Assembly: GCA_019456225.1 (NCBI GenBank)
Contig: VRUI01000025.1
Location: 1 to 57,598 of the forward strand
DNA length: 57,598 bases
Direction: 5' to 3'
Source: Planctomycetota bacterium
Lineage (GTDB): Bacteria; Planctomycetota; Phycisphaerae; Sedimentisphaerales; Anaerohalosphaeraceae
Notes under the pieces: generated by a model
Databases searched by the model: none
What the model was told of the DNA's origin: nothing
Seen by the model: only the letters and a program-made list of their open reading frames with translations
Program-made: the position numbers and the translations under genes
Shown: positions 1 through 57,598 of the stretch, in pieces
How the letters are laid out: each line of letters opens with the position of its first letter
Numbering within the stretch: position 1 is the stretch's first letter

Positions 1-260
1 TCATGTCAATCCGAAAGAAATATTGCAACTTGCGTAAGGTTAAAAATACTGCATAGCGAACTGACAGAAAAGATCATTGCCTGTGCTTATACGGTTTATA
101 ATAAAATGGGATTTTGAATTTTGCCAAAGATAAGGTAAGAATAAAACGAAAAGTTAAAGATTTATAATCATCCTGTTATCTTGTCAAAAAAGAGAGCTTA
201 GAGTGATTAACAGGAAAAATCGTGAAGGGTTACGTAAATAATCTAAAGTTAGGGGTAAAA

Positions 261-1502
261 ATGGCTGAGAAACAAAAGATCGATCGTCGCACTTTCCTTA
301 CAGGAGCAGGAGCTGCTGCTATGGCATTTACTATAGCAAAACCGGAAATTGCAAAAGGATACAAAGCCAATGAGAAAATCTCACTGGGCCTGATCGGTTG
401 CGGAGGCAGAGGCGGTTGGATCGCTAAACTTTTCAAAGAAAATGGTGGATACGATGTCACGGCATGCGCCGACTACTTTCAGGATCGTGTAGACGTTGTT
501 GGCAAAGATCTTAACATCGCCGCAGGCAAACGCTACACGGGTCTAAATTGCTACAAGAAGCTCATAGAACAAGATATCGATGCCGTTGCGATAATCAGCC
601 CGCCGTATTTTCATCCGGTGCAGGCGGAAGCGGCAGTCGATGCGGGTAAGCATGTCTATGTCGCCAAACCGATCGCCGTAGACGTACCCGGATGCAATAG
701 CATTGAAGAAAGCAGTGCAAAAGCTGCCGGCAAAAAACGATGCTTCCTCGTAGACTTCCAGACCCGCGTCGACCAATACTACATCGAAGCCGTCAAGCGT
801 GTTCATGCAGGAGCACTCGGTGAGATGTCTTTCGGAGAGGGCGTTTTTCATGGAGGCAGCCCCTGGGGCAGAGTTTGGCCAATCCTTGCCAAGGACCCTT
901 TAAATTCAGAGAATCGCCTGCGGGCCTGGGGGCTGGACAAGGTTCTGTCGGGAGACATCATCACCCAACAGAGCATCCATACCCTTGACGTTATGAGCTG
1001 GATCATGAACGAAGAACCCCTCAGTGCCGTCGGTACCGGAGGCAGAACACTCAACCCTGACGTAGGTGATATCTGGGACCACTTCGTATTGACTTATCAA
1101 TATGCCAACAATGTAGGCATCGCTTTCTCTGCACACCAGATCAAGGGCTTCGGCACACAGCCGAATGGTATCCGCAACCGTATGTTCGGATCAAAAGGTG
1201 TTCTTGAAACCAAGTACAACGGCCAGATAAGGATCCTCGGTTCAGGAGGAAACTCCTACAAGGGCGGTCTGTCCACCAGCATCTACAAGGTTGGAGCGGC
1301 CGCCAATATTGCAGGTTTCCAAAAGAGCATTGTCAAAGGTGATTACACCAACCCGACCGTTGCCCCCAGTGTGCGAAGTACTCTTGTAAGCATCCTTGGA
1401 AGAAAAGCCGCATACCAGGGCAGAAAAGTAACCTGGTCGGAATTATTGCGGGATAACACGGTACTGGATCCAAAACTCGACACCAAAACTTTAAAGCTAT
1501 AG
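261..1502 (+). CDS. Gfo/Idh/MocA family oxidoreductase, Tat-exported
   Basis: Probable NAD(P)-dependent sugar or inositol dehydrogenase of the Gfo/Idh/MocA family, exported folded by the Tat pathway. The N-terminus carries a twin-arginine signal (DRRTFLTGAGAAAMAF) followed by a Rossmann start (GLIGCGGRGG) and the family's mid-domain EKP-like motif, here VAKPIAVD. The frame is open from a GTG at 222, but ATG 261 is preferred: AGGGG lies 6 nt upstream and the resulting n-region is short, as Tat signals need. The gene ends 10 nt before a TIM-barrel isomerase, so the two are probably one operon acting on the same sugar. Planctomycetes carry many such exported paralogues of unknown substrate; the substrate cannot be named here. 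Confidence 0.85.
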   Translation: MAEKQKIDRRTFLTGAGAAAMAFTIAKPEIAKGYKANEKISLGLIGCGGRGGWIAKLFKENGGYDVTACADYFQDRVDVVGKDLNIAAGKRYTGLNCYKKLIEQDIDAVAIISPPYFHPVQAEAAVDAGKHVYVAKPIAVDVPGCNSIEESSAKAAGKKRCFLVDFQTRVDQYYIEAVKRVHAGALGEMSFGEGVFHGGSPWGRVWPILAKDPLNSENRLRAWGLDKVLSGDIITQQSIHTLDVMSWIMNEEPLSAVGTGGRTLNPDVGDIWDHFVLTYQYANNVGIAFSAHQIKGFGTQPNGIRNRMFGSKGVLETKYNGQIRILGSGGNSYKGGLSTSIYKVGAAANIAGFQKSIVKGDYTNPTVAPSVRSTLVSILGRKAAYQGRKVTWSELLRDNTVLDPKLDTKTLKL

Positions 1503-1512
1503 GAGCTCGGCG

Positions 1513-2298
1513 ATGAAAGATAAAGGTTTTAAAATAGGTGTTTGCGACTGGAGTATACGCAAAAATGCGGACCCCGGTTGTTTTGCAGTCGCCAAAGAAA
1601 TCGGGCTTGACGGCGTGCAGGTAAGCCTTGGAACCGAAGCTAACGATATGCACCTGCGGAAACCTGAGATGCAGAAAAAATATCTCGCCGAATCCAAAAA
1701 GCATGGAGTCGAGATCACCTCCCTTGCCATCGGTACGCTAAATGCGATTCCCTATAAATCAGACCCCAGGGCTGAAAAGTGGGTTTCTGACAGTATTGAT
1801 GTATGTAAAGCTTTGGATGTCAAGGTCGTGCTTCTGGCGTTTTTTGGCAAAGGGGAACTTCGAGGCGATCACAAGGGGATCGATGAAGTGGTCCGCCGGT
1901 TAAAAAAGGTGGCTCCAAAGGCCCAGGCGGCAGGTGTGATTCTTGGCCTTGAAAGCTGGCTAAGCGCATGGGAAACAAAGGCTATAATGGACCGCGTAGG
2001 CTCACCGGCTGTCCAGATGTACTACGATGTCGGCAACAGCCACAAACAGGGCTATGACATTTGCGAAGAAATCCGCTGGCTGGGCAAAAAAAACATCTGC
2101 GAATTTCACGCAAAGGATTATGAGTTTCTCTTCGGCAAGGGTAAAGTGAACTTTCCCGCTGTTCGTCTGGCAATGGATGATATCGGCTACCGCGGCTGGA
2201 TACATATCGAAGGGAAAACGCCCTTAGGTCTTGTCGAATCCTACAAGCACAACGCCAGGTATCTAAGATCCGTTTTCCCCCCGAAATCGCCAGATTAA
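1513..2298 (+). CDS. sugar phosphate isomerase/epimerase (xylose isomerase-like TIM barrel)
   Basis: Cytoplasmic TIM-barrel protein of the xylose isomerase-like AP endonuclease 2 superfamily (IolE/hydroxypyruvate isomerase/tagatose epimerase relatives). Visible family features are the GVQVSLG strand near the N-terminus, GLESWLS around residue 140 with a metal-binding Glu, YYDVGNSHKQG near 175 (Asp and His ligands), EFHAKDYE, and HIEGKTP near the C-terminus. The length of 261 aa is normal. There is no signal peptide although the upstream oxidoreductase is exported. AGGAGCTCGG precedes the ATG at good spacing. Coupled to the oxidoreductase by a 10-nt gap, suggesting a two-step oxidation/epimerisation of one sugar. 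Substrate unknown. Confidence 0.85.
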   Translation: MKDKGFKIGVCDWSIRKNADPGCFAVAKEIGLDGVQVSLGTEANDMHLRKPEMQKKYLAESKKHGVEITSLAIGTLNAIPYKSDPRAEKWVSDSIDVCKALDVKVVLLAFFGKGELRGDHKGIDEVVRRLKKVAPKAQAAGVILGLESWLSAWETKAIMDRVGSPAVQMYYDVGNSHKQGYDICEEIRWLGKKNICEFHAKDYEFLFGKGKVNFPAVRLAMDDIGYRGWIHIEGKTPLGLVESYKHNARYLRSVFPPKSPD

Positions 2299-2329
2299 GA
2301 GAATTACAGAACTCAAACTTATCAAAAAA

Positions 2330-3190
2330 TCAGAAGTAGCTTGTGTCATCACCCGGTGACATCCATCCGCTTCCGGGCCCGTTCCATTCGTCGACATCCC
2401 TGTCACTCATTATGGGCAGGTTATCGACAGTACTAATGTTTCTCCATTCGATATGGCCGTCACCGAATAACTGGCTTCTTCCTATCGCCTTCGGGTTCGG
2501 AGATTTTGTAGTACGTCCGGCAGGAGGTTTTATCCCGCCCGCCTCATTCCATGACCATCCAGTTTTTCCGTGATTATATCTGTAGGCTCCGTCGCTGGTA
2601 TCGAGATTCAGGATTTCTGCCATCAGGAGCCTGTTGGACCTGAGAGTATCTGTAACGAGGACGTCCTTAGCATTTGAACTGTACTGAGTATCGGGTAAAC
2701 TATCGATTATATTATCGAAACCGGCAAAATAGCTGTATGCAAACTCGACAAACGGGTGGCTTGGCCAATTAACCTCTTTTGCCCATCGCATCATAAAATC
2801 CCCGCTGCAATTGGGACAGGTGATCATGTCTGTTGCTATGCCGTCATTTGCAAAATTGGAGCCGAAAGCATTTATATAGGGGTTTATGCCCTCGATGCTC
2901 CATACTGCCTGTCCGCCCTGCTCGTCATACCTGATATTAATGTAATGCGGATAAGGCCTGCCGTTGCCGATGGGCCAGTACTGGCCGATCCTCATCAATT
3001 TTTCATGGTTGTCCGAGACATACATATGGATTGCCATACCCCATTGCTTTAACCGGCTCCCGCATCTTATACGCATTGCGGCCTCTTTTGCCTTTCTCAG
3101 AGTAGGCATCAAAATGGCAAGCAGCAACGCGATGACGGCGATGACTACCAGCAGTTCAATTAGAGTAAAGCCTTTTCTTTTATTAGCCAT
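2330..3190 (-). CDS. prepilin-type N-terminal cleavage/methylation protein (DG motif)
   Basis: Exported pseudopilin-like protein. It starts [20 protein letters not shown], the classic prepilin peptidase site (G/F with Glu at +5) followed by a hydrophobic helix, then a globular domain ending with a [11 protein letters not shown] segment. This is the architecture of the large planctomycete/lentisphaere family with a C-terminal H-X9-DG domain. Such genomes hold dozens of these as isolated genes; their role in secretion or surface display is not established. It ends about 30 nt from the convergent isomerase gene. An AAGGGG-like ribosome site lies upstream of the ATG. Cys pairs (CGS, CPNC) occur in the globular part. 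Confidence 0.85.
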
Positions 3191-3236
3191 CTTACAAACC
3201 CCTTCAAAAGGAAAAAAAGATTAAATAATCAGAATA

Positions 3237-3593
3237 TTAATGCATCGCTCCGCCGGCGAGTTTTACTGGCGGGACAGGAGCTTTAGTTTTCCTTAGCCCG
3301 ATTTGACGGGCCTTGTAAATTACCGAACCTAAAGGCACTCCAAGAATTTCTGCTATAGAGGGCAAACTCTCAGATGGGAAAAGTTCCCTGAGCTGCCGGA
3401 TCTGTTCCTCCGTCCAGGGTCGTCTTTGACCTGATTTTAGCCCCATGTCATAGGCTTTCTGTCTGACAGCCGTTAAAGGCCGTCCTGTCAATTCTACTAC
3501 TTTTCGAACGTTTCCATTCGGAAAATGCTGCTTAAGCAGCTTTACTTCATCATCCGACCAACCTACCCAAGAATTCCTCTTTTCTTTTGACAT
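3237..3593 (-). CDS. two-repeat GcrA/Myb-like helix-turn-helix protein
   Basis: A 118-aa basic protein built of two copies of the same motif. Copy 1 covers about residues 9-52 (W-S-D-D-E, L-K-x2-FP, RPLTAVRQKAYDMGLK) and copy 2 about residues 58-101 (W-T-E-E-Q, L-R-x2-FP, VPLGSVIYKARQIGLR). The shared pattern W(S/T)x(D/E)(E/Q)...LFP...V..KA..(M/I)GL(K/R) matches the SANT/Myb-like or GcrA-type tri-helical DNA-binding fold. No membrane segment or catalytic motif is present. It sits upstream of and in the same direction as the prepilin-like gene (46-nt gap), so it could be co-transcribed. Function as a DNA-binding protein is inferred from the repeat pattern. Confidence 0.7.
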   Translation of the reverse strand: MSKEKRNSWVGWSDDEVKLLKQHFPNGNVRKVVELTGRPLTAVRQKAYDMGLKSGQRRPWTEEQIRQLRELFPSESLPSIAEILGVPLGSVIYKARQIGLRKTKAPVPPVKLAGGAMH

Positions 3594-3743
3594 TTCAATT
3601 CCTTTTTACTTATGACATTTCCATTATTATGTCCCTTATCTACGATATTAATACTACTTCTATATTGTCATCGAAACAGGTAGAGTTTTCAACCTAAAAA
3701 TTCAAATTTTCACGATTTTCTTAAATTTTACCCCCATTTTCAC
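3594..3743. other. gene-free AT-rich stretch
   Basis: AT-rich DNA between the start of the Myb-like gene and the hairpin at 3744-3770. It must hold the promoter of the minus-strand Myb-like gene. I see no convincing -35/-10 pair, RNA gene or ORF here. Confidence 0.4.
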
Positions 3744-3785
3744 TCAAACTGACCGATCCGGTCAGTTTGATAATGTCTAATGTCT
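3744..3785 (-). repeat. hairpin TCAAACTGACC plus AT-rich repeat tract (composite element, copy 1)
   Basis: Perfect 11-bp inverted repeat: TCAAACTGACC at 3744-3754, loop GATCC, GGTCAGTTTGA at 3760-3770. It is followed directly by the direct-repeat tract TAATGTCTAATGTCT (3771-3785). Read on the minus strand it lies just after the stop of the CpxP-like gene (3817), so it could end that operon, but it lacks a T-run. The same pairing of AT tract and hairpin recurs at 53542-53602. Confidence 0.7.
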
Positions 3786-3816
3786 CCCGACGTAAACCCG
3801 GGATGTACCATATTTA

Positions 3817-4452
3817 TTATTGTGGATTTCCTGGCGTTGGGGGCGGGGGCATATTCGGGCCTGAGGGTGTTGGGTGGCGGCGGCCTTGGCCTTCCGGGCG
3901 GGAACCTCTGGGACTTCCCGGACCTCTACCGTCTCTTGGACCGCGGCCGCCTCCTGGTCCGCGACCGTCTCTTGGCCTATGCGGGCCTCCTCCGTAGCCG
4001 CTTCCTTTGGGCCTGTGCGGGCCGGGGCCTCTTCGCATTCGGAAACCTCTTTCAATGTGCTTTTGCCACTCCTGCCACTTCTCTTTCTGGTCTTCTGTCA
4101 GGAGGGCGGATATACCCTCTTTCATCTCGCTGACTAACGCTTCGACCTGCGGCCTGGCCTTTTCCTTTATAATGCGGTGTTTATCCATAAACGTTTTTAT
4201 GATCGGCTCGATCTTTTCGGACTGATCGTCGGATAGATCAAGTCGCTTCTTGAGCCTGAGGATCATCCTTCCGCCTGGGCGATAATCGCCGGGTTTGCGG
4301 GAGTTTTTCTGGATAAACAGGGTGGTAGTGGCAGAACCTATAACTATGCCGGCTGTGAGTATTACCAGGCTTAGCAAAACCATACGGAGATTTTTTGGTC
4401 TGCGGATAGCGAGCGGTTTAGGATTTTCAGTTGTATCTGATTTATCTGTCAT
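3817..4452 (-). CDS. Spy/CpxP-like exported protein with Gly/Arg/Pro-rich tail
   Basis: Last gene of an ECF sigma operon. The start is taken at the ATG at 4452, which shares its A with the TGA of the upstream gene (TGATG), giving a 211-aa protein; the longer frame would add 17 implausible residues. One membrane helix (LVILTAGIVIGSATTTLF) is followed by a Spy/CpxP-like helical domain with two LTxxQ-type motifs (LDLSDDQ, LLTEDQ), which in that family mark periplasmic chaperone/metal-stress sensors. The C-terminal third is low complexity (GRGPGG, RPRDGRGP), ending in Pro-rich PPPPTPGNPQ. Translationally coupled to the anti-sigma candidate, so it may act as part of the sensing complex. Function inferred. 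Confidence 0.7.
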   Translation of the reverse strand: MTDKSDTTENPKPLAIRRPKNLRMVLLSLVILTAGIVIGSATTTLFIQKNSRKPGDYRPGGRMILRLKKRLDLSDDQSEKIEPIIKTFMDKHRIIKEKARPQVEALVSEMKEGISALLTEDQKEKWQEWQKHIERGFRMRRGPGPHRPKGSGYGGGPHRPRDGRGPGGGRGPRDGRGPGSPRGSRPEGQGRRHPTPSGPNMPPPPTPGNPQ

Positions 4453-4709
4453 CAAAGTACCCACGCAATAGTTTCTGACATCTCGGAAAGCGGATTCGAC
4501 CATGCGAAATACGCGTAGATGGCAAATGTTCCGATAGCAATAGCGGCAGCTGTCGAGAGCGACGCTATCCAGACGAAAGGTTTGTCGTATGGGCCAACGG
4601 CGGAAACGGGCTGAGCGGATATTCTCGACATAACGATGTCGACTACATCTAAGTCAGGCATCGTTTCCAGGCGGGCCCTGTTTGCCAGTTTTCTTAATAA
4701 GTTTTCCAT
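4452..4709 (-). CDS. small single-TM protein, probable anti-sigma factor
   Basis: An 85-aa protein with an N-terminal cytoplasmic segment (MENLLRKLANRARLETMPDLDVVDIVM) and one membrane helix (FVWIASLSTAAAIAIGTFAIYAYFAW). It sits 1 nt after the sigma factor stop (TAACATG) and its own stop overlaps the next start. That position and topology are typical of anti-sigma factors, but it lacks the HxxxCxxC zinc motif. A GTG at 4721 would add 4 residues and overlap the sigma gene; ATG 4709 is preferred because GGGTG of the upstream context then serves as ribosome site. No family recognised; anti-sigma role is inferred from position only. Confidence 0.6.
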   Translation of the reverse strand: MENLLRKLANRARLETMPDLDVVDIVMSRISAQPVSAVGPYDKPFVWIASLSTAAAIAIGTFAIYAYFAWSNPLSEMSETIAWVL

Positions 4710-4710
4710 G

Positions 4711-5421
4711 TTATTTTTCACCCTGTGGAACTAATTCTTTATACAGTTTCTTAAATTTATTTTTCGCACGCCATGTTTGTATTTTTACCATCCCAACGGT
4801 CCAGCCGGTTAATTCGGCGGTTTCGATTATACTGTTTTGCTGAAGATATCTGAGCGTCAAAACAAGCCTGTCCCGCGGGGGCAGTTTTTCGAGCATGCCG
4901 TGGAGCATCTCAGCAGCTTTGTCGGGGGCACTGGATTCTGTCGCCGTCATCGAGGCCTGATCGAAATCTTCAATACTTATCGTGTTAATCCTGTTGATTC
5001 GTGCTTTCTTCTTCCAATAGCTAAAGCCAACCCGCGTCGCTATGCGGTGCAGCCAGTGCGTAAAAGGTGCCTTCCGCTTGAATGTGGGGAGGGATATATA
5101 CACCTGGACAAATACGTCCTGGACGAGTTCTTCGTGGACGATTCTGTCACGCGAAAATCTCCACATCATCGCGGATATCTGCCTCTGATGACGCTCTACG
5201 AGCCTCTTATAGGCTTCATTGTCGCCTTCGAGGCTGTTTTTAACATCCTGAATATCCAGCAGGGCGGTGCTGTCGACGGCGTCGCGATCGTCGCTGGTAG
5301 TGGCGGCAAACCAATCCTGGAAAAGATCAGCTAGTATTTTTTCCGCAGAGAGTACCACCCTGGCGAAATCTGCCTGACCATAAAGCTGAAATCCTGAATT
5401 GTTTAATGCCGCAGCTATCAA
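4711..5421 (-). CDS. ECF RNA polymerase sigma factor
   Basis: Sigma-70 family factor of the extracytoplasmic-function type, 236 aa. Region 2 is visible as LVERHQRQISAMMWRF...EELVQDVFVQVYISL...FTHWLHRIA, and region 4 as LPPRDRLVLTLRYLQQ...ETAELTGWTVGMVKIQTWRAKNKFKK. It has an unusually long N-terminal lead of about 60 residues before region 2. It is the second gene of a four-gene minus-strand operon, 25 nt after a Gly/Met-rich Spy-like gene and immediately before a small membrane protein. The neighbours suggest it responds to an envelope or metal signal relayed by the membrane proteins. Confidence 0.9.
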   Translation of the reverse strand: MIAAALNNSGFQLYGQADFARVVLSAEKILADLFQDWFAATTSDDRDAVDSTALLDIQDVKNSLEGDNEAYKRLVERHQRQISAMMWRFSRDRIVHEELVQDVFVQVYISLPTFKRKAPFTHWLHRIATRVGFSYWKKKARINRINTISIEDFDQASMTATESSAPDKAAEMLHGMLEKLPPRDRLVLTLRYLQQNSIIETAELTGWTVGMVKIQTWRAKNKFKKLYKELVPQGEK

Positions 5422-5446
5422 TTTTAATCCTCTGATAAATTATCTG

Positions 5447-6289
5447 TTAACGTGGGCGTCCTCGACTTGGGCGTCTGTCTCGATCCTGGTCCGGTCGGGT
5501 ACGTCCTGTACCTGGGCGACCTGGGCGTCTGCCTGGGCCTTCACTATCTTTATCCGGGGCTCTGCCTCCTCGAAAGCCCGGGCCTCTGCTGCCGCGTCCT
5601 TCCATCTGCTTACGCATCATTTCTCTTCTCTCAGCCATTTGCTTGTTGAATTTTTCGATCATCTTCAGTTGATCTTCGTTAAGAATTTCTTTGAGGCTGT
5701 TTTTGCCGGCGACTTTCAGCAGGGCGGTATCACCGATATTTTTTCCCATCTCCTTAGCAATCTTGACGATGGTTTCTTTGTCAGCTTTATCGACGGCATC
5801 TTCAAGCTTATTTTTGAGGGTAACATGCTGGGTGGAAAGCTGTAGTTTTTTCTTCGTATGTTTCTTTTCGATAGCTTCGAATTTTTTGCTCTGCTCTTCG
5901 GTGAGTTGGAGTCTGCGCAATATCATGTTGGGGATAAGACCTTGCATGCCTCCACCCATCATACCACCGCCATATCCTCCGCCCATCATACCCATGCCCC
6001 GCATACCACCACCCATCATACCGCCGCCCATCATGCCTCCTGGACCGCCCATGCCTCTACCGGGGATTCCTTCGGGACTGCCCATTCCTCTGCCTCCGGC
6101 TCCTCCGCCATATCCGCCTCTGGCGCCTCGGCCTGGTTGAGCATCTCTCGGGCCTCGCTGATCTCTGGCCCGGCCGTCCCGCGGGGGACGTCTTCGATCA
6201 TTCTGTTCGTCTGCGGCTATTGCTATCGATGCGATTAAAAGAGAAACGAGGCATATTATTGCTATTGTTTTTTGGAATTTTGTTGTCAT
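5447..6289 (-). CDS. Spy/LTxxQ-like periplasmic protein with Gly/Met-rich and Arg/Pro-rich segments
   Basis: First gene of the ECF operon. The start is ATG 6289 (AGGAG 7 nt upstream), giving a clean signal peptide (MTTKFQKTIAIICLVSLLIA ending AIA|AD). After a basic RRPPRDGRARDQRG stretch comes a Gly/Met-rich block at about residues 70-115 with many GGGM/GGMM units, then a helical Spy-like core (LTEEQSKKFEAIEKKH...LNEDQLKMIEKFNKQM) and an Arg/Pro/Asp-rich tail. Two LTxxQ-like motifs place it near the Spy/CpxP chaperones; the Met-rich block could bind copper, which is speculation. It resembles the last gene of the same operon in core and tail, so the operon is bracketed by related proteins. Confidence 0.7.
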   Translation of the reverse strand: MTTKFQKTIAIICLVSLLIASIAIAADEQNDRRRPPRDGRARDQRGPRDAQPGRGARGGYGGGAGGRGMGSPEGIPGRGMGGPGGMMGGGMMGGGMRGMGMMGGGYGGGMMGGGMQGLIPNMILRRLQLTEEQSKKFEAIEKKHTKKKLQLSTQHVTLKNKLEDAVDKADKETIVKIAKEMGKNIGDTALLKVAGKNSLKEILNEDQLKMIEKFNKQMAERREMMRKQMEGRGSRGPGFRGGRAPDKDSEGPGRRPGRPGTGRTRPDQDRDRRPSRGRPR

Positions 6290-6312
6290 TATGATGCTCC
6301 TTTCAAGAGTAA

Positions 6313-6342
6313 ATATTACATTTGCTGTTAAGTTAGTGTCAA
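6313..6342 (-). promoter_or_regulatory. sigma70-type promoter of the first ECF operon
   Basis: On the minus strand, TTGACA (6342-6337), an 18-nt spacer and TAATAT (6318-6313). Transcription would start near 6306, about 17 nt before the ATG at 6289, leaving room for the AGGAG ribosome site. The match to the housekeeping consensus suggests basal transcription of the ECF operon that does not depend on its own sigma factor. Confidence 0.65.
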
Positions 6343-6558
6343 TTTGATAAAAAAAGTTACTCATTTTGTGAAAAATTGGCGTTTTTCAGGGATTTTAGCA
6401 ATTTTTCACGACATTTGCAGACTGAAGATCGCTTTAACTGTATTTTTGCTTTAAAATTGACGATAAAACCGTTATTATAGCCGAGGTGACTGGCTGGTCA
6501 ACCGGATAAATTTGCTGATATATCGACAATTATGTGATTTTAAATAAGGAAATTAAAT

Positions 6559-7434
6559 ATGAAGGGTATTATTCTTGCCGGCGGAAGCGGGACGCGGCTT
6601 TATCCTGTTACCAAGGCCGTTAGTAAACAGCTTTTGCCGGTTTACGATAAGCCTATGATCTATTATCCTCTGACAACGCTTATGCTTGCCGGGATCAGTG
6701 AGATACTTCTGATCTCGACGCCGGAGGACCTTCCGCTTTATCGCAGGCTTCTTGGCGATGGGAGTCAATGGGGTATAAGTCTTGAATATGCCGAGCAGCC
6801 GCGGCCGGAAGGGTTGGCCCAGGCTTTCATTATCGGTGCTGATTTTATCGCCGGCGAGGGTGCGTGTTTGATACTCGGCGATAATATTTTCTATGGTCAA
6901 GGTTTGCCGGAACTGCTGCAGTCGGTGTCCGGCCATGTCGAAGGGGCGACAATATTCGGGTACTGGGTAAGCGACCCGGAGAGATACGGTGTTATCGAGT
7001 TTGACGAGGGCAAGAAGGTTCTGTCTATCGAAGAAAAACCGGACGATCCCAAATCGAATTATGCGGCAGTCGGTCTGTACTTCTATGATTCGCAGATTAC
7101 CGAAATCGCCGCCGCGGTAAAACCCTCCGCTCGCGGCGAACTTGAAATTACCGAAGTGAACAATATGTATCTTCGCAAGGGACAACTCAATGCGGAGGTT
7201 ATCGGCAGGGGGACAGCGTGGCTGGATACGGGTACTTCCGCGTCTATGCTTGATGCGGCTAATTTTGTGCATACTGTCGAAAAACGGCAGGGACTTATGA
7301 TTGCGTGCCCGGAGGAGATCGCATTCAGGATGGGACGGATCGATGCAGAACAAGTGCTTGCCCTTGCCGAACCGCTTAAGAAAAACGGATATGGGAAATA
7401 TCTTCTGAGAATTATACATGAGGGAGATAGTTGA
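6559..7434 (+). CDS. rfbA: glucose-1-phosphate thymidylyltransferase
   Basis: Catalyses glucose-1-phosphate + dTTP to dTDP-glucose, the first step of dTDP-L-rhamnose synthesis for cell-surface polysaccharide. The N-terminus ([20 protein letters not shown] then [17 protein letters not shown]) is the nucleotide-binding signature of RmlA, and later segments [13 protein letters not shown] and TAWLDTGT are conserved. The length of 291 aa is standard. ATG is preceded by AAGGAAATTAA. It is the first gene of a tight operon; its TGA overlaps the next ATG (TGATG at 7432-7436). rmlB (dTDP-glucose 4,6-dehydratase) is not in this cluster. Confidence 0.96.
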
Positions 7435-7994
7435 TGAATATTGTTAAGACTGAAATTGACGGCGTTGTAATTTTGGAGCCGAGAGTTTTTGAAGACGGGC
7501 GCGGGTACTTTCTGGAAACGTGGAGCATTCAACGTTATAAAGACGCGGGCATTGTACTTGCTTTTGTTCAGGATAATGTTTCTTTTTCGAGTAAGGGAAC
7601 CCTTCGCGGTCTGCACTTTCAAAATCCGCATTGCCAGGGTAAGCTGGTTCAGGCACTTGCAGGGACGGTTCTTGATATTGCCGTCGATATCAGGGTTGGC
7701 AGTGAGACGTTCGGTAAAAGCGTTTCGGTCGAGCTTTCCGAGGACAATCACAGGCAGTTGTATCTTCCGCCGGGATTTGCTCACGGCTTTTGTGTGTTGA
7801 GCGAGACTGCTTTGTTTTCGTATAAATGCACCGATCTTTACGATCAGCCCTCGGAAGGGGGAGTTATGTGGAATGACCCGGATCTGGGCATTGACTGGCA
7901 AGTGGATGAGCCGCTGCTTTCGCCTAAGGACCTGGTGTTTACGCAACTAAAGGACATTGACGAAGATAAGCTGCCGAAATTTGGAGAAGTTTAA
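7434..7994 (+). CDS. rfbC: dTDP-4-dehydrorhamnose 3,5-epimerase
   Basis: Converts dTDP-4-dehydro-6-deoxyglucose to the 4-dehydro-L-rhamnose form. The RmlC cupin motifs are visible: EDGRGYFLETW, NVSFSSKGTLRGLHFQNP (catalytic His in RGLHFQ), QLYLPPGFAHGFCVLSE and the YKCTDLYD strand with the Tyr. The frame opens with TTG at 7431, but ATG 7434 overlaps the rfbA stop and is taken as the start. The gene ends in TAATG shared with rfbD, so all three are translationally coupled. The 186-aa length matches the family. Confidence 0.95.
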   Translation: MNIVKTEIDGVVILEPRVFEDGRGYFLETWSIQRYKDAGIVLAFVQDNVSFSSKGTLRGLHFQNPHCQGKLVQALAGTVLDIAVDIRVGSETFGKSVSVELSEDNHRQLYLPPGFAHGFCVLSETALFSYKCTDLYDQPSEGGVMWNDPDLGIDWQVDEPLLSPKDLVFTQLKDIDEDKLPKFGEV

Positions 7995-8848
7995 TGACAG
8001 ATAATAAGAAGATTGTCGTCCTTGGCGCCGGCGGAATGCTTGGTACGGACCTTAGAAAAACGCTTGAGCAACGGGGGTATCAGGCTGTTGGGCTGGATCT
8101 GCCTGAATTTGATATCTGTGACGCCGGACAACTTAAGGTAGCTGTTGACACTGCGGATATTTTGATAAACTGCGCGGCATATACCAATGTCGAAAAAGCG
8201 GAGACCGATGAGCGGATCGCATATAAGGTAAACGCCGACGCCGTTGGTATGCTTGGGGAATTTGCCTGCGAAAAAAATATTCCAGTGATTCATATCAGTA
8301 CTGATTTTGTTTTTGACGGGGAGGGCGACAGGCCATATACCGAAGAGGATTCGACCAACGCAATCAGCGTCTATGGGGCGAGCAAACTTGCCGGGGAACA
8401 GAAGCTTATCGAAAGCGGCGCGAGGGCCTGTATTATTCGCGTTCAGTGGACGTACGGCCATGCGGGTACGAATTTCATCAAGAAACTTTTTGAATTTGCG
8501 CAGACTCGCGATACTTTAAAGGTTGTAGACGACCAGGTCGGGGCGCCGACTGCAACGGTGGAAGTGTCCGCGGCGATATGCCGTATCATCGCTATCGACG
8601 CGGAATTTCCGGTTGGGATTTTTCATTTTGCGGCTGGCGGATACGTCAGCAGATACGAGATGGCGAAATTCGCATTCGAGAAAAAGGGAATGACAACAGT
8701 TATCAACCCATGCAAATCCGACGAGTTTCCAACTGCGGCGGCGCGTCCGCTTAACAGCCGATTCGACTGCACAAAAATAGAACGTCTTCTGGGCGAAAAA
8801 ATAAAAGCATGGCCCGAGCCACTCGAAGAATTCCTCGACCAACTTTAA
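7994..8848 (+). CDS. rfbD: dTDP-4-dehydrorhamnose reductase
   Basis: NAD(P)H-dependent short-chain dehydrogenase that makes dTDP-L-rhamnose in the last step of the pathway. Seen: Rossmann motif VLGAGGMLG near the N-terminus, ADILINCAAYTNVEKAE, STDFVFDGEG, catalytic YGASKLAGEQ (Tyr/Lys), and RVQWTYG. The 284-aa length is standard. Its ATG shares an A with the rfbC stop. It ends the operon; a repeat tract (8851-8880) begins 2 nt after the stop. Confidence 0.95.
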   Translation: MTDNKKIVVLGAGGMLGTDLRKTLEQRGYQAVGLDLPEFDICDAGQLKVAVDTADILINCAAYTNVEKAETDERIAYKVNADAVGMLGEFACEKNIPVIHISTDFVFDGEGDRPYTEEDSTNAISVYGASKLAGEQKLIESGARACIIRVQWTYGHAGTNFIKKLFEFAQTRDTLKVVDDQVGAPTATVEVSAAICRIIAIDAEFPVGIFHFAAGGYVSRYEMAKFAFEKKGMTTVINPCKSDEFPTAAARPLNSRFDCTKIERLLGEKIKAWPEPLEEFLDQL

Positions 8849-8850
8849 CA

Positions 8851-8880
8851 AATGTCTAATGTCTAATGTATAATGATGAA
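8851..8880 (-). repeat. AT-rich direct-repeat tract (ATT-ATA-CATTA family)
   Basis: Tandem AATGTCT/AATGTAT units directly after the rfbD stop. Its reverse complement (CATCATTATACATTAGACAT...) matches the tracts at 34944-34975 and 53542-53576 and, more briefly, 3771-3785. Here no TCAAACTG hairpin adjoins it. Nothing else is recognisable up to the small gene at 9071. Confidence 0.6.
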
Positions 8881-9070
8881 TGTTTGATGCTTATAATCCG
8901 TCTAATCTGCGTAACCTGTTATTTTTGGCGGTTTGATTCATTTCGTTCGTTTTTTATTCATCCTATGTGAGGCATTTGTCGGAACCGTTATTGGCGGGTT
9001 GGAATATAAATAAGACGTGGGAATAATTTCCTGTCAGGCTGTTTTATGTTTTTGCTAGAGGGGTGGTAAA

Positions 9071-9418
9071 ATGAATAGTGTTTGGAAAATTTTATTTTTG
9101 CTTGGCGTCTTTATTGGCGGAGGGCTTTTTGTCAGTCCGGTTATGGCCCGGCGATATGACACTTCGCTGATCGCTTACGATAAATGGATAGCAGAGGATT
9201 ATCGCTATCAAATTCCTGATATTGAACCTGATGACGTTAAATCAGGCGGTATTGCTGACCCGGAACTATACGACGGGGTTTTAAATGTCACGGATTTTTC
9301 CGACGATGGTAATTTTGATCCGCTCGGTGCGATATTTGGAGTATTTAGGTGGATAGGCGAGTCTGTCGCGTCGATCTTTGGGGCCGAAATAAGCGATCCA
9401 TACGAAGCAGAACCATAG
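9071..9418 (+). CDS. small secreted protein of unknown function
   Basis: A 115-aa protein with a clear Sec signal peptide (MNSVWKILFLLGVFIGGGLF, cleavage likely after VMA) and an acidic mature part (DYRYQIPDIEPDD, DPELYDGV) ending in a weakly amphipathic stretch (LGAIFGVFRWIGESVASIFG). GAGGGG lies 7-8 nt before the ATG. No family is recognised. It stands alone between the rhamnose operon and a convergent lipoprotein gene that ends 3 nt away. Confidence 0.6.
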   Translation: MNSVWKILFLLGVFIGGGLFVSPVMARRYDTSLIAYDKWIAEDYRYQIPDIEPDDVKSGGIADPELYDGVLNVTDFSDDGNFDPLGAIFGVFRWIGESVASIFGAEISDPYEAEP

Positions 9419-9421
9419 CGT

Positions 9422-11464
9422 TTAGTCTGTAAGCTTGATGCAGGCTATCTCTGTGTGGCTTCGTATGTATAGCCTGTCGCCGACGATTGCCGGGTGTGAC
9501 CATATTTCGGCTTTGTCGAAGAGTTTGACTCTGGAGATCGTCTTTAAGGACTCGGCGGTTGCTTCGATGAGTGCCAGGTCGCCTTCGATGCCGGTTACCA
9601 GTACGCGTTTGTCGTCTGCGATGAAGGTTGCGAAGTCGTAAAACGCATCGTCGTCATCCGTCCATGCGGTCCGTAGATTGTCTTTGATGTCAAGGCAAAT
9701 GAGCCCCGACGAAGTTCCTATCACCAAACCGTTTACTACCACCGGTGTTGCGCAGTCATGGGCGAGGTCCTCGTTTTTGGCGAGCGGCTTTTCGATGATC
9801 TTTCCGTTGTCGTCAAAATCGTATATTCGTGTGCCGTTGTTTTCGGTCGAAGCAAGCAGTTTGCCGCCCAGGTCGATAAGCGTTGAAACATTAAAGTCGC
9901 TTTCGTGCGTGGGGATGAGCTGCCAGAGGCGCTTTCCGGTTTCGATGTCCCAGCCGCCTATCGAAATTGAATCGAGGCCTGCGATCTGCTTTACGCCTCC
10001 CAATGTCGCTACGATGAAAGACGAATACGCAGCTTCGAGGCCGGGGGTTTTCCAGATTGTGTCGCCGGTTTTCGGGTCGAGGGCAGCTAACGAGCAATCC
10101 TTGCCGCCGGGGTTTACGATGACCTTGCCGTCAACGATCAGAGGGGCCGCCGAAACACCCCATGGCGGAAGTTTACCGCCAAGATCGGTGACGTAATTTT
10201 TCTTCCACTTGATCTCTCTGGTTGCCAGTTCTACGCAGTGGAGATCGCCAAAGGCGCCGAGAAGATAAACCATGCCGTCGTATATCACGGGGTTTGCGCG
10301 GGGGGAATTGCTGTATTCCATGTCACCGGCGGCGGGATATTCAATCCTCCAAATCTCATCTCCTGTGTCGGCGTTTAGACACAGAAATATGTCTTCGGTT
10401 TTTGCTTTATTTTTGTCGGCGACTATTACATATTTGTCTGTCGCGGCGATGCCTGCAAGGCCAAAACCGGTAAGGGGTATTCTCCATAGAAACCGCGGTT
10501 TTTCAGAAAGTTTTTCGGGCAGCTTTTTGATCTTGCCGTCGCGGGCCGGTCCCCGCCAGTCTGTCCAGAATTGATCGGTTTTCTTATTATCCAGCGGTTT
10601 TTGCTGAATCGGTATTTTTTTTTTAAAGGGTACGAAACCCGATTTGGATTCCATTTTCTCAAGAAGCTCTTTGTTTTCCTTAACGGCAAGCAGGGCGTCT
10701 CTAACTGCCTGGCGGGTGAGTTTGTCGAGTGATTTAGAAACGAAGGCGGTTACGAAAGGGACCGGGTGCGTCTTGCCTATTACCCGCAATGAACCCTTGT
10801 CTATTGTCGTGCATCCTTCCAGCAGGGGCATTGCATAGCTGGAGACGATGGCGGCATCGTAATCCTTTTCGGCGACGGCTAGCGCGGCACCGCTGCATGA
10901 AGGAGAAGTCCGGATTTTTTGGGGCAGTGAAATTTTGTTTTCCTTTAGCGTTTCTATCGCGGCGGCGTGTTTTTCGTCTTCCCATTTTGGCCCAAAGCAG
11001 ATGGTGCGTCCATTGAGGTCTGATACGCTTTTAGCCGTATCACCGGCTGCGACGACGAACATGCCGTATAATTCGATTGATCCGTCCTTGCCGGTCAATG
11101 ACGCGAGAGGAGACATTTCAAGAGAGGCTCGTGACGAATCAAAAACGACAGTTGAATACTTGCCGATTATCAGGTCCGGCATGATTGTTTTTTGCTTGAT
11201 GGTTTCTATGAGATTTTCGCCGTATGCGATGTTGACCTGTCTGTCGATTTTGTCGGAAAGAAAGGCGGCGAGTGCGTCGTAGTTTCGCTGTGCGTACCCT
11301 CCAACGCAGGCACAGGCCAGCGGTGCGGCAAGCGGGTCCATTACGATTATGTTAAGTGCAGGTGCAGCGGGCGAAGGATCGTCGGGTGTTTTTTCGCATC
11401 CGGCGGTAATCAACAGTAAGAATGTGAGACAAACAACATATCGCGTTAAAAAACTATGGTTCAT
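9422..11464 (-). CDS. lipoprotein: PhnD-like binding domain fused to PQQ-type beta-propeller
   Basis: A 680-aa exported lipoprotein (signal ending LLLITAGC, Cys near residue 23). Residues about 35-285 resemble a phosphate/phosphonate-type periplasmic binding protein (PhnD family): MDPLAAPLACACVGGYAQRNYDALAAFLSDKI, DLIIGKYSTVVFDS, SLTGKDGSIELYGMFVV, DLNGRTICFGPKWEDEKHAA, ALAVAEKDYDAAIVSS. Residues about 305-680 form a PQQ/PD-like beta-propeller (DWRGPARDG, GDEIWRIEYPA, YSNSPRANPVIYDGMVYLLG, TGDTIWKTPG, GKRLWQL, IWSHPAIVGDRLYIR). Such a fusion is unusual: binding proteins normally stand alone beside ABC genes, and no permease or ATPase is nearby. A sensory or recruiting role is an inference. 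Confidence 0.8.
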   Translation of the reverse strand: MNHSFLTRYVVCLTFLLLITAGCEKTPDDPSPAAPALNIIVMDPLAAPLACACVGGYAQRNYDALAAFLSDKIDRQVNIAYGENLIETIKQKTIMPDLIIGKYSTVVFDSSRASLEMSPLASLTGKDGSIELYGMFVVAAGDTAKSVSDLNGRTICFGPKWEDEKHAAAIETLKENKISLPQKIRTSPSCSGAALAVAEKDYDAAIVSSYAMPLLEGCTTIDKGSLRVIGKTHPVPFVTAFVSKSLDKLTRQAVRDALLAVKENKELLEKMESKSGFVPFKKKIPIQQKPLDNKKTDQFWTDWRGPARDGKIKKLPEKLSEKPRFLWRIPLTGFGLAGIAATDKYVIVADKNKAKTEDIFLCLNADTGDEIWRIEYPAAGDMEYSNSPRANPVIYDGMVYLLGAFGDLHCVELATREIKWKKNYVTDLGGKLPPWGVSAAPLIVDGKVIVNPGGKDCSLAALDPKTGDTIWKTPGLEAAYSSFIVATLGGVKQIAGLDSISIGGWDIETGKRLWQLIPTHESDFNVSTLIDLGGKLLASTENNGTRIYDFDDNGKIIEKPLAKNEDLAHDCATPVVVNGLVIGTSSGLICLDIKDNLRTAWTDDDDAFYDFATFIADDKRVLVTGIEGDLALIEATAESLKTISRVKLFDKAEIWSHPAIVGDRLYIRSHTEIACIKLTD

Positions 11465-11465
11465 A

Positions 11466-11654
11466 AAAAGGCCTTATATAAATTCAGAAAACCGCGCGGG
11501 AGCGGCCAACTCTATCTCGATAAATTAGGATTTCGCTTCGCTCAGCGGGCGGACATGTTGGTTAAGCATCTATGTCTTTTTTGGGCACCGGCAAGTGGTG
11601 CCCCTATCCCGATAAATCGGGACTTCGCTTTGCTCAGCATCCCTGCGCTTGCGC
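11466..11654. repeat. intergenic repeat cluster with several hairpins
   Basis: A dense patch of repeats between two minus-strand genes. 11516-11551 and 11606-11660 each carry the module (minus strand) GAGC(G/A)AAGCGAA followed by a small hairpin. The second copy contains TCCCGAT-AA-ATCGGGA (11607-11622) and runs into a CCTAAGCGCAAGCGCAGGG element. GGGCACC-n7-GGTGCCC (11583-11603) is a further perfect stem. These modules recur in part at 33355-33415, where TGAGCGAAGCGAAATCC is again joined to AGCGCAGGGATAA. Confidence 0.65.
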
Positions 11655-12656
11655 TTAGGGTTTTTGTTTATCTTTTTCGATTTTTGCCATTACTCTTATT
11701 AGGTTTGCCGTGAAGTCGAGGACGTATATTCGTGACTGATCCTTGCTTATGGCTAGCGGGATATTGCTGCAGGATGCTGCCTTTCTACTGGCCCGGGTAA
11801 ATCGTTCTACGCCTATATGTCCTACCAGGCCGAGATACTTTCCGTCCGGTGTGTAGCGTTTTATTCTTCCGAGTCCGGATTCGGCGGTAAAGAGTACACC
11901 ATCTTTTCCAAAGCAGAGGTTCATCGGGTTGCAGCAGCTTCCAAATCCTTTTGTGCCCATGCGGTCGCGTTTTCCCCACTTGGCGAGAATTTTTCCGTCC
12001 CTGTCCATCTTCAAAACCCTGTGGCGGGCATTTTCGGCGACAAAGAGAAAACCTTTGCGGGCAACAATATCAAGTCTCTGGCAACAGCCGCGAAGTTTTT
12101 CGGCGATCATCTTTGGGCTTTTGAGATCTCGCGAAAAGCGTACTATCGTAGAAAGTGACCTCAGCGACCAGCCGGTACCGAAACAGACAAACACATCCTT
12201 CTTTGTGAAAGCGATCCCGGAAGCCTTACTTTTTTCAAAAGGCATCCCTTTGACGTCAGCGGTTTTGACAACTTTGCCCTTGGCGTCAACCTTGCATACG
12301 ACGCCGATGCCTGCGATATAGGTGCTGCCGTCCTGGCATGAAACTATCGAATATGGGGCAAAATCCAGCTTCCATGTATCAAGCAGCTTTCCATCTGAGC
12401 CAATAACCTTAATAAGTTTAGCTTTTGAGTCGCAGGCAAGCAGATTGCCTTTACTGTCCATGCAAAAAGTGCTCAAAGCCTTAAATTCGGTCTCTTTTGT
12501 AGTGCCTATCGGCTTAATTTCCTTATGCGAAGCGGAATCATTAGACTGCATCTCCGCTTCGTCAAATGGGATTATATGGCCTTTTTGTCCCTTATTTGCG
12601 GAAAAAGCAACAGAAGTTAGTATCGTCAATAAGGCAATAATTTGAAGTGTTTTCAT
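11655..12656 (-). CDS. NHL/6-bladed beta-propeller exported protein
   Basis: Exported 333-aa protein starting at ATG 12656 (AGGAG 6 nt upstream; signal MKTLQIIALLTILTSVAFS). The mature part has repeating propeller strands: FCMDSKGNLLACDSKAKLIKVI, VAENARHRVLKMDRDGKILAKWG, LCFGKDGVLFTAESGLGRIKRYTPDGKYLG, ISKDQSRIYVLDFTANLIRVM. This is the NHL-repeat style. It may bind protein or ligands; no enzyme motif is seen. The stop codon TAA lies inside a dispersed repeat element (AAACCCTAAGCGCAAGCGC), so the last residues QKP may derive from the repeat insertion. It lies upstream of the PhnD/PQQ fusion on the same strand, 190 nt apart. Confidence 0.75.
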   Translation of the reverse strand: MKTLQIIALLTILTSVAFSANKGQKGHIIPFDEAEMQSNDSASHKEIKPIGTTKETEFKALSTFCMDSKGNLLACDSKAKLIKVIGSDGKLLDTWKLDFAPYSIVSCQDGSTYIAGIGVVCKVDAKGKVVKTADVKGMPFEKSKASGIAFTKKDVFVCFGTGWSLRSLSTIVRFSRDLKSPKMIAEKLRGCCQRLDIVARKGFLFVAENARHRVLKMDRDGKILAKWGKRDRMGTKGFGSCCNPMNLCFGKDGVLFTAESGLGRIKRYTPDGKYLGLVGHIGVERFTRASRKAASCSNIPLAISKDQSRIYVLDFTANLIRVMAKIEKDKQKP

Positions 12657-12950
12657 TTGTAACTCCTTTGGATAAATGAACAGGGTCAAACATATATAAC
12701 GTAAATCGGGTGAAATGTCAAGCAAATCGTTCTATTTTGAGAAGTTTTAAATCAAAGTTTGCTTTGAAGCAATTTTTTTAATATCTTTTCCACCCTTCGG
12801 ATAAGCCATACACTTTTGCAGTGTAAGTAAAATACTGCGAATTATAGTCAATAACTTATAGGACCTGTTTATAAATATAGACGATAATGGCACTAATGAT
12901 TAGTTTTAATGAACAAAATTAACCACTAATTCAGAGAGGTAAGGTTAAAA
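12657..12950. other. intergenic region upstream of two divergent genes
   Basis: AT-rich DNA with the promoter regions of the propeller gene (minus) and the response regulator (plus). A short imperfect inverted repeat ACACTTTTGCAGTGT lies near 12810-12825. I see no confident promoter match and no RNA gene. Confidence 0.35.
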
Positions 12951-13607
12951 ATGGAGACAAACGGAAAGATTAGGATAATTCTGGCAGACGACCATGAAAT
13001 AATGTGTGAGGGTCTGAAATATCTCGTAGACCGTCAGGAAGATATGGAGGTTATCGGCGTTGCAGCGACCGGCGACGAGGTCGTTGTGATGGCCGAAAGA
13101 CTTAAGCCTGATGTGGTCGCAATGGATATAAGTATGCCCGTAATGGACGGTATAGAGGCGTCTACAAGACTGAGGGGGATTGGCTCGGAGACCAAAATAC
13201 TCGTTCTATCGGCGGTTTTAACGCGTCATACGATCGATCAGGCTATCGCATCCGGTGTGACAGGACTGATGATGAAAGAGTCTGCGTTTCAGGAATTCGC
13301 CGAGGGAGTCAGGGCAGTCAATAAAGGGGAAAGATATTTTTGTTCACGTATAATGCAAGTCGTCGCAAGCAGCTATGTAGGCAGATTGCGTGAAGGGACG
13401 GGCGAATCGCCGATATTTACGGAACGCGAATGTGAGGTGATCCGTCAATTCGCCAATGGCAAATCTACCAAGGAAATCGCTCTTAGAATTAGTATGAGCG
13501 GTAAGACGATAGATGCCTGCCGGCGTAAGATCATGGATAAGCTCCATATCAACAGCACGGCGGAACTTGTAAAATATGCTCTTCGCTCCGGGCTTACGAC
13601 TCTGTAA
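12951..13607 (+). CDS. LuxR/NarL-family response regulator
   Basis: Two-domain transcription regulator, 218 aa. The receiver domain has the acidic pair D13-D14, phosphoacceptor D59 (VVAMDISMP), S87 and K109 (LMMKES). The output domain is a LuxR-type helix-turn-helix (FTERECEVIRQFANGKSTKEIALRISMSGKTIDACRRKIMDKL). All phosphorylation residues are present, so it should be controlled by a sensor kinase, but none is encoded nearby. AGAGAGGTAAGG lies upstream of the ATG. It precedes a CheW-like gene by about 280 nt on the same strand. Confidence 0.92.
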   Translation: METNGKIRIILADDHEIMCEGLKYLVDRQEDMEVIGVAATGDEVVVMAERLKPDVVAMDISMPVMDGIEASTRLRGIGSETKILVLSAVLTRHTIDQAIASGVTGLMMKESAFQEFAEGVRAVNKGERYFCSRIMQVVASSYVGRLREGTGESPIFTERECEVIRQFANGKSTKEIALRISMSGKTIDACRRKIMDKLHINSTAELVKYALRSGLTTL

Positions 13608-13825
13608 AATATATTAACGGGCAAGATGCCGGCATGTTTGTTTGCAAAGCCAATAGCGTTTAGCTAATTGAATTAGCAAATTACGAGCATGCGTTTTACG
13701 GCTGACGCCGATATCAGGAATATCAAATGTAAAGCAATTAAAAATATGCGGCGGCCAGGTCGATTCCGGGGGGGACGGCCTTGGCCGCGAAATTTAATGC
13801 GGGCGTAACCGTTCACAGTTTTTGT
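13608..13825. other. intergenic region with inverted repeats
   Basis: No gene seen. It contains a perfect small palindrome GCTAATT-G-AATTAGC (13663-13677) and a GC-rich imperfect hairpin (GCGGCCAGG at 13751-13759 with CCTTGGCCGC at 13779-13788). Neither is followed by a T-run, and no known riboswitch pattern was recognised. Confidence 0.4.
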
Positions 13826-13852
13826 TTGACAGGATATAAGATAGATTATAAA
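13826..13852 (+). promoter_or_regulatory. promoter of the CheW-like gene
   Basis: TTGACA at 13826-13831 and TATAAA at 13847-13852 with a 15-nt spacer (TAAAGA at 17 nt is the alternative). Transcription would begin near 13859, at or past the ATG at 13858. This argues that the real start codon is the GTG at 13891, which has its own ribosome site. Confidence 0.5.
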
Positions 13853-13890
13853 GAATCATGTCAAATATAATTAAATCGAAAGGGATTTCG

Positions 13891-14406
13891 GTGATTGAAG
13901 AAGATAGCATGGACGGCAGAAACGAAAATATAAACGATAATAGTAATCATCGGCTAACAGCTTTTGCATTCCACGGAACCGAAAACGGGATCGATATAAA
14001 GATCATTGGATGCATGGAAGTCAGGGGCGCCCCAAGTCAGCCTGTATACAGCAAAGGTATAGTGCTGATCAACGAAAAAGCCTTTTCGGTTTTTGACCTG
14101 CAGGCTCTGAGCGGTTTAAAACCTAAGACAATAACGCCGGAATCCTGCATCGTTTTGCTCGATCCGAATGATACTTTTACGGATTTCAGCAGGGCGATCA
14201 TAGTTGACGATGTTAGCGAGATGCTCAGGATCGCCGAAAGGGACATGGACGGTTTGCCAGTTGATACGCTTTTCGGCAGGCGATGGCAGTGTCTGCCGGA
14301 AAATCCGTCTCCAGATTTTCCAAATACCACAAAGGAATCGCTACAGTTCAATAAGATAGGGGATAGTAATTATTCTGCCAGGAAATGCGCTATTGGGAGG
14401 AATTAA
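13891..14406 (+). CDS. CheW-like domain protein
   Basis: A 171-aa protein resembling CheW, the coupling protein between chemoreceptors and CheA. Family-like segments are IIGCMEVRGAPSQPVYSKGI, VLINEKAFSVFDLQALSG (compare 'G.V.PVIDLR..FG' of CheW), ESCIVLLDPN, and SRAIIVDDVSEMLRIAERDMD. The match is remote and no other chemotaxis gene is nearby, so it could be a scaffold for another kinase. The frame opens at ATG 13858, but that ATG overlaps the inferred transcription start. GTG 13891 has AAAGGGA 6 nt upstream and is preferred. A strong hairpin begins at the base after the stop. Confidence 0.55.
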   Translation: MIEEDSMDGRNENINDNSNHRLTAFAFHGTENGIDIKIIGCMEVRGAPSQPVYSKGIVLINEKAFSVFDLQALSGLKPKTITPESCIVLLDPNDTFTDFSRAIIVDDVSEMLRIAERDMDGLPVDTLFGRRWQCLPENPSPDFPNTTKESLQFNKIGDSNYSARKCAIGRN

Positions 14407-14444
14407 TTATTAGCGGCCAGGGAAGCTATCCCGGCCGCTAATAA
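14407..14444 (+). terminator. stem-loop terminator after the CheW-like gene
   Basis: Perfect 12-bp stem TTATTAGCGGCC (14407-14418) with GGCCGCTAATAA (14433-14444), with further pairing of GGGA/TCCC inside. It starts directly after the TAA stop. It lacks a long T-run, ending AATTTCAC, so termination may be weak or the stem may protect the mRNA 3' end. Confidence 0.6.
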
Positions 14445-14546
14445 ATTTCACTTCAACTTACATATATTAGCTTCAGTTAAAAAGAGTCTATACCACAATG
14501 AATATTACCTTTGCTGTTGCCACGGGCAAGGTTTCGTTGGCTGTAG

Positions 14547-14566
14547 ATTCCCGCCTTCGCGGGAAT
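14547..14566. repeat. REP-like palindrome ATTCCCGC-n4-GCGGGAAT
   Basis: Perfect 8-bp inverted repeat with loop CTTC, within GATTCCCGCCTTCGCGGG and followed by ATGAC. This motif is widespread as an intergenic repeat in many bacterial genomes. Only one copy was noticed in this window. Confidence 0.55.
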
Positions 14567-14628
14567 GACAATATTGTATGACTGGCTCGGATTAACTGAA
14601 ATCGATATTAGAACGTAAGCAAAGGGTG

Positions 14629-14657
14629 TTGACAATTCCTATTTAATCTGGTATTAT
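14629..14657 (+). promoter_or_regulatory. promoter of tRNA-Arg
   Basis: TTGACA (14629-14634), 17-nt spacer, TATTAT (14652-14657). Transcription would begin about 10 nt before the tRNA at 14675. A near-consensus match, as expected for a stable RNA gene. Confidence 0.75.
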
Positions 14658-14674
14658 CTATTCTTTACGCTGCT

Positions 14675-14748
14675 GCGTCTGTAGCTCAATTGGATAGAGT
14701 CCGGGTCTTCGAAACCCGTTGTTGCAGGTTCGAGTCCTGCCAGGCGCG
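14675..14748 (+). tRNA. tRNA-Arg (anticodon TCG)
   Basis: A 74-nt cloverleaf. Acceptor arm GCGTCTG pairs with CAGGCGC (one G-T pair); D-arm GCTCAATTGGATAGAG; anticodon stem CGGGT/ACCCG with loop CTTCGAA giving anticodon TCG (reads CGA); T-arm GCAGG-TTCGAGT-CCTGC. The discriminator base is G and no CCA is encoded, so CCA must be added by nucleotidyltransferase. Confidence 0.93.
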
Positions 14749-14799
14749 TTTGATAGTCCCTTAGGTTTCAGACCTGTATGATGAAAAGGTAGGCTGTGT

Positions 14800-16596
14800 A
14801 TGAAAGGAAAGAGCATTTGGTTTTGGTTTAGACGTAAACGCTTTTGCGGCAGGTTGATATTTTCGCTTATTGGTCTTGCCTCACTGGTCTGGTTTCTTGT
14901 TCGCGTTATACCAAAGCCGAGCAGAGCTTCATATCCCTGTCAGCGTGCGGCGTTTCCTATAGCTTCTTCTTTTGTCATATGGCTAGTGGGAATAATCTGT
15001 TCTATCTCTGCGATGCGAAAAGCAAGAACCCTTATCACCCGGTCACGTTATTTGATTGCGGTCGCGTTTTTTGCAGTTAGTATTGGGTGTATCTGGTTTT
15101 CACTGACGGCAAGCGGTGAAAAAATAGTTTTAGCAAATAATTCTTTACCTAACGCTCCCCTTGGAACAGCCCGTGGTATTCATCCAGGCCGGGTTGTATG
15201 GGTCCATGATCCAAATGCTACCAACTGGGATGGGTTCGAATCAGAAGAGCACTGGTGGCAAGACGGCCATACAGACCCCAATGTTGTCGAGCAGATGATA
15301 TCGCAGGCAGTTCGCTCAATCGCCGGAAAAGGCACTGAAGAGGATGCGTGGGATGCCATTTTCAGATATTTCAACAATTCTTGCGGCAAAGGCGATGTTG
15401 GGTATCAAAGCGGTGAAAAAGTGGCTATCAAGATTAACCTTACAACCTGCGCTGCTCGAAATCATACTGTTGACCCTGTAACTTATAATAAAAAGTCCAG
15501 CATTATGAACAAAATTGATAACTCACCTCAGATGATCCTGTCTTTGCTTAGACAGCTTATTGATAGAGCCGGTGTCGATCCTAATGAAATTACAGTCGGT
15601 GATCCGACCGGTATGGTTCCAAACTATTACTGGAATATGTTGCAGCCAAAATTTCCGGATGTGAAATATTTGGGCAATTTCGGTGGTTCGGGCAGGACCA
15701 GATCAGAGTTTTCCAATGTCCCGATTTATTGGAGTACGGATGATGCTGATGAGAAATTACAGGATTATCTTCCGGTCAGTTTTGCCGATGCCGATTACAT
15801 CATCAACTTTGCCATCCTGAAAGGCCATGGAGCTGGTGTAACATTGTGTGCAAAAAATCATTACGGTTCGCTTCTTCGCTGCCCGGACGGTTACCTCAGA
15901 GATTCCGGGTATCTGGATTATTACGACATGCACCAGTGTTTATCCAATGAGCCAGGCAGCTATCGGGCCCTGGTTGATTTAATGGGGCATGAGGAGTTGG
16001 GAGGTAAGACGCTTTTATATTTGATTGACGGTCTTTTCGGGGGTTATAAGTGGGATGCACATCCGTATAAATGGCTTATGCCCCCGTTTGGAGATGGTGT
16101 TACGGGTGATTGGCCAAATAGCCTTTTTGCTTCTTTAGATCCTGTTGCCATCGATTCTGTTGCTTATGATTTTCTTTTGCAGGAATGGCCGCATATCGTT
16201 GCGGCATCTTCTCTTGAAGGAGGCGCCGAGGATTATCTGCATGAAGCTGCAATGGCCGACTTTCCGGATTCGCGTACGTTTTACGATCCCGATAATGATG
16301 GAAACAGTTTGCAGAGTCTGGGCGTTCATGAGCACTGGAATAACTACATTGATAAGCAGTACTCGAGAAATCTTGGCACAGGTAACGGCATTGAATTGAT
16401 CAAGATATCTTCGCCGTTCAAAACGGACTTCAATCTTGACAACAAAGTCAATCTTTCCGATTTTGCTTTGTTTGCGGTATCATGGAAAAGCTCGCCCGGC
16501 GACAGTGCGTACAATCCTTTGTTTGATGTTGCTGATCCGAATGATATCATCGATGAATATGATCTGGCTGTTTTAGCAGAAGACTGGCTTAAATAG
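14800..16596 (+). CDS. DUF362 domain protein with N-terminal TM helices and dockerin-like C-terminus
   Basis: A 598-aa membrane/exported protein. The first ~110 residues hold three hydrophobic helices (LIFSLIGLASLVWFLVRVI, ASSFVIWLVGIICSISAM, YLIAVAFFAVSIGCIWFSL). The middle is a DUF362 domain: GEKVAIKINLTTC, SPQMILSLLRQLIDRAG, ITVGDPTG, DADYIINFAILKGHGAG, VTLCAKNHYGS, LLYLIDGLFGGYK, FASLDPVAIDSVAYDFL. The last ~55 residues (FNLDNKVNLSDFALFAVSW then VADPNDIIDEYDLAVLAEDWL) form a paired EF-hand-like dockerin repeat, common at the C-termini of Phycisphaerae exported proteins. DUF362 proteins often carry ferredoxin motifs, but none is present here. Function unknown. It starts 52 nt after the tRNA. 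Confidence 0.8.
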   Translation: MKGKSIWFWFRRKRFCGRLIFSLIGLASLVWFLVRVIPKPSRASYPCQRAAFPIASSFVIWLVGIICSISAMRKARTLITRSRYLIAVAFFAVSIGCIWFSLTASGEKIVLANNSLPNAPLGTARGIHPGRVVWVHDPNATNWDGFESEEHWWQDGHTDPNVVEQMISQAVRSIAGKGTEEDAWDAIFRYFNNSCGKGDVGYQSGEKVAIKINLTTCAARNHTVDPVTYNKKSSIMNKIDNSPQMILSLLRQLIDRAGVDPNEITVGDPTGMVPNYYWNMLQPKFPDVKYLGNFGGSGRTRSEFSNVPIYWSTDDADEKLQDYLPVSFADADYIINFAILKGHGAGVTLCAKNHYGSLLRCPDGYLRDSGYLDYYDMHQCLSNEPGSYRALVDLMGHEELGGKTLLYLIDGLFGGYKWDAHPYKWLMPPFGDGVTGDWPNSLFASLDPVAIDSVAYDFLLQEWPHIVAASSLEGGAEDYLHEAAMADFPDSRTFYDPDNDGNSLQSLGVHEHWNNYIDKQYSRNLGTGNGIELIKISSPFKTDFNLDNKVNLSDFALFAVSWKSSPGDSAYNPLFDVADPNDIIDEYDLAVLAEDWLK

Positions 16597-16616
16597 CAAT
16601 CGCAGCGGCATTTTTA

Positions 16617-17114
16617 TTACTGCAAACAATTGTCTTTATCAAGAGCCTTTTCTTGTCTTCGTCTTTTGAAAAAATCCGATAGCTGCCGGCTGCATTTTTC
16701 CTGAAGCACCCCGGAAGTTACGCTTACCATGTGGTTTAGCCGCTCATCTTCGACTATGTTGTAAATGCTTCCGCACGAACCGGCCTTCGGGTCGTGGCAG
16801 CCGTAAACGAGCCTTTCGATGCGTGCAAGTACCAGGGCGCCTGCGCACATTGGGCAAGGTTCCAGCGTGACATATATCGTGCAGTCGGCGAGCCGCCACG
16901 AACCAAGGTAGTCGGCGGCCTGGGTTAGAGCGATGATCTCGGCGTGGGCGGTAGGGTCGGTGAGCTGTTCACGCTGGTTGTATGCCTTTGCGATTACCTG
17001 GCCTTGATGTACTATGACACAGCCGATAGGCACATCGCCATTCTCTTCGGCGATGTATGCCTGATCGATGGCACGTGCCATGAACTGCTCGTCTGAGTCG
17101 AAAGAAAAATCCAT
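16617..17114 (-). CDS. tadA: tRNA-specific adenosine deaminase
   Basis: Deaminates A34 to inosine in tRNA-Arg(ACG), allowing it to read CGN codons. The zinc-binding and catalytic residues are present: H57-A-E59 (TAHAEIIAL) and P86-C87-P-M-C90 (VTLEPCPMCAGAL). The 165-aa length fits. The ATG starts 1 nt after the stop of the upstream di-haem protein (TAATATG), so it is co-transcribed with an apparently unrelated exported protein. It lies 1.9 kb from a tRNA-Arg gene, but that tRNA has anticodon TCG and is not its substrate. Confidence 0.95.
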   Translation of the reverse strand: MDFSFDSDEQFMARAIDQAYIAEENGDVPIGCVIVHQGQVIAKAYNQREQLTDPTAHAEIIALTQAADYLGSWRLADCTIYVTLEPCPMCAGALVLARIERLVYGCHDPKAGSCGSIYNIVEDERLNHMVSVTSGVLQEKCSRQLSDFFKRRRQEKALDKDNCLQ

Positions 17115-17115
17115 A

Positions 17116-19983
17116 TTACCTGATTGCCAATCTGCTTGATTCGGGGACTTTCATCGTGCGTTTTTTTCCTTTTAGCTCGTATGTGATCTCCAGAACCTTA
17201 GGCGTCCCACCGATCGGGTCGCCGAAATGCCGGTTAAAGCCTGAGATGTACATTTGGCCTGAAGCGATTATTTTACGCAACTTGTCGGTGACTACTATAC
17301 GCTTATTCTTTGCGCCATAGGTTGCTTTGATAATCTTTGCATTTTTGGGCATTTTGACATTCATTGGTTTTCTGGGCTTTTTGGTTTTCTTTGGAGTTTG
17401 GACATATGGCTTATCTGAATAGATGGCCTTGCCGACGATTGCATTCGAATCGCCGTCCTGTCTGATATTAAACCTGTTGATCTCCGGTGCCGTGCGAACT
17501 CTCGCCTCAACCGCACCGATGTCATCTGTCTCAAAGACCGGGTCATACATTTCACGAATCTCTTCTTCTCCGAGGTACGGTCCGTTACAGTCAACCCATG
17601 CGATCAGACGCCGCAGCGATGCGGGATCAACCTTAACTTTGTGGTGCTTACCGCTCATAGCGTTTTTGACGATCTTGCTGCGGTGCGAGAATGCTGCCTT
17701 AGGCGGAAGGGTCTTAAGGTTCTCTATTGCAGTTACGCCCATTTGGTTATAGCCTTCCACGATAAGACAGCCCGATAGCGAAACAGCGACACCATCTGCA
17801 TTTTTTGGTATACTGCGACCCCAGCCGATCTGCCCGCCGATAAGCTCGACGTAAGGCTCCTTAAACGGAGTCTTTTCACCGGGTCTGTGATTTCCTTTAT
17901 CCCATCGCCATGGAACATTCGAATCACGTAGTGTAAGATTAAGTTTCGGCTTTTTCTTTTCGCCGTTGTGGCATTTTATGCAGTATTGATCAAATACCGG
18001 CTGAGCAAAACGGAGGAATCCGACAGACTCACGTCCCCACGGCGGAGGCGTAGGCGTAACCGGTCCTTTTTTCATTGCGATACCGATACGCGGTTGCTTA
18101 GGTATTGAGCCAGCTGTGGGGTTACGGAGTTCGTGGCATCCAACGCAGCCGCGAGTCTCGCCGGGCATAACACCGGTAAAGCTTCGCATATTCTGAATGA
18201 CACGGTAGTCCTTGTCGATGAGCTGGAAGTAATATCCAACGCCGGGTTTGAGCTTAAAGCAAACCGAACCGTCTTTTTCAACCGGAACCGTACCGTAGAC
18301 ACGCTTAACCGATTCGGCTTGTGGCAGGCCTACAGCCGGCCCATCATGCTGAACCGTCTTCCACCACGTGCTGTAAGTCTTGGGGTCCATCTCAATGATC
18401 CGCAAATATTTAACCTCATCCTTGTTGATCTCCGGAGCACCCTCAAAAACATTATTCGTATAAAGCACACCATCTTTAAGAGGCTTTTGATCCTTGCCGA
18501 TACTCGGCCATGCGACCATATCAGGATAAGCCTGCGGAACTTCACGTTTTCGTACAGGAACTGCATGATAGGCATTATGCTTGCCCTTCCAGATCAACTC
18601 TTTATTACCATAAACGTCCATTAGATACAGATTGAAGAGTACTGATTTGCTGTTGGGATACGATGCAGCCCCAGGTATAGCCGATGCCAGGAAAACTTCC
18701 TCGCTAAGCGGGTACGGCGTTTTATATGCGCCATACTTACCGGAGGCGTGATATTTAACATCGAGATCAGGGTCGCCAGGTCCGTCACCAACTTCCGGCC
18801 ATCCCATTTCCTGCGTAACTTTTAAAAGCCCGTCAGGATAATTTAGCCCTTTGTCAGGGTCGACAATACCGATGCATCCCTGGAACCACCGGTGATGACC
18901 GACGCCTGTAAACATAACTTTACGAGAACCGGGGATTGACCTGGCCTCTGTAATAACATCAGGCCAAACGCTCTGGTTTCCCCAGAAGTGGGTTACATTT
19001 GTGCCGTCAGCATTCATTGACCAAAGCGATTGCACCCGCCAGAGAGCTTTGTCGGTGTATTCCCAGCGAGTGTAGATGATACGTCCGTCGTTCAGTACAC
19101 TTGGCAGATAGTCAGGTTCGGAGTTACGTGAGACAATATAGATATTTTTACCGTCCGCATCGCAGCGGGCCAGCACGAACGAATGCGTATAAGGCATGCA
19201 GCGAACATAAGTATGTCCGCGAGTCGTACAAAAGATGATCTTTCCGTCAGGAGTATAGATAGGGTCGAGATCGTCATAATCGCCGAAAGTCAGCTGCTTG
19301 TTACCGCTGCCGTCGATATTGCATTCATAAATATGAAACGATTTTTCGCCTTCAGGCCGCATCGAATACAGAACTTTTTTCGCATCCCACGAAACATCAG
19401 GCCGCCAGAATGAAGCTTCCTTTTCGCCGGAAGGAGCAAGCGTACGAACTTTAGCATCCGGATTAAGCCCTTCAAGAACAGCAAGCCGACCACCCATAAG
19501 AGCCATAAAACCATTACGGTGACGAGCTTCATGGCCAGGTTCACGACCTGCACCGGGATAAGGATTATCAATCAGAAGTATCTCATTAAAATCGATGAGA
19601 GGATCCTTGAACATGATAGAGCGCTTAGTAGAACGAATCGAAAAATATATAGCCTCTATTGCACCGGGGGATTCTTTCGCGACAGATAGCTGTTTCTCAA
19701 GGTTGGCAAGATTACTCAGTTGAACTTTAAGATTTGCTCCATTTCCAATCCTTTTGGCAATCTGACGTGCCCACCCGATCTCTTTTCGTGCAAGCTCAAA
19801 AGTCGGTTTGCCATCAGCCTGAAAGAGCCAGTCTTGTATGACAGCCGGAGAATCTAATATAAGAGACCCAAGTAATTTAGTGCCGGATTCAGGAGGTAGG
19901 AGGGTAGCAGAAACTTTGCTCCCAACTGCAACATTAGCAACGGCAGCGATCATTGATAATAAGATTAAGCATGGAACTTTCAT
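17116..19983 (-). CDS. exported PD40/beta-propeller protein with two CxxCH haem motifs (HzsA-related)
   Basis: A 955-aa exported protein with a signal peptide (MKVPCLILLSMIAAVANVAVG). The central part contains TolB/PD40-type propeller repeats (SWDAKKVLYSMRPEGEKSFHIYECNIDGSGNKQLT, YTPDGKIIFCTTR, LNDGRIIYTRWEYTDKA, SMNADGTNVTHFWG). Two c-type haem sites follow: GCVGCHE near residue 612 and YCIKCHNG near residue 668. This layout matches proteins annotated as hydrazine synthase alpha-subunit-related, which are abundant in planctomycetes that do not perform anammox. No other hydrazine synthase subunit is present, so a hydrazine role is not supported. Possible periplasmic electron transfer or substrate oxidation; upstream of tadA in one transcript. 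Confidence 0.8.
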   Translation of the reverse strand: MKVPCLILLSMIAAVANVAVGSKVSATLLPPESGTKLLGSLILDSPAVIQDWLFQADGKPTFELARKEIGWARQIAKRIGNGANLKVQLSNLANLEKQLSVAKESPGAIEAIYFSIRSTKRSIMFKDPLIDFNEILLIDNPYPGAGREPGHEARHRNGFMALMGGRLAVLEGLNPDAKVRTLAPSGEKEASFWRPDVSWDAKKVLYSMRPEGEKSFHIYECNIDGSGNKQLTFGDYDDLDPIYTPDGKIIFCTTRGHTYVRCMPYTHSFVLARCDADGKNIYIVSRNSEPDYLPSVLNDGRIIYTRWEYTDKALWRVQSLWSMNADGTNVTHFWGNQSVWPDVITEARSIPGSRKVMFTGVGHHRWFQGCIGIVDPDKGLNYPDGLLKVTQEMGWPEVGDGPGDPDLDVKYHASGKYGAYKTPYPLSEEVFLASAIPGAASYPNSKSVLFNLYLMDVYGNKELIWKGKHNAYHAVPVRKREVPQAYPDMVAWPSIGKDQKPLKDGVLYTNNVFEGAPEINKDEVKYLRIIEMDPKTYSTWWKTVQHDGPAVGLPQAESVKRVYGTVPVEKDGSVCFKLKPGVGYYFQLIDKDYRVIQNMRSFTGVMPGETRGCVGCHELRNPTAGSIPKQPRIGIAMKKGPVTPTPPPWGRESVGFLRFAQPVFDQYCIKCHNGEKKKPKLNLTLRDSNVPWRWDKGNHRPGEKTPFKEPYVELIGGQIGWGRSIPKNADGVAVSLSGCLIVEGYNQMGVTAIENLKTLPPKAAFSHRSKIVKNAMSGKHHKVKVDPASLRRLIAWVDCNGPYLGEEEIREMYDPVFETDDIGAVEARVRTAPEINRFNIRQDGDSNAIVGKAIYSDKPYVQTPKKTKKPRKPMNVKMPKNAKIIKATYGAKNKRIVVTDKLRKIIASGQMYISGFNRHFGDPIGGTPKVLEITYELKGKKRTMKVPESSRLAIR

Positions 19984-20201
19984 CTGGATACTCCTTAATA
20001 AATCGTTAGGTTATAGTTTTTCGTGCTGTTGGCTTCTAGCCAACAGCTTCTGCGGGCAGGATGCCCGCAGTACGGAATCAGGCAATATACCCTTTCGTTC
20101 TCCGCTTTTTTTCCATAATAACTAATTAAACGGTTCAAATCCATGATTTATTTCGGTATTGCAATAATGATGGTTTAATTTACGTTTTAAATAGTGTTGC
20201 G
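19984..20201. other. divergent intergenic region with two adjacent perfect hairpins
   Basis: Between the di-haem gene (minus) and sulfatase (plus). It holds two consecutive stems: CTGTTGGC-TTCTA-GCCAACAG (20026-20046) and CTGCGGGCA-GGA-TGCCCGCAG (20050-20070). They sit in the leader of the minus-strand gene, where they could affect its transcription, or they are a dispersed repeat. No ORF or RNA gene recognised. Confidence 0.55.
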
Positions 20202-20215
20202 GTACAATATTGTAC
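20202..20215. promoter_or_regulatory. palindromic operator candidate upstream of the sulfatase
   Basis: Perfect 14-bp palindrome GTACAATATTGTAC, 69 nt before the sulfatase ATG. It overlaps possible -10 hexamers (TACAAT at 20203 and 20213). Likely site for a dimeric repressor; the regulator is unknown. Confidence 0.45.
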
Positions 20216-20284
20216 AATAATCACTGTAAATCTTAATTGTTTGGCGGGTTTTGGCCTACGCTGAATTTTCACGAAGGAGAGATC

Positions 20285-21880
20285 ATGAAAAAAACAGCAT
20301 TAAACAGAAGGAATTTCGTAAAAATGTTCGGTTTTTCCGCCGCTGCGCTGACTGTCGGGCAGGTTCCTGCTTTTGCGACAAAGGCGAGTGGGAAAAAGCC
20401 TAATATCCTTTTTTTGTATAGCGATGACCATGCTTTCCAGGCGATCAGTGCCTATGGAGGCCGTCTTGAAAAGGTCGCTCCGACAAAAAATATCGACCGT
20501 ATCGCCCGGGAAGGAATGATATTCCATAAAAGCTATGTGACAAACTCCATCTGCGCACCTTGCCGGGCCGTCATTCTTACCGGCAAGCACAGCCATCTCA
20601 ACGGTGTTTTGGATAACTCGACCAGTTTCGACGGTTCGCAGCAGACCTTCCCGAAGATACTCAAGAAGAACGGTTACCAGACCGCGATCGTTGGTAAATG
20701 GCATCTCAGGTCACGACCGACCGGCTTTGATTATGACGAAGTGCTGCCTGGCCAGGGAGCATACTACAACCCGACATTTATCAAACGCGGAGAAAGAGTA
20801 AAACATGTAGGCTACAACACAGACATTACAACCGACCTGGGACTAAAGTGGCTTAAAGACGAACGCGAGAAGGACAAACCGTTTATGCTAATGCTCCAGT
20901 ACAAAGCACCGCATCGAAATTGGCAGCCGGGGCCGGACCATCTGACGCTTTTTGATGACGTTACGATCCCCGAACCGGAAAACCTCTTTGACGATTACTC
21001 CGGACGCGGAACAGCGGCCTGCAAACAGGATATGTCAATAGAAAAAACAATGGGCCTCAATGACAACAAGCTCGTACCGCCTCGCGGCTTTACTGACGAT
21101 CAACTGAAAAAATGGAATGCTGCTTATGGGCCGAAAAATGAGAAATTCAATAAAGCCAACCTCCAGGGCAAGGATCTTGTTCGCTGGAAGTATCAGCGTT
21201 ATATGAAAGACTACCTGCGGTGCATCCGTTCGGTTGACGACAACATCGGACGCGTGCTGAAATACCTCGACGACACCGGCCTTGCCGAAAACACGGTCGT
21301 AATGTACTCCGCCGACCAGGGATTCTATCTTGGCGAGCATGGCTGGTTCGACAAGCGATTCATGTATGAAGAATCTTTCCGCACCCCGCTGATCGCCCGC
21401 TGGCCCAAGCATATCAAGCCAGGTACATCAAACTACGATCTCGTGCAAAATCTCGATCTTGCACAAACATTCCTCGACATCGCCGGCGCTCCTCAGCCGG
21501 CCGATATGCAGGGTGTAAGCTTAAAGCCTATCATGGAAAATGGCAAAGCCCCGAAAGACTGGCGAAAGAGCCTGTACTACCATTATTACGAATTCCCAGC
21601 CGTTCATAGCGTACGCAGGCATGAAGGTGTTGCCACCAACCGTTACAAGCTAATACACTTCTACGATATCAAAGAGTGGGAATTTTACGATCTTGAAAAA
21701 GACCCAGCCGAGATGAAAAGCCAGTACGAAAACAAAAAGTACGCAGCGAAAATCAAAGAGTTGAAGGTCGAACTGGAAAGACTGAAAAAACAATACGAAG
21801 TAACACCGCCTCCAACGCTAAGGAAGCCGAGACCGAGAAGAAACAACAAAAAGAACACCAAAAAAAACAAAACTATATAA
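20285..21880 (+). CDS. Tat-exported sulfatase
   Basis: Arylsulfatase-family hydrolase (alkaline phosphatase superfamily), 531 aa, acting on sulfated polysaccharides outside the cytoplasm. Start ATG 20285 has AAGGAGAG upstream and begins a twin-arginine signal ([19 protein letters not shown]). Metal-binding D47-D48 (LYSDDHAF) and the sulfatase signature C90-A-P-C-R ([15 protein letters not shown]) are present; C90 would become formylglycine. GKWHLR and [14 protein letters not shown] are the second conserved blocks. The C-terminal ~60 residues are charged and end in a Lys/Arg/Asn-rich tail ([14 protein letters not shown]). A formylglycine-generating enzyme is not in this window. Confidence 0.93.
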
Positions 21881-21970
21881 TGATATTTTCGGCGGCACCT
21901 TCAGGACGCAGGTGTTAACATTAAAAGCATATAAATAACTTGTTGGGGTTACCGGCTAAGTCGCTATTCG

Positions 21971-21986
21971 GGCAGCTCGCGCTGCC
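21971..21986. terminator. short hairpin between convergent genes
   Basis: GGCAGC-TCGC-GCTGCC between the ends of the sulfatase (plus) and nqrF (minus). There is no clear T-run on either strand. Could serve both genes; weak evidence. Confidence 0.35.
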
Positions 21987-22003
21987 GCGCTCCTGTTTGT
22001 CAC

Positions 22004-23092
22004 TTAGAACTTATCGTAGAAGATGTCGTCGCTTGCGATTCCCTTGTCTTCGAGTACTCTCGTAACCGCTTCGATCATTAGCGGAGGGCCGCACAAAAAT
22101 GCCTGTCTTTCAAGATCAGGTTCGAGCATCTTATCGACAGGGAGATGAACAAAACCGGTCTCACCGCTCCAGTCTGCGCCTTCTTCAGGCTCTGAAAGGG
22201 CATAAACAACGTGTAAGTTCGGGTGCTTCTTTGCGAGTTCTTTGAACTCTTTGAGGTAGAAGATGTCACCGGTTCCGCGACAGCCGAAGAACAGCCAGCA
22301 CGAACGATCCGGCCACTTGTCGTAGATCGAAAAAATAATATTCTTCATAGGAGCAAGACCGCATCCGCCGCCGACACAAATGATCTCGGTCTCGGGGTCA
22401 TCGTTAAGATAGAACTCACCGTAAGGACCGGTAAAGATGACCTCGTCACCGACATTAAGCTCGTGGAGAAACGTCGAGCCGATACCGCCGGGTACCAGGC
22501 GAACCATCATTTCGACACTGTCGTCTTCGTACGTAGGCGAGCTGATTGAATAAGCTCTGAAAACCGGTCCGTCAGGCGACGGTGCCTGGATCTGGATATA
22601 CTGACCGGGCCGCTGCGAAATCTTTTCGTCACCGTCGATCTTGAGGCGGATAAGTTTGATGTCGTAGGTCATAGTTTCGGAGATCGAAACGGTAGAGGTA
22701 AACATTTTAACGCTAAGCAGATCCGACGGAATACGGACATAAATGTCCTCACGAACCTTAACCTGGCAGGCGAGTCTAACATTACTCTTTTGTTCTTTAC
22801 GCGTCAGGTAGGGCGTCTCGGTCGGTAAAAGGGGGCCTCCGCCTTCGGTTACAACGATCTTGCAATGGCCGCAGGAACCCTTACCGCCGCATGCCGAGGG
22901 TATGAATATCTGGTTGGCAAAGAGGCTCTGAAGGAGCGTCTGTCCGCCGTCTACTTCAAGCGGTTTCTCACCAACATTGATATCAAGTTTGCAAATGCCA
23001 TAGTTGATCAGAACCTTCTCTGCTATAATAAGCACCAGAGAAAGCAAAACAACCAGCCCGCCAAAAGCTAATATTGCCCACAAATATACCAC
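22004..23092 (-). CDS. nqrF: Na+-translocating NADH-quinone reductase subunit F
   Basis: NADH-oxidising entry subunit of the Na+-NQR pump. Seen: N-terminal membrane anchor (LAFGGLVVLLSLVLIIAEKV), a [2Fe-2S] ferredoxin domain with C68, C74, C77 and C109 (CGGKGSCGHC, RLAC), an FAD-binding motif RAYSISS, and an NADH-binding block (CVGGGCGLAPM, FGCRGTGDIFYL, FLCGPPLMIEA). At 362 aa it is shorter than the roughly 407 aa of Vibrio NqrF but contains all cofactor sites. Presence of this FAD domain distinguishes the complex from Rnf. Last gene of the operon, 32 nt after nqrE. Confidence 0.95.
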   Translation of the reverse strand: MVYLWAILAFGGLVVLLSLVLIIAEKVLINYGICKLDINVGEKPLEVDGGQTLLQSLFANQIFIPSACGGKGSCGHCKIVVTEGGGPLLPTETPYLTRKEQKSNVRLACQVKVREDIYVRIPSDLLSVKMFTSTVSISETMTYDIKLIRLKIDGDEKISQRPGQYIQIQAPSPDGPVFRAYSISSPTYEDDSVEMMVRLVPGGIGSTFLHELNVGDEVIFTGPYGEFYLNDDPETEIICVGGGCGLAPMKNIIFSIYDKWPDRSCWLFFGCRGTGDIFYLKEFKELAKKHPNLHVVYALSEPEEGADWSGETGFVHLPVDKMLEPDLERQAFLCGPPLMIEAVTRVLEDKGIASDDIFYDKF

Positions 23093-23124
23093 TGAAAACT
23101 CCTAGTCTACTTTAGTTGTATGAA

Positions 23125-23715
23125 CTATTGAATAGAAACCATTCCGCCAAATCCCATAAACGCCATCGCAAGAACGCCAGTTACGATCATCGCGATCGGA
23201 ACGTTCTCAAACGGCTTTGGAATATTGCTATACCTCATTTTTTGTCTTAAACCGGCCATCAGAACAATCGCGAGCATCCAGCCAAGTCCGCCGCCGAATC
23301 CAAACCCGACAGACTGAGCAAATGTATAATTGCGAATGATCAGGAACATAGATGCACCGAGGATGGCACAGTTAACCGTAATAAGCGGCAAAAAGATACC
23401 CAAGGCGAAATAGAGCTTGGGGCTGAACCGCTCGACAAACATCTCGACAAACTGCACGAATGCGGCGATCACCGCGATAAAAACGATAAACTGAAGATGT
23501 GCCAACTCAAGCGGGACAAGAACATAATGATAAACCGCAAAGTTGATCATCGAAGTCGTAACCGTAACAAAAGTAACAGCAGTTCCAAGACCGATGGCAG
23601 TGCCTATCTGGTTGGAACATGCTACAAACGAACACATTCCCAGGAAGTTTGCAAGCAGGATATTATTTGTAAATATCGCCGCTATTAGAATAACAATTGC
23701 AGAGGTTTCATTCAT
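23125..23715 (-). CDS. nqrE: Na+-translocating NADH-quinone reductase subunit E
   Basis: Integral membrane subunit with six hydrophobic helices, 196 aa (usual length 198). C28 in LANFLGMCSF and C116 in LITVNCAILG match the half-membrane cysteines that, with those in NqrD, hold the intramembrane iron-sulfur centre in the NQR family. The ATG shares a base with the nqrD stop (TAATG), so the two partner subunits are translated together. Confidence 0.96.
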   Translation of the reverse strand: MNETSAIVILIAAIFTNNILLANFLGMCSFVACSNQIGTAIGLGTAVTFVTVTTSMINFAVYHYVLVPLELAHLQFIVFIAVIAAFVQFVEMFVERFSPKLYFALGIFLPLITVNCAILGASMFLIIRNYTFAQSVGFGFGGGLGWMLAIVLMAGLRQKMRYSNIPKPFENVPIAMIVTGVLAMAFMGFGGMVSIQ

Positions 23716-24368
23716 TATTTGCTCTCCTCGGGGTCTGGCCCCTTAACAGCGTTAAATATCGCGATGAGTATTCCAAGTGCGATAAAAGCACCCGGTGCAC
23801 TTGAAATCACCTGGTTGGGCGTGTACCACGACTCACTTAGTAATTTATAGCCCATCACTTCGCCGGTTCCAAACAACTCCCGGAAAAAGCCGATCGCCGC
23901 CAGTACGACACCGTACCCGACGCCGTTTGCGACGCCATCGATCATCGAAAGCAGCGGTGGATTCTGCAAAGCAAATGCTTCGGCTCTGCCCATGACGATG
24001 CAGTTTGTAATGATCAAGCCGACATACGGGCCAAGTTGTTTACTCATCGCCGGGAAAAAAGCTTTAAGGATCTGATCGAACAGAATAACGAAAGTCGCGA
24101 TGATGGCGACCTCGGCGATCATCCTGATCCTGTGCGGCGTACGGTTCCGCAGCAGTGACACGAACAGGTTAGACCCAACACAAACGAACAGAAGTGCAAC
24201 TCCCATAACCAGCGAGTTTGACAACTTGCTGGTGACGGCAAGAGCCGAACAGATACCCAGCACCTGAATAGCGATAGGATTGTTCGCCCATGCACCTTCT
24301 TTAAATGTTTCGATGCCTTTGCCGCCGCACATACCGCCGCAAGTCATAGATCCCTTAGAATCAGCCAT
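23715..24368 (-). CDS. nqrD: Na+-translocating NADH-quinone reductase subunit D
   Basis: Integral membrane partner of NqrE, 217 aa. Conserved NNPIAIQVLGICSALAVT (C40) and VGLIITNCIVMGRAEAFA (C123) carry the intramembrane Fe-S cysteines. It has an uncommon N-terminal extension (about 20 residues) rich in Gly and Cys (MTCGGMCGGKG), absent from typical NqrD; the two extra Cys could be incidental. The gap of about 60 nt to nqrC is the largest within the operon. Confidence 0.95.
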   Translation of the reverse strand: MADSKGSMTCGGMCGGKGIETFKEGAWANNPIAIQVLGICSALAVTSKLSNSLVMGVALLFVCVGSNLFVSLLRNRTPHRIRMIAEVAIIATFVILFDQILKAFFPAMSKQLGPYVGLIITNCIVMGRAEAFALQNPPLLSMIDGVANGVGYGVVLAAIGFFRELFGTGEVMGYKLLSESWYTPNQVISSAPGAFIALGILIAIFNAVKGPDPEESK

Positions 24369-24429
24369 TATATAAATCCCGTAAACTCATATTCACTAAT
24401 TTTTTTGCTAATCGCTAATTGCTAATAAG

Positions 24430-25242
24430 CTACTTAACAATTTTCTCAATAACTACATTAAGCATGTCAGCGACTTTGTCACATGTCATTGTCGCTCTTG
24501 TAACTCCATCGATCTCGTTATCGGCGGGGTTGCTAATATTGGTTTTGATCGAAATACCAGCTTTACCGTCGGCATCAACGATCTTCTTACCCAGGAAACC
24601 GTTTCGGAACTTATCTTTTACGATCTCGCCGCCTATTCCAGGAGTTTCTTCCTGCTCGTAAAATGTAATACCCTTAATAGTTCTAAGGTCAGGCTCAAGT
24701 GCAAGGATGCCTTTAATCGGCCCCCAAAGGCCAGGTCCGCCAAAATCAAGAGCTACTGCTAATGTCTTGTCGTCTGCGTCATGGTATCGGTAAAGCGTAA
24801 GCTCTGGATATTCATCGTCTAGCGAAGTAAGGTTTTGCTTGAAAGTTTCAATAAGCTCCTTTTTCGCCAGGTCTGCCGAGTAGGTTTCTTTGAATATTGC
24901 GACGATCCCATCAGCAAATTTTTTACCTTCGAGTTCTTCAGCAAATGATACAGCCAGTTCGTCGGGAGTTCCTTTGCCGGAGATTTTCTCTTTAAAAATA
25001 TCGACAACTTTGTCAGCCGATGATTTTTCTTCGATATTCTTTTTGAAGATATCCATAAGCTCTTCGGAACTTGCGTCTGGATTATAGTCCAGGCTTACTG
25101 CCGTGAAGATGTTGCGATTTTTTTCGGCAGCTTCGTTAATTTCCTGGAATGATTTTGTAAATACCGCGACGCCGGTTAGCAGCAGGGCACAAACAGTTCC
25201 CAAAATCGCGGCATAGCAAATTGTATATGTGTTACCCTTCAT
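24430..25242 (-). CDS. nqrC: Na+-translocating NADH-quinone reductase subunit C
   Basis: FMN-carrying subunit with one N-terminal membrane helix (ICYAAILGTVCALLLTGVAVF) and a periplasmic FMN-binding domain. The flavinylation motif is D245-G-V-T-R-A-T251, with T251 the likely FMN-linked residue (family S/D-G-A/V-T/S-x-A-T). GPGLWGPIKGILALEPD and GITFYEQEETPGIGG are classic NqrC/RnfG blocks. Between residues about 50 and 150 there is a Lys/Glu-rich insert with repeated 'DIFKE(K/N)I...ADKVVDIFKE' units, making it slightly longer than usual. It overlaps nqrB by 11 nt. Confidence 0.93.
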   Translation of the reverse strand: MKGNTYTICYAAILGTVCALLLTGVAVFTKSFQEINEAAEKNRNIFTAVSLDYNPDASSEELMDIFKKNIEEKSSADKVVDIFKEKISGKGTPDELAVSFAEELEGKKFADGIVAIFKETYSADLAKKELIETFKQNLTSLDDEYPELTLYRYHDADDKTLAVALDFGGPGLWGPIKGILALEPDLRTIKGITFYEQEETPGIGGEIVKDKFRNGFLGKKIVDADGKAGISIKTNISNPADNEIDGVTRATMTCDKVADMLNVVIEKIVK

Positions 25243-26398
25243 TTCTTAGCCTCCTGAACCGAATGCTGAAAACAATCTCATCGAGTATCGGGGCGACGAT
25301 ATTGCCAAGCAGTATGGCGAACATTACACCTTCCGGAAAAGCTGAGAAATTACGTATTAAAATTGCCAATGACCCAATAAGAATCCCGTATCCGTATTTA
25401 CCGGCATTGGTGATAGGCCCGCTGACCGGGTCGGTCGCCATAAAGAAGGCACCGAACAGAAGTCCGCCGGCTAAGAGACTATTGAGAGCCGGCATATATT
25501 CGTCCGGGTTTGATTTGTTAAGAGCAAATGACATAACCGCCGCGGAACCCAGTATAGAGACAACGGTACGCCAGTTGGATACTCTGGTCATCAGCAGGAA
25601 AACACCGCCTGCGATGATCATAAGAGCAGAGCTTTCGCCAAGACTACCGGAAACATTACCAAAGAACATATCAACGGCACTAACATCGGCCCCGCCAAGC
25701 GGAGTGGCCGAGGTAACACCGTCAACAATTATATCCGAATACCACGCTTGTGAGGCATTCGCCGTTTCGGTTGCAACTTCTCCCAGCTTTTTTGCCGCTT
25801 CAACGGCTTGGGCAGCAGGAGGAGCGTTTACATATTTAAACATGTTGCCGAACAAACCCTTACCAGTCGCCACCCATGTCGTCATCGCGGTAGGATACGC
25901 AAGGGCCAGGAAAACTCTTCCAACAATCGCCGGGTTAAATACATTACGCCCCGTTCCGCCGAAAAGCTCCTTTCCGACGAACACGCCGAACATGACTCCG
26001 ACCGCAACCATCCATAAAGGCAGGGTAGGGGGCAATACAAGCGGGAATATCAATCCGGTAACAAGAAAGCCTTCCTGTATCTCTTCCTTGCGAATGCATG
26101 CAAAGAGCACCTCAACAGCACCGCCTGCAGCATACGAGACGATTATCATAGGTAACAGACGCAACCCATAAAAATAGAACGCAGCAATTGTGCACGGCAA
26201 AAGCCCGATGATCACCATCGTCATATACCGCTTGACGTCGAGAGCGTCGCGTCCGTGCGGTGCCTGGATCGTTCTGGCAGCCGGAGAGAAAGCAAAATTC
26301 TCGATAGCCTCGTAAAGGGGCTTGAGCACTTTCAGCTTACCGCCTTCTTCAAAGTTCGGTTTAATTTTCTTTTCAAATATATTCAGCAAAAATTTCAA
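25232..26398 (-). CDS. nqrB: Na+-translocating NADH-quinone reductase subunit B
   Basis: Polytopic subunit that accepts electrons from NqrC and reduces quinone. 388 aa with about ten hydrophobic segments. The covalent FMN site is D226-G-V-T-S-A-T232 (then PLGG). Blocks RDALDVKRYMTMVIIGLLPC, FPLVLPPTLPLW, GGTGRNVFNPAIVGRVFL and MATDPVSGPIT are typical. Its ATG overlaps the nqrA stop (ATGA), and its end overlaps nqrC. Confidence 0.95.
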   Translation of the reverse strand: MKFLLNIFEKKIKPNFEEGGKLKVLKPLYEAIENFAFSPAARTIQAPHGRDALDVKRYMTMVIIGLLPCTIAAFYFYGLRLLPMIIVSYAAGGAVEVLFACIRKEEIQEGFLVTGLIFPLVLPPTLPLWMVAVGVMFGVFVGKELFGGTGRNVFNPAIVGRVFLALAYPTAMTTWVATGKGLFGNMFKYVNAPPAAQAVEAAKKLGEVATETANASQAWYSDIIVDGVTSATPLGGADVSAVDMFFGNVSGSLGESSALMIIAGGVFLLMTRVSNWRTVVSILGSAAVMSFALNKSNPDEYMPALNSLLAGGLLFGAFFMATDPVSGPITNAGKYGYGILIGSLAILIRNFSAFPEGVMFAILLGNIVAPILDEIVFSIRFRRLRNEG

Positions 26399-27840
26399 TA
26401 GAGATTCTCCTCAGAGGATTCTTTTCGTCTTTCCTGTTCTTTTTGCACTGCTTCTTCCTGTTTGATTCGCTGAGCTTCGGCTTCGGCTTTTTCTTCTTCG
26501 ATAAACACTTTGGCACCGATAAACTCTTCGCGAAGCTCGATCTTGGAAGGGCACACAAACGAACAAAGACCGCATTCAACACAAAGATCAACACGAGCGG
26601 CATCTGCTTCTTCGATCATATCACTGTAAAGATACTTATGTATAAGGTGAGGCATTATCCCGGCAGGACAAACTTCCTCACAGAAATTACATGAAACGCA
26701 CGCACGAGGTTCACCGCGAAGTGTTGTCGTAAACTTTTCAGCGAACTTCCCTCGTAAAGTACTTAGGAACGCGTTAGAATAGCTGCTCCGGTCAAATCCC
26801 GGTCTGAGCCAACCGAGGAATTCACGCTCGGTATGTTCCGGGATGATCGTAATACCGGCGATTTCCACACCAAGACCAATTTCATCTTCGCCAAGCATTC
26901 TACCGGTAAAAAAACCACCGTTGATCAAACGCATCTGACCTTCACGAGCGTATTGCTCTCTAATCCTGGCGATCGGGTAACCGGCCATAACCTTAACATG
27001 CTCAGGAGTTTTCACCCCGGGCCCGCCGATAGATACAATGCGTACCAGGGAAGTCTTAGTGTGGGTAAGAGCTCTGTCAACAGCCAGAACACCTCCGGCC
27101 TTAACACCCCAGATAGGTCCATCGGCACGCTTTAATCCAAGATTACGTGCAAGAATATTAAAGTTAGTACGTGTGTACTCCAGCGGAACCTCGATCAGTT
27201 TGACCCAGGCATATCCGCGAATCTGATCTTTAACCTTGTCGTGGAACTTTGTCCTGGACTTAGGTATTACCAAATAGATCGGTTGATACTCAAGCATCGA
27301 CTGAAGATACTCAAGGCCTCGAGTAAACTGAAGCAACCGGTTCTTGAACTGGACATCGCCCCTGGCCGTAAAAGGATCAAGACTAAGCGTAGAAACGATC
27401 ACAGCTTGCGGTGTTCCCATCGGATCAGGAAGTTCGTTCGTATACGCATCGCGAAAGAACTGCCACGCCCCAAGAGCAAGAAGTTTATGCCGCATTTCAC
27501 CGGAAGCACCCATTTGCCTGGCAATATGCGGGATACTATCCTTGTCGTAATCAGGTACGTCGTCGACCGTGGAAATATCTTCGAGAACGATATGCCCTTC
27601 AGTGGATGAAAGCCTGACAGTTCCGGCACGCGGAGAAAGGAGTGGAACATCATAATTACCGGGATCGACTGCAAGGACATCGCCGGTATCGACCTTTTGG
27701 CCTTCCTCGACGTAAATGCTGGTAAAATCAAAGCGTTTGCTTTCCAGTGGAAGATATAGAGCCTCTGGCTCCGGCAGGATCTTCACCTTTTTGCTGGGCC
27801 TGCCCTGCAGGGTTATGTTATAACCGCCTCTAAATTTCAT
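26395..27840 (-). CDS. nqrA: Na+-translocating NADH-quinone reductase subunit A with two [4Fe-4S] motifs
   Basis: First gene of the operon, 481 aa (Vibrio NqrA about 446). The N-terminal barrel (FRGGYNITLQGRPSKKVKIL, VDTGDVLAVDPGNYDVPLLSPRAGTVRL), the central Rossmann-like part and the 'GAWQFFRDAYTNELPDP' block are NqrA-like. Unlike classical NqrA, which has lost most cysteines, this protein has two complete ferredoxin motifs: C381-C384-C387-C391P and C420-C423-C426-C430P, spaced as in RnfC. A 50-residue charged, coiled-coil-like tail (EEEKAEAEAQRIKQEE...) follows. The presence of nqrF confirms an NQR, not an RNF, operon. It may represent an early-branching NQR with extra Fe-S clusters. Confidence 0.88.
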   Translation of the reverse strand: MKFRGGYNITLQGRPSKKVKILPEPEALYLPLESKRFDFTSIYVEEGQKVDTGDVLAVDPGNYDVPLLSPRAGTVRLSSTEGHIVLEDISTVDDVPDYDKDSIPHIARQMGASGEMRHKLLALGAWQFFRDAYTNELPDPMGTPQAVIVSTLSLDPFTARGDVQFKNRLLQFTRGLEYLQSMLEYQPIYLVIPKSRTKFHDKVKDQIRGYAWVKLIEVPLEYTRTNFNILARNLGLKRADGPIWGVKAGGVLAVDRALTHTKTSLVRIVSIGGPGVKTPEHVKVMAGYPIARIREQYAREGQMRLINGGFFTGRMLGEDEIGLGVEIAGITIIPEHTEREFLGWLRPGFDRSSYSNAFLSTLRGKFAEKFTTTLRGEPRACVSCNFCEEVCPAGIMPHLIHKYLYSDMIEEADAARVDLCVECGLCSFVCPSKIELREEFIGAKVFIEEEKAEAEAQRIKQEEAVQKEQERRKESSEENLY

Positions 27841-28192
27841 TGAGTTGTGCTCCGGTTAATTATCGAAGTTAAGAATCACGAAATCATGCTATATAAAAAC
27901 AGTCTCAAGAATAAGAGACCTGTGTCAAACCTATAATAAACGCTAAATTCTACAGATTTTTAAAAAAAATGCAAACTTAATATTTATAAAAAAAACTTTT
28001 TAACAAGTAGACCAGAATTGTCCTACAAGTCGGACTGAGCATAACTTCTTATATTCCAGATAGATACATCATTCTATAAGAGTTGGCGATTTGAAAAAAA
28101 AAACAAAAATCGCGAATTTCCAATCAGAATTACCCCAAAACCGTTAAGAATTCGCAAAATGCAACTATAATCATACCGAATCGATCAGGTTA
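27841..28192. other. AT-rich region upstream of the nqr operon
   Basis: A 350-nt AT-rich stretch between nqrA (start 27840) and the end of the XRE regulator gene. It should hold the nqr promoter. A small inverted repeat GTCTC-n8-GAGAC lies at 27902-27919, next to a TTGACA-like hexamer on the minus strand that has no good -10 partner. No ORF or RNA gene recognised. Confidence 0.4.
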
Positions 28193-28423
28193 CTACGGTT
28201 TAAGTTGGGTTTGACCCGGCTCAAACAGAAAAACATCCTCTACTCTGAGATTAAATGCCGCTGATATCTTAAATGCAAGCGTAAGCGAGGGCGTATATTT
28301 CCCCTGCTCGACAGCGATGATCGTCTGACGTGTCACACCGGCAATATCAGCCAGTTTTTGCTGAGTCATCTCCCCATGCTCAAACCGAAGCCTTCTAATA
28401 TTATTGCTAAGCGCGCTACTCAT
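28193..28423 (-). CDS. XRE-family helix-turn-helix regulator
   Basis: A 76-aa DNA-binding protein made almost only of an XRE/Cro helix-turn-helix ([59 protein letters not shown]). This matches the short YozG/'PTSRQTISAIE' group often paired with small membrane proteins. The ATG at 28423 lies inside the end of the preceding membrane protein gene (8-nt overlap), so it is translationally coupled; a TTG at 28447 is less likely. It is the last gene of a four-gene operon whose promoter region contains palindromes suited to autoregulation. Confidence 0.9.
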
Positions 28424-28838
28424 CTGCCTGTTCCTTTGCGCATTCAAATAGAATAACAGATGACATGACGGCTTGGGCGACTAAAAGGCATCCACAAAAA
28501 ATCATTGGCAGATAGTAGACGGCAATACCCCCCTTGCCGCCAATAAGAAAGAAAGGGATTAAGCACATTAGCGTCATGCATCCAGTCATCGCCATAGCGG
28601 AGATATAAAAAGCCTTGTGTCTGATCTTTTTTTCACGCTCATCGTATTTGGACTCCATTTTATAGCCAATCACGGCAAAGATCGCCGCCAATACGATCCC
28701 TGCGACAATGATTATCATTACGAAAATCATACCGGATGCGTTTACTTTGACCAAATAGGCAAACATCATACCCAAAAGAACTGTTGAAACTGCAACACTA
28801 ATAAGTTCGACCCACGCATTTTTTTCTAATCTATTCAT
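28416..28838 (-). CDS. 4-TM membrane protein, third of three paralogues
   Basis: A 140-aa protein with four hydrophobic helices ([82 protein letters not shown]) and a cytoplasmic loop with [14 protein letters not shown] between helices 2 and 3. The motif DER(D/E)xxI is shared with the two upstream genes (28835 and 29262), which have the same helix layout. Its ATG overlaps the upstream stop (ATGA). Resembles small membrane proteins found beside short XRE regulators (DUF2178-like); function unknown. Confidence 0.75.
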
Positions 28839-29269
28839 AGTTTTGATCCTTTACCATACTGAACTAAGATCGCTATAGAGTAAACCAGCATTACAATAAA
28901 TAGTATTCCCACATTGATAAAAGCAAGGCACCATACCGCAATCGACCCATCAACACCGACAATGAAACGCGGAATTATAGTCGCCGCGAACAGTAATATC
29001 CATACAGAAACAAAAGCGGCAATCACTGCCCGTTTCTCTATAAGGCTGTCACGTTCATCTTTTGCGACTTCATGGGGGCTCTGTTTCTTGTGAAGAAAAA
29101 CAATCGGCAATACCAGAAACACACAGTATGCTGCCAGTAAGGGCCAAATACCTGTAATTCCAGGTCCTTTCTTAAGAACAAAAAAATGAAGATAGATATA
29201 TCCAAACGATGCCATGCAAATCAAACACCCGCTTAGATTAAGCCAGGCTCCCTTTTGCGTTTTATTCAT
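28835..29269 (-). CDS. 4-TM membrane protein, second of three paralogues
   Basis: Starts at ATG 29269 (AGGAGG 8 nt upstream) inside the end of the preceding gene, giving 144 aa. Four helices (LSGCLICMASFGYIYLHFFVL, ITGIWPLLAAYCVFLVLPIVF, VIAAFVSVWILLFAATIIPRF, AFINVGILFIVMLVYSIAILV) with VAKDERDSLIEKRA between helices 2 and 3, matching the DERD motif of its neighbours. Membrane protein of unknown function, co-translated with its paralogues. Confidence 0.75.
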   Translation of the reverse strand: MNKTQKGAWLNLSGCLICMASFGYIYLHFFVLKKGPGITGIWPLLAAYCVFLVLPIVFLHKKQSPHEVAKDERDSLIEKRAVIAAFVSVWILLFAATIIPRFIVGVDGSIAVWCLAFINVGILFIVMLVYSIAILVQYGKGSKL

Positions 29270-29693
29270 TGCTTTGGCCTCCTTTGCCGTACATGACAAG
29301 AGTTATTATTGATCGCATAAAAAATTGCATTATGCCGGCACCCATAAATATGCATGGAAGCCATGCAACAGAAATATTTGCTTTAGGACCCATTATGAAA
29401 AACGGCAGCATGCATGTTAACCCTACAAATAGATATGCTGACAGAAAACCTCCGAGAGCGCCCTTATGATCGATCATTTTATCCCGTTCATCACATTCAA
29501 ACTGCGTGGGAAGCTTTTTGAAAATCACCGGTACAAATAATGAAAGACTGCAAAGCCCCATGGTTGCCATCAATGCAAGAGCCCTTGAACCTTCTAATTT
29601 CGGCAACATAAACAGATAAACCGGAATAATCAATATAATTGCGACCGTATAGTTTACAAAGACAAACCTTGCCGCTTTATGTGCTCTATTCAT
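29262..29693 (-). CDS. 4-TM membrane protein, first of three paralogues
   Basis: Starts at ATG 29693 (AAGGAG 6 nt upstream), 143 aa. Four helices (FVFVNYTVAIILIIPVYLF, LALMATMGLCSLSLFVPVIF, GGFLSAYLFVGLTCMLPFFIM, VAWLPCIFMGAGIMQFFM) and FECDERDKMIDHKG in the central loop. Together with the next two genes it forms a tandem paralogue array followed by an XRE regulator. The array could form a hetero-oligomeric membrane complex; no transport or enzyme motif is visible. Confidence 0.75.
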   Translation of the reverse strand: MNRAHKAARFVFVNYTVAIILIIPVYLFMLPKLEGSRALALMATMGLCSLSLFVPVIFKKLPTQFECDERDKMIDHKGALGGFLSAYLFVGLTCMLPFFIMGPKANISVAWLPCIFMGAGIMQFFMRSIITLVMYGKGGQSNE

Positions 29694-29725
29694 TTTCACT
29701 CCTTTCATGAATGTAACCTTAACTA

Positions 29726-29759
29726 TACATAATGTAAAGCAAACCTTACATCACGTCAA
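29726..29759 (-). promoter_or_regulatory. promoter and operator of the 4-TM/XRE operon
   Basis: Minus strand: TTGACG (29759-29754), 17-nt spacer, TACATT (29736-29731). Two overlapping palindromes cover it: TACAT-A-ATGTA (29726-29736) on the -10, and ATGTAA-n8-TTACAT (29732-29751) filling the spacer. A third half-site ATGTAACC is at 29711. This placement is that of an operator for a repressor, most simply the XRE protein encoded at the end of the same operon. Confidence 0.6.
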
Positions 29760-29936
29760 GCAAAACCAGCAGTTTTTTTGCATTTTTTAGGTTTTTTTAC
29801 CAAAAGCGGTTTTTTTAACCAAAATCGGCTGTTAATTTTAAAAAAAATTGAATAGAATCATTTTTCGCTTGTCTATATTATATGTTTGCTAACAAAAGAC
29901 TTAACAATCAACGACTAGCGGGTTTCGGAGCACAAA

Positions 29937-30521
29937 TTGCAAGGTATTTGCCAGGAAGAATTAGCTGCCATAGAACGCTGCCAGAAAGGTTCGCCAAAAG
30001 CATTCGAGGTGATCGTAAATCGATACACGAAGCAGTCATACTCGATAGCATTGGGTCTCGTCGGCAACCACGACGATGCATTGGACCTTTCGCAGGAAGC
30101 CTTCGTACGCGCATTCAAGAACATCTCCAAGTTGAAAGAACGCAGCAGGTTCTTCCCCTGGTTCTATCAAATCCTGAAAAATCTGTGTTTTACCCATTTA
30201 AAGAGAAAACGTATACGCCAGACCATCTCGCTGCACAACGCCGACGGCAAAGAAATCCCATTACCCGCCGAAGGCGACTGGTTCTCCCCGGATGCAGTGA
30301 TGGAAAGAGACGAAACAAAAGACAAGGTCTGGAAAGCGATCGGCAAACTCAGCGACAAACACCGGGAGGTGATAGTGCTGCGACACTTTGAGAATCTCCC
30401 ATACGATCAGATCGCAGCGGCCCTGCATTGCAGTAAAGGAAGCGTAATGAGCAGACTGTATCACGCACGTAAAAAGTTAAAGAAACATTTAGAAACTCCG
30501 AATGGAGGACATTTATCATGA
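29937..30521 (+). CDS. ECF RNA polymerase sigma factor
   Basis: A 194-aa sigma-70 family protein. Region 2: FEVIVNRYTKQSYSIALGL...DALDLSQEAFVRAFKNI...FFPWFYQIL. Region 4: LSDKHREVIVLRHFENLPYDQIAAAL, CSKGSVMSRLYHARKKLKKHL. The reading frame has no suitable ATG; TTG 29937 has GGAG 6 nt upstream and is taken as the start. Its stop overlaps the ATG of the zinc anti-sigma gene (ATGA), the usual arrangement for co-translation. Followed by anti-sigma factor and a YbjQ-family gene. Confidence 0.93.
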   Translation: MQGICQEELAAIERCQKGSPKAFEVIVNRYTKQSYSIALGLVGNHDDALDLSQEAFVRAFKNISKLKERSRFFPWFYQILKNLCFTHLKRKRIRQTISLHNADGKEIPLPAEGDWFSPDAVMERDETKDKVWKAIGKLSDKHREVIVLRHFENLPYDQIAAALHCSKGSVMSRLYHARKKLKKHLETPNGGHLS

Positions 30522-30964
30522 GTTGCGATAAATTCAAAGACTTGTTAATGGGCTACCTCGACGACGAAATTTCTGAGCAAGAAAGAGTAGAACTCGAAAA
30601 ACATCTCACCGAGTGCGACGAATGCACAAAGGAGCTCGCAGACTTCAAAGACCTGAAATCCATCACCGACGACATCACACTATACCAGCCTGAAGACGAG
30701 GTATTCGATCAATACTGGTCCAGCATCTACAACCGCATAGAACGCGCCGCAGGCTGGATAATCCTTTCCGTATCCGGCATGGTCCTGCTGTTCTATGCAG
30801 GCTACATGATGATCGAAGAGATCATACATGACGAAACCCTGTCCTGGGTATTTAAGGGAGCGCTTCTGGCGTTCATCGCCGCTCTTTCCGTACTCCTTGT
30901 TTCGGTATTGCGAGAAAGACTTAACACCAGAAAAAAAGACCGCTATAAAGACGTAAGGAGATAA
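30518..30964 (+). CDS. zinc-finger anti-sigma factor
   Basis: A 148-aa membrane anti-sigma factor. The N-terminal ZAS/zf-HC2 domain has C3, H29, C33 and C36 (H-x3-C-x2-C), with DKFKDLLMGYLDDEIS and VELEKHLTECDEC. It is followed by a linker and two membrane helices (WIILSVSGMVLLFYAGYMMI, ALLAFIAALSVLLVSVL). It should hold the sigma factor at 29937 inactive at the membrane until a redox, zinc or envelope signal arrives. A 2-nt gap separates it from the ybjQ-like gene. Confidence 0.9.
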   Translation: MSCDKFKDLLMGYLDDEISEQERVELEKHLTECDECTKELADFKDLKSITDDITLYQPEDEVFDQYWSSIYNRIERAAGWIILSVSGMVLLFYAGYMMIEEIIHDETLSWVFKGALLAFIAALSVLLVSVLRERLNTRKKDRYKDVRR

Positions 30965-30966
30965 TC

Positions 30967-31281
30967 ATGCTGCTGACAACAACAGAAAGCATCGAAGGCA
31001 AAAAGATCGTAAAAACAATCGGGCTTGTAAAAGGAAACACCATCCGCGCAAGACACATCGGCAGAGACATCATGGCCGGTCTTCGCAACCTTATAGGCGG
31101 CGAAGTGACAGAATACACAAAGATGATGGCCGAATCGCGCGAACAGGCACTCGACAGAATGATAGAGGACGCACAATCAAAAGGAGCAAACGCCGTAATA
31201 CAAATGCGTTTCGCAACTTCAATGGTAATGCAAAGCGCCTCAGAGATACTGGCATACGGAACAGCGGTGGTCGTTGAATAA
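30967..31281 (+). CDS. YbjQ/UPF0145 family protein
   Basis: A 104-aa cytoplasmic protein of the YbjQ (UPF0145, heavy-metal-binding-like) family: MLLTTTESIEGKKIVKTIGL, VKGNTIRARHIGRDIMAGLRN, GGEVTEYTKMMAESREQALD, RMIEDAQSKGANAVI. The family forms pentameric rings; its role is not settled. Its tight link to a sigma/anti-sigma pair suggests it is part of that stress response or serves in sensing. A copy of the CAGAAGCCCG repeat lies 30 nt downstream. Confidence 0.88.
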   Translation: MLLTTTESIEGKKIVKTIGLVKGNTIRARHIGRDIMAGLRNLIGGEVTEYTKMMAESREQALDRMIEDAQSKGANAVIQMRFATSMVMQSASEILAYGTAVVVE

Positions 31282-31310
31282 AACAGACAAAAATGGCTGG
31301 TACCAGAAAA

Positions 31311-31340
31311 CAGAAGCCCGAAGCGCGAGCGCAGGGATAA
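31311..31340. repeat. dispersed 30-bp element (CAGAAGCCCG...GCAGGGATAA), copy
   Basis: Identical over 30 bp to 34837-34866 and 55604-55633, and differing at one position from 52724-52753. It lies between convergent genes (ybjQ-like and the hydrolase). The element has outer CCC...GGG complementarity around an AGCGCGAGCGC core. Confidence 0.75.
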
Positions 31341-31389
31341 CCGAACGACCTTGGCAGGCAAGTCATAGGCTGTACTTCAATACACGCAG

Positions 31390-33258
31390 TTACTTTGTCT
31401 CCCTGCTATATTCACGTAGAATCCGCTTAACCTCGGCGATCGCCAAAGGGTGCCTGTGAACGCCATGGCCGGACTTGACTAGTTTTTCAGATGCGGCTCC
31501 GTCAAGATGCGAGCTTTCATAGTCAACGAGACCATCATTGCTGCCCGGGCCATAATCACTTTTTCCCGTAGCGATTATTGAATGGTAAATCACGCCCGCA
31601 TCGATTCCAAGTTTCGCCAGCTCCTCAATATCCGGAGCACTCGGCGAAAGCTGCATCACTCCGTTAGGCACACTGTCAAGAATCTCTTTCGACTGTTCGG
31701 TCATATCTTCGGCCCGCAGATCTCTTCTGAATTCTTCGATCCTGTCGGGAAATGAAATAAATGACGAAGCGAGTTTGGCGATAAACGAATCGGCATCTTT
31801 ACTCCCGCCATGCGGAGTTGCCAGGAAAATAACCTTGTTAACATAATCAAGCTTATCAAATATAAGTATATTCTTAATAAACTCCCTGTTCTCATCGCTA
31901 ACGCCAAGTTCACTCGGCGGCTTGTTAAAAGTACCACCCCAAAAGAGCTCACCGCTGTCGGCGATCAAAAATCTCGTAAGCAGCCCGCCCATGCTGTGTC
32001 CGATTACCACCATCTTATTGAAATTCGGATTTGTCCCGGCAGAATCATATTTCCCGCGGATACCGTTTAGCTCGTCCCTCAGCAATGACGCCGAATACAA
32101 AAGCGGCAGCCCGGTCGGGTAAAGATAAAACCAGAACTGATACTTTTTTCGCAACTCGGCATCGCCGCGCAGATCGTTAAACATCTGAGACCACGTCGCC
32201 GGATAAGACATAAGTCCATGAACCATAACAACCGGGATCTGATCGTGGCGGAAAGGCTCCAGCATATAAATGCCGGCATCTTCGATCTCATCCTTGGCGG
32301 CAAATACCTCCCACACATCCGAGTCCTTCGCCTTAAGTCCCGACAGCAGAACGCCAAGCGATGTAGAATAATCAGCTTCAAGCGGAACCTCTCTGCCTCC
32401 CAGAGTCACGCTATCGGTAAGCAGCGGGTTATAAAATGTCATCGTACCCTTACGCTTCCACACGCCGCCGACCTCTACGGCATCGTCAAATTCCAAAATC
32501 GCCGTCACAGGATGAGCAACCATATCTTTATTACTGTAATCATCGAAAAGCGGATGGCCCTCAAGATTCTCACTGATCCCAACAAGCGAACCGCCGATCC
32601 CTTTTACAAAATACTTATTCCTGAGCCCCTTCACCTCGATCCGGTTAGACGCAAGCAGTTTATCAAAATGCTCCGGGTTCCAAACAACATCTCCCTCCTT
32701 AACAGGCGAAATTTCGTATGTCGTATGAACGCTCTGGTAACCCTTGGTCTCGCTCCAGCCGTTCTGACGCAACTGCCCGATCACCGCCGCCCTCGATACA
32801 GCCCTGTTATATACAAGTTCCATAAATCGGTAAGAGGGCTTTAGATACTGCTGTTTGTTCGCGGCCTCCGTTCCAAACAGATAGTCATAAGCAAGCTCGG
32901 CCGCCTGTAGATAAAACCCCACCGCTTTATGCTGGTCCTTGTCAAAGACCCTGCGTCCCTCGAGCAATGACAGCTCCGCCGCCGCAAACCTCGTCATCAT
33001 GTCGCCGCTTTGCCTGGCCTTGTCATAAAGAATCGCGATCATACCTGCCGGATCTTTTTCGTAATCCTTATCAAGATACTCAAGCCGCAAAAACTGACGA
33101 CTCTCTTCGCTGATCTCCCCGGAATTCAAAGCGCTGACAAGCTGCTTTCTGAACACCGCGACCGGGCTGGAAGTTTTAATACTATACTGCCGCCCGCAAC
33201 CGCATACAAAGCAAACCAAAACACAAATAATCCAAAAACCGCGTTTGCAAATTAACAT
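31390..33258 (-). CDS. lipoprotein alpha/beta-hydrolase
   Basis: A 622-aa secreted lipoprotein starting at ATG 33258 (signal MLICKRGFWIICVLVCFVC with lipobox-like VCGC). The first ~200 residues are helical, without known motifs. The C-terminal half is an alpha/beta-hydrolase: VVMVHGLMSYPATWSQM (oxyanion HG), MVVIGHSMGGLL (nucleophile Ser in GHSMGG), FLATPHGGS, and VKSGHGVHRHPLA with a candidate catalytic His. Resembles large triacylglycerol lipase/acyl-transferase-like hydrolases anchored to the outer membrane or cytoplasmic membrane. Substrate unknown. Confidence 0.8.
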   Translation of the reverse strand: MLICKRGFWIICVLVCFVCGCGRQYSIKTSSPVAVFRKQLVSALNSGEISEESRQFLRLEYLDKDYEKDPAGMIAILYDKARQSGDMMTRFAAAELSLLEGRRVFDKDQHKAVGFYLQAAELAYDYLFGTEAANKQQYLKPSYRFMELVYNRAVSRAAVIGQLRQNGWSETKGYQSVHTTYEISPVKEGDVVWNPEHFDKLLASNRIEVKGLRNKYFVKGIGGSLVGISENLEGHPLFDDYSNKDMVAHPVTAILEFDDAVEVGGVWKRKGTMTFYNPLLTDSVTLGGREVPLEADYSTSLGVLLSGLKAKDSDVWEVFAAKDEIEDAGIYMLEPFRHDQIPVVMVHGLMSYPATWSQMFNDLRGDAELRKKYQFWFYLYPTGLPLLYSASLLRDELNGIRGKYDSAGTNPNFNKMVVIGHSMGGLLTRFLIADSGELFWGGTFNKPPSELGVSDENREFIKNILIFDKLDYVNKVIFLATPHGGSKDADSFIAKLASSFISFPDRIEEFRRDLRAEDMTEQSKEILDSVPNGVMQLSPSAPDIEELAKLGIDAGVIYHSIIATGKSDYGPGSNDGLVDYESSHLDGAASEKLVKSGHGVHRHPLAIAEVKRILREYSRETK

Positions 33259-33595
33259 AGCAAAACCCCCAAAAGTAGTAATCTGAAAAAATACAATCTC
33301 AATAAAACATCGGCACCTTAACAATCACCCTTAACCAAAACAAAAACCCAAACAAAAGCCCGAAGTTGAGCGAAGCGAAATCCGACAGAATTGGCGGATC
33401 CAAGCGCAGGGATAAGGCCGTTAGAATCCAGATATTCCTCACCAAATACAGCAAATAGCTGCTTTAAGCCTATATCTGAAAGACTACTAATATTACCCCG
33501 CACACCATATACATTATGGGCGTATACTTAAGGTCGATTTGGAATTAACCGGAGTTGCAGATCAATGCCAGGTAATACAAAGGGGGCACGCAGCA
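33259..33595. repeat. intergenic region with an extended dispersed repeat copy
   Basis: Between divergent genes. 33355-33415 holds a long version of the repeat: AAGCCCGAAG, then TGAGCGAAGCGAAATCCG, an imperfect stem (ATCCG...CGGAT) and AGCGCAGGGATAA. It reads as the 30-bp element with the second module inserted in its middle. The rest is AT-rich and must contain both promoters. No ORF seen. Confidence 0.55.
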
Positions 33596-34819
33596 ATGAA
33601 AATGTTCAACCGGTTATCAAATAAATATGTCAAATTTATGCTGTTACTGTCAGCCGCGTCGCTGATAATATACTCCTGCACCGAAGATGATGACGACGAA
33701 CTCTATAAGTACAAGCACGGGATATATTACCTCGAACTGGACGGCTCTCCATCGCAAATGGGCCAAAAGCACGGCCTGGCGTTCAAAGAGCAAATCCGCG
33801 ATTCGGTAGAAAAGTACAAACAATACATCTACAAGACTTTCGGCGACGAAAACGGAAAATTGATAATAGACTGGGCACTGACAAAAGCTGGATTTACTGA
33901 CGACCTCAAGGAATACCTCCCGCACGTCTACAAAGAGATAGAATCGCTCGCCGCCGCCGCCGAACTGCCCGTTGAAGACATCCTGCTGATAAACATGGAC
34001 GAGGAAATAACCTACGCCGCACCGACGGCACTGAAGATTCAGCCAAAGCAAATCTTCGCACCGGTATCCACCGTCATCCAGGCGCAGAGAGAGGACGAAG
34101 AAAAATTTTGCGCTCAGAATACCGCCTATAGCAGCCCAGACCTTGACGGCCGCCAGCTAATGATCAGATACAAATACCCCGGCAGAGAAATCCTCATCTA
34201 TACCTTCATCGGCCGGGTAGGGGGGATAGGAGTAAACGACATGGGCCTCTCCGCCCTTGCCGCAAAACTGCCTCAGGGCATAAAAAGACAAACAGACGGA
34301 CTTGGAGCCAATTATGTACTAAGACTGCTCCTGGAACTTGATGATGTCGACAACGCACTGGCAGCACTCAAAAAAATACGGAAATTTTCGCCGCACAGTT
34401 ACGCTCTAGCCGATTACAAAAAATCCGTAATAACCGAAGAATCCGGCGACCAGTTCGTATCGAGCCCAATGCTGCAGTACCCCGGATTCCAGTGCCACAC
34501 AAACCACATGCTCTGGATAGAAGCAAAAGACAGGATCGACATACCTGGTATCTTCGAAAATGGAAGGCCGCTGCCGGCGCACAAATCCTTCTACACCGCA
34601 GAACGCCTCGTACAAGCCAAAGCGGGTCTTACCGGCGACCTCGAAGACATCGACGACGACAAACTACAGGACCTGCTAACAAAACCGAATATCAACAGCA
34701 CCGATACAGACATTAAAACCCTCCAGTCGGCGATCATAGAATACGACGAAGAAGAAATAGACATGATAATCTCAGCAGGCGCCGACCCGGAAAGAAAATG
34801 GAACCGCTACGATTTCTAA
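33596..34819 (+). CDS. C45-family (acyl-CoA:6-APA acyltransferase-like) hydrolase, lipoprotein
   Basis: A 407-aa protein starting at ATG 33596 (AGGGGG 9 nt upstream). N-terminus FMLLLSAASLIIYSC gives a lipoprotein signal with Cys. The body matches C45 autoproteolytic Ntn-hydrolase-like proteins: YYLELDGSPSQMGQKHGLAF, LPVEDILLINMDEEIT, a Cys preceding the beta-strand core (EKFCAQNTAYSSPDLDG), GRVGGIGVNDMGLSALAAKL, LGANYVLRLLLELDDVDNAL. In this family the Cys becomes the new N-terminus and nucleophile after self-cleavage. Substrate unknown; amide or ester bonds are typical. A repeat copy begins 17 nt downstream of the stop. Confidence 0.7.
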   Translation: MKMFNRLSNKYVKFMLLLSAASLIIYSCTEDDDDELYKYKHGIYYLELDGSPSQMGQKHGLAFKEQIRDSVEKYKQYIYKTFGDENGKLIIDWALTKAGFTDDLKEYLPHVYKEIESLAAAAELPVEDILLINMDEEITYAAPTALKIQPKQIFAPVSTVIQAQREDEEKFCAQNTAYSSPDLDGRQLMIRYKYPGREILIYTFIGRVGGIGVNDMGLSALAAKLPQGIKRQTDGLGANYVLRLLLELDDVDNALAALKKIRKFSPHSYALADYKKSVITEESGDQFVSSPMLQYPGFQCHTNHMLWIEAKDRIDIPGIFENGRPLPAHKSFYTAERLVQAKAGLTGDLEDIDDDKLQDLLTKPNINSTDTDIKTLQSAIIEYDEEEIDMIISAGADPERKWNRYDF

Positions 34820-34836
34820 CCCCCATACCGACCAAA

Positions 34837-34866
34837 CAGAAGCCCGAAGCGCGAGCGCAGGGATAA
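34837..34866. repeat. dispersed 30-bp element (CAGAAGCCCG...GCAGGGATAA), copy
   Basis: Second identical copy, between convergent genes (C45 hydrolase and duplicated-domain protein). Confidence 0.75.
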
Positions 34867-34943
34867 TCACTGTGCAAAAATATACAAGAGAATCTTAAGA
34901 TGTGACTTGGCATACGGGATCGCTTGACGATACTCCGCGCCCT

Positions 34944-34998
34944 CATTATACATTAGACAATTGACATTATACATTCAGACCAGCAGATGGCGGTTTTG
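34944..34998. repeat. AT-rich repeat tract with degenerate hairpin (composite element)
   Basis: CATTATACATTAGACAATTG followed by ACATTATACATT (34944-34975) is nearly identical to 53545-53576. It is followed by TCAGACCAGC...GGCGGTTTTGG (34975-34998), a decayed version of the TCAAACTGGCC hairpin. It lies at the 3' end of the minus-strand gene at 35001. Confidence 0.6.
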
Positions 34999-35000
34999 GG

Positions 35001-36254
35001 CTACTTTTTCTTCTGTGCTTCTTCGGCTTTGATCAATTCCTGAACGCGTTTTTTGATTTCTTTATTCTTGTGCTGAACAAGCTCTTTTACTTCACCTTCC
35101 CGTTTGGCAAGATTATTCGTCAGATTGTCAATTCTTTTTCTAAGCCGGTTGTACTTGTGCTTTTTGATCGTGACACCAATATCAAATTCTTTTGAGACAA
35201 TATCAGTAAGATCGCCGAGTAATTTTGCTTTTTGCTCTTTCGTTTTAGCGGCAGTATATTTATCGAGAATCTCGATTCTTATATGTCGCAGCATTACTTC
35301 TTCGACGAGATACTGGCCATTGATCGGATCATGCCTGTAACCCTTCCAAAGCCGGACAAATCGATTTCTGAAATGATTAAACTTAGTTCGATAAGCTTTG
35401 GCATTTTTTTCGACATCTTTAAGATCTTGTGCTAAATCTGGCCAGAATGTTGTCAACCAGGAATGAAATTTCTTATCATCATCAGTGAAAGGTTTGTCTT
35501 TGTAGGCCGGCATCGTTGTCTTTTTAAGCTTAATAACTACCGGCTTATTATTGCTGTTGACAGCCTTATCCGGTTTTGCCGCGATAACTATCCCGGAAAC
35601 GGGCGAACCACCCTCATTTTCGCCATTGATCAAATTTTTAATACGTTTTTTGATCTCTAAGTCTTTTCGCTGAACCAGCTTTTTAACGTCACGTTCACGT
35701 CTGGCAAGGTCATTCCTCATCCTACTGATTTTTCTTCTAAGCTTGTGGTAGTTGTATTTTTTGATCGTGACAGTAATATCAAATTCTTTTGAGACAATAT
35801 TAGTAAGATCGCCGTGCAATTTTGTTTTCTGCTGTTTCGTTTTAGCGGCCATATATTTATCGAGAATCTCGATTCTTATAAGTCGCAGCTTTACTTCTTC
35901 GACAAGAAACTGGCCATTGATCGCATTGAGCTTGTAACCTTTCCACAGCCGGCGGTCCGACCTTTTTTCATTATGGAATTTGGTTTGATATGCTTTGGCC
36001 TTCTTTTCGAGTGCTTTAAGTTTTTTCGCATTTTCCGGCCAAAATGTCGTCAGCCATGAATGAAATTTCTTATCGTCATCAGTAAACACTTTACCTTCAA
36101 AGACAGGCATCTTTGTCGGTATCAGCTTAATAACTACCGGTTTTTTTTTGCCGCCCCTGGCCTTATCCGGTTTCGCTGCTATAGCCGCCCCGCAAATATA
36201 TAAAGCAAGTGCAAGTACCAGAATTGATAAAATAGAATTCCTTGACGATTTCAA
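35001..36254 (-). CDS. secreted protein with internal tandem duplication (2 x ~199 aa)
   Basis: Exported protein of about 417 aa starting at TTG 36254, which has GGAG 6 nt upstream (in the last codons of the upstream gene) and gives the signal KSSRNSILSILVLALALYIC. The mature protein is two copies of one domain, offset by 597 nt: FTDDDKKFHSWLTTFWP, RLWKGY, NGQ(F/Y)LVEEV, R(L/H)IRIEILDKY, AAKTK, GDLT(N/D)IVSKEFDI and a Lys/Arg-rich helical end with EIKKR(I/V). Nucleotide similarity between the copies is high, indicating a recent duplication. Helical, highly charged, no enzyme motif. Third gene of an ECF sigma operon, so probably part of its sensing or output. Family not recognised. Confidence 0.7.
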   Translation of the reverse strand: MKSSRNSILSILVLALALYICGAAIAAKPDKARGGKKKPVVIKLIPTKMPVFEGKVFTDDDKKFHSWLTTFWPENAKKLKALEKKAKAYQTKFHNEKRSDRRLWKGYKLNAINGQFLVEEVKLRLIRIEILDKYMAAKTKQQKTKLHGDLTNIVSKEFDITVTIKKYNYHKLRRKISRMRNDLARRERDVKKLVQRKDLEIKKRIKNLINGENEGGSPVSGIVIAAKPDKAVNSNNKPVVIKLKKTTMPAYKDKPFTDDDKKFHSWLTTFWPDLAQDLKDVEKNAKAYRTKFNHFRNRFVRLWKGYRHDPINGQYLVEEVMLRHIRIEILDKYTAAKTKEQKAKLLGDLTDIVSKEFDIGVTIKKHKYNRLRKRIDNLTNNLAKREGEVKELVQHKNKEIKKRVQELIKAEEAQKKK

Positions 36255-36256
36255 TG

Positions 36257-36736
36257 TTATCTCCAAAAGCTGGCGTCGGCTACCATTATTTCGTATTCCA
36301 AAGCATCAACAGCATCGACTGATTCAGTTTCGTCATCATCGAGACTGCTCGAAAGAATAGTGTAATTGATTTCATTAAGCTCATTGGCGATGCTGCTGGC
36401 AACTGCATCCTCGCCCCAGAAAAAACCACTCGCAATATCTGTTCGTATTGGAGAGTCTCCCTGGTGTATCATGGTCCGTATGCCTATGAAAGCGACTATA
36501 GCGATCATAGCGGCAACTGCCGTACGCATAGAGATCGTGTTCATCCGCCTGTCGCGCCGAGACTTCAGCCGAGCGGAGATATCATTTTTTATACCGCTGA
36601 TAACAGCAGCGTCAGGTACGAGCGTTTCGCCCGAAGCGATGATCTCGTCTCCAATACGAATATCTTCTTTGACACCGTCAACCTGATCGGCATCATAAAA
36701 ACTTGCTAACAAATTGTCTAAATTTTCTTTACTCAT
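36257..36736 (-). CDS. single-TM protein, probable anti-sigma factor
   Basis: A 159-aa protein starting at ATG 36736. The N-terminal cytoplasmic part (NLDNLLASFYDADQVDGVKE, IISGIKNDISARLKSRRDRR region) precedes one membrane helix (TAVAAMIAIVAFIGIRTMI) and an acidic outer part (SSSLDDDETESVDAVDALEYEI). No zinc motif. Position after a sigma factor and before a secreted protein suggests a membrane anti-sigma factor with unrelated sequence. The Shine-Dalgarno sequence is weak, and the gap of 100 nt to the sigma gene contains a perfect hairpin. Confidence 0.55.
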   Translation of the reverse strand: MSKENLDNLLASFYDADQVDGVKEDIRIGDEIIASGETLVPDAAVISGIKNDISARLKSRRDRRMNTISMRTAVAAMIAIVAFIGIRTMIHQGDSPIRTDIASGFFWGEDAVASSIANELNEINYTILSSSLDDDETESVDAVDALEYEIMVADASFWR

Positions 36737-36821
36737 GTTACTGCTAAATCCTTTTTTCTTTTTGTAAAAATGTCTCGGCCCCAAGCCGAATCCTTAAATA
36801 ATCAATAATCAATAATAATTC

Positions 36822-36844
36822 CAAACTGACCACAGGTCAGTTTG
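36822..36844 (-). repeat. perfect hairpin CAAACTGACC-n3-GGTCAGTTTG spanning a stop codon
   Basis: 10-bp perfect stem with a 3-nt loop (36822-36831 and 36835-36844). Same hairpin sequence as 3744-3770. On the minus strand the stop TGA of the sigma gene (36839-36837) lies within the stem, so the last two codons (Ser, Asn) are part of the element. It lies inside the operon, between sigma and anti-sigma genes, and could attenuate downstream expression. Confidence 0.7.
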
Positions 36845-37376
36845 ATTCACCTTCCATCACCTTCCGCATTTTCTTTAGCCCGCGATGGACCTTTGACAGC
36901 GTCGTCCCTATCGGTTCGCTGCGAACTTCGGCAAGTTCCTTAAAGCTTAGCTGACCAAAAAAGCGAAGCATTAGTATCTCGGCGGTATCTGTATCCAGCT
37001 TTGCCAGGTAATGCTCCAGTTCGTCTCTAAGATCCGAAGAAGCGTCAATACCAAGAGCAGATTCACCGATCGTATCGGCTTTTCCGTCGAGAAGCTTCTT
37101 TTGACGGTACCTGTACCTCAAATAATCATAAAAAATATTCGAGGCTATTGTATAAACCCACTTTTTAAAAGAGCCGCCTTTATAAGATCCGATTTTCACA
37201 ACCAGCTTCATAAACAACTCGCTGAGAAGATCGTTACTTATCTCAGAATTACCAGATAACCGGTAAAAATAGCCATACAAGCTTTTTCCAAACATGTCGA
37301 CAAGCTCATCATAAGCTGTACTGTCGCCATTCTGGCACCTGATCACTATTCCGTTTAACTCGTTGTTATCAGCCAT
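36837..37376 (-). CDS. ECF RNA polymerase sigma factor
   Basis: A 179-aa sigma-70 family protein starting at ATG 37376 (a TTG at 37400 would add 8 residues). Region 2: YDELVDMFGKSLYGYFYRLSG...NDLLSELFMKLVVKIGSY...FKKWVYTIASNIFYDYLRY. Region 4: LDTDTAEILMLRFFGQLSFKELAEVR, EPIGTTLSKVHRGLKKMRKVM. First gene of the third sigma module. Its 3' end is formed by a repeat hairpin, so the C-terminal Ser-Asn may be recent. Confidence 0.92.
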   Translation of the reverse strand: MADNNELNGIVIRCQNGDSTAYDELVDMFGKSLYGYFYRLSGNSEISNDLLSELFMKLVVKIGSYKGGSFKKWVYTIASNIFYDYLRYRYRQKKLLDGKADTIGESALGIDASSDLRDELEHYLAKLDTDTAEILMLRFFGQLSFKELAEVRSEPIGTTLSKVHRGLKKMRKVMEGESN

Positions 37377-37525
37377 ATTCAACCGGTAACCGTTATACAA
37401 AACGGTCTGTCTCTCATATATATTGCAATATTTAATTAAAATGCGTTAAAAATCAAAAAATATAAAGTTTTATCCATCAGCATCTGCCTGAAGGGGGATT
37501 TCTGTCAAAATGGGCAAAAGGGGGG

Positions 37526-37840
37526 TTATATAGTCTCCTCGTCCCCCTCGTCCCCCTCGCCATCAGGGTCATCCTGATACTTCCAGGATTCAGTCTCATC
37601 AATGTCGTCAATCTCTCGCTCAACATACTTAAAGAGCTTATTCTGCATCGGACCCATCTTTTCCTGCCAGTAAAGCATAGATCTGTAGCTTGCCGCAAGC
37701 ATATCAAGACGCATGATCTGCATCTTTTGCAGGCATTCAGGCTCCTTTATATTACTGAAAGGGTCGCATTTAAAAGCTTTACGCCCATCTTCAGATATTT
37801 CACAATACTCACAATCTTTACACTGGATCATATATTTCAC
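37526..37840 (-). CDS. small Cys-rich protein, zinc-ribbon-like
   Basis: A 104-aa protein. The N-terminus MKYMIQCKDCEYCEISEDG then FKCDPF has C-x2-C-x2-C plus C, suggesting a zinc or Fe-S ribbon. A helical middle (LDMLAASYRSMLYWQEKMGP) and a very acidic tail (DDPDGEGDEGDEET) follow. The tail is encoded by a GAG/GAC-rich tract (CCTCGTCCCC repeats on the plus strand). Resembles small uncharacterised planctomycete proteins; function unknown. Confidence 0.65.
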   Translation of the reverse strand: MKYMIQCKDCEYCEISEDGRKAFKCDPFSNIKEPECLQKMQIMRLDMLAASYRSMLYWQEKMGPMQNKLFKYVEREIDDIDETESWKYQDDPDGEGDEGDEETI

Positions 37841-37900
37841 CTCAAACTGGCCGAAAACCGACCGATAACGATCAAATTAATAAAAATCACACACAAATTC

Positions 37901-37928
37901 TTGCATTTCGTATAATACCATATATAAT
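37901..37928 (+). promoter_or_regulatory. promoter upstream of the 26-aa basic peptide
   Basis: TTGCAT (37901-37906), 16-nt spacer, TATAAT (37923-37928). The next gene is the 26-codon ORF at 37997, giving a leader of about 60 nt. Confidence 0.6.
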
Positions 37929-37996
37929 GACAAAACTAAAGTAATTTAATGATAAGTATTTAAGATCAGTACTGATTGTTTTTGGAGTTATACTAA

Positions 37997-38077
37997 ATGG
38001 CTAAGCCAAGACGCAGACGTAAAGTTGGAAGCAAAAAAAGACGTGCACGCTGGAAAGTACGTCACAAAATCAGCTAA
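37997..38077 (+). CDS. 26-aa very basic peptide (ribosomal-protein-like)
   Basis: A very short ORF with 26 residues, over half Arg or Lys: MAKPRRRRKVGSKKRRARWK followed by VRHKIS. GGAG lies 9 nt before the ATG, and a good promoter (TTGCAT/TATAAT) lies 70 nt upstream. Composition and size recall small RNA-binding ribosomal proteins (bTHX or the AURKAIP1/COX24-like group), but no identity is claimed. A TTCG-capped hairpin (about 38072-38098, AGCTAA...TTAGCT) starts at its stop codon. It is followed by the RACE gene 70 nt downstream. Confidence 0.65.
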   Translation: MAKPRRRRKVGSKKRRARWKVRHKIS

Positions 38078-38146
38078 TACCTTCGGGGTGTTTTAGCTCT
38101 GGTAATATTACAAAATCTACTGCGCATTTTATACGCAAACTATTAA

Positions 38147-39922
38147 ATGGCTGACTATAAAGTAATCTTCGAGGCGCAAAACAAGGAGGTTCGTGTTCCT
38201 GCAGGCGCCACTATCCATGAGGCTGCCGCTCAAGCCGGGATCATCCTTTCCACCGTTTGCGGAGGCGGCGGAACCTGCGGCAAGTGTATCGTTAAGATAC
38301 TTCCCGAAGGCTGCGACGTCCTTGCCTGCCAGTACTTTGTCCACGAAGATATCACGGTAACAGTTCCATTTGCCGACCGTCATTTCGAGCAGCGAAAGAT
38401 TGCCCAGCAAACCAAACTCGAAGTTGACGCGATCCCATCTGTATCAAAAGTATTCCTTAAAGAATCACCGCAAAGCCTGGATCAGCTAAAGCGGATATTG
38501 AAAGATATGGCGCCGGATGTTCATATTTTAGTTCCGGACAGTATCAACGATATTATTCCGTCGGTAGACTCGGATCAAGGGGTTACGGTTTTTTACAGGA
38601 GCCCACACGAAGACGTTGTTGAGGTGCTTTCGCTGGAGTCTGGCGATACTACCGGCAGTTTGTATGGTGTCGCAGTAGACATTGGTACGACAACGGTTGT
38701 ATTGAAGCTTTTCAATCTAATTGATGCTTCACCGCTTGCGACGGCTGGTGCTGCTAATCCCCAGATATCACGCGGCGACGATGTTATAAGCCGTATCACT
38801 TATGCATCGACAGATGAAGGTCTAAAGGATATGCATGAGACGATCGTCAATTGCCTTAACTCGCTGATCGACAAAGTCTGTCACGAAGCAAAGGTAGGCA
38901 AAACCGCGATCTACGAGATGTGTGTCGCCGGCAATACGACGATGAATCATCTTTTCCTCAAGCTGCCCGTAAAACAGCTTGGAGAGGCTCCATACAAGGC
39001 ATATTCGCTTGAAGCTCACGATATAAACGCCGCTCAAATATCTCTCAATATCAACCCGGCTGCCAATGTGCATACTATCGAAAACATCGCGGGATTTGTC
39101 GGTGCAGATACTACGGCGGCGGCACTGGCGGTCGATATGGACAGAGTCGAAAAGATGTCGCTGCTTGTAGACATCGGAACAAACGGCGAGTTGGTGCTCG
39201 GCACAAAAGACAAGCTTTACGCCGCAAGCTGCGCCGCCGGACCGGCACTGGAGGGTGCTCGTATCGCCCAGGGGTCCAGGGCGATTGCAGGCTCTATCGA
39301 AGGCATCGAGATCGGTCCGGAAGACATACTTCTGGAGGTTATCGGCGGCGGCGTTGCAAAATCAATCTGCGGCAGCGGGCTTATCGACGCGATGGCCGCA
39401 TTGCTCGATCTGGGTATAGTCGACCAAACCGGCCGGTTCCTCAACGCCGACGAGCTAGCCGGAAAACTACCGCCATTGATACTTGCAAGAATTACAACAG
39501 TAAACAAAGCCCCGGCATTCATACTTGCCGATAACGCTGACAACGATTCATCACCGGTGTTGTTTACTCAAAAGGACGTACGCGAAACCCAGCTGGCCAA
39601 GGCCGCAATCCGCGCCGGAATTGTCTTTCTGCAAAAAAAGATCGGCGTAACTGACGACCAGATCGACCAGATCCTTTTGGCAGGGGCTTTTGGTAATTAT
39701 ATAGATCGCAAAAGCGCAGTTCGGATCGGGCTGCTGCCGGCTGTAGGCATGGATAAGGTTCATTTTGTCGGTAATGCGGCTGCGACAGGTTCTCAGATGG
39801 TTTTGATCAATAATGATTGCCGCAAAAGAGCAGGTGAGCTGGTCAAAAACATTGAGTATGTCGAAATAGCCAACGAAATGGAGTTCCAGATGGTCTTCGC
39901 CGACGCTTTAATGTTTGACTAG
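38147..39922 (+). CDS. RACE-type corrinoid-activation protein (2Fe-2S ferredoxin + ASKHA ATPase, DUF4445)
   Basis: A 591-aa cytoplasmic protein of the reductive-activator-of-corrinoid-enzymes type. The N-terminal [2Fe-2S] domain has C38, C44, C47 and C61 (STVCGGGGTCGKC). A linker of about 100 residues leads to an ASKHA-fold ATPase domain (GVAVDIGTTTVVLKLF, MCVAGNTTMNHLFL, LVDIGTNGELVLG, AGPALEGARI, ICGSGLIDAMAALLD, ILLAGAFGNYI). Such proteins reduce the inactive cob(II)alamin of corrinoid methyltransferases using ATP. No corrinoid protein or methyltransferase is in the window, so the partner must be elsewhere. No clear Shine-Dalgarno sequence. Confidence 0.88.
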   Translation: MADYKVIFEAQNKEVRVPAGATIHEAAAQAGIILSTVCGGGGTCGKCIVKILPEGCDVLACQYFVHEDITVTVPFADRHFEQRKIAQQTKLEVDAIPSVSKVFLKESPQSLDQLKRILKDMAPDVHILVPDSINDIIPSVDSDQGVTVFYRSPHEDVVEVLSLESGDTTGSLYGVAVDIGTTTVVLKLFNLIDASPLATAGAANPQISRGDDVISRITYASTDEGLKDMHETIVNCLNSLIDKVCHEAKVGKTAIYEMCVAGNTTMNHLFLKLPVKQLGEAPYKAYSLEAHDINAAQISLNINPAANVHTIENIAGFVGADTTAAALAVDMDRVEKMSLLVDIGTNGELVLGTKDKLYAASCAAGPALEGARIAQGSRAIAGSIEGIEIGPEDILLEVIGGGVAKSICGSGLIDAMAALLDLGIVDQTGRFLNADELAGKLPPLILARITTVNKAPAFILADNADNDSSPVLFTQKDVRETQLAKAAIRAGIVFLQKKIGVTDDQIDQILLAGAFGNYIDRKSAVRIGLLPAVGMDKVHFVGNAAATGSQMVLINNDCRKRAGELVKNIEYVEIANEMEFQMVFADALMFD

Positions 39923-39947
39923 AGCCCGTTGCACAATATATTTTTGT

Positions 39948-40937
39948 TTATGCGGCTGGGTTGCTTGTTGCGAAAAGATATATCATATAAGCTGCGTACA
40001 TGCACACCAGCAGGACACCCGCTTTTTTTCCGATCTTTTTATATATTGCGGCGACCACGATGAATGTTACTGTTACTGCGATCATTATCCAGAAGTCAAC
40101 TCCGCTGAATCTTGGGCTTACAGCGAACGGTTTTGCAGTGCCGGCTGCCCCGATCACGAGCAGGGTGTTAAAGATATTTGAGCCGACTATATTTCCGAGC
40201 GACAGGTCGTCGTGGCCTTTTCTGGCGGCGATCAGCCCTGTCATCAGTTCCGGCAGTGATGTTCCTATCGCCAGGATCGTGCAGCCTATGACGGCGTCAT
40301 TGAGGCCGATCATTTTGCCTATGGAAGATGCCGACCCGATGGTTAGCTGCGCACCGCCTGTCAGGGCTATCAACCCCAAAAGTACAAACAGTATTGACTT
40401 TGGGAAGGTTTTCAGCTTTGCAGACGTAGTCGCCTGTACTTCATCTTTAATTAGCTCGACCTCTTGCGGTTTATTTCTGGAATCCCTCAGGCCGTAAAAA
40501 ACCATCATCAGGATTACGGCGGCAAAAGTCAGCAGCAGCAATGCCGACTCTGGACGGCCAAGGTATTGATTTGAAAAAACGGGCAATAACAGCAAAGCAA
40601 CAATTAACATGATCGGAAGTTCACGCTTTATCATTGTAAATTTGACGCTGATGGGTCTGATTATTGCGCAGAGACCGCCGACGAGAGCGAGGTTTGCGAT
40701 GTTGGATCCGAAAACATTTCCAATTGCCATATCACCGCTTTCCTTAAAAGCGGCGGTTATGCTAGCTGCGACCTCCGGTGCCGAAGTTCCCATCGCTACG
40801 ACCGTAAGGCCGACAATCAGGGGGCTTATTCCGAGTCTTGTTGAGATTGCCACCGCACCGTCAACAAGCAGGTCTGCACCTTTTATTAAGATGTAGAAGC
40901 CGATGGGTAATAAGACTAGGGCCAGGTATATGTTCAT
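39948..40937 (-). CDS. calcium/sodium antiporter (CaCA family, YrbG-like)
   Basis: A 329-aa inner-membrane exchanger with about ten helices in two inverted halves. Each half has the alpha-repeat: GLTVVAMGTSAPEVAASITAA and GCTILAIGTSLPELMTGLIAA, with GNVFGSNIANLALV and GNIVGSNIFNTLLV following. The acidic Glu of each alpha-repeat (PEV, PEL) is the Ca2+ ligand in the family. It exports Ca2+ using a sodium gradient such as the one the NQR pump makes. The gene ends 26 nt from the convergent RACE gene. Confidence 0.93.
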   Translation of the reverse strand: MNIYLALVLLPIGFYILIKGADLLVDGAVAISTRLGISPLIVGLTVVAMGTSAPEVAASITAAFKESGDMAIGNVFGSNIANLALVGGLCAIIRPISVKFTMIKRELPIMLIVALLLLPVFSNQYLGRPESALLLLTFAAVILMMVFYGLRDSRNKPQEVELIKDEVQATTSAKLKTFPKSILFVLLGLIALTGGAQLTIGSASSIGKMIGLNDAVIGCTILAIGTSLPELMTGLIAARKGHDDLSLGNIVGSNIFNTLLVIGAAGTAKPFAVSPRFSGVDFWIMIAVTVTFIVVAAIYKKIGKKAGVLLVCMYAAYMIYLFATSNPAA

Positions 40938-40983
40938 TTTTTTAGCAATTCGCGATTAGTGCCGGACGGTTTCCGGCAGACAT

Positions 40984-41011
40984 AAAAAAAGCCGCCGGGG
41001 TTTCCGGCAGC
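40984..41011 (-). terminator. rho-independent terminator of the fab operon
   Basis: Minus strand: stem GCTGCCGG/CCGGCGGC (one mismatch) with a 5-nt loop, followed by seven T residues. Located 27 nt after the fabF stop. Strong intrinsic terminator. Confidence 0.85.
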
Positions 41012-41037
41012 CTTAGGATTTTAACTTTTTATAAATT

Positions 41038-42282
41038 TCACACCTTGCCGATGATCAGTGAGCAGTTGTGTCCGCCAAATCCCAATGAGTTACTCATCGC
41101 GATATTGACTCGTGACTGCCTGGCTTCTTTTGGTACGAAATCCATTTTCGGATCGCATTCTTTGTCGACGTTTTCCAGGTTGATGGTCGGGGGAATGACC
41201 GAATTCTGGATTGCTTTGACGCAGGCGATAAGCTCAACTCCGCCGCTTGCTCCGAGCAGGTGGCCAAGACAACTCTTGGTCGAACTGACAGGAACCTTAT
41301 AGGCGTAATCGCCGATGACCTGCCGTATTGCTTTGCTCTCTGCAGCGTCATTAAGAGCTGTACTTGTACCATGGGCGTTAATGTAGTCGATCTTTTCAGG
41401 TCGGACACCGGCGCCGGCTAGTGCAATCTGCATTGCCTTAATGGCTCCGCTTCCGCTCGGTTCCGGGGCTGTGATGTGATATCCATCGCCCGTTGCACCA
41501 TAACCGAGGAATTCGCAGTAGATGTCTGCTCCGCGTTTTTTGGCATGTTCGTACTCTTCAAGTACTACAATGCCTGCCCCTTCCGACAATACGAACCCGT
41601 TACGGGAAGCGTCAAATGGTCTCGAAGCTCCGGTTGGATTGTTATTGTCTGTGCTCAGGGCCTTGAGCGAACAGAATGATGCAAGTCCGATAGGTGTAAG
41701 AGCCGCTTCTGCACCGCCTGTAACTACGACGTCGCTTCTACCTGACAGGATGTTGTAGTAGGACTCGCCTATGGCATTGCCTGCCGCGGCACATGCGGTT
41801 ATGATACACATATTCGGCCCTGTAAAGCCAAAGTGTATCGAGACACCTCCGCTAGCGGCGTTACCCATTAGTTTGGGTACGCAGAACGGTGACACTTTCT
41901 TAGGGCCTTTTGTTATAAGACGAGAGTGCTGATCTTCGATCTCCTTGAGACCGCCGATGCCCGTACCAATGATACAGCCGATACGACTCCTGTCTTCTTT
42001 GTCAACGTCAAGACCGCTGTCTGCAACCGCCTGAATTGCCGATGCTACTGCCATCTGGGTAAAACGATCCATCCGCTTGCTTACGCGAGAGGACAAATAT
42101 TTCTTAATGTTAAAGTCTTTGCATTCTCCGCCGATCTTTACAGTGAAATCCGTAGTATCGAATGACTCGATCATCGAGATTCCGCTTTTGCCTTCGCAAA
42201 GCGCCTGAAAGAGACCGTCTGCAGATTCTGCAAGAGCCGTAACACAACCCAAACCTGTGATGACTACACGCCTTCTACTCAT
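41038..42282 (-). CDS. fabF: beta-ketoacyl-ACP synthase II
   Basis: Elongating condensing enzyme of type II fatty acid synthesis, 414 aa. Catalytic triad residues are visible: C164 (ITACAAAGNAIG), His in NAHGTSTALND and His in KSCLGHLLGASGG. The N-terminus (RRVVITGLGCVTALAES) is typical. It is the last gene of the fab operon, 23 nt after acpP. Confidence 0.97.
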   Translation of the reverse strand: MSRRRVVITGLGCVTALAESADGLFQALCEGKSGISMIESFDTTDFTVKIGGECKDFNIKKYLSSRVSKRMDRFTQMAVASAIQAVADSGLDVDKEDRSRIGCIIGTGIGGLKEIEDQHSRLITKGPKKVSPFCVPKLMGNAASGGVSIHFGFTGPNMCIITACAAAGNAIGESYYNILSGRSDVVVTGGAEAALTPIGLASFCSLKALSTDNNNPTGASRPFDASRNGFVLSEGAGIVVLEEYEHAKKRGADIYCEFLGYGATGDGYHITAPEPSGSGAIKAMQIALAGAGVRPEKIDYINAHGTSTALNDAAESKAIRQVIGDYAYKVPVSSTKSCLGHLLGASGGVELIACVKAIQNSVIPPTINLENVDKECDPKMDFVPKEARQSRVNIAMSNSLGFGGHNCSLIIGKV

Positions 42283-42305
42283 GGAAATTATGCACCGTAT
42301 TAAAA

Positions 42306-42557
42306 TTAATCTTTTGCAATGCTTGCGATATAATCGATCGCAGCGCCGACAGTCTGAATCTTTTCAGCCTCTTCGTCCGGGATAGACATGTCAAACTCAT
42401 CTTCAAATTCCATGACCAACTCAACAGTGTCAAGAGAATCTGCATTTAAGTCATTAATAAATGAAGTTTCTCTGGCGATCTCGCCCTTATCTACACCCAT
42501 CTGTTCGCTAACAATCTCAATTACCTTTGCTTCGATTTCAGCAATATCTGTACTCAC
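42306..42557 (-). CDS. acpP: acyl carrier protein
   Basis: An 83-aa acidic carrier of growing acyl chains. Phosphopantetheine attachment serine S41 in the [14 protein letters not shown] motif. Canonical length and sequence. The gap of 144 nt to fabG is the largest in the operon and may hold an internal promoter for abundant ACP; AAGGAG precedes the ATG. Confidence 0.98.
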
Positions 42558-42701
42558 TAGGAATCTCCTTAAAATTCAACAACAAATTGTTGCCGTCACT
42601 TCCTGGACGGCTTAACATCATTCTTACATTAATTTAACTTCGGGCGGTATCATAACTTCCCGAAACGTATGTTTCAATCATTTTTTTATTTTTATTGTGC
42701 C

Positions 42702-43439
42702 TTACATGGCCATTCCGCCGTCAACGCATAGTACCTGCCCGGTAATATAGCCCGCATCGTCGCGTGTCAGGAAGGCTACGGCCTTTGCGATGTCTTCGGG
42801 AGCGCCGAAGCGTTTTACCGGAATAACCTGCTTAGCAGCGTCTTTTACGGGTTGTGGGAGGATTTTTGTCATATCTGTCTCGATGAAACCCGGGGCAATG
42901 CAGTTTGCGGTAACGTTCTTTTTGCCAACTTCACGAGCAACCGACTTTGCGACTCCGATAAGTCCGGCTTTACTGGCCGAGTAGTTTGCAGACCCTGCCT
43001 GTCCCATTACACCTGCTACCGAGCTGATATTTATGATTCTGCCGAACTTGTTGCGTATCATCGACCTGAGCGAGGCCTGAATAGCCATGAACGCCGCTTT
43101 GAGGTTAACCGAGATGACAGAGTCGAAATCGGATGCATCCATCTGCATCATCAGTTTGTCGCGTGTGATACCGGCGTTATTTACGAGGATGCCGATTCCG
43201 CCGTGTTCCTTGGCAAGTTCTGCGATAGTGGAGGTCAGCTTTTCCGTATCGGTAATGTCCAGACACTTTGTTATTACGGTAAAACCAGCCTCTTTTACGA
43301 CGTTTTGAAGCTCTTCAAGTGGCTCAGGAAGGATATCCATTGCTACAACTTCGCGTCCCTGGCCCAAAAGTTCCAAAACTATCGCTCTTCCGATGCCTCG
43401 TGCACCGCCTGTTACGATTGCTAATCTTTTTTCTGACAT
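42702..43439 (-). CDS. fabG: 3-oxoacyl-ACP reductase
   Basis: NADPH-dependent SDR enzyme of fatty acid elongation, 245 aa. TGGARGIGRAI nucleotide-binding motif, NNAG at 87-90, catalytic S140, Y153 and K157 (YSASK). C-terminal GYITGQVLCVDGGMAM is diagnostic for FabG. Confidence 0.97.
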   Translation of the reverse strand: MSEKRLAIVTGGARGIGRAIVLELLGQGREVVAMDILPEPLEELQNVVKEAGFTVITKCLDITDTEKLTSTIAELAKEHGGIGILVNNAGITRDKLMMQMDASDFDSVISVNLKAAFMAIQASLRSMIRNKFGRIINISSVAGVMGQAGSANYSASKAGLIGVAKSVAREVGKKNVTANCIAPGFIETDMTKILPQPVKDAAKQVIPVKRFGAPEDIAKAVAFLTRDDAGYITGQVLCVDGGMAM

Positions 43440-43493
43440 TATATACTCCGCTTTGCATTCTTACTAACTGGTTCCGGCAGTTTTGCCGGATAT

Positions 43494-44438
43494 TCATTTT
43501 TTTATGATTATTCGGGATAGTATAGCGGTTAGTGACTTTAAGTCGCTAACATTTTTTACCCTTGTTTTTCTGTTTATTCTTCTCATCAGCCCTGTCAATA
43601 CTCGTCCCGGGCCTATTTCGTAGTAATCCTCTACGCCCTCGGAGAGCAGTTTTTCCATGCATTTTTGCCACAGGACCGGTTCTACAAGCTGCCTGACCAG
43701 GCCTTTGCGTATGTCATCTGGTCCTGTGTAATATTCAGCGTTTATGTTCGCTAATACTTTTACAGACTGAATATCCGAAATTTTCACATTTTCAAGTTCA
43801 ATTTTTAGTGCCTGGGCGGCCGACTGCATTTTTTCAGTATGAAAAGCACCGGCAACCTGCAGCAAAATCGCTTTTATTGCTCCGTGTTTTTCGGCGAGTT
43901 CTACGGCCCGGCTGCACGCGCCGACATCACCGCTGATGACGATCTGGGCGGGGCAGTTGTAATTTACTGGTATTAACAGTTCTCCGGCGGCCGCTTCTAC
44001 GCACAAAGCGTTAACCTTTTCTTCATCGAGGCCGATGATACTTACCATTGCCCCTTCTGTCGCGTCTGCGGCGGCCTGCATGGCAGTTCCGCGTTTGTCG
44101 ACAAGGACGAGCGCCTGCTCAAAGCTGATTAGCCCTGCCGCGTAAAGAGCGGTATATTCGCCCATGCTCAAACCTGCCGTAACATCCGGTTTTATTTCAG
44201 TTTCTGTCCTTATTACCTCAAGGATCGCTGCCGACGTGGTGAAAATCGCAGGCTGAGAGAAAGAAGTCTCGTTAAGTTTTTCCTGCGGACCCTCGAAACA
44301 TAGCTTGCTAAGGTCGTAGCCCAGGATATCGTTCGCCTGCGCGAAAAGATCGGCAGCGACGGGATGATCCTGACAGACATCCTTTGCCATTCCTGCAATT
44401 TGTGCACCCTGACCGGGAAATATAAAAGCTGATTTCAT
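43494..44438 (-). CDS. fabD: malonyl-CoA:ACP transacylase
   Basis: Loads malonate onto ACP. 314 aa with GQGAQ at 9-13, nucleophile S91 in AGLSMGEYTAL, H200 in GAFHTEKM, and QLVEPVLWQKCMEKL near the C-terminus. Conserved operon position between fabH and fabG. Confidence 0.97.
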   Translation of the reverse strand: MKSAFIFPGQGAQIAGMAKDVCQDHPVAADLFAQANDILGYDLSKLCFEGPQEKLNETSFSQPAIFTTSAAILEVIRTETEIKPDVTAGLSMGEYTALYAAGLISFEQALVLVDKRGTAMQAAADATEGAMVSIIGLDEEKVNALCVEAAAGELLIPVNYNCPAQIVISGDVGACSRAVELAEKHGAIKAILLQVAGAFHTEKMQSAAQALKIELENVKISDIQSVKVLANINAEYYTGPDDIRKGLVRQLVEPVLWQKCMEKLLSEGVEDYYEIGPGRVLTGLMRRINRKTRVKNVSDLKSLTAILSRIIIKK

Positions 44439-44480
44439 AATCGAAAGTTCCGTTTCTTAAAAGATTTTAACAAAAAGCTG

Positions 44481-45485
44481 TTAGAATCTAATCAAATTCG
44501 CTCCCCAGGTAAGGCCCGCTCCGAATGCAGCAAGTAGAACGATATCGCCTTTTTTGAGTTTTCCCTGACGGCGGCAATCATCCAGTGCCATTGGTATTGA
44601 AGCAGCGGAAGTGTTTCCGTATTTTTCGATGTTGATGAAAACGCGGTCGGAGTTGAGTTTCAGACGTTTTGCGACTGATTCTATTATCCTGGCGTTCATC
44701 TGGTGCGGGATAAACATGTCTATATCTTCGGTCGTAAGGTTGCAATTATCCATACAGTCGTGAACCATTTCGACGATCCGTCTTACTGCAAGGTGGTATA
44801 TCTCTCTGCCGTTAATGTTCATGAAAACGTCCTTTGGGTTTTCCAGTTCCTTCGATGCCGGATTTCTTGAGCCGTAGGCAAGGCAATTGAGGCTTGTCCA
44901 GCCGCCGCCGTCAGAAGAACTGCACCCATACAATATTCCAGAGTCACCTTCGGTTTTGCTTTGTACGACAAGAGCGCCCGCACCATCTCCGAATAATACG
45001 CAACTGTTGCGGTCCTCGTAGTCGGTTATTTTGCTTAGGGTTTCGGCGCCGATAACGAGAATGTTTTTATATCTGCCGGAAATTATAAACTGGTGGGCGA
45101 TCGAAAGAGAATATACGAAACCGCTGCAAGCGGCGTTTACGTCGAATGCCCAGGCGTTTACCGCGCCGATGGTGTCTTGCACGAAACAAGCTGTAGAAGG
45201 GAATACCATCTCGGGTGTGATCGTCGCGACGATGATCATGTCAAGGTCCAGGGGTGAGATGCCGGCATCATCCAAGGCCTTTTTTGCAGCCTCGGAAGAA
45301 AGTGAAGCGGTGGTGTCACCCTCCTGGCAAATGTGACGAGTCTTTATACCGGTCCTGGTAGTGATCCACTCATCGGAAGTATCGACGATCTTCTCAAGGT
45401 CCTGGTTTGTAAGCGTACCTGTCGGGACACACATTCCGGTTCCAGCGATTACGGCCTTGTACATTCCATTGTTATTGTTATTCAC
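44481..45485 (-). CDS. fabH: beta-ketoacyl-ACP synthase III
   Basis: Initiating condensing enzyme (acetyl-CoA + malonyl-ACP), 334 aa. Catalytic C120 in DVNAACSGF, His in FIPHQMNARI, Asn in YGNTSAASIP. The start is a GTG at 45485 with AGAGG 5 nt upstream, overlapping plsX by 8 nt; ATG 45464 lacks a ribosome site. The N-terminus therefore begins with an unusual run of Asn residues (MNNNNNG). Confidence 0.96.
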   Translation of the reverse strand: MNNNNNGMYKAVIAGTGMCVPTGTLTNQDLEKIVDTSDEWITTRTGIKTRHICQEGDTTASLSSEAAKKALDDAGISPLDLDMIIVATITPEMVFPSTACFVQDTIGAVNAWAFDVNAACSGFVYSLSIAHQFIISGRYKNILVIGAETLSKITDYEDRNSCVLFGDGAGALVVQSKTEGDSGILYGCSSSDGGGWTSLNCLAYGSRNPASKELENPKDVFMNINGREIYHLAVRRIVEMVHDCMDNCNLTTEDIDMFIPHQMNARIIESVAKRLKLNSDRVFINIEKYGNTSAASIPMALDDCRRQGKLKKGDIVLLAAFGAGLTWGANLIRF

Positions 45486-46491
45486 CGTTACCTCTTACAG
45501 TTGAGTTAGAAAGGTATTCGACTATCTTGTCATTGACTTTATGCGAGACTAATTCCTTGCAGGCCAGAACCGCGCTCTTGATCGTTCTGCTCTTGCTGGA
45601 TCCGTGACAGATCATGCTTATTCCATTAAGACCGATCAGCAGTCCGCCGCCGAATTCATGATAGTCGTACTTCTGGTATATCTTCTTCATAACGGGCCCG
45701 AACTTTTCGGCAAGTTCTTTGCTTTCGATGACAAGCTCTTTTTTGATCGCACCGAAAAGACCGTCTACGACACCTTCTGTAAGCTTTAGAACGATATTGC
45801 CGACAAAACCTTCGCAGATAACCACATCGCATGCAGCGTTCATGATGTCTCTGCCTTCAACAAAACCTGTGAAGTTAAGGTTTGGATCTGATTCGATCAT
45901 CTCTCTGGCTTTTTTGACCAGATCGTTTCCTTTTTCAGTTTCGACTCCGATTCCCATGAGACCCACGCGTGGTCTTTCAATACCAGTGACCTCCGTGGAA
46001 AAAATACTGCTCATTACAGCGTATTGGTAGAGATTGATCGGTTTGCATGAGACGTTTGCACCTACGTCACAGATTGTGACAGGTCCGCCGAAAGTGGGCA
46101 GTATAACAGAAATACCCGGCCGATTAACTCCGGCCAGATTGCGCATACGAAGCTGGCCGGCAGCAACACAGGCACCTGTGTTACCGGCTGAGATAATGGC
46201 ATCGGCCTGTTTTTTCGCCGCCATCTTTGCCATTATGGCGATCGAACTTTTGCGCTTTTTACGGATAGATTCGACAGGCTTTTCATTCATCCCGATAGTT
46301 TCGGGAGCATGAACGATCTGAATTGGACTGGTGGTTGCTTCGAGATCCGATAAATGTTTTTTTATTACCGATTCGTCGCCCACCAGGGTCAACTCGTCTT
46401 CCTTGCCGAGAATCTGACTGGCTTCCAGAACACCTTTAATAATCTCTAGTGGTGCATGGTCGCCGCCCATAGCGTCGATTGCTATTCGCAT
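45478..46491 (-). CDS. plsX: phosphate acyltransferase PlsX
   Basis: Makes acyl-phosphate from acyl-ACP for phospholipid synthesis. 337 aa with MRIAIDAMGGDHAPLEIIKG, IISAGNTGACVAAGQLRMR, DVGANVSCKP and FGGGLLIGLNGI, all conserved in PlsX. Two nt after the rpmF stop. Links fatty acid and membrane lipid synthesis to ribosome production through the operon. Confidence 0.97.
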   Translation of the reverse strand: MRIAIDAMGGDHAPLEIIKGVLEASQILGKEDELTLVGDESVIKKHLSDLEATTSPIQIVHAPETIGMNEKPVESIRKKRKSSIAIMAKMAAKKQADAIISAGNTGACVAAGQLRMRNLAGVNRPGISVILPTFGGPVTICDVGANVSCKPINLYQYAVMSSIFSTEVTGIERPRVGLMGIGVETEKGNDLVKKAREMIESDPNLNFTGFVEGRDIMNAACDVVICEGFVGNIVLKLTEGVVDGLFGAIKKELVIESKELAEKFGPVMKKIYQKYDYHEFGGGLLIGLNGISMICHGSSKSRTIKSAVLACKELVSHKVNDKIVEYLSNSTVRGNGE

Positions 46492-46493
46492 TG

Positions 46494-46682
46494 TCAGCTG
46501 TTATCCTTCCCAGCCAGGTCCAGTGTTATTGATGAATTTAGATAACCGCATTTATCGCATGCCGAATGAGGAAGTTTTGCATTCCCGCACTTTTTACAAA
46601 GCGAATAATTAGTTGGCGACAAAGCATGGTGAGCACGTTTTGTGCGGGTCCTGGTCTTACTGATTTTCTTTTTTGGTAACAT
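46494..46682 (-). CDS. rpmF: ribosomal protein L32
   Basis: A 62-aa large-subunit protein starting at ATG 46682 (MLPKKKISKTRTRTKRAHHA). The zinc-binding cysteines are all present (LCKKCGNAKLPHSACDKCGY). First gene of the rpmF-plsX-fabHDG-acpP-fabF operon. The usual linkage of L32 and plsX is kept. The promoter is nearly 300 nt upstream, implying a long leader. Confidence 0.95.
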   Translation of the reverse strand: MLPKKKISKTRTRTKRAHHALSPTNYSLCKKCGNAKLPHSACDKCGYLNSSITLDLAGKDNS

Positions 46683-46975
46683 TTGTAATAATACTCCAAT
46701 CTTCAAAACATAACAGCCGCTAATTTTAAGCGGAATTTACAGCAAATAATTAATTACAGAAAGACAATATTTAAGAAACCTGTACCATTTAGATACAAAT
46801 AATCAATCAACAATTCCATAATAAAGCGTCTTTTTAACAGAAGTGGCTAACTGAGTAAAGCAAAAATTTGAAAGAATAATTACGTCCGTTCAAAAACAAA
46901 TATATATCCCGACTGGAAGAACGGGATAAGGATAAAGCCGACAGTAAAAGAGAAGTTGCATTTCTATGATAACAT
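46683..46975 (-). other. long 5' leader of the rpmF-fab operon
   Basis: About 290 nt of AT-rich untranslated sequence between the promoter at 46976-47004 and rpmF. It contains a hairpin TATCCCG-n10-CGGGATA (46905-46911 with 46922-46928). No ORF. A leader of this length could be regulatory, for example through L32 or fatty acid status, but no known element was recognised. Confidence 0.4.
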
Positions 46976-47004
46976 ACAATAATAACAAGCCCGGGAATTG
47001 TCAA
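46976..47004 (-). promoter_or_regulatory. promoter of the rpmF-fab operon
   Basis: Minus strand: TTGACA (47004-46999), 17-nt spacer, TATTGT (46981-46976). Perfect -35 and good -10; a CCCGGG palindrome lies within the spacer. Confidence 0.65.
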
Positions 47005-47260
47005 GTTTTTTGTTTTGCAATCTTAAATATTGATAATTTAAGCCTTTATTGTGAAATTATTCAATTTTGTGGTTGAAACGCGGAAGGGTTTCTAATAAAA
47101 TGCCGACTTGATGTTTGTTTCGGTAAGATTATCTTGATAGAATCAGTGAAATTCAGCATTGATCGATAGTTTTTTTGTTCCGGAAATGACAGTTTTTCGC
47201 GTTTTGACGCGTTTAACCTGTCTTTTTAAGGTTAATGTGAACTTTTTCGGTGTTAGCTCT
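47005..47260. other. AT-rich intergenic region
   Basis: Must contain the promoter for the SPOR-like gene. The reading frame of that gene stays open from 47159, but residues before 47261 look unlike protein. No confident promoter or RNA recognised. Confidence 0.3.
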
Positions 47261-47968
47261 ATGCCACGTAAGCGTTCTCGAAAAGTCTTGTATGAAGTAA
47301 GCAGCGAAGCCCGGAAAGCTCGTAAATCTCGTCCTAAGCTCGAAATTTCTAAGAGAGCCAAGGCGTTTACTAAAAAAGTTACATCCGGACGTAAGGTTAA
47401 TTTAAAAGAAAGGTCAGTTGTTAAACCAATCGGTTTTAAACGCAATGCAATTGTCATTGTCGGCCGTTTATTGAACTTTTCTGTTAAAAAAGCACTTATT
47501 GTACTGGCTATTTTTGTAGCAGTTGTCATTTTGTTGCCTGACAAAGACCCAATTCCGCCAAATAGCGGTAATAAGGTTAAAACGCCGCCAGAGAAGGTTA
47601 CAAAGGAAGAAACAGGTGAAACAGGCGGTGAAACGCCGATTGACCCTGATACTAGTGAAGTTGGGCCGAACCCTGTCGGTCCGCCGAAAGACCATTGTAT
47701 TGTAATTGCCTCGCATACTGATGTTGATCAGTTAAAGGCACTTTCAGGGCATTTTGCCCTCAACGGCATTAAAACAGAGATCAAGCTTGGCAGCAGCATG
47801 AGTACCCTGATAACGGAAGAAAGGTATTTAAAGCCTGGCGATCTTCAATCAGGGATTAAGCAGGCCAAAGCAAAAATACAAGAAGTTGGAAATAAATATA
47901 AGCCTCAAAGAGACTCAGGCTATTTACGATTTGAATTTAAAGGTATTTACGAACAGAAAGTTAGATAG
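47261..47968 (+). CDS. single-TM protein with SPOR-like C-terminal domain
   Basis: A 235-aa protein (start ATG 47261; the frame is open from 47159). N-terminal ~75 residues are strongly basic (PRKRSRKVLYEVSSEARKAR, KRAKAFTKKVTSGRKVN) and likely cytoplasmic. One membrane helix (ALIVLAIFVAVVILL) is followed by a Pro/Glu/Thr-rich linker and a C-terminal ~75-residue domain (DHCIVIASHTDVDQLKALSGH, GIKTEIKLG, LKPGDLQSGIKQAKAKIQEV) whose pattern suggests a SPOR peptidoglycan-binding fold. The cysteine in HCIVI is unusual. It is 18 nt upstream of the small basic protein, likely one operon. Role in envelope or division is inferred. Confidence 0.6.
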   Translation: MPRKRSRKVLYEVSSEARKARKSRPKLEISKRAKAFTKKVTSGRKVNLKERSVVKPIGFKRNAIVIVGRLLNFSVKKALIVLAIFVAVVILLPDKDPIPPNSGNKVKTPPEKVTKEETGETGGETPIDPDTSEVGPNPVGPPKDHCIVIASHTDVDQLKALSGHFALNGIKTEIKLGSSMSTLITEERYLKPGDLQSGIKQAKAKIQEVGNKYKPQRDSGYLRFEFKGIYEQKVR

Positions 47969-47986
47969 TAATAGGAGATTTATTAG

Positions 47987-48229
47987 ATGTCAATTGACAG
48001 ATCATTGAAGATTAAAGGTGCTCTTACCAGGCATAGGAACGTTCTTTCAAGGAATGAACGTATTGAAGCGCTTAAAAATGAAGAGCGATGGGAAGAAGGC
48101 GACGATGTAACCGGTCTGCCTAAAGTCGCACACAGAAAAATTAGCACAAGCAAACATAAAGAAGAAAAAGTAGAAGAAACCGAAGAAGGTGCAGAAGCTG
48201 TAGAAACTGCAGAGGATACGGAGTCCTGA
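47987..48229 (+). CDS. small basic protein (PVC superphylum type)
   Basis: An 80-aa protein matching the short 'small basic protein' family of Planctomycetes, Verrucomicrobia and Chlamydiae: MSIDRSLKIKGALTRHRNVL, SRNERIEALKNEERWEEGDD, VTGLPKVAHRKI. The C-terminal 25 residues are acidic (EEKVEETEEGAEAVETAEDTES), an addition to the basic core. AGGAG precedes the ATG. The family is thought to associate with ribosome or nucleic acid, but its function is unsettled. Followed by a strong terminator. Confidence 0.8.
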   Translation: MSIDRSLKIKGALTRHRNVLSRNERIEALKNEERWEEGDDVTGLPKVAHRKISTSKHKEEKVEETEEGAEAVETAEDTES

Positions 48230-48250
48230 AAACGGTAAGAATCAACAAAA

Positions 48251-48297
48251 CAAGCCGCTTTCGTGCAAAATACGACCACAAAAGCGGCTTGCTTTTT
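48251..48297 (+). terminator. rho-independent terminator after small basic protein
   Basis: 11-bp stem CAAGCCGCTTT (48251-48261) with AAAGCGGCTTG (48281-48291), followed by CTTTTT. It begins 21 nt after the stop codon and ends this transcript before the aminotransferase. Confidence 0.8.
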
Positions 48298-48335
48298 GCG
48301 CCTGTCGAACTGAACCTGACGGCCGAGGCAATATT

Positions 48336-49451
48336 ATGAAAAATATTATATCTGACAGGGCTGGATTGATCGATGCCAGCGGAATACGCAAGGTTTTTGC
48401 CTTGGCAGCTAAAATGAAGGACCCTGTGAACTTTTCTATCGGTCAGCCGGATTTTGATGTTCCTGATCCGATTAAAGCCGCTGCCGTTGACGCTATAAAC
48501 GCCGGCAGCAATTCGTATTCCCAGACGGCCGGAGATGCAGAACTTCTTGAAAAACTTACCGCCAAAGTCTCGGCGGATATGGGGATCGATGATCCTGCGG
48601 TTCTGGTTACAAGCGGGGTAAGCGGGGCACTCTTGCTGCTTTTTATGTCAATAATTAACTCCGGCGACGAAGTTATTATGGCCGACCCCTATTTCGTCAT
48701 ATATAAGCATGTTATTCGGATGATGGGCGGAAAATGCGTATTTGTCGACAGCTATCCCGATTTTAAACTCCCCATCGCCGGGATCGAAGCAGCTATTAGT
48801 GATCGCACAAAACTGATAATCCTTAATTCCCCGGCAAATCCTACCGGCGCCGTTTATACCGAAGATGAGGTCATCCAGGTCGCCGAAATCGCCAGAAAAC
48901 ATGATGTCGTTGTTATGAGCGATGAGATTTACGAAACATTCTGCTATGATGGCAAATGCCCCAGTATCGCCCCCCATTACGAAAAGACGATCCTGCTTAA
49001 AGGCTTCAGCAAGGCGTATGCGATGACCGGCTGGCGGATGGCGTATGCCGCCGGCGGCGATGCGGTTAAAGATATTCTTGAGCAGATGACAAAGATACAG
49101 CAGTATACCTTTGTTTGTGCCCCGACTCCGTTTCAAAAGGCCGCGATTACCGCTCTTGATGTCGATATGACCGATTATGTCGATCAATACAGAAAAAAAC
49201 GGGACATGATATATGACGGCCTCCGCGGTAAGTTTGAGGTATACAAACCCGGCGGGGCGTTCTATACATTTGTAAAGGCCCCTGATTCCGCCAAAAACGC
49301 TACCGAATTTGTCGAAAAAGCCATAGCCAATAATGTCCTCATAATTCCCGGAAATGTTTTCAGTGAAACCGATTCTCACTTCAGGATCAGCTACGCAACG
49401 ACCGATGATAAAATAAAGCGGGGAATTGAGATACTAAATAGTATTGCTTGA
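48336..49451 (+). CDS. class I/II PLP-dependent aminotransferase
   Basis: A 371-aa fold-type I aminotransferase, nearest to aspartate/aromatic aminotransferases. Conserved: NFSIGQPDFDVPDPIKAAA, YSQTAGDAELLEKL, ILNSPANPTGAVY, VVMSDEIYETFCYDG, and Schiff-base lysine in LLKGFSKAYAMTGWRM, then PGGAFYTFVKAP and FRISYATTDDKI. Substrate cannot be fixed by eye. No Shine-Dalgarno sequence is obvious (CGAGG 12 nt upstream). Stands alone. Confidence 0.92.
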   Translation: MKNIISDRAGLIDASGIRKVFALAAKMKDPVNFSIGQPDFDVPDPIKAAAVDAINAGSNSYSQTAGDAELLEKLTAKVSADMGIDDPAVLVTSGVSGALLLLFMSIINSGDEVIMADPYFVIYKHVIRMMGGKCVFVDSYPDFKLPIAGIEAAISDRTKLIILNSPANPTGAVYTEDEVIQVAEIARKHDVVVMSDEIYETFCYDGKCPSIAPHYEKTILLKGFSKAYAMTGWRMAYAAGGDAVKDILEQMTKIQQYTFVCAPTPFQKAAITALDVDMTDYVDQYRKKRDMIYDGLRGKFEVYKPGGAFYTFVKAPDSAKNATEFVEKAIANNVLIIPGNVFSETDSHFRISYATTDDKIKRGIEILNSIA

Positions 49452-49470
49452 TAAAAAATACTATCAACTA

Positions 49471-49515
49471 TTAGCAATTATCAAAAAAGATATAAAATAA
49501 TACTTGTCAAGTATT
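49471..49515 (+). promoter_or_regulatory. promoter/operator of the nfeD-floA operon
   Basis: TTAGCA (49471-49476), 16-nt spacer, TAAAAT (49493-49498). Directly after the -10, overlapping the expected start site, is the perfect interrupted palindrome AATACTTG-T-CAAGTATT (49499-49515), a good candidate for a repressor site. Confidence 0.5.
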
Positions 49516-49539
49516 GTATTTGGGGGTAAGATTCTGGTC

Positions 49540-51168
49540 ATGGATGATTTGGAGCGAAAAAATGTTGGTCGTTTTACGATCGCAGCAATGCTTTTGCTTG
49601 CTGTTTTCAGTCTTAGTGCCGTCTTTGGGTTGAACGAACCTGATGCGGTCGAGGGGGACGTTTCTGGTACGTCTGCCAAAGATACTCTCGATGACTCTTC
49701 TGGTTCCCCTGTCGAAGCCATTGCCGCTGTTATTTCCGTTAAGGGTATGATCGATGACGGGCTGTTGAAGTCTATCGAGCGGCGAAGCGAAGAGGCGATT
49801 GCTATGGGGGCTAGCTACCTTATCTATGAGATAGACACCTACGGCGGCTTTGTTATCAGCGGCCACCAGATATCCGACTATCTCATTCTCAAAGCGGGCA
49901 AAAGAGCGCATACCATCGCTTATGTTCCGACGAAGGCTATCTCTGCAGGTGCGATGATCAGCGTTGCTTGCAAAGATATTATAATGGTTAATCATACGAC
50001 TATCGGCGACTGCGCACCGATTACTATGGGAGCCGAACTTAAAGATACCGAACGCGAAAAATCCGAGAGTTTTATTCGCGGGATATTTTCACGGTCCGCC
50101 GAGGCCAACGGCTATCCCGAGGCACTTCTAAAGGCGATGGTTACCCAACGCATCGAAGTTTTCCGGGTCAAGAAATTTTCAACCGGGGAACTTAAATTTT
50201 TTGAAACTCCTGACCTGCCTAAAGATCCGAATGCATGGGAAATTGCGAATGATCCTAATGCCTGGGATACTGCAAATAAGGAACTGATCGTTAGTGATAA
50301 AGAGATACTTACTTTGACCGCAGAACAGGCTGAAGAATATGGTATTGCAAGGACGCAGGTTGACGATCTTGACGGGGTGCTTACTTTCCTGGAAGGGCGT
50401 GATAAAGTCGTCTTTTCTCAAAAGCCCATCGTCATGGAGATGCTTTGGTCCGAGCAGATGGTTAGATGGATCAGTTCACCGGCGGTTATGGGCGTCCTTG
50501 TACTTTTGGCGATGCTGGGGGCATATATCGAGCTTAATTCCCCCGGGCTTGGTTTGCCCGGTCTTGTCGCTGTTATTTGCATTGTTATTATTATCGGCAG
50601 TAAGTTCCTTGTCGGTCTGGCCAACTGGATCGAGATAGCTGTTTTCATTGTTGGTATTATTCTTTTGCTGGTTGAGATTTTCGTTATCCCAGGATTCGGG
50701 ATTGCCGGGATAACCGGTATCGCCTGCATTATCGCCGGCGGTTTTGGGATGCTTATCAAAAATGAGCCCGGCGAGATTCCCTGGCCGAGTTGGGAAGTAG
50801 GCGGATGGTCCGCGTTACTTGATAGTCTTGTCGGGGTGTCTCTCGGTTTTGCGGGGTTTGTGTTTATCGCGATACTTTTTGCGAGGTACCTGCCGAAGAT
50901 TTCGGTTTTCAGACGCCTTACCCTTCAAGCGGTTACCAAAGGCGGGGCCACCGCACCGATCATTTCAACGCCGCCCCAGGAAAAATCGACAAAGCTCGCA
51001 GTTGATGATATTGGCATAGTGGTCGCTACTTTACGGCCCGCAGGGCAGGCACAGTTTGAAAAGGCTATCGCCGATGTTGTCACCGAAGGCGAGTTTATCG
51101 ACAAGGGCCAGACGGTTATGATCACAGAGATTCACGGCAATAGAGTTGTAGTAAGAAAGGCAAATTAA
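49540..51168 (+). CDS. NfeD long form with ClpP-class membrane serine protease domain
   Basis: A 542-aa membrane protein starting at ATG 49540. After a signal helix (FTIAAMLLLAVFSLSAVFG) comes a ClpP/SppA-class protease domain (VISVKGMIDDGLLKSIERRS, EIDTYGGFVISGHQISDYL, catalytic Ser likely in TKAISAGAMISVAC, HTTIGDCAPI). Four membrane helices (WISSPAVMGVLVLLAMLGAY...VAVICIVIIIGSKFLVGL...IAVFIVGIILLLVEIFVI...) lead to a C-terminal OB-fold NfeD domain (GIVVATLRPAGQAQF, FIDKGQTVMITEIHGNRVVV). The long form partners with flotillin/stomatin proteins, encoded two genes downstream. Acts in membrane quality control by family analogy. Confidence 0.92.
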   Translation: MDDLERKNVGRFTIAAMLLLAVFSLSAVFGLNEPDAVEGDVSGTSAKDTLDDSSGSPVEAIAAVISVKGMIDDGLLKSIERRSEEAIAMGASYLIYEIDTYGGFVISGHQISDYLILKAGKRAHTIAYVPTKAISAGAMISVACKDIIMVNHTTIGDCAPITMGAELKDTEREKSESFIRGIFSRSAEANGYPEALLKAMVTQRIEVFRVKKFSTGELKFFETPDLPKDPNAWEIANDPNAWDTANKELIVSDKEILTLTAEQAEEYGIARTQVDDLDGVLTFLEGRDKVVFSQKPIVMEMLWSEQMVRWISSPAVMGVLVLLAMLGAYIELNSPGLGLPGLVAVICIVIIIGSKFLVGLANWIEIAVFIVGIILLLVEIFVIPGFGIAGITGIACIIAGGFGMLIKNEPGEIPWPSWEVGGWSALLDSLVGVSLGFAGFVFIAILFARYLPKISVFRRLTLQAVTKGGATAPIISTPPQEKSTKLAVDDIGIVVATLRPAGQAQFEKAIADVVTEGEFIDKGQTVMITEIHGNRVVVRKAN

Positions 51169-51654
51169 ATGTGGTTTTTCCTTGGTTTATTTTTGATCGT
51201 TTTGGCGGCATTTCTTCTTGTTGTCGAGATATTTATTCCAAGTTTCGGGTTTCTCACCGGATGCGCAATAGCTGCGCTGGCCGGTGGTATCTGGGTATTC
51301 TTTAAAGTATCGACGGCAATGGGCTGGGTCGGGGTTGGTATTGCCGTTGTGGTTATGCCGATAGTCTGGATCATCACTTACAGAATGTTTCCAAATACCC
51401 GGTTCGGCAAGAGCGTCTCTTTGGCCGGGCCGAAAAGACAAAAGGGCGATGCTATCCCGGATACGCCTGACCTGCTGGAAATGCTGGGAGAAACCGGCGT
51501 CGTTATTACCCCGCTGCGACCGGTTGGTATGTGTGAATTTGACGGCGAAAGGCTTGAATGCGTCGCCGAGACAGGATTTGTTGAAAATGATGTAACAGTA
51601 ACAGTAATACGTGTTGAAGGAACTCAATTAACAGTAAGAACAGTAGAGAATTAA
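51169..51654 (+). CDS. short NfeD-family protein
   Basis: A 161-aa membrane protein with three hydrophobic helices ([57 protein letters not shown]) and a C-terminal OB-fold ([42 protein letters not shown]). ATG directly follows the long NfeD stop. It lacks the protease domain. Having both forms in a row with a flotillin suggests a joint membrane complex. Confidence 0.88.
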
Positions 51655-51671
51655 TAACGAAAGGGTATGAC

Positions 51672-52694
51672 ATGAATTTAAACGTAGGGATTTTGGCAGC
51701 AAGTGGGCTTCAGATCGGCATTTTTGCAGTGTGCGGGGCTTTAGTTTTAGGCTTTTTGTTTATCGTGGTTGCTTTTGGGCGGTTATGGCTCCAGGCCGCG
51801 CTTTCCGGGGCAAAGGTTACTATCGGCGAATTGATCGGTATGACCCTTCGTAAGGTTAATGCCAGGACTATCGTGCTTAGTCGTATTACGGCTGTTCAGG
51901 CTGGCTTGGAAATTAGCCAGCGTGATCTCGAAAGTCATTATCTTGCAGGCGGCCGCGTTCCAAATGTTATCCGTGCTCTTATCGCGGCAAACAGGGCTAA
52001 CATTGATTTGACTTTTAACGTCGCTACCGCGATTGACCTGGCTGGACGTGATATTCTAGAGGCCGTGCAGACGAGTGTAAACCCCAAGGTGATCGATTGC
52101 CCTGACCCTTCAAAAGGCAGAGTGACCGTTGACGCCGTTGCACAGGACGGTATTCAGCTTAAGGCTAAGGCGCGTGTGACTGTTCGAGCAAATATCGACA
52201 GGCTAATCGGTGGTGCGACCGAGGAGACTATTATCGCTCGTGTCGGCGAAGGTATTGTCACCACTATCGGTAGCGCGGTCAACCATAAGAGCGTCCTCGA
52301 AAACCCGGACAATATTTCCAAGTCTGTTTTGGCGAAGGGGCTAGATGCCGGCACCGCGTTTGAGATTCTTTCGATTGATATCGCTGATATTGACGTTGGC
52401 GAAAATATTGGTGCTCAACTGCAAAAGGCCCAGGCCTACGCAGACCAGGAAAGAGCTAAGGCAGAAGCTGAAAAGAGACGTTCGATGGCTATCGCTCGCC
52501 AGCAGGAAATGAAGGCGCTCGTCCATGAAAACCGCGCAAAGGTCGTCCTCGCCGAAGCCGAAATTCCAAAGGCTATGGCAGAAGCCTTCAGAAGCGGTAA
52601 CTTCGGGATCATGGATTACTACAGAATGAAAAATATCATGGCCGATACATCTATGAGAGATTCTATCGCAGAGCCTGGTAAGAAACAAGAGTAG
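51672..52694 (+). CDS. floA: flotillin-like protein FloA
   Basis: A 340-aa SPFH-type scaffold of the FloA/YqfA (UPF0365) family. One N-terminal hairpin-like membrane segment ([21 protein letters not shown]) is followed by the family domain ([78 protein letters not shown]) and a Glu/Ala-rich coiled coil ([20 protein letters not shown]). Organises membrane microdomains with NfeD. 17 nt after the short nfeD. Two repeats follow: a CAAACTG hairpin and a 30-bp element. Confidence 0.93.
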
Positions 52695-52695
52695 T

Positions 52696-52719
52696 CAAAC
52701 TGACATAAAGGACAGTTTG
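52696..52719 (+). repeat. hairpin CAAACTG-n10-CAGTTTG after floA
   Basis: 7-bp inverted repeat (52696-52702 with 52713-52719), beginning 2 nt after the stop. Related in sequence to the TCAAACTGACC hairpins at 3744, 36822 and 53577, with a longer loop. Confidence 0.5.
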
Positions 52720-52723
52720 CCAA

Positions 52724-52753
52724 CAGAAGCCCGAAGCGCAAGCGCAGGGATAA
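52724..52753. repeat. dispersed 30-bp element (CAGAAGCCCG...), copy with one change
   Basis: Differs from the 31311 copy only at position 20 (GCGCA for GCGCG). It lies 5 nt after the CAAACTG hairpin, bringing members of both repeat families together. Confidence 0.7.
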
Positions 52754-52855
52754 TAGGGACTAGGTATGTCTTTACGAATCAAGACAGACTGGAATGTATA
52801 ATAATCGATTCGCCCATACGGGCGAGGCTATTTAGATTTGATAAGGGAATTTTTT

Positions 52856-53467
52856 ATGAATATTCTCTCTGAAGTTTTTATTCTTGCCGCCGGCAATGAT
52901 TTCAGCTGGGTTGTGCCTGTTATTTTTGTCGCCATCTGGATAATCGGCGGAATCGGCAAGGTTATCGTCGCGGCGCGGGAAGATCGAAAGAAGCGCGACC
53001 AGCAAACCTCCGTTCCCGGTCAGCCGGAAAAGAAAATGCGTTATAAGCCGATCCCCGACGCCTCTTCGCCCCGGCAAAGCCAAAGAACCATACCGCAGCA
53101 AGCACCGGTTCAGCGCGTTCGTGAACCGATGCCTCCCGCCCAGCGTGCTAAACCTGAGCCAAAGCGACCCGGCACCGTAGCTACCTTGAAAAAGGCAATG
53201 CACGATGCCATGGAAGAAGCTTACAAGCAGCAGGCAAAAAGGCAGGCACCAGAGCCGCCCCCGAGAAGGCCCAAAAAAGTCCAGCGGACTACAACGCGAA
53301 AAGTTCCAACGCCGACTAAGCAAGTAGCCAAAGAGCCTGTAAAGCAAGTGAAAGTTATCCCGCAGGAAGGTTCGGTCCTTAAGGAACTCCTGGAAAGGGA
53401 AAATATTCGCAAGGCCATCATCTATTCCGAGATTCTAGGCAAACCGCTGGCGATGAGAGAGCAATAA
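52856..53467 (+). CDS. membrane-anchored Pro/Arg/Lys-rich protein
   Basis: A 203-aa protein starting at ATG 52856 (AAGGG 8-9 nt upstream; an earlier start at 52838 is less likely). One N-terminal helix (FSWVVPVIFVAIWIIGGIGKVIVA) is followed by a basic, Pro/Gln-rich disordered region (QPEKKMRYKPIPDASSPRQS, PPAQRAKPEPKRPG, PEPPPRRPKKVQRT) and a helical end (VLKELLERENIRKAIIYSEIL). No family recognised. It may extend the nfeD/floA operon (160-nt gap). Confidence 0.6.
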   Translation: MNILSEVFILAAGNDFSWVVPVIFVAIWIIGGIGKVIVAAREDRKKRDQQTSVPGQPEKKMRYKPIPDASSPRQSQRTIPQQAPVQRVREPMPPAQRAKPEPKRPGTVATLKKAMHDAMEEAYKQQAKRQAPEPPPRRPKKVQRTTTRKVPTPTKQVAKEPVKQVKVIPQEGSVLKELLERENIRKAIIYSEILGKPLAMREQ

Positions 53468-53523
53468 CCGATCAACATGACGACCCGCACCCGCGTGGTG
53501 TGTGTTTTTTATAAAAATAGTTT

Positions 53524-53537
53524 CGGCCGTAAGGCCG
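53524..53537. terminator. hairpin CGGCC-GTAA-GGCCG between convergent genes
   Basis: Perfect 5-bp GC stem with GTAA loop, in TTTCGGCCGTAAGGCCGTTT. A short T-run (GTTT) follows on the plus strand. Probable terminator for the gene ending at 53467. Confidence 0.45.
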
Positions 53538-53541
53538 TTTC

Positions 53542-53602
53542 CATCATTATACATTATACAATTGACATTATACATTTCAAACTGGCCAACCGGCCTGTTT
53601 GA
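53542..53602. repeat. composite element: AT-rich tract plus TCAAACTGGCC hairpin, copy 2
   Basis: The AT tract (CATCATTATACATTATACAA then TTGACATTATACATT, 53542-53576) is joined directly to TCAAACTGGCC (53577-53587), loop AACC, and GGCCTGTTTGA (53592-53602, one T-T mismatch). Same two-part order as the reverse complement of 3744-3785; 34944-34998 is a decayed copy. Located between two convergent genes. Confidence 0.7.
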
Positions 53603-53668
53603 TTCAATTATCGCTTTTTCCACTTTGGCCGTCTACCTGCTGCCTTCTGTAGTTACACCAATTCTAAA

Positions 53669-55540
53669 TCATTTTCCCTTCTTGTCCAGTATTTTTTCCA
53701 CCTCGTCCATTGCCCGTCTCATCGAGTCCATCATTTGCTGAAATGGTTTTGAGGTTGTCAGGTCAACGCCTGCCTTTTTCAATAATTCAACCGGATAGTC
53801 GCTTCCGCCCGAAGACAAAAACGCGATGAATTTGTCGACGGCACCGGGTTCTTTGCTCATCACTCTTTCAGCAAGGGCAACCGACGCCGAAAATGATGTC
53901 GCGTACTGATAAACGTAGAAGCTGCTGTAGAAGTGCGGGACATAGGCCCATTCGACCGTATAAAGGTCATCTATATGGCAGACGCCCTTGTCGTGGCCGT
54001 AATATTCCTTCAGTATATCGCCGTAAATCTCTGTCAGCACGTCGCCGGTCAAGGGCTCGTTATTCTCTGCTTTTTCAAACATTTTCAACTCGAATTCGGC
54101 GAACTGTGTCTGCCTGAAAACTGTCGACCTGATCCTGTCGAGGTAATTGACCAGCAGGTAAAGCTTTTCGTCGTCGTTCTTTGATTCTTTCAGCGATTTG
54201 TTGACCAGCAGGATCTCATTGAATGTCGAAGCAACCTCGGCGGCAAAAATCGAATAACCGGCGATCGGATAGGGCTGACTTTTGTTGCTGAAATAGCTGT
54301 GCATCGCATGGCCCATCTCATGTGTCAGCGTGCTCACATCCCCGTACTTGCCGTTATAGTTGAGCAGCATATACGGGTGCACGTCGAACGCGCTGCCATT
54401 GCAGTACGCACCGGACCTTTTCCCGGGCGAAGGATACACGTCGATCCACCGTTCCCTAAAAGACCTCTCTACCGCCGCAACGTAATCGGCGCCAAGCGGA
54501 GCGAGCGATTCGACAACGAGCTTAATACCTTTTTCGTACGGGTAATCCTCGCTGCCTCCAGAGACACCCGAGACATATAAGTCGGAGTACTTCAGCGTTT
54601 CGACACCGAGCAGACGTTTTTTGATCTTTAAGAACCTGTGTAATACATCGAGATTGTCGTGGGCATTTTTGATAAGCGTGTGATAGACATCTGTCGGAAT
54701 ATTATTCCTGTCAAGGTGCATTTCAAGGGCCGTATCATATTTCCTCGCACGCGAGTAAAAGATGTTCTTTTTCACACTGCCGCTAAGCTGTGCGCCGAAT
54801 GTCTGCTTGAAGCTGTCGAAAAGCTGCCAGAAGGCTTTGAAAACTATTTCCCGATTTTCACGGTTTTTGTCGAGCCGGTGCAGCCCGTACGCCGACTGGT
54901 TCAGTGTCACCTTCCGGCCGTCGGTTAGCTCAACTGTCGGGAAGGGCAGTTCGGCATTGCTGAAAACTTTATAAATAGAACTGCTCGTTGAGGCGATCAG
55001 CCCCGTCTGGGCCAGCAAAGCTTCCTCTTTGTCGGACAGTTTGTGTGCTTTTGTTCGCTGGATGTCGCCAAGGTATTTTTTATAAACTTTCAGCCCGTGC
55101 TTTTGCGAAATAAACGCCGCGATAGTCTTGCTGTCCATCGAGCAAATTTCAGGCTCAATAAACGAAGAGTTTGTGCCGTATTCCGTTGAGATATACTGCA
55201 GTTGCTGGATCATGCCGTTGTATTTTGAAATTCGCGTGTCCTCATCGCTCCGCATCCCGGCATAGGCATACAGACGCGAAATATCTTTCGAAAATGCGGT
55301 TCCAAATTTCAGACAGGCAAGCAGTTCAGCCGCGGATTTGGAAATCTTACCCTTAAAAACCAATATCCCGTCAACCTTACCGGCAAGCGCATCCTTGGCC
55401 TCATTCCAAGCCTCATCGGATTCGAATATCTCCTCAAGGTTCCATTTGTCCGCCAATTTAATATCTTTCCTTTCAACAGCCAAAGCAGGTAACTGCAAAG
55501 CAATAACCAATACCAAAAATAAAACTAAATTCCATCTCAT
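53669..55540 (-). CDS. pepF: secreted oligoendopeptidase F
   Basis: M3B-family zinc metallopeptidase, 623 aa from ATG 55540 (signal MRWNLVLFLVLVIALQLPAL ending ALA). The upstream frame contains a repeat copy and is not coding. Zinc site HEMGHAMHSYF with the downstream Glu in IFAAEVASTFNEILLVN; YPYEKGIKLV, DVHPYMLLNYNGKYGDV and WAYVPHFYSSFYVYQYATSFS are typical of PepF. PepF is usually cytoplasmic; a signal peptide is a distinctive feature here. Digests short peptides. Confidence 0.92.
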   Translation of the reverse strand: MRWNLVLFLVLVIALQLPALAVERKDIKLADKWNLEEIFESDEAWNEAKDALAGKVDGILVFKGKISKSAAELLACLKFGTAFSKDISRLYAYAGMRSDEDTRISKYNGMIQQLQYISTEYGTNSSFIEPEICSMDSKTIAAFISQKHGLKVYKKYLGDIQRTKAHKLSDKEEALLAQTGLIASTSSSIYKVFSNAELPFPTVELTDGRKVTLNQSAYGLHRLDKNRENREIVFKAFWQLFDSFKQTFGAQLSGSVKKNIFYSRARKYDTALEMHLDRNNIPTDVYHTLIKNAHDNLDVLHRFLKIKKRLLGVETLKYSDLYVSGVSGGSEDYPYEKGIKLVVESLAPLGADYVAAVERSFRERWIDVYPSPGKRSGAYCNGSAFDVHPYMLLNYNGKYGDVSTLTHEMGHAMHSYFSNKSQPYPIAGYSIFAAEVASTFNEILLVNKSLKESKNDDEKLYLLVNYLDRIRSTVFRQTQFAEFELKMFEKAENNEPLTGDVLTEIYGDILKEYYGHDKGVCHIDDLYTVEWAYVPHFYSSFYVYQYATSFSASVALAERVMSKEPGAVDKFIAFLSSGGSDYPVELLKKAGVDLTTSKPFQQMMDSMRRAMDEVEKILDKKGK

Positions 55541-55603
55541 AAAAATAGCCTCTCCAAACCGGGCCTGTCGGGTGTTTTGACCGCCAATCAAACAAAAACC
55601 AAA

Positions 55604-55633
55604 CAGAAGCCCGAAGCGCGAGCGCAGGGATAA
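55604..55633. repeat. dispersed 30-bp element (CAGAAGCCCG...), copy
   Basis: Third identical 30-bp copy, 64 nt upstream of the pepF start codon, likely within or just before its promoter. Confidence 0.75.
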
Positions 55634-55745
55634 AACGCCAAAATACCTTTCACACGTTTTCATTCAAACCTTTCAAACCCTTTCCAACTTTGCTTACATC
55701 CCGGCTTCACGTCGGGAATCAATAATCATTTATAAATGGATAAGC

Positions 55746-56651
55746 TTACAGTTTGATCTTCAGTCCCTTTTCCTGTGCTTCGGCGGCGAACATTTTGAAT
55801 TGTTCGAGGGCGAGCTTAAGCTCTTTGGAGCTTTCCAGCAGATTCTCATAAAGTCTGCCGTCGTTAAGCAGCCGCGACACCGTACCGTCGCCATCGTTTA
55901 CCGCGCCGATCAGGGCATTAACCTCTTTAAGCGTCTTATTAAGGTTCTCAGATGTCTCGGTAATTACCACGGTACCGGCAGCGGTGAAATCTGTTACAGA
56001 CTTAAGTGCAGCAGCGGCCTCTTTCGTAACAGATGTGAAATTGGCAAGTGTAGTCCTGATATTAATCTGGTTTTCCTCATCCCCGACGATCTGGTCGATG
56101 CTAGCCGCTAGCGAGCTTACTTTGACAACCAGCATTTCAAGTTTTCTCTGAATATTCTCAGGGATAAACTCGTTAGTCGAACCGACCGACCCCTGGAAGC
56201 GATCCAGATCACCATGCAGAAAACGATCTTTTACGTCAACCTCTGGCCCTAAGGGGTATTCCGGGTCTGTAAGTTCAACGAAACTGCTTCCCATGCTGCG
56301 TTTCATTACTTTAAATTCCACGTTCATAGGGATTGTTTTGAATTTTTTCTCGATCGCCAAAGCGACAAGTATCTGGTGGGTTTCTTTGCCGTCCGGCCCC
56401 TCCAGCAGTTGCGGAGCCTGAACAGATATGACCTTGCCGATCTGGTAGCCGCAATAATAAATGGGCGTTTTACCCTGTATGCCCGATGCCGAGGGGAATT
56501 TGACGACAACCTCGAATGATCGCAGTTGAGTCGCGGCAACCGGCAAATCACCGAATATCGCTACCAGCCATAGCATAGCAGCAACAGCGATTAACACAAA
56601 TGCGCCCACGATAATATTTCGTTTTCTTTGTATGGTGTTATAATCACTCAT
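55746..56651 (-). CDS. MlaD/Mce-family lipid-transport protein
   Basis: A 301-aa inner-membrane protein with an N-terminal helix (IIVGAFVLIAVAAMLWLVAIF) and an MCE domain (FEVVVKFPSASGIQGKTPIYYCGYQIGKVISV, MKRSMGSSFVELTDPEYPLGP). The C-terminus is helical (LEMLVVKVSSLAASIDQIV, LNKTLKEVNALIGAVNDGDG, TVSRLLNDGRLYENLLESSKELKLALEQF). It is the substrate-binding ring subunit of an Mla-type phospholipid transporter. The usual permease (MlaE) and ATPase (MlaF) are not adjacent. ATGA overlap with the MerR gene upstream. Confidence 0.88.
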   Translation of the reverse strand: MSDYNTIQRKRNIIVGAFVLIAVAAMLWLVAIFGDLPVAATQLRSFEVVVKFPSASGIQGKTPIYYCGYQIGKVISVQAPQLLEGPDGKETHQILVALAIEKKFKTIPMNVEFKVMKRSMGSSFVELTDPEYPLGPEVDVKDRFLHGDLDRFQGSVGSTNEFIPENIQRKLEMLVVKVSSLAASIDQIVGDEENQINIRTTLANFTSVTKEAAAALKSVTDFTAAGTVVITETSENLNKTLKEVNALIGAVNDGDGTVSRLLNDGRLYENLLESSKELKLALEQFKMFAAEAQEKGLKIKL

Positions 56652-56908
56652 GAATCAACTCCTTTCGAATCAAACCGACCTTCGAGAAATAGTTCCCTGA
56701 TAGCTCGCAGCGGATAGCCGCTCTGATTTAGTTTTCTGATCAATCGAATCCTTTTGACAGCCGACTCATCGAAGAGGCGTCTGCCCGAGCTGGTTACCTC
56801 TGTAGGTTCCAGCAAGCCGACCATCAGGTAGTATTGCAGAGTTTGTCGTGAAATTCCAGCATGTTTTGCTGTTAGTCCAATCTGCATTAGTTTTTTTTTA
56901 GTTGTCAA
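56648..56908 (-). CDS. MerR-family transcriptional regulator
   Basis: An 86-aa protein with only the MerR DNA-binding domain: MQIGLTAKHAGISRQTLQYYLMVGLLEP, SGRRLFDESAVKRIRLIRKLNQSGYPLRAIRELF. No effector domain or long dimerisation helix. Starts at TTG 56908 (AAGG upstream) or ATG 56887. Co-translated with the MlaD-like gene through an ATGA overlap, so it probably regulates lipid-transport genes including its own operon. Confidence 0.85.
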   Translation of the reverse strand: MTTKKKLMQIGLTAKHAGISRQTLQYYLMVGLLEPTEVTSSGRRLFDESAVKRIRLIRKLNQSGYPLRAIRELFLEGRFDSKGVDS

Positions 56909-56925
56909 TACTCTGCCTTTTAGGT

Positions 56926-57342
56926 TTATTTATTATTGCCTGAAAGATTCGTTCTTTTAGCTTTTTCGGCACCTGAAAGCGCTAACTTCATAAACATTTG
57001 TTCGATTTCGTCGATTTTGGCCTTAAATAAACGTTTTTTTTGTTTATCAGCGGCATTCTTTGGTTTTACTGCTATCACCAGGTAGTCGTACGGCTGGGCT
57101 ATCTGGTGCTGATTTTTGCGAAAAGACTCCCTTATGACCCGTTTAACGCGGTTTCTGAGTACCGCATTGCCGCAGGCTTTTGAAACTGAAATGCCTAGAC
57201 GGGGGTACTGGCAGTCGTTTTTGGCGATAAAGAGCAGCATTTCGCTGTTTCTTACGCAGCAATTGCGATCCAGCGCGGATTTGAACTGGGCATTTGTCAG
57301 CAGCCGTTGGTTCTTTCTAAAGAATAATCGTTTCAATTTCAC
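56926..57342 (-). CDS. rnpA: ribonuclease P protein component
   Basis: Protein subunit of RNase P, 138 aa, with GTG start. Conserved RLLTNAQFKSALD, PRLGISVSKACGNAVLRNRVKRVIRESFR (RNR motif) and DYLVIAVKPKNA. Supports tRNA 5' processing. The C-terminal 20 residues are a basic, disordered extension. Downstream are merR and mlaD rather than the usual yidD/yidC. No rpmH gene was found in the 256 nt upstream to the window edge. Confidence 0.93.
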   Translation of the reverse strand: MKLKRLFFRKNQRLLTNAQFKSALDRNCCVRNSEMLLFIAKNDCQYPRLGISVSKACGNAVLRNRVKRVIRESFRKNQHQIAQPYDYLVIAVKPKNAADKQKKRLFKAKIDEIEQMFMKLALSGAEKAKRTNLSGNNK

Positions 57343-57598
57343 TGTTGGTTTATCGGGTATTTTGTTGAATATCAGTAATAAAAAACGGATATTGAGCTAT
57401 TTAGATAAGCGAGGTGGTTAATCTAAAATTGAATCGAAGATTCGCAAATGGTTGGCAGGTGGATTGAGGGCTTTGCGGGTCTTTTGGAGCGGAACAGCTG
57501 TTTTTGGGGTTATATTTGGCCATTAAGGACATTTTGGACATTTCCCACCTATGGTTTTGGGCGTTATTTTTTGAAATTAATTGAAATTAATTGAACGA
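57343..57598. other. window-end region upstream of rnpA
   Basis: No confident gene. The expected rpmH (L34) is not seen on the minus strand here: there is no basic L34-like MKRTYQP start. The promoter of rnpA should lie here. A short reading frame on the minus strand from about 57542 has no ribosome site and looks non-coding. Confidence 0.4.

Follow-up and report, generated by a model that had tools for sequence, protein, structure and literature searches.

The nqrA-type gene described here lies in a planctomycete contig of 57,598 nucleotides, the whole of which is called the window below. Its open reading frame is on the minus strand (27840 to 26395); the plus strand of the same stretch is not the gene. 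It is the first of six genes in the order nqrA-B-C-D-E-F, all on the minus strand and overlapping or nearly abutting. The features of the locus are as follows.

26395–27840, minus strand: nqrA-type gene with a two-[4Fe-4S] ferredoxin domain, 481 aa (P0001), from the ORF list, profile matches, and fold
27421–27483, minus strand: NqrA-type loop ALGAWQFFRDAYTNELPDP at the site of the RnfC FMN/NAD loop GxGGAGFPT, from alignment
26755–26829, minus strand: NqrA-type membrane-anchor loop REFLGWLRPGFDRSSYSNAFLSTL (REFLGWLRPGF), absent from RnfC, from alignment
26665–26700, minus strand: [4Fe-4S] motif 1, C381-x2-C-x2-C-x3-CP, CVSCNFCEEVCP (C381VSCNFCEEVCP), residues 381–392
26548–26583, minus strand: [4Fe-4S] motif 2, C420-x2-C-x2-C-x3-CP, CVECGLCSFVCP (C420VECGLCSFVCP), residues 420–431
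25232–26398, minus strand: nqrB, 388 aa, with the NQR-specific N-terminal quinone-pocket stretch, equivalents of G140, G141, E144, and E157, and the FMN site DGVTSAT
24430–25242, minus strand: nqrC, 270 aa, with the FMN site DGVTRAT
23715–24368, minus strand: nqrD, 217 aa, with the [2Fe-2S] ligand motifs LGICSA and IITNCIV
23125–23715, minus strand: nqrE, 196 aa, with the [2Fe-2S] ligand motifs LGMCSF and ITVNCAI
22004–23092, minus strand: nqrF, 362 aa, with TM, [2Fe-2S] (CGGKGSCGHC), FAD (RAYS), and NAD domains

The sequence-only reading of this DNA had taken the genes for a true NQR operon, with nqrF in it and rnfB out of it, and the analysis bears this out: the nqrABCDEF set is complete, NqrF has all of its TM, 2Fe-2S, FAD, and NAD parts, and no rnfB was found among the ORFs and profile matches of the window nqr operon. 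All the other NQR cofactor ligands are retained, that is, those of the NqrD/E [2Fe-2S] centre, the covalent-FMN motifs of NqrB and NqrC, and the NqrF sites. The N-terminal stretch of NqrB and its E157 equivalent, which belong to the inhibitor/quinone pocket, occur in the window NqrB and not in RnfD. The Na+-NQR of Vibrio cholerae (PDB 7xk3) has the same six-gene A–F order, the same NqrF input, and the same core cofactor ligands, and it shares the NqrA anchor loop and the NqrB N-terminal stretch. The RNF complex differs in that the window operon has NqrF and lacks RnfB; rnfB is found in a separate locus of the window genome, which encodes a full RNF (rnfC, D, G, E, A, and B at G000:C94). Judged by its sequence, the window operon is that of a genuine Na+-NQR, for which Na+ pumping and NADH:quinone activity are predicted. 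The window NqrC has 270 residues compared with about 205 in relatives, and the additional N-terminal part resembles a repeated IFK...EK/ET segment.

The two complete RnfC-type [4Fe-4S] motifs that had been noticed in the C-terminus of NqrA are present, starting at C381 and C420, and Pfam Fer4 dicluster models match residues 377–434. RnfC of the RNF complex (PDB 8ahx, 7zc6, 9eri) has the same C-terminal two-[4Fe-4S] domain with identical motif spacing, and the cores of the proteins are homologous. However, the alignment with RnfC showed that the motifs of its FMN/NAD+ site, GxGGAGFPT, ECEP, and GGP, are all lost from the window NqrA, which also has the NQR-type anchor loop. Where RnfC has GxGGAGFPT, the window protein has ALGAWQFFRDAY, which is similar to SGLWTxxRTRPFSKVP, the type found in classic NqrA. 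The closest solved relative, by sequence and by predicted fold, is V. cholerae NqrA, the two being about 22% identical where the folds match; the V. cholerae protein is without a cofactor, whereas the window NqrA has two complete [4Fe-4S] motifs. In the structure comparison RnfC came second. The AlphaFold model matches NqrA and then RnfC in its overall fold and is poor over the ferredoxin domain (pLDDT 31–55), for which reason a single model was dropped as a source of cluster geometry. The window NqrA falls below the cut-off of the RnfC model TIGR01945 (102 bits vs. 246) and below those of the NCBIfam nqrA model TIGR01936 (145 bits vs. 321) and of NF003761 (226 vs. 450), so that automatic annotation would probably miss its NqrA identity.

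A scan of species genomes revealed 21 loci at 52–64% identity to the window NqrA, nearly all of them in planctomycete MAGs. A homologue at least 51% identical was present in at least 41 of the 161 genomes of the order, partial matches included. The window-type FeS-NQR clade is referred to as class I, and every class I contig of sufficient length carried nqrA(FeS)-B-C-D-E-F. All eight cysteines were invariant in the homologues (36 of 36), and this, together with the spread over 41 of 161 genomes, indicates that the motifs are not due to chance. The ferredoxin domain is the best-conserved part of NqrA, with a mean pairwise identity of 0.78 against 0.40–0.68 for the other domains; such conservation would not be expected of a useless remnant. 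The sampling of FeS-NQRs was confined to Planctomycetota, and in plasmid records the NqrA matches listed for P0001 were all of the classic kind. L014, a 3.2-kb contig that bears an Actinomycetota label and carries the planctomycete FeS-NqrA/NqrB, is probably misbinned.

Several other types occur in the phylum. Classic cofactor-less NqrA was found (e.g., L058, L061–L080, L095–L098), and true RnfC too. A search of the open-access literature yielded no description of an NqrA with iron-sulfur clusters from either planctomycetes or anammox bacteria; a subscription paper may contain one. It is thus not the case that all planctomycete NqrA are already described with clusters, a possibility that the earlier reading had left standing. 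A class II FeS-NqrA, next to nqrF, has a decayed FMN loop, GxxSLGxSGIPT. In L082 (2205–10757), L085 (3950–13116), and L086 (1003–10191), and partially in L083 and L084, the class II "NqrF" consists of an NqrF-type TM+[2Fe-2S] part fused to a NuoE-like domain, without the FAD/NAD module, and beside it is encoded a protein of about 1030–1052 aa with NuoF, Fer4_20, and pyridine-nucleotide-oxidoreductase parts. The class II NQR core thus seems to be fed by a module like complex I or a bifurcating transhydrogenase. The anammox-type (Brocadiales-like) NQR (L092, L093, L094, L100) resembles that of the window in having NqrF and an NqrA with two [4Fe-4S] motifs; it differs in its NqrA of about 341 aa, its NqrF of 545 aa, its fused NqrDE, and its lower branch in the core tree. 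No match to the N-terminal barrel was found in these four NqrA. An NQR with fused D and E has been annotated in "Ca. Jettenia ecosi" (PMC6828613), and the available passages of that paper make no mention of FeS in NqrA. One contig of one genome (G394:C13) carries both a classic NqrA (L080) and a short FeS-bearing NqrA (L094).

The core tree was built from the membrane subunits only (NqrB/RnfD, NqrD/RnfE, and NqrE/RnfA) and rooted on RNF; some rows were without NqrD/E. RNF and NQR were separated with a support of 100/100 (100/99 without long branches), and the window core grouped with NQR. Within NQR the order of branching was the anammox-like type, L089, L082–86, L088/L091, and after these class I, L081, and a single classic clade, with a support of 85–93 at some deep branches and an order of the two lowest branches that shifts between data sets. 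The classic clade (100/100) comprises Gamma- and Alphaproteobacteria, Bacteroidota, and Planctomycetota. Beneath this single cofactor-less clade the FeS-NQRs (class I, two further types, and the anammox-like type) form a paraphyletic grade, and their monophyly was rejected (AU p 0.021; 0.0015 after removal of long branches). The grouping of class I with classic NQR had a support of 99/97 in the core tree without long branches, in agreement with the 98/97 of an NqrA tree from which the ferredoxin domain had been cut off. With NqrA alone, a grouping of class I with RnfC was not rejected (p 0.13), and the placement of class I therefore rests on the core and NqrA trees jointly.

The trees and the loss of the FMN/NAD motifs place the protein outside RnfC, and not firmly within it as the sequence-only reading had allowed. 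Its idea of an evolutionary intermediate is strengthened by the two separate trees and by the stepwise loss of FMN-site motifs that the alignment revealed among the relatives. Since the same ferredoxin domain occurs in RnfC, the order of the trees is read most simply as retention followed by a single later loss; the clusters look like an ancestral trait that was lost once in classic NQR. We regard the FeS-NQR as well supported as a real type and as most likely ancestral; what its clusters do, we infer.

NqrA has been described as a subunit without a redox cofactor and of unknown function, whose cysteines were lost after the loss of RnfB, and the origin of NQR has been placed in an ancestor of Chlorobi/Bacteroidetes (PMC4014512, PMC12174285, PMC9588780). 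A conserved FeS-NqrA beside NqrF means that cluster loss and RnfB loss are separable. In the core trees, the classic NQR of Proteobacteria, Bacteroidota, and Planctomycetota is one late clade above the FeS-bearing planctomycete NQRs. The FeS-NQR bears both on what NqrA does and on the order in which the steps of NQR evolution took place.

The explanation towards which we lean is that the window protein is the NqrA of a genuine Na+-NQR, in which the two-[4Fe-4S] domain of the RnfC ancestor has survived and the FMN/NAD+ site has not, the clusters serving as a second, output-side one-electron port. The clusters are most likely live, touching the riboflavin of NqrB as this additional port. Electrons from NADH would enter via NqrF (FAD, 2Fe-2S), cross the NqrD/E 2Fe-2S centre, and pass through the FMN of NqrC and the FMN of NqrB to the NqrB riboflavin, with Na+ pumped, as in V. 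cholerae. The riboflavin would then donate to quinone at the retained NqrB pocket or, in the manner of RnfC, to the NqrA clusters. In RnfC the clusters connect the RnfD riboflavin (11.7 Å) to FMN and NAD+ (PMC9588780). Since the window NqrA has lost this FMN/NAD+ terminus, its clusters would lead only as far as a remodelled cleft or the surface of the protein, as an outlet or buffer to an NqrA-bound quinone or a soluble carrier, and quinone in the NqrB pocket would be a parallel route.

Photo-labelling in V. cholerae located the ubiquinone head-ring at L32–M39 and F131–K138 of NqrA, about 30 Å from riboflavin, a distance too great for transfer, and the N-terminus of NqrB intertwines with R330–N379, the equivalent of the anchor loop (PMC9325719). 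From the alignment we infer that F131–K138 is the loop at the place of the RnfC FMN loop. A cluster wire would span the gap of about 30 Å between riboflavin and the NqrA quinone site, and it is for this bridging that we favour an output-side port leading to an NqrA-bound acceptor. In classic NQR the clusters would have been lost later, once.

Structural FeS clusters occur in other enzymes, and the main, if dull, rival is that the [4Fe-4S] centres assemble and merely stabilise the NqrA–NqrB contact, or are vestigial, with no electrons carried in turnover. The classic NqrA fold does work without clusters (PMC12174285), but both motifs and the domain are fully conserved across many genera, and we consider such a role unlikely. 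Strong conservation of the ferredoxin domain also speaks for an input of ferredoxin, the other suggestion of the sequence-only reading: ferredoxin or flavodoxin in its reduced form would dock on NqrA, and electrons would run through the clusters to the NqrB riboflavin and on to quinone, the complex oxidising both NADH and ferredoxin; homology to RnfC also puts the clusters beside the riboflavin (PMC9588780). However, entry at riboflavin would skip the Na+-pumping transmembrane electron loop and waste the energy. A coupled ferredoxin enzyme is moreover already there, with an RnfB match in all 12 class I genomes checked (11 over the cut-off) and the full RNF of the window genome, and ferredoxin genes are not a recurrent neighbour of the operon; we judge this input to be a little less probable than the structural role.

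The RnfC of the same genome carries the same motifs and could have been the source of the ferredoxin domain, regained by a classic NqrA through recombination. This is very improbable: the core tree, in which NqrA is not used, puts these operons outside the classic clade, with other FeS-NQRs branching lower, and NqrA minus its ferredoxin domain is placed identically. We give hardly any credence to the protein being the RnfC of an RNF that uses RnfB from a second locus, with NqrF as an accessory. RnfB is indeed encoded elsewhere in the genome, but as part of a full rnfCDGEA+B operon; all complete contigs have NqrF directly next to the operon, the FMN/NAD loops are lost, and the sequences include both the NQR anchor loop and the NqrB stretch.

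Beside the output-side port as such, we raise tentatively the possibility that Planctomycetota hold a ladder of living RNF-to-NQR intermediates whose NqrA clusters act as a working electron exit. First, NqrF would have replaced RnfB and the NqrA anchor/quinone architecture would have arisen; the FMN/NAD+ site would then have decayed, and the [4Fe-4S] clusters would have been lost last. The exit would lead from the NqrA clusters into the former FMN/NAD+ cleft, where quinone or some other acceptor would take up the electrons. If true, the ladder would account for the original purpose of NqrA and for the quinone-binding region in the cofactor-less Vibrio NqrA.

In several relatives (flanks of L003–L022), the neighbours of the operon, identified by eye from sequence, encode siroheme-route heme synthesis, HemA/HemL/HemB, cytochrome c assembly, and a polyprenyl synthase, which suggests respiration; this clustering was not seen around the window copy. 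In the window genome MenD is encoded together with a UbiA homologue (G000:C124), and no cytochrome bd was found. Of the 12 class I genomes checked, each at least 90% complete, eight (G012, G014, G048, G450, G454, G493, G518, and G523) showed neither MenD nor MqnA/D, so a quinone acceptor is unsure in those genomes; they may make quinone by an unrecognised pathway, scavenge it, or use a different acceptor. That differences in NqrB length reflect a lost quinone pocket in genomes without menaquinone was rejected, since every class I NqrB retains the N-terminal stretch. Downstream of the operon in L013, which matches one of the genomes without MenD and MqnA/D (G454), is a pair of radical SAM and UbiA genes. 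In the window, three successive small membrane proteins of 140–154 aa, apparent paralogues with weak Pfam matches, are encoded directly upstream of nqrA (28416–29708), and a 421-aa ORF at 35001–36266 has halves near-identical to each other.
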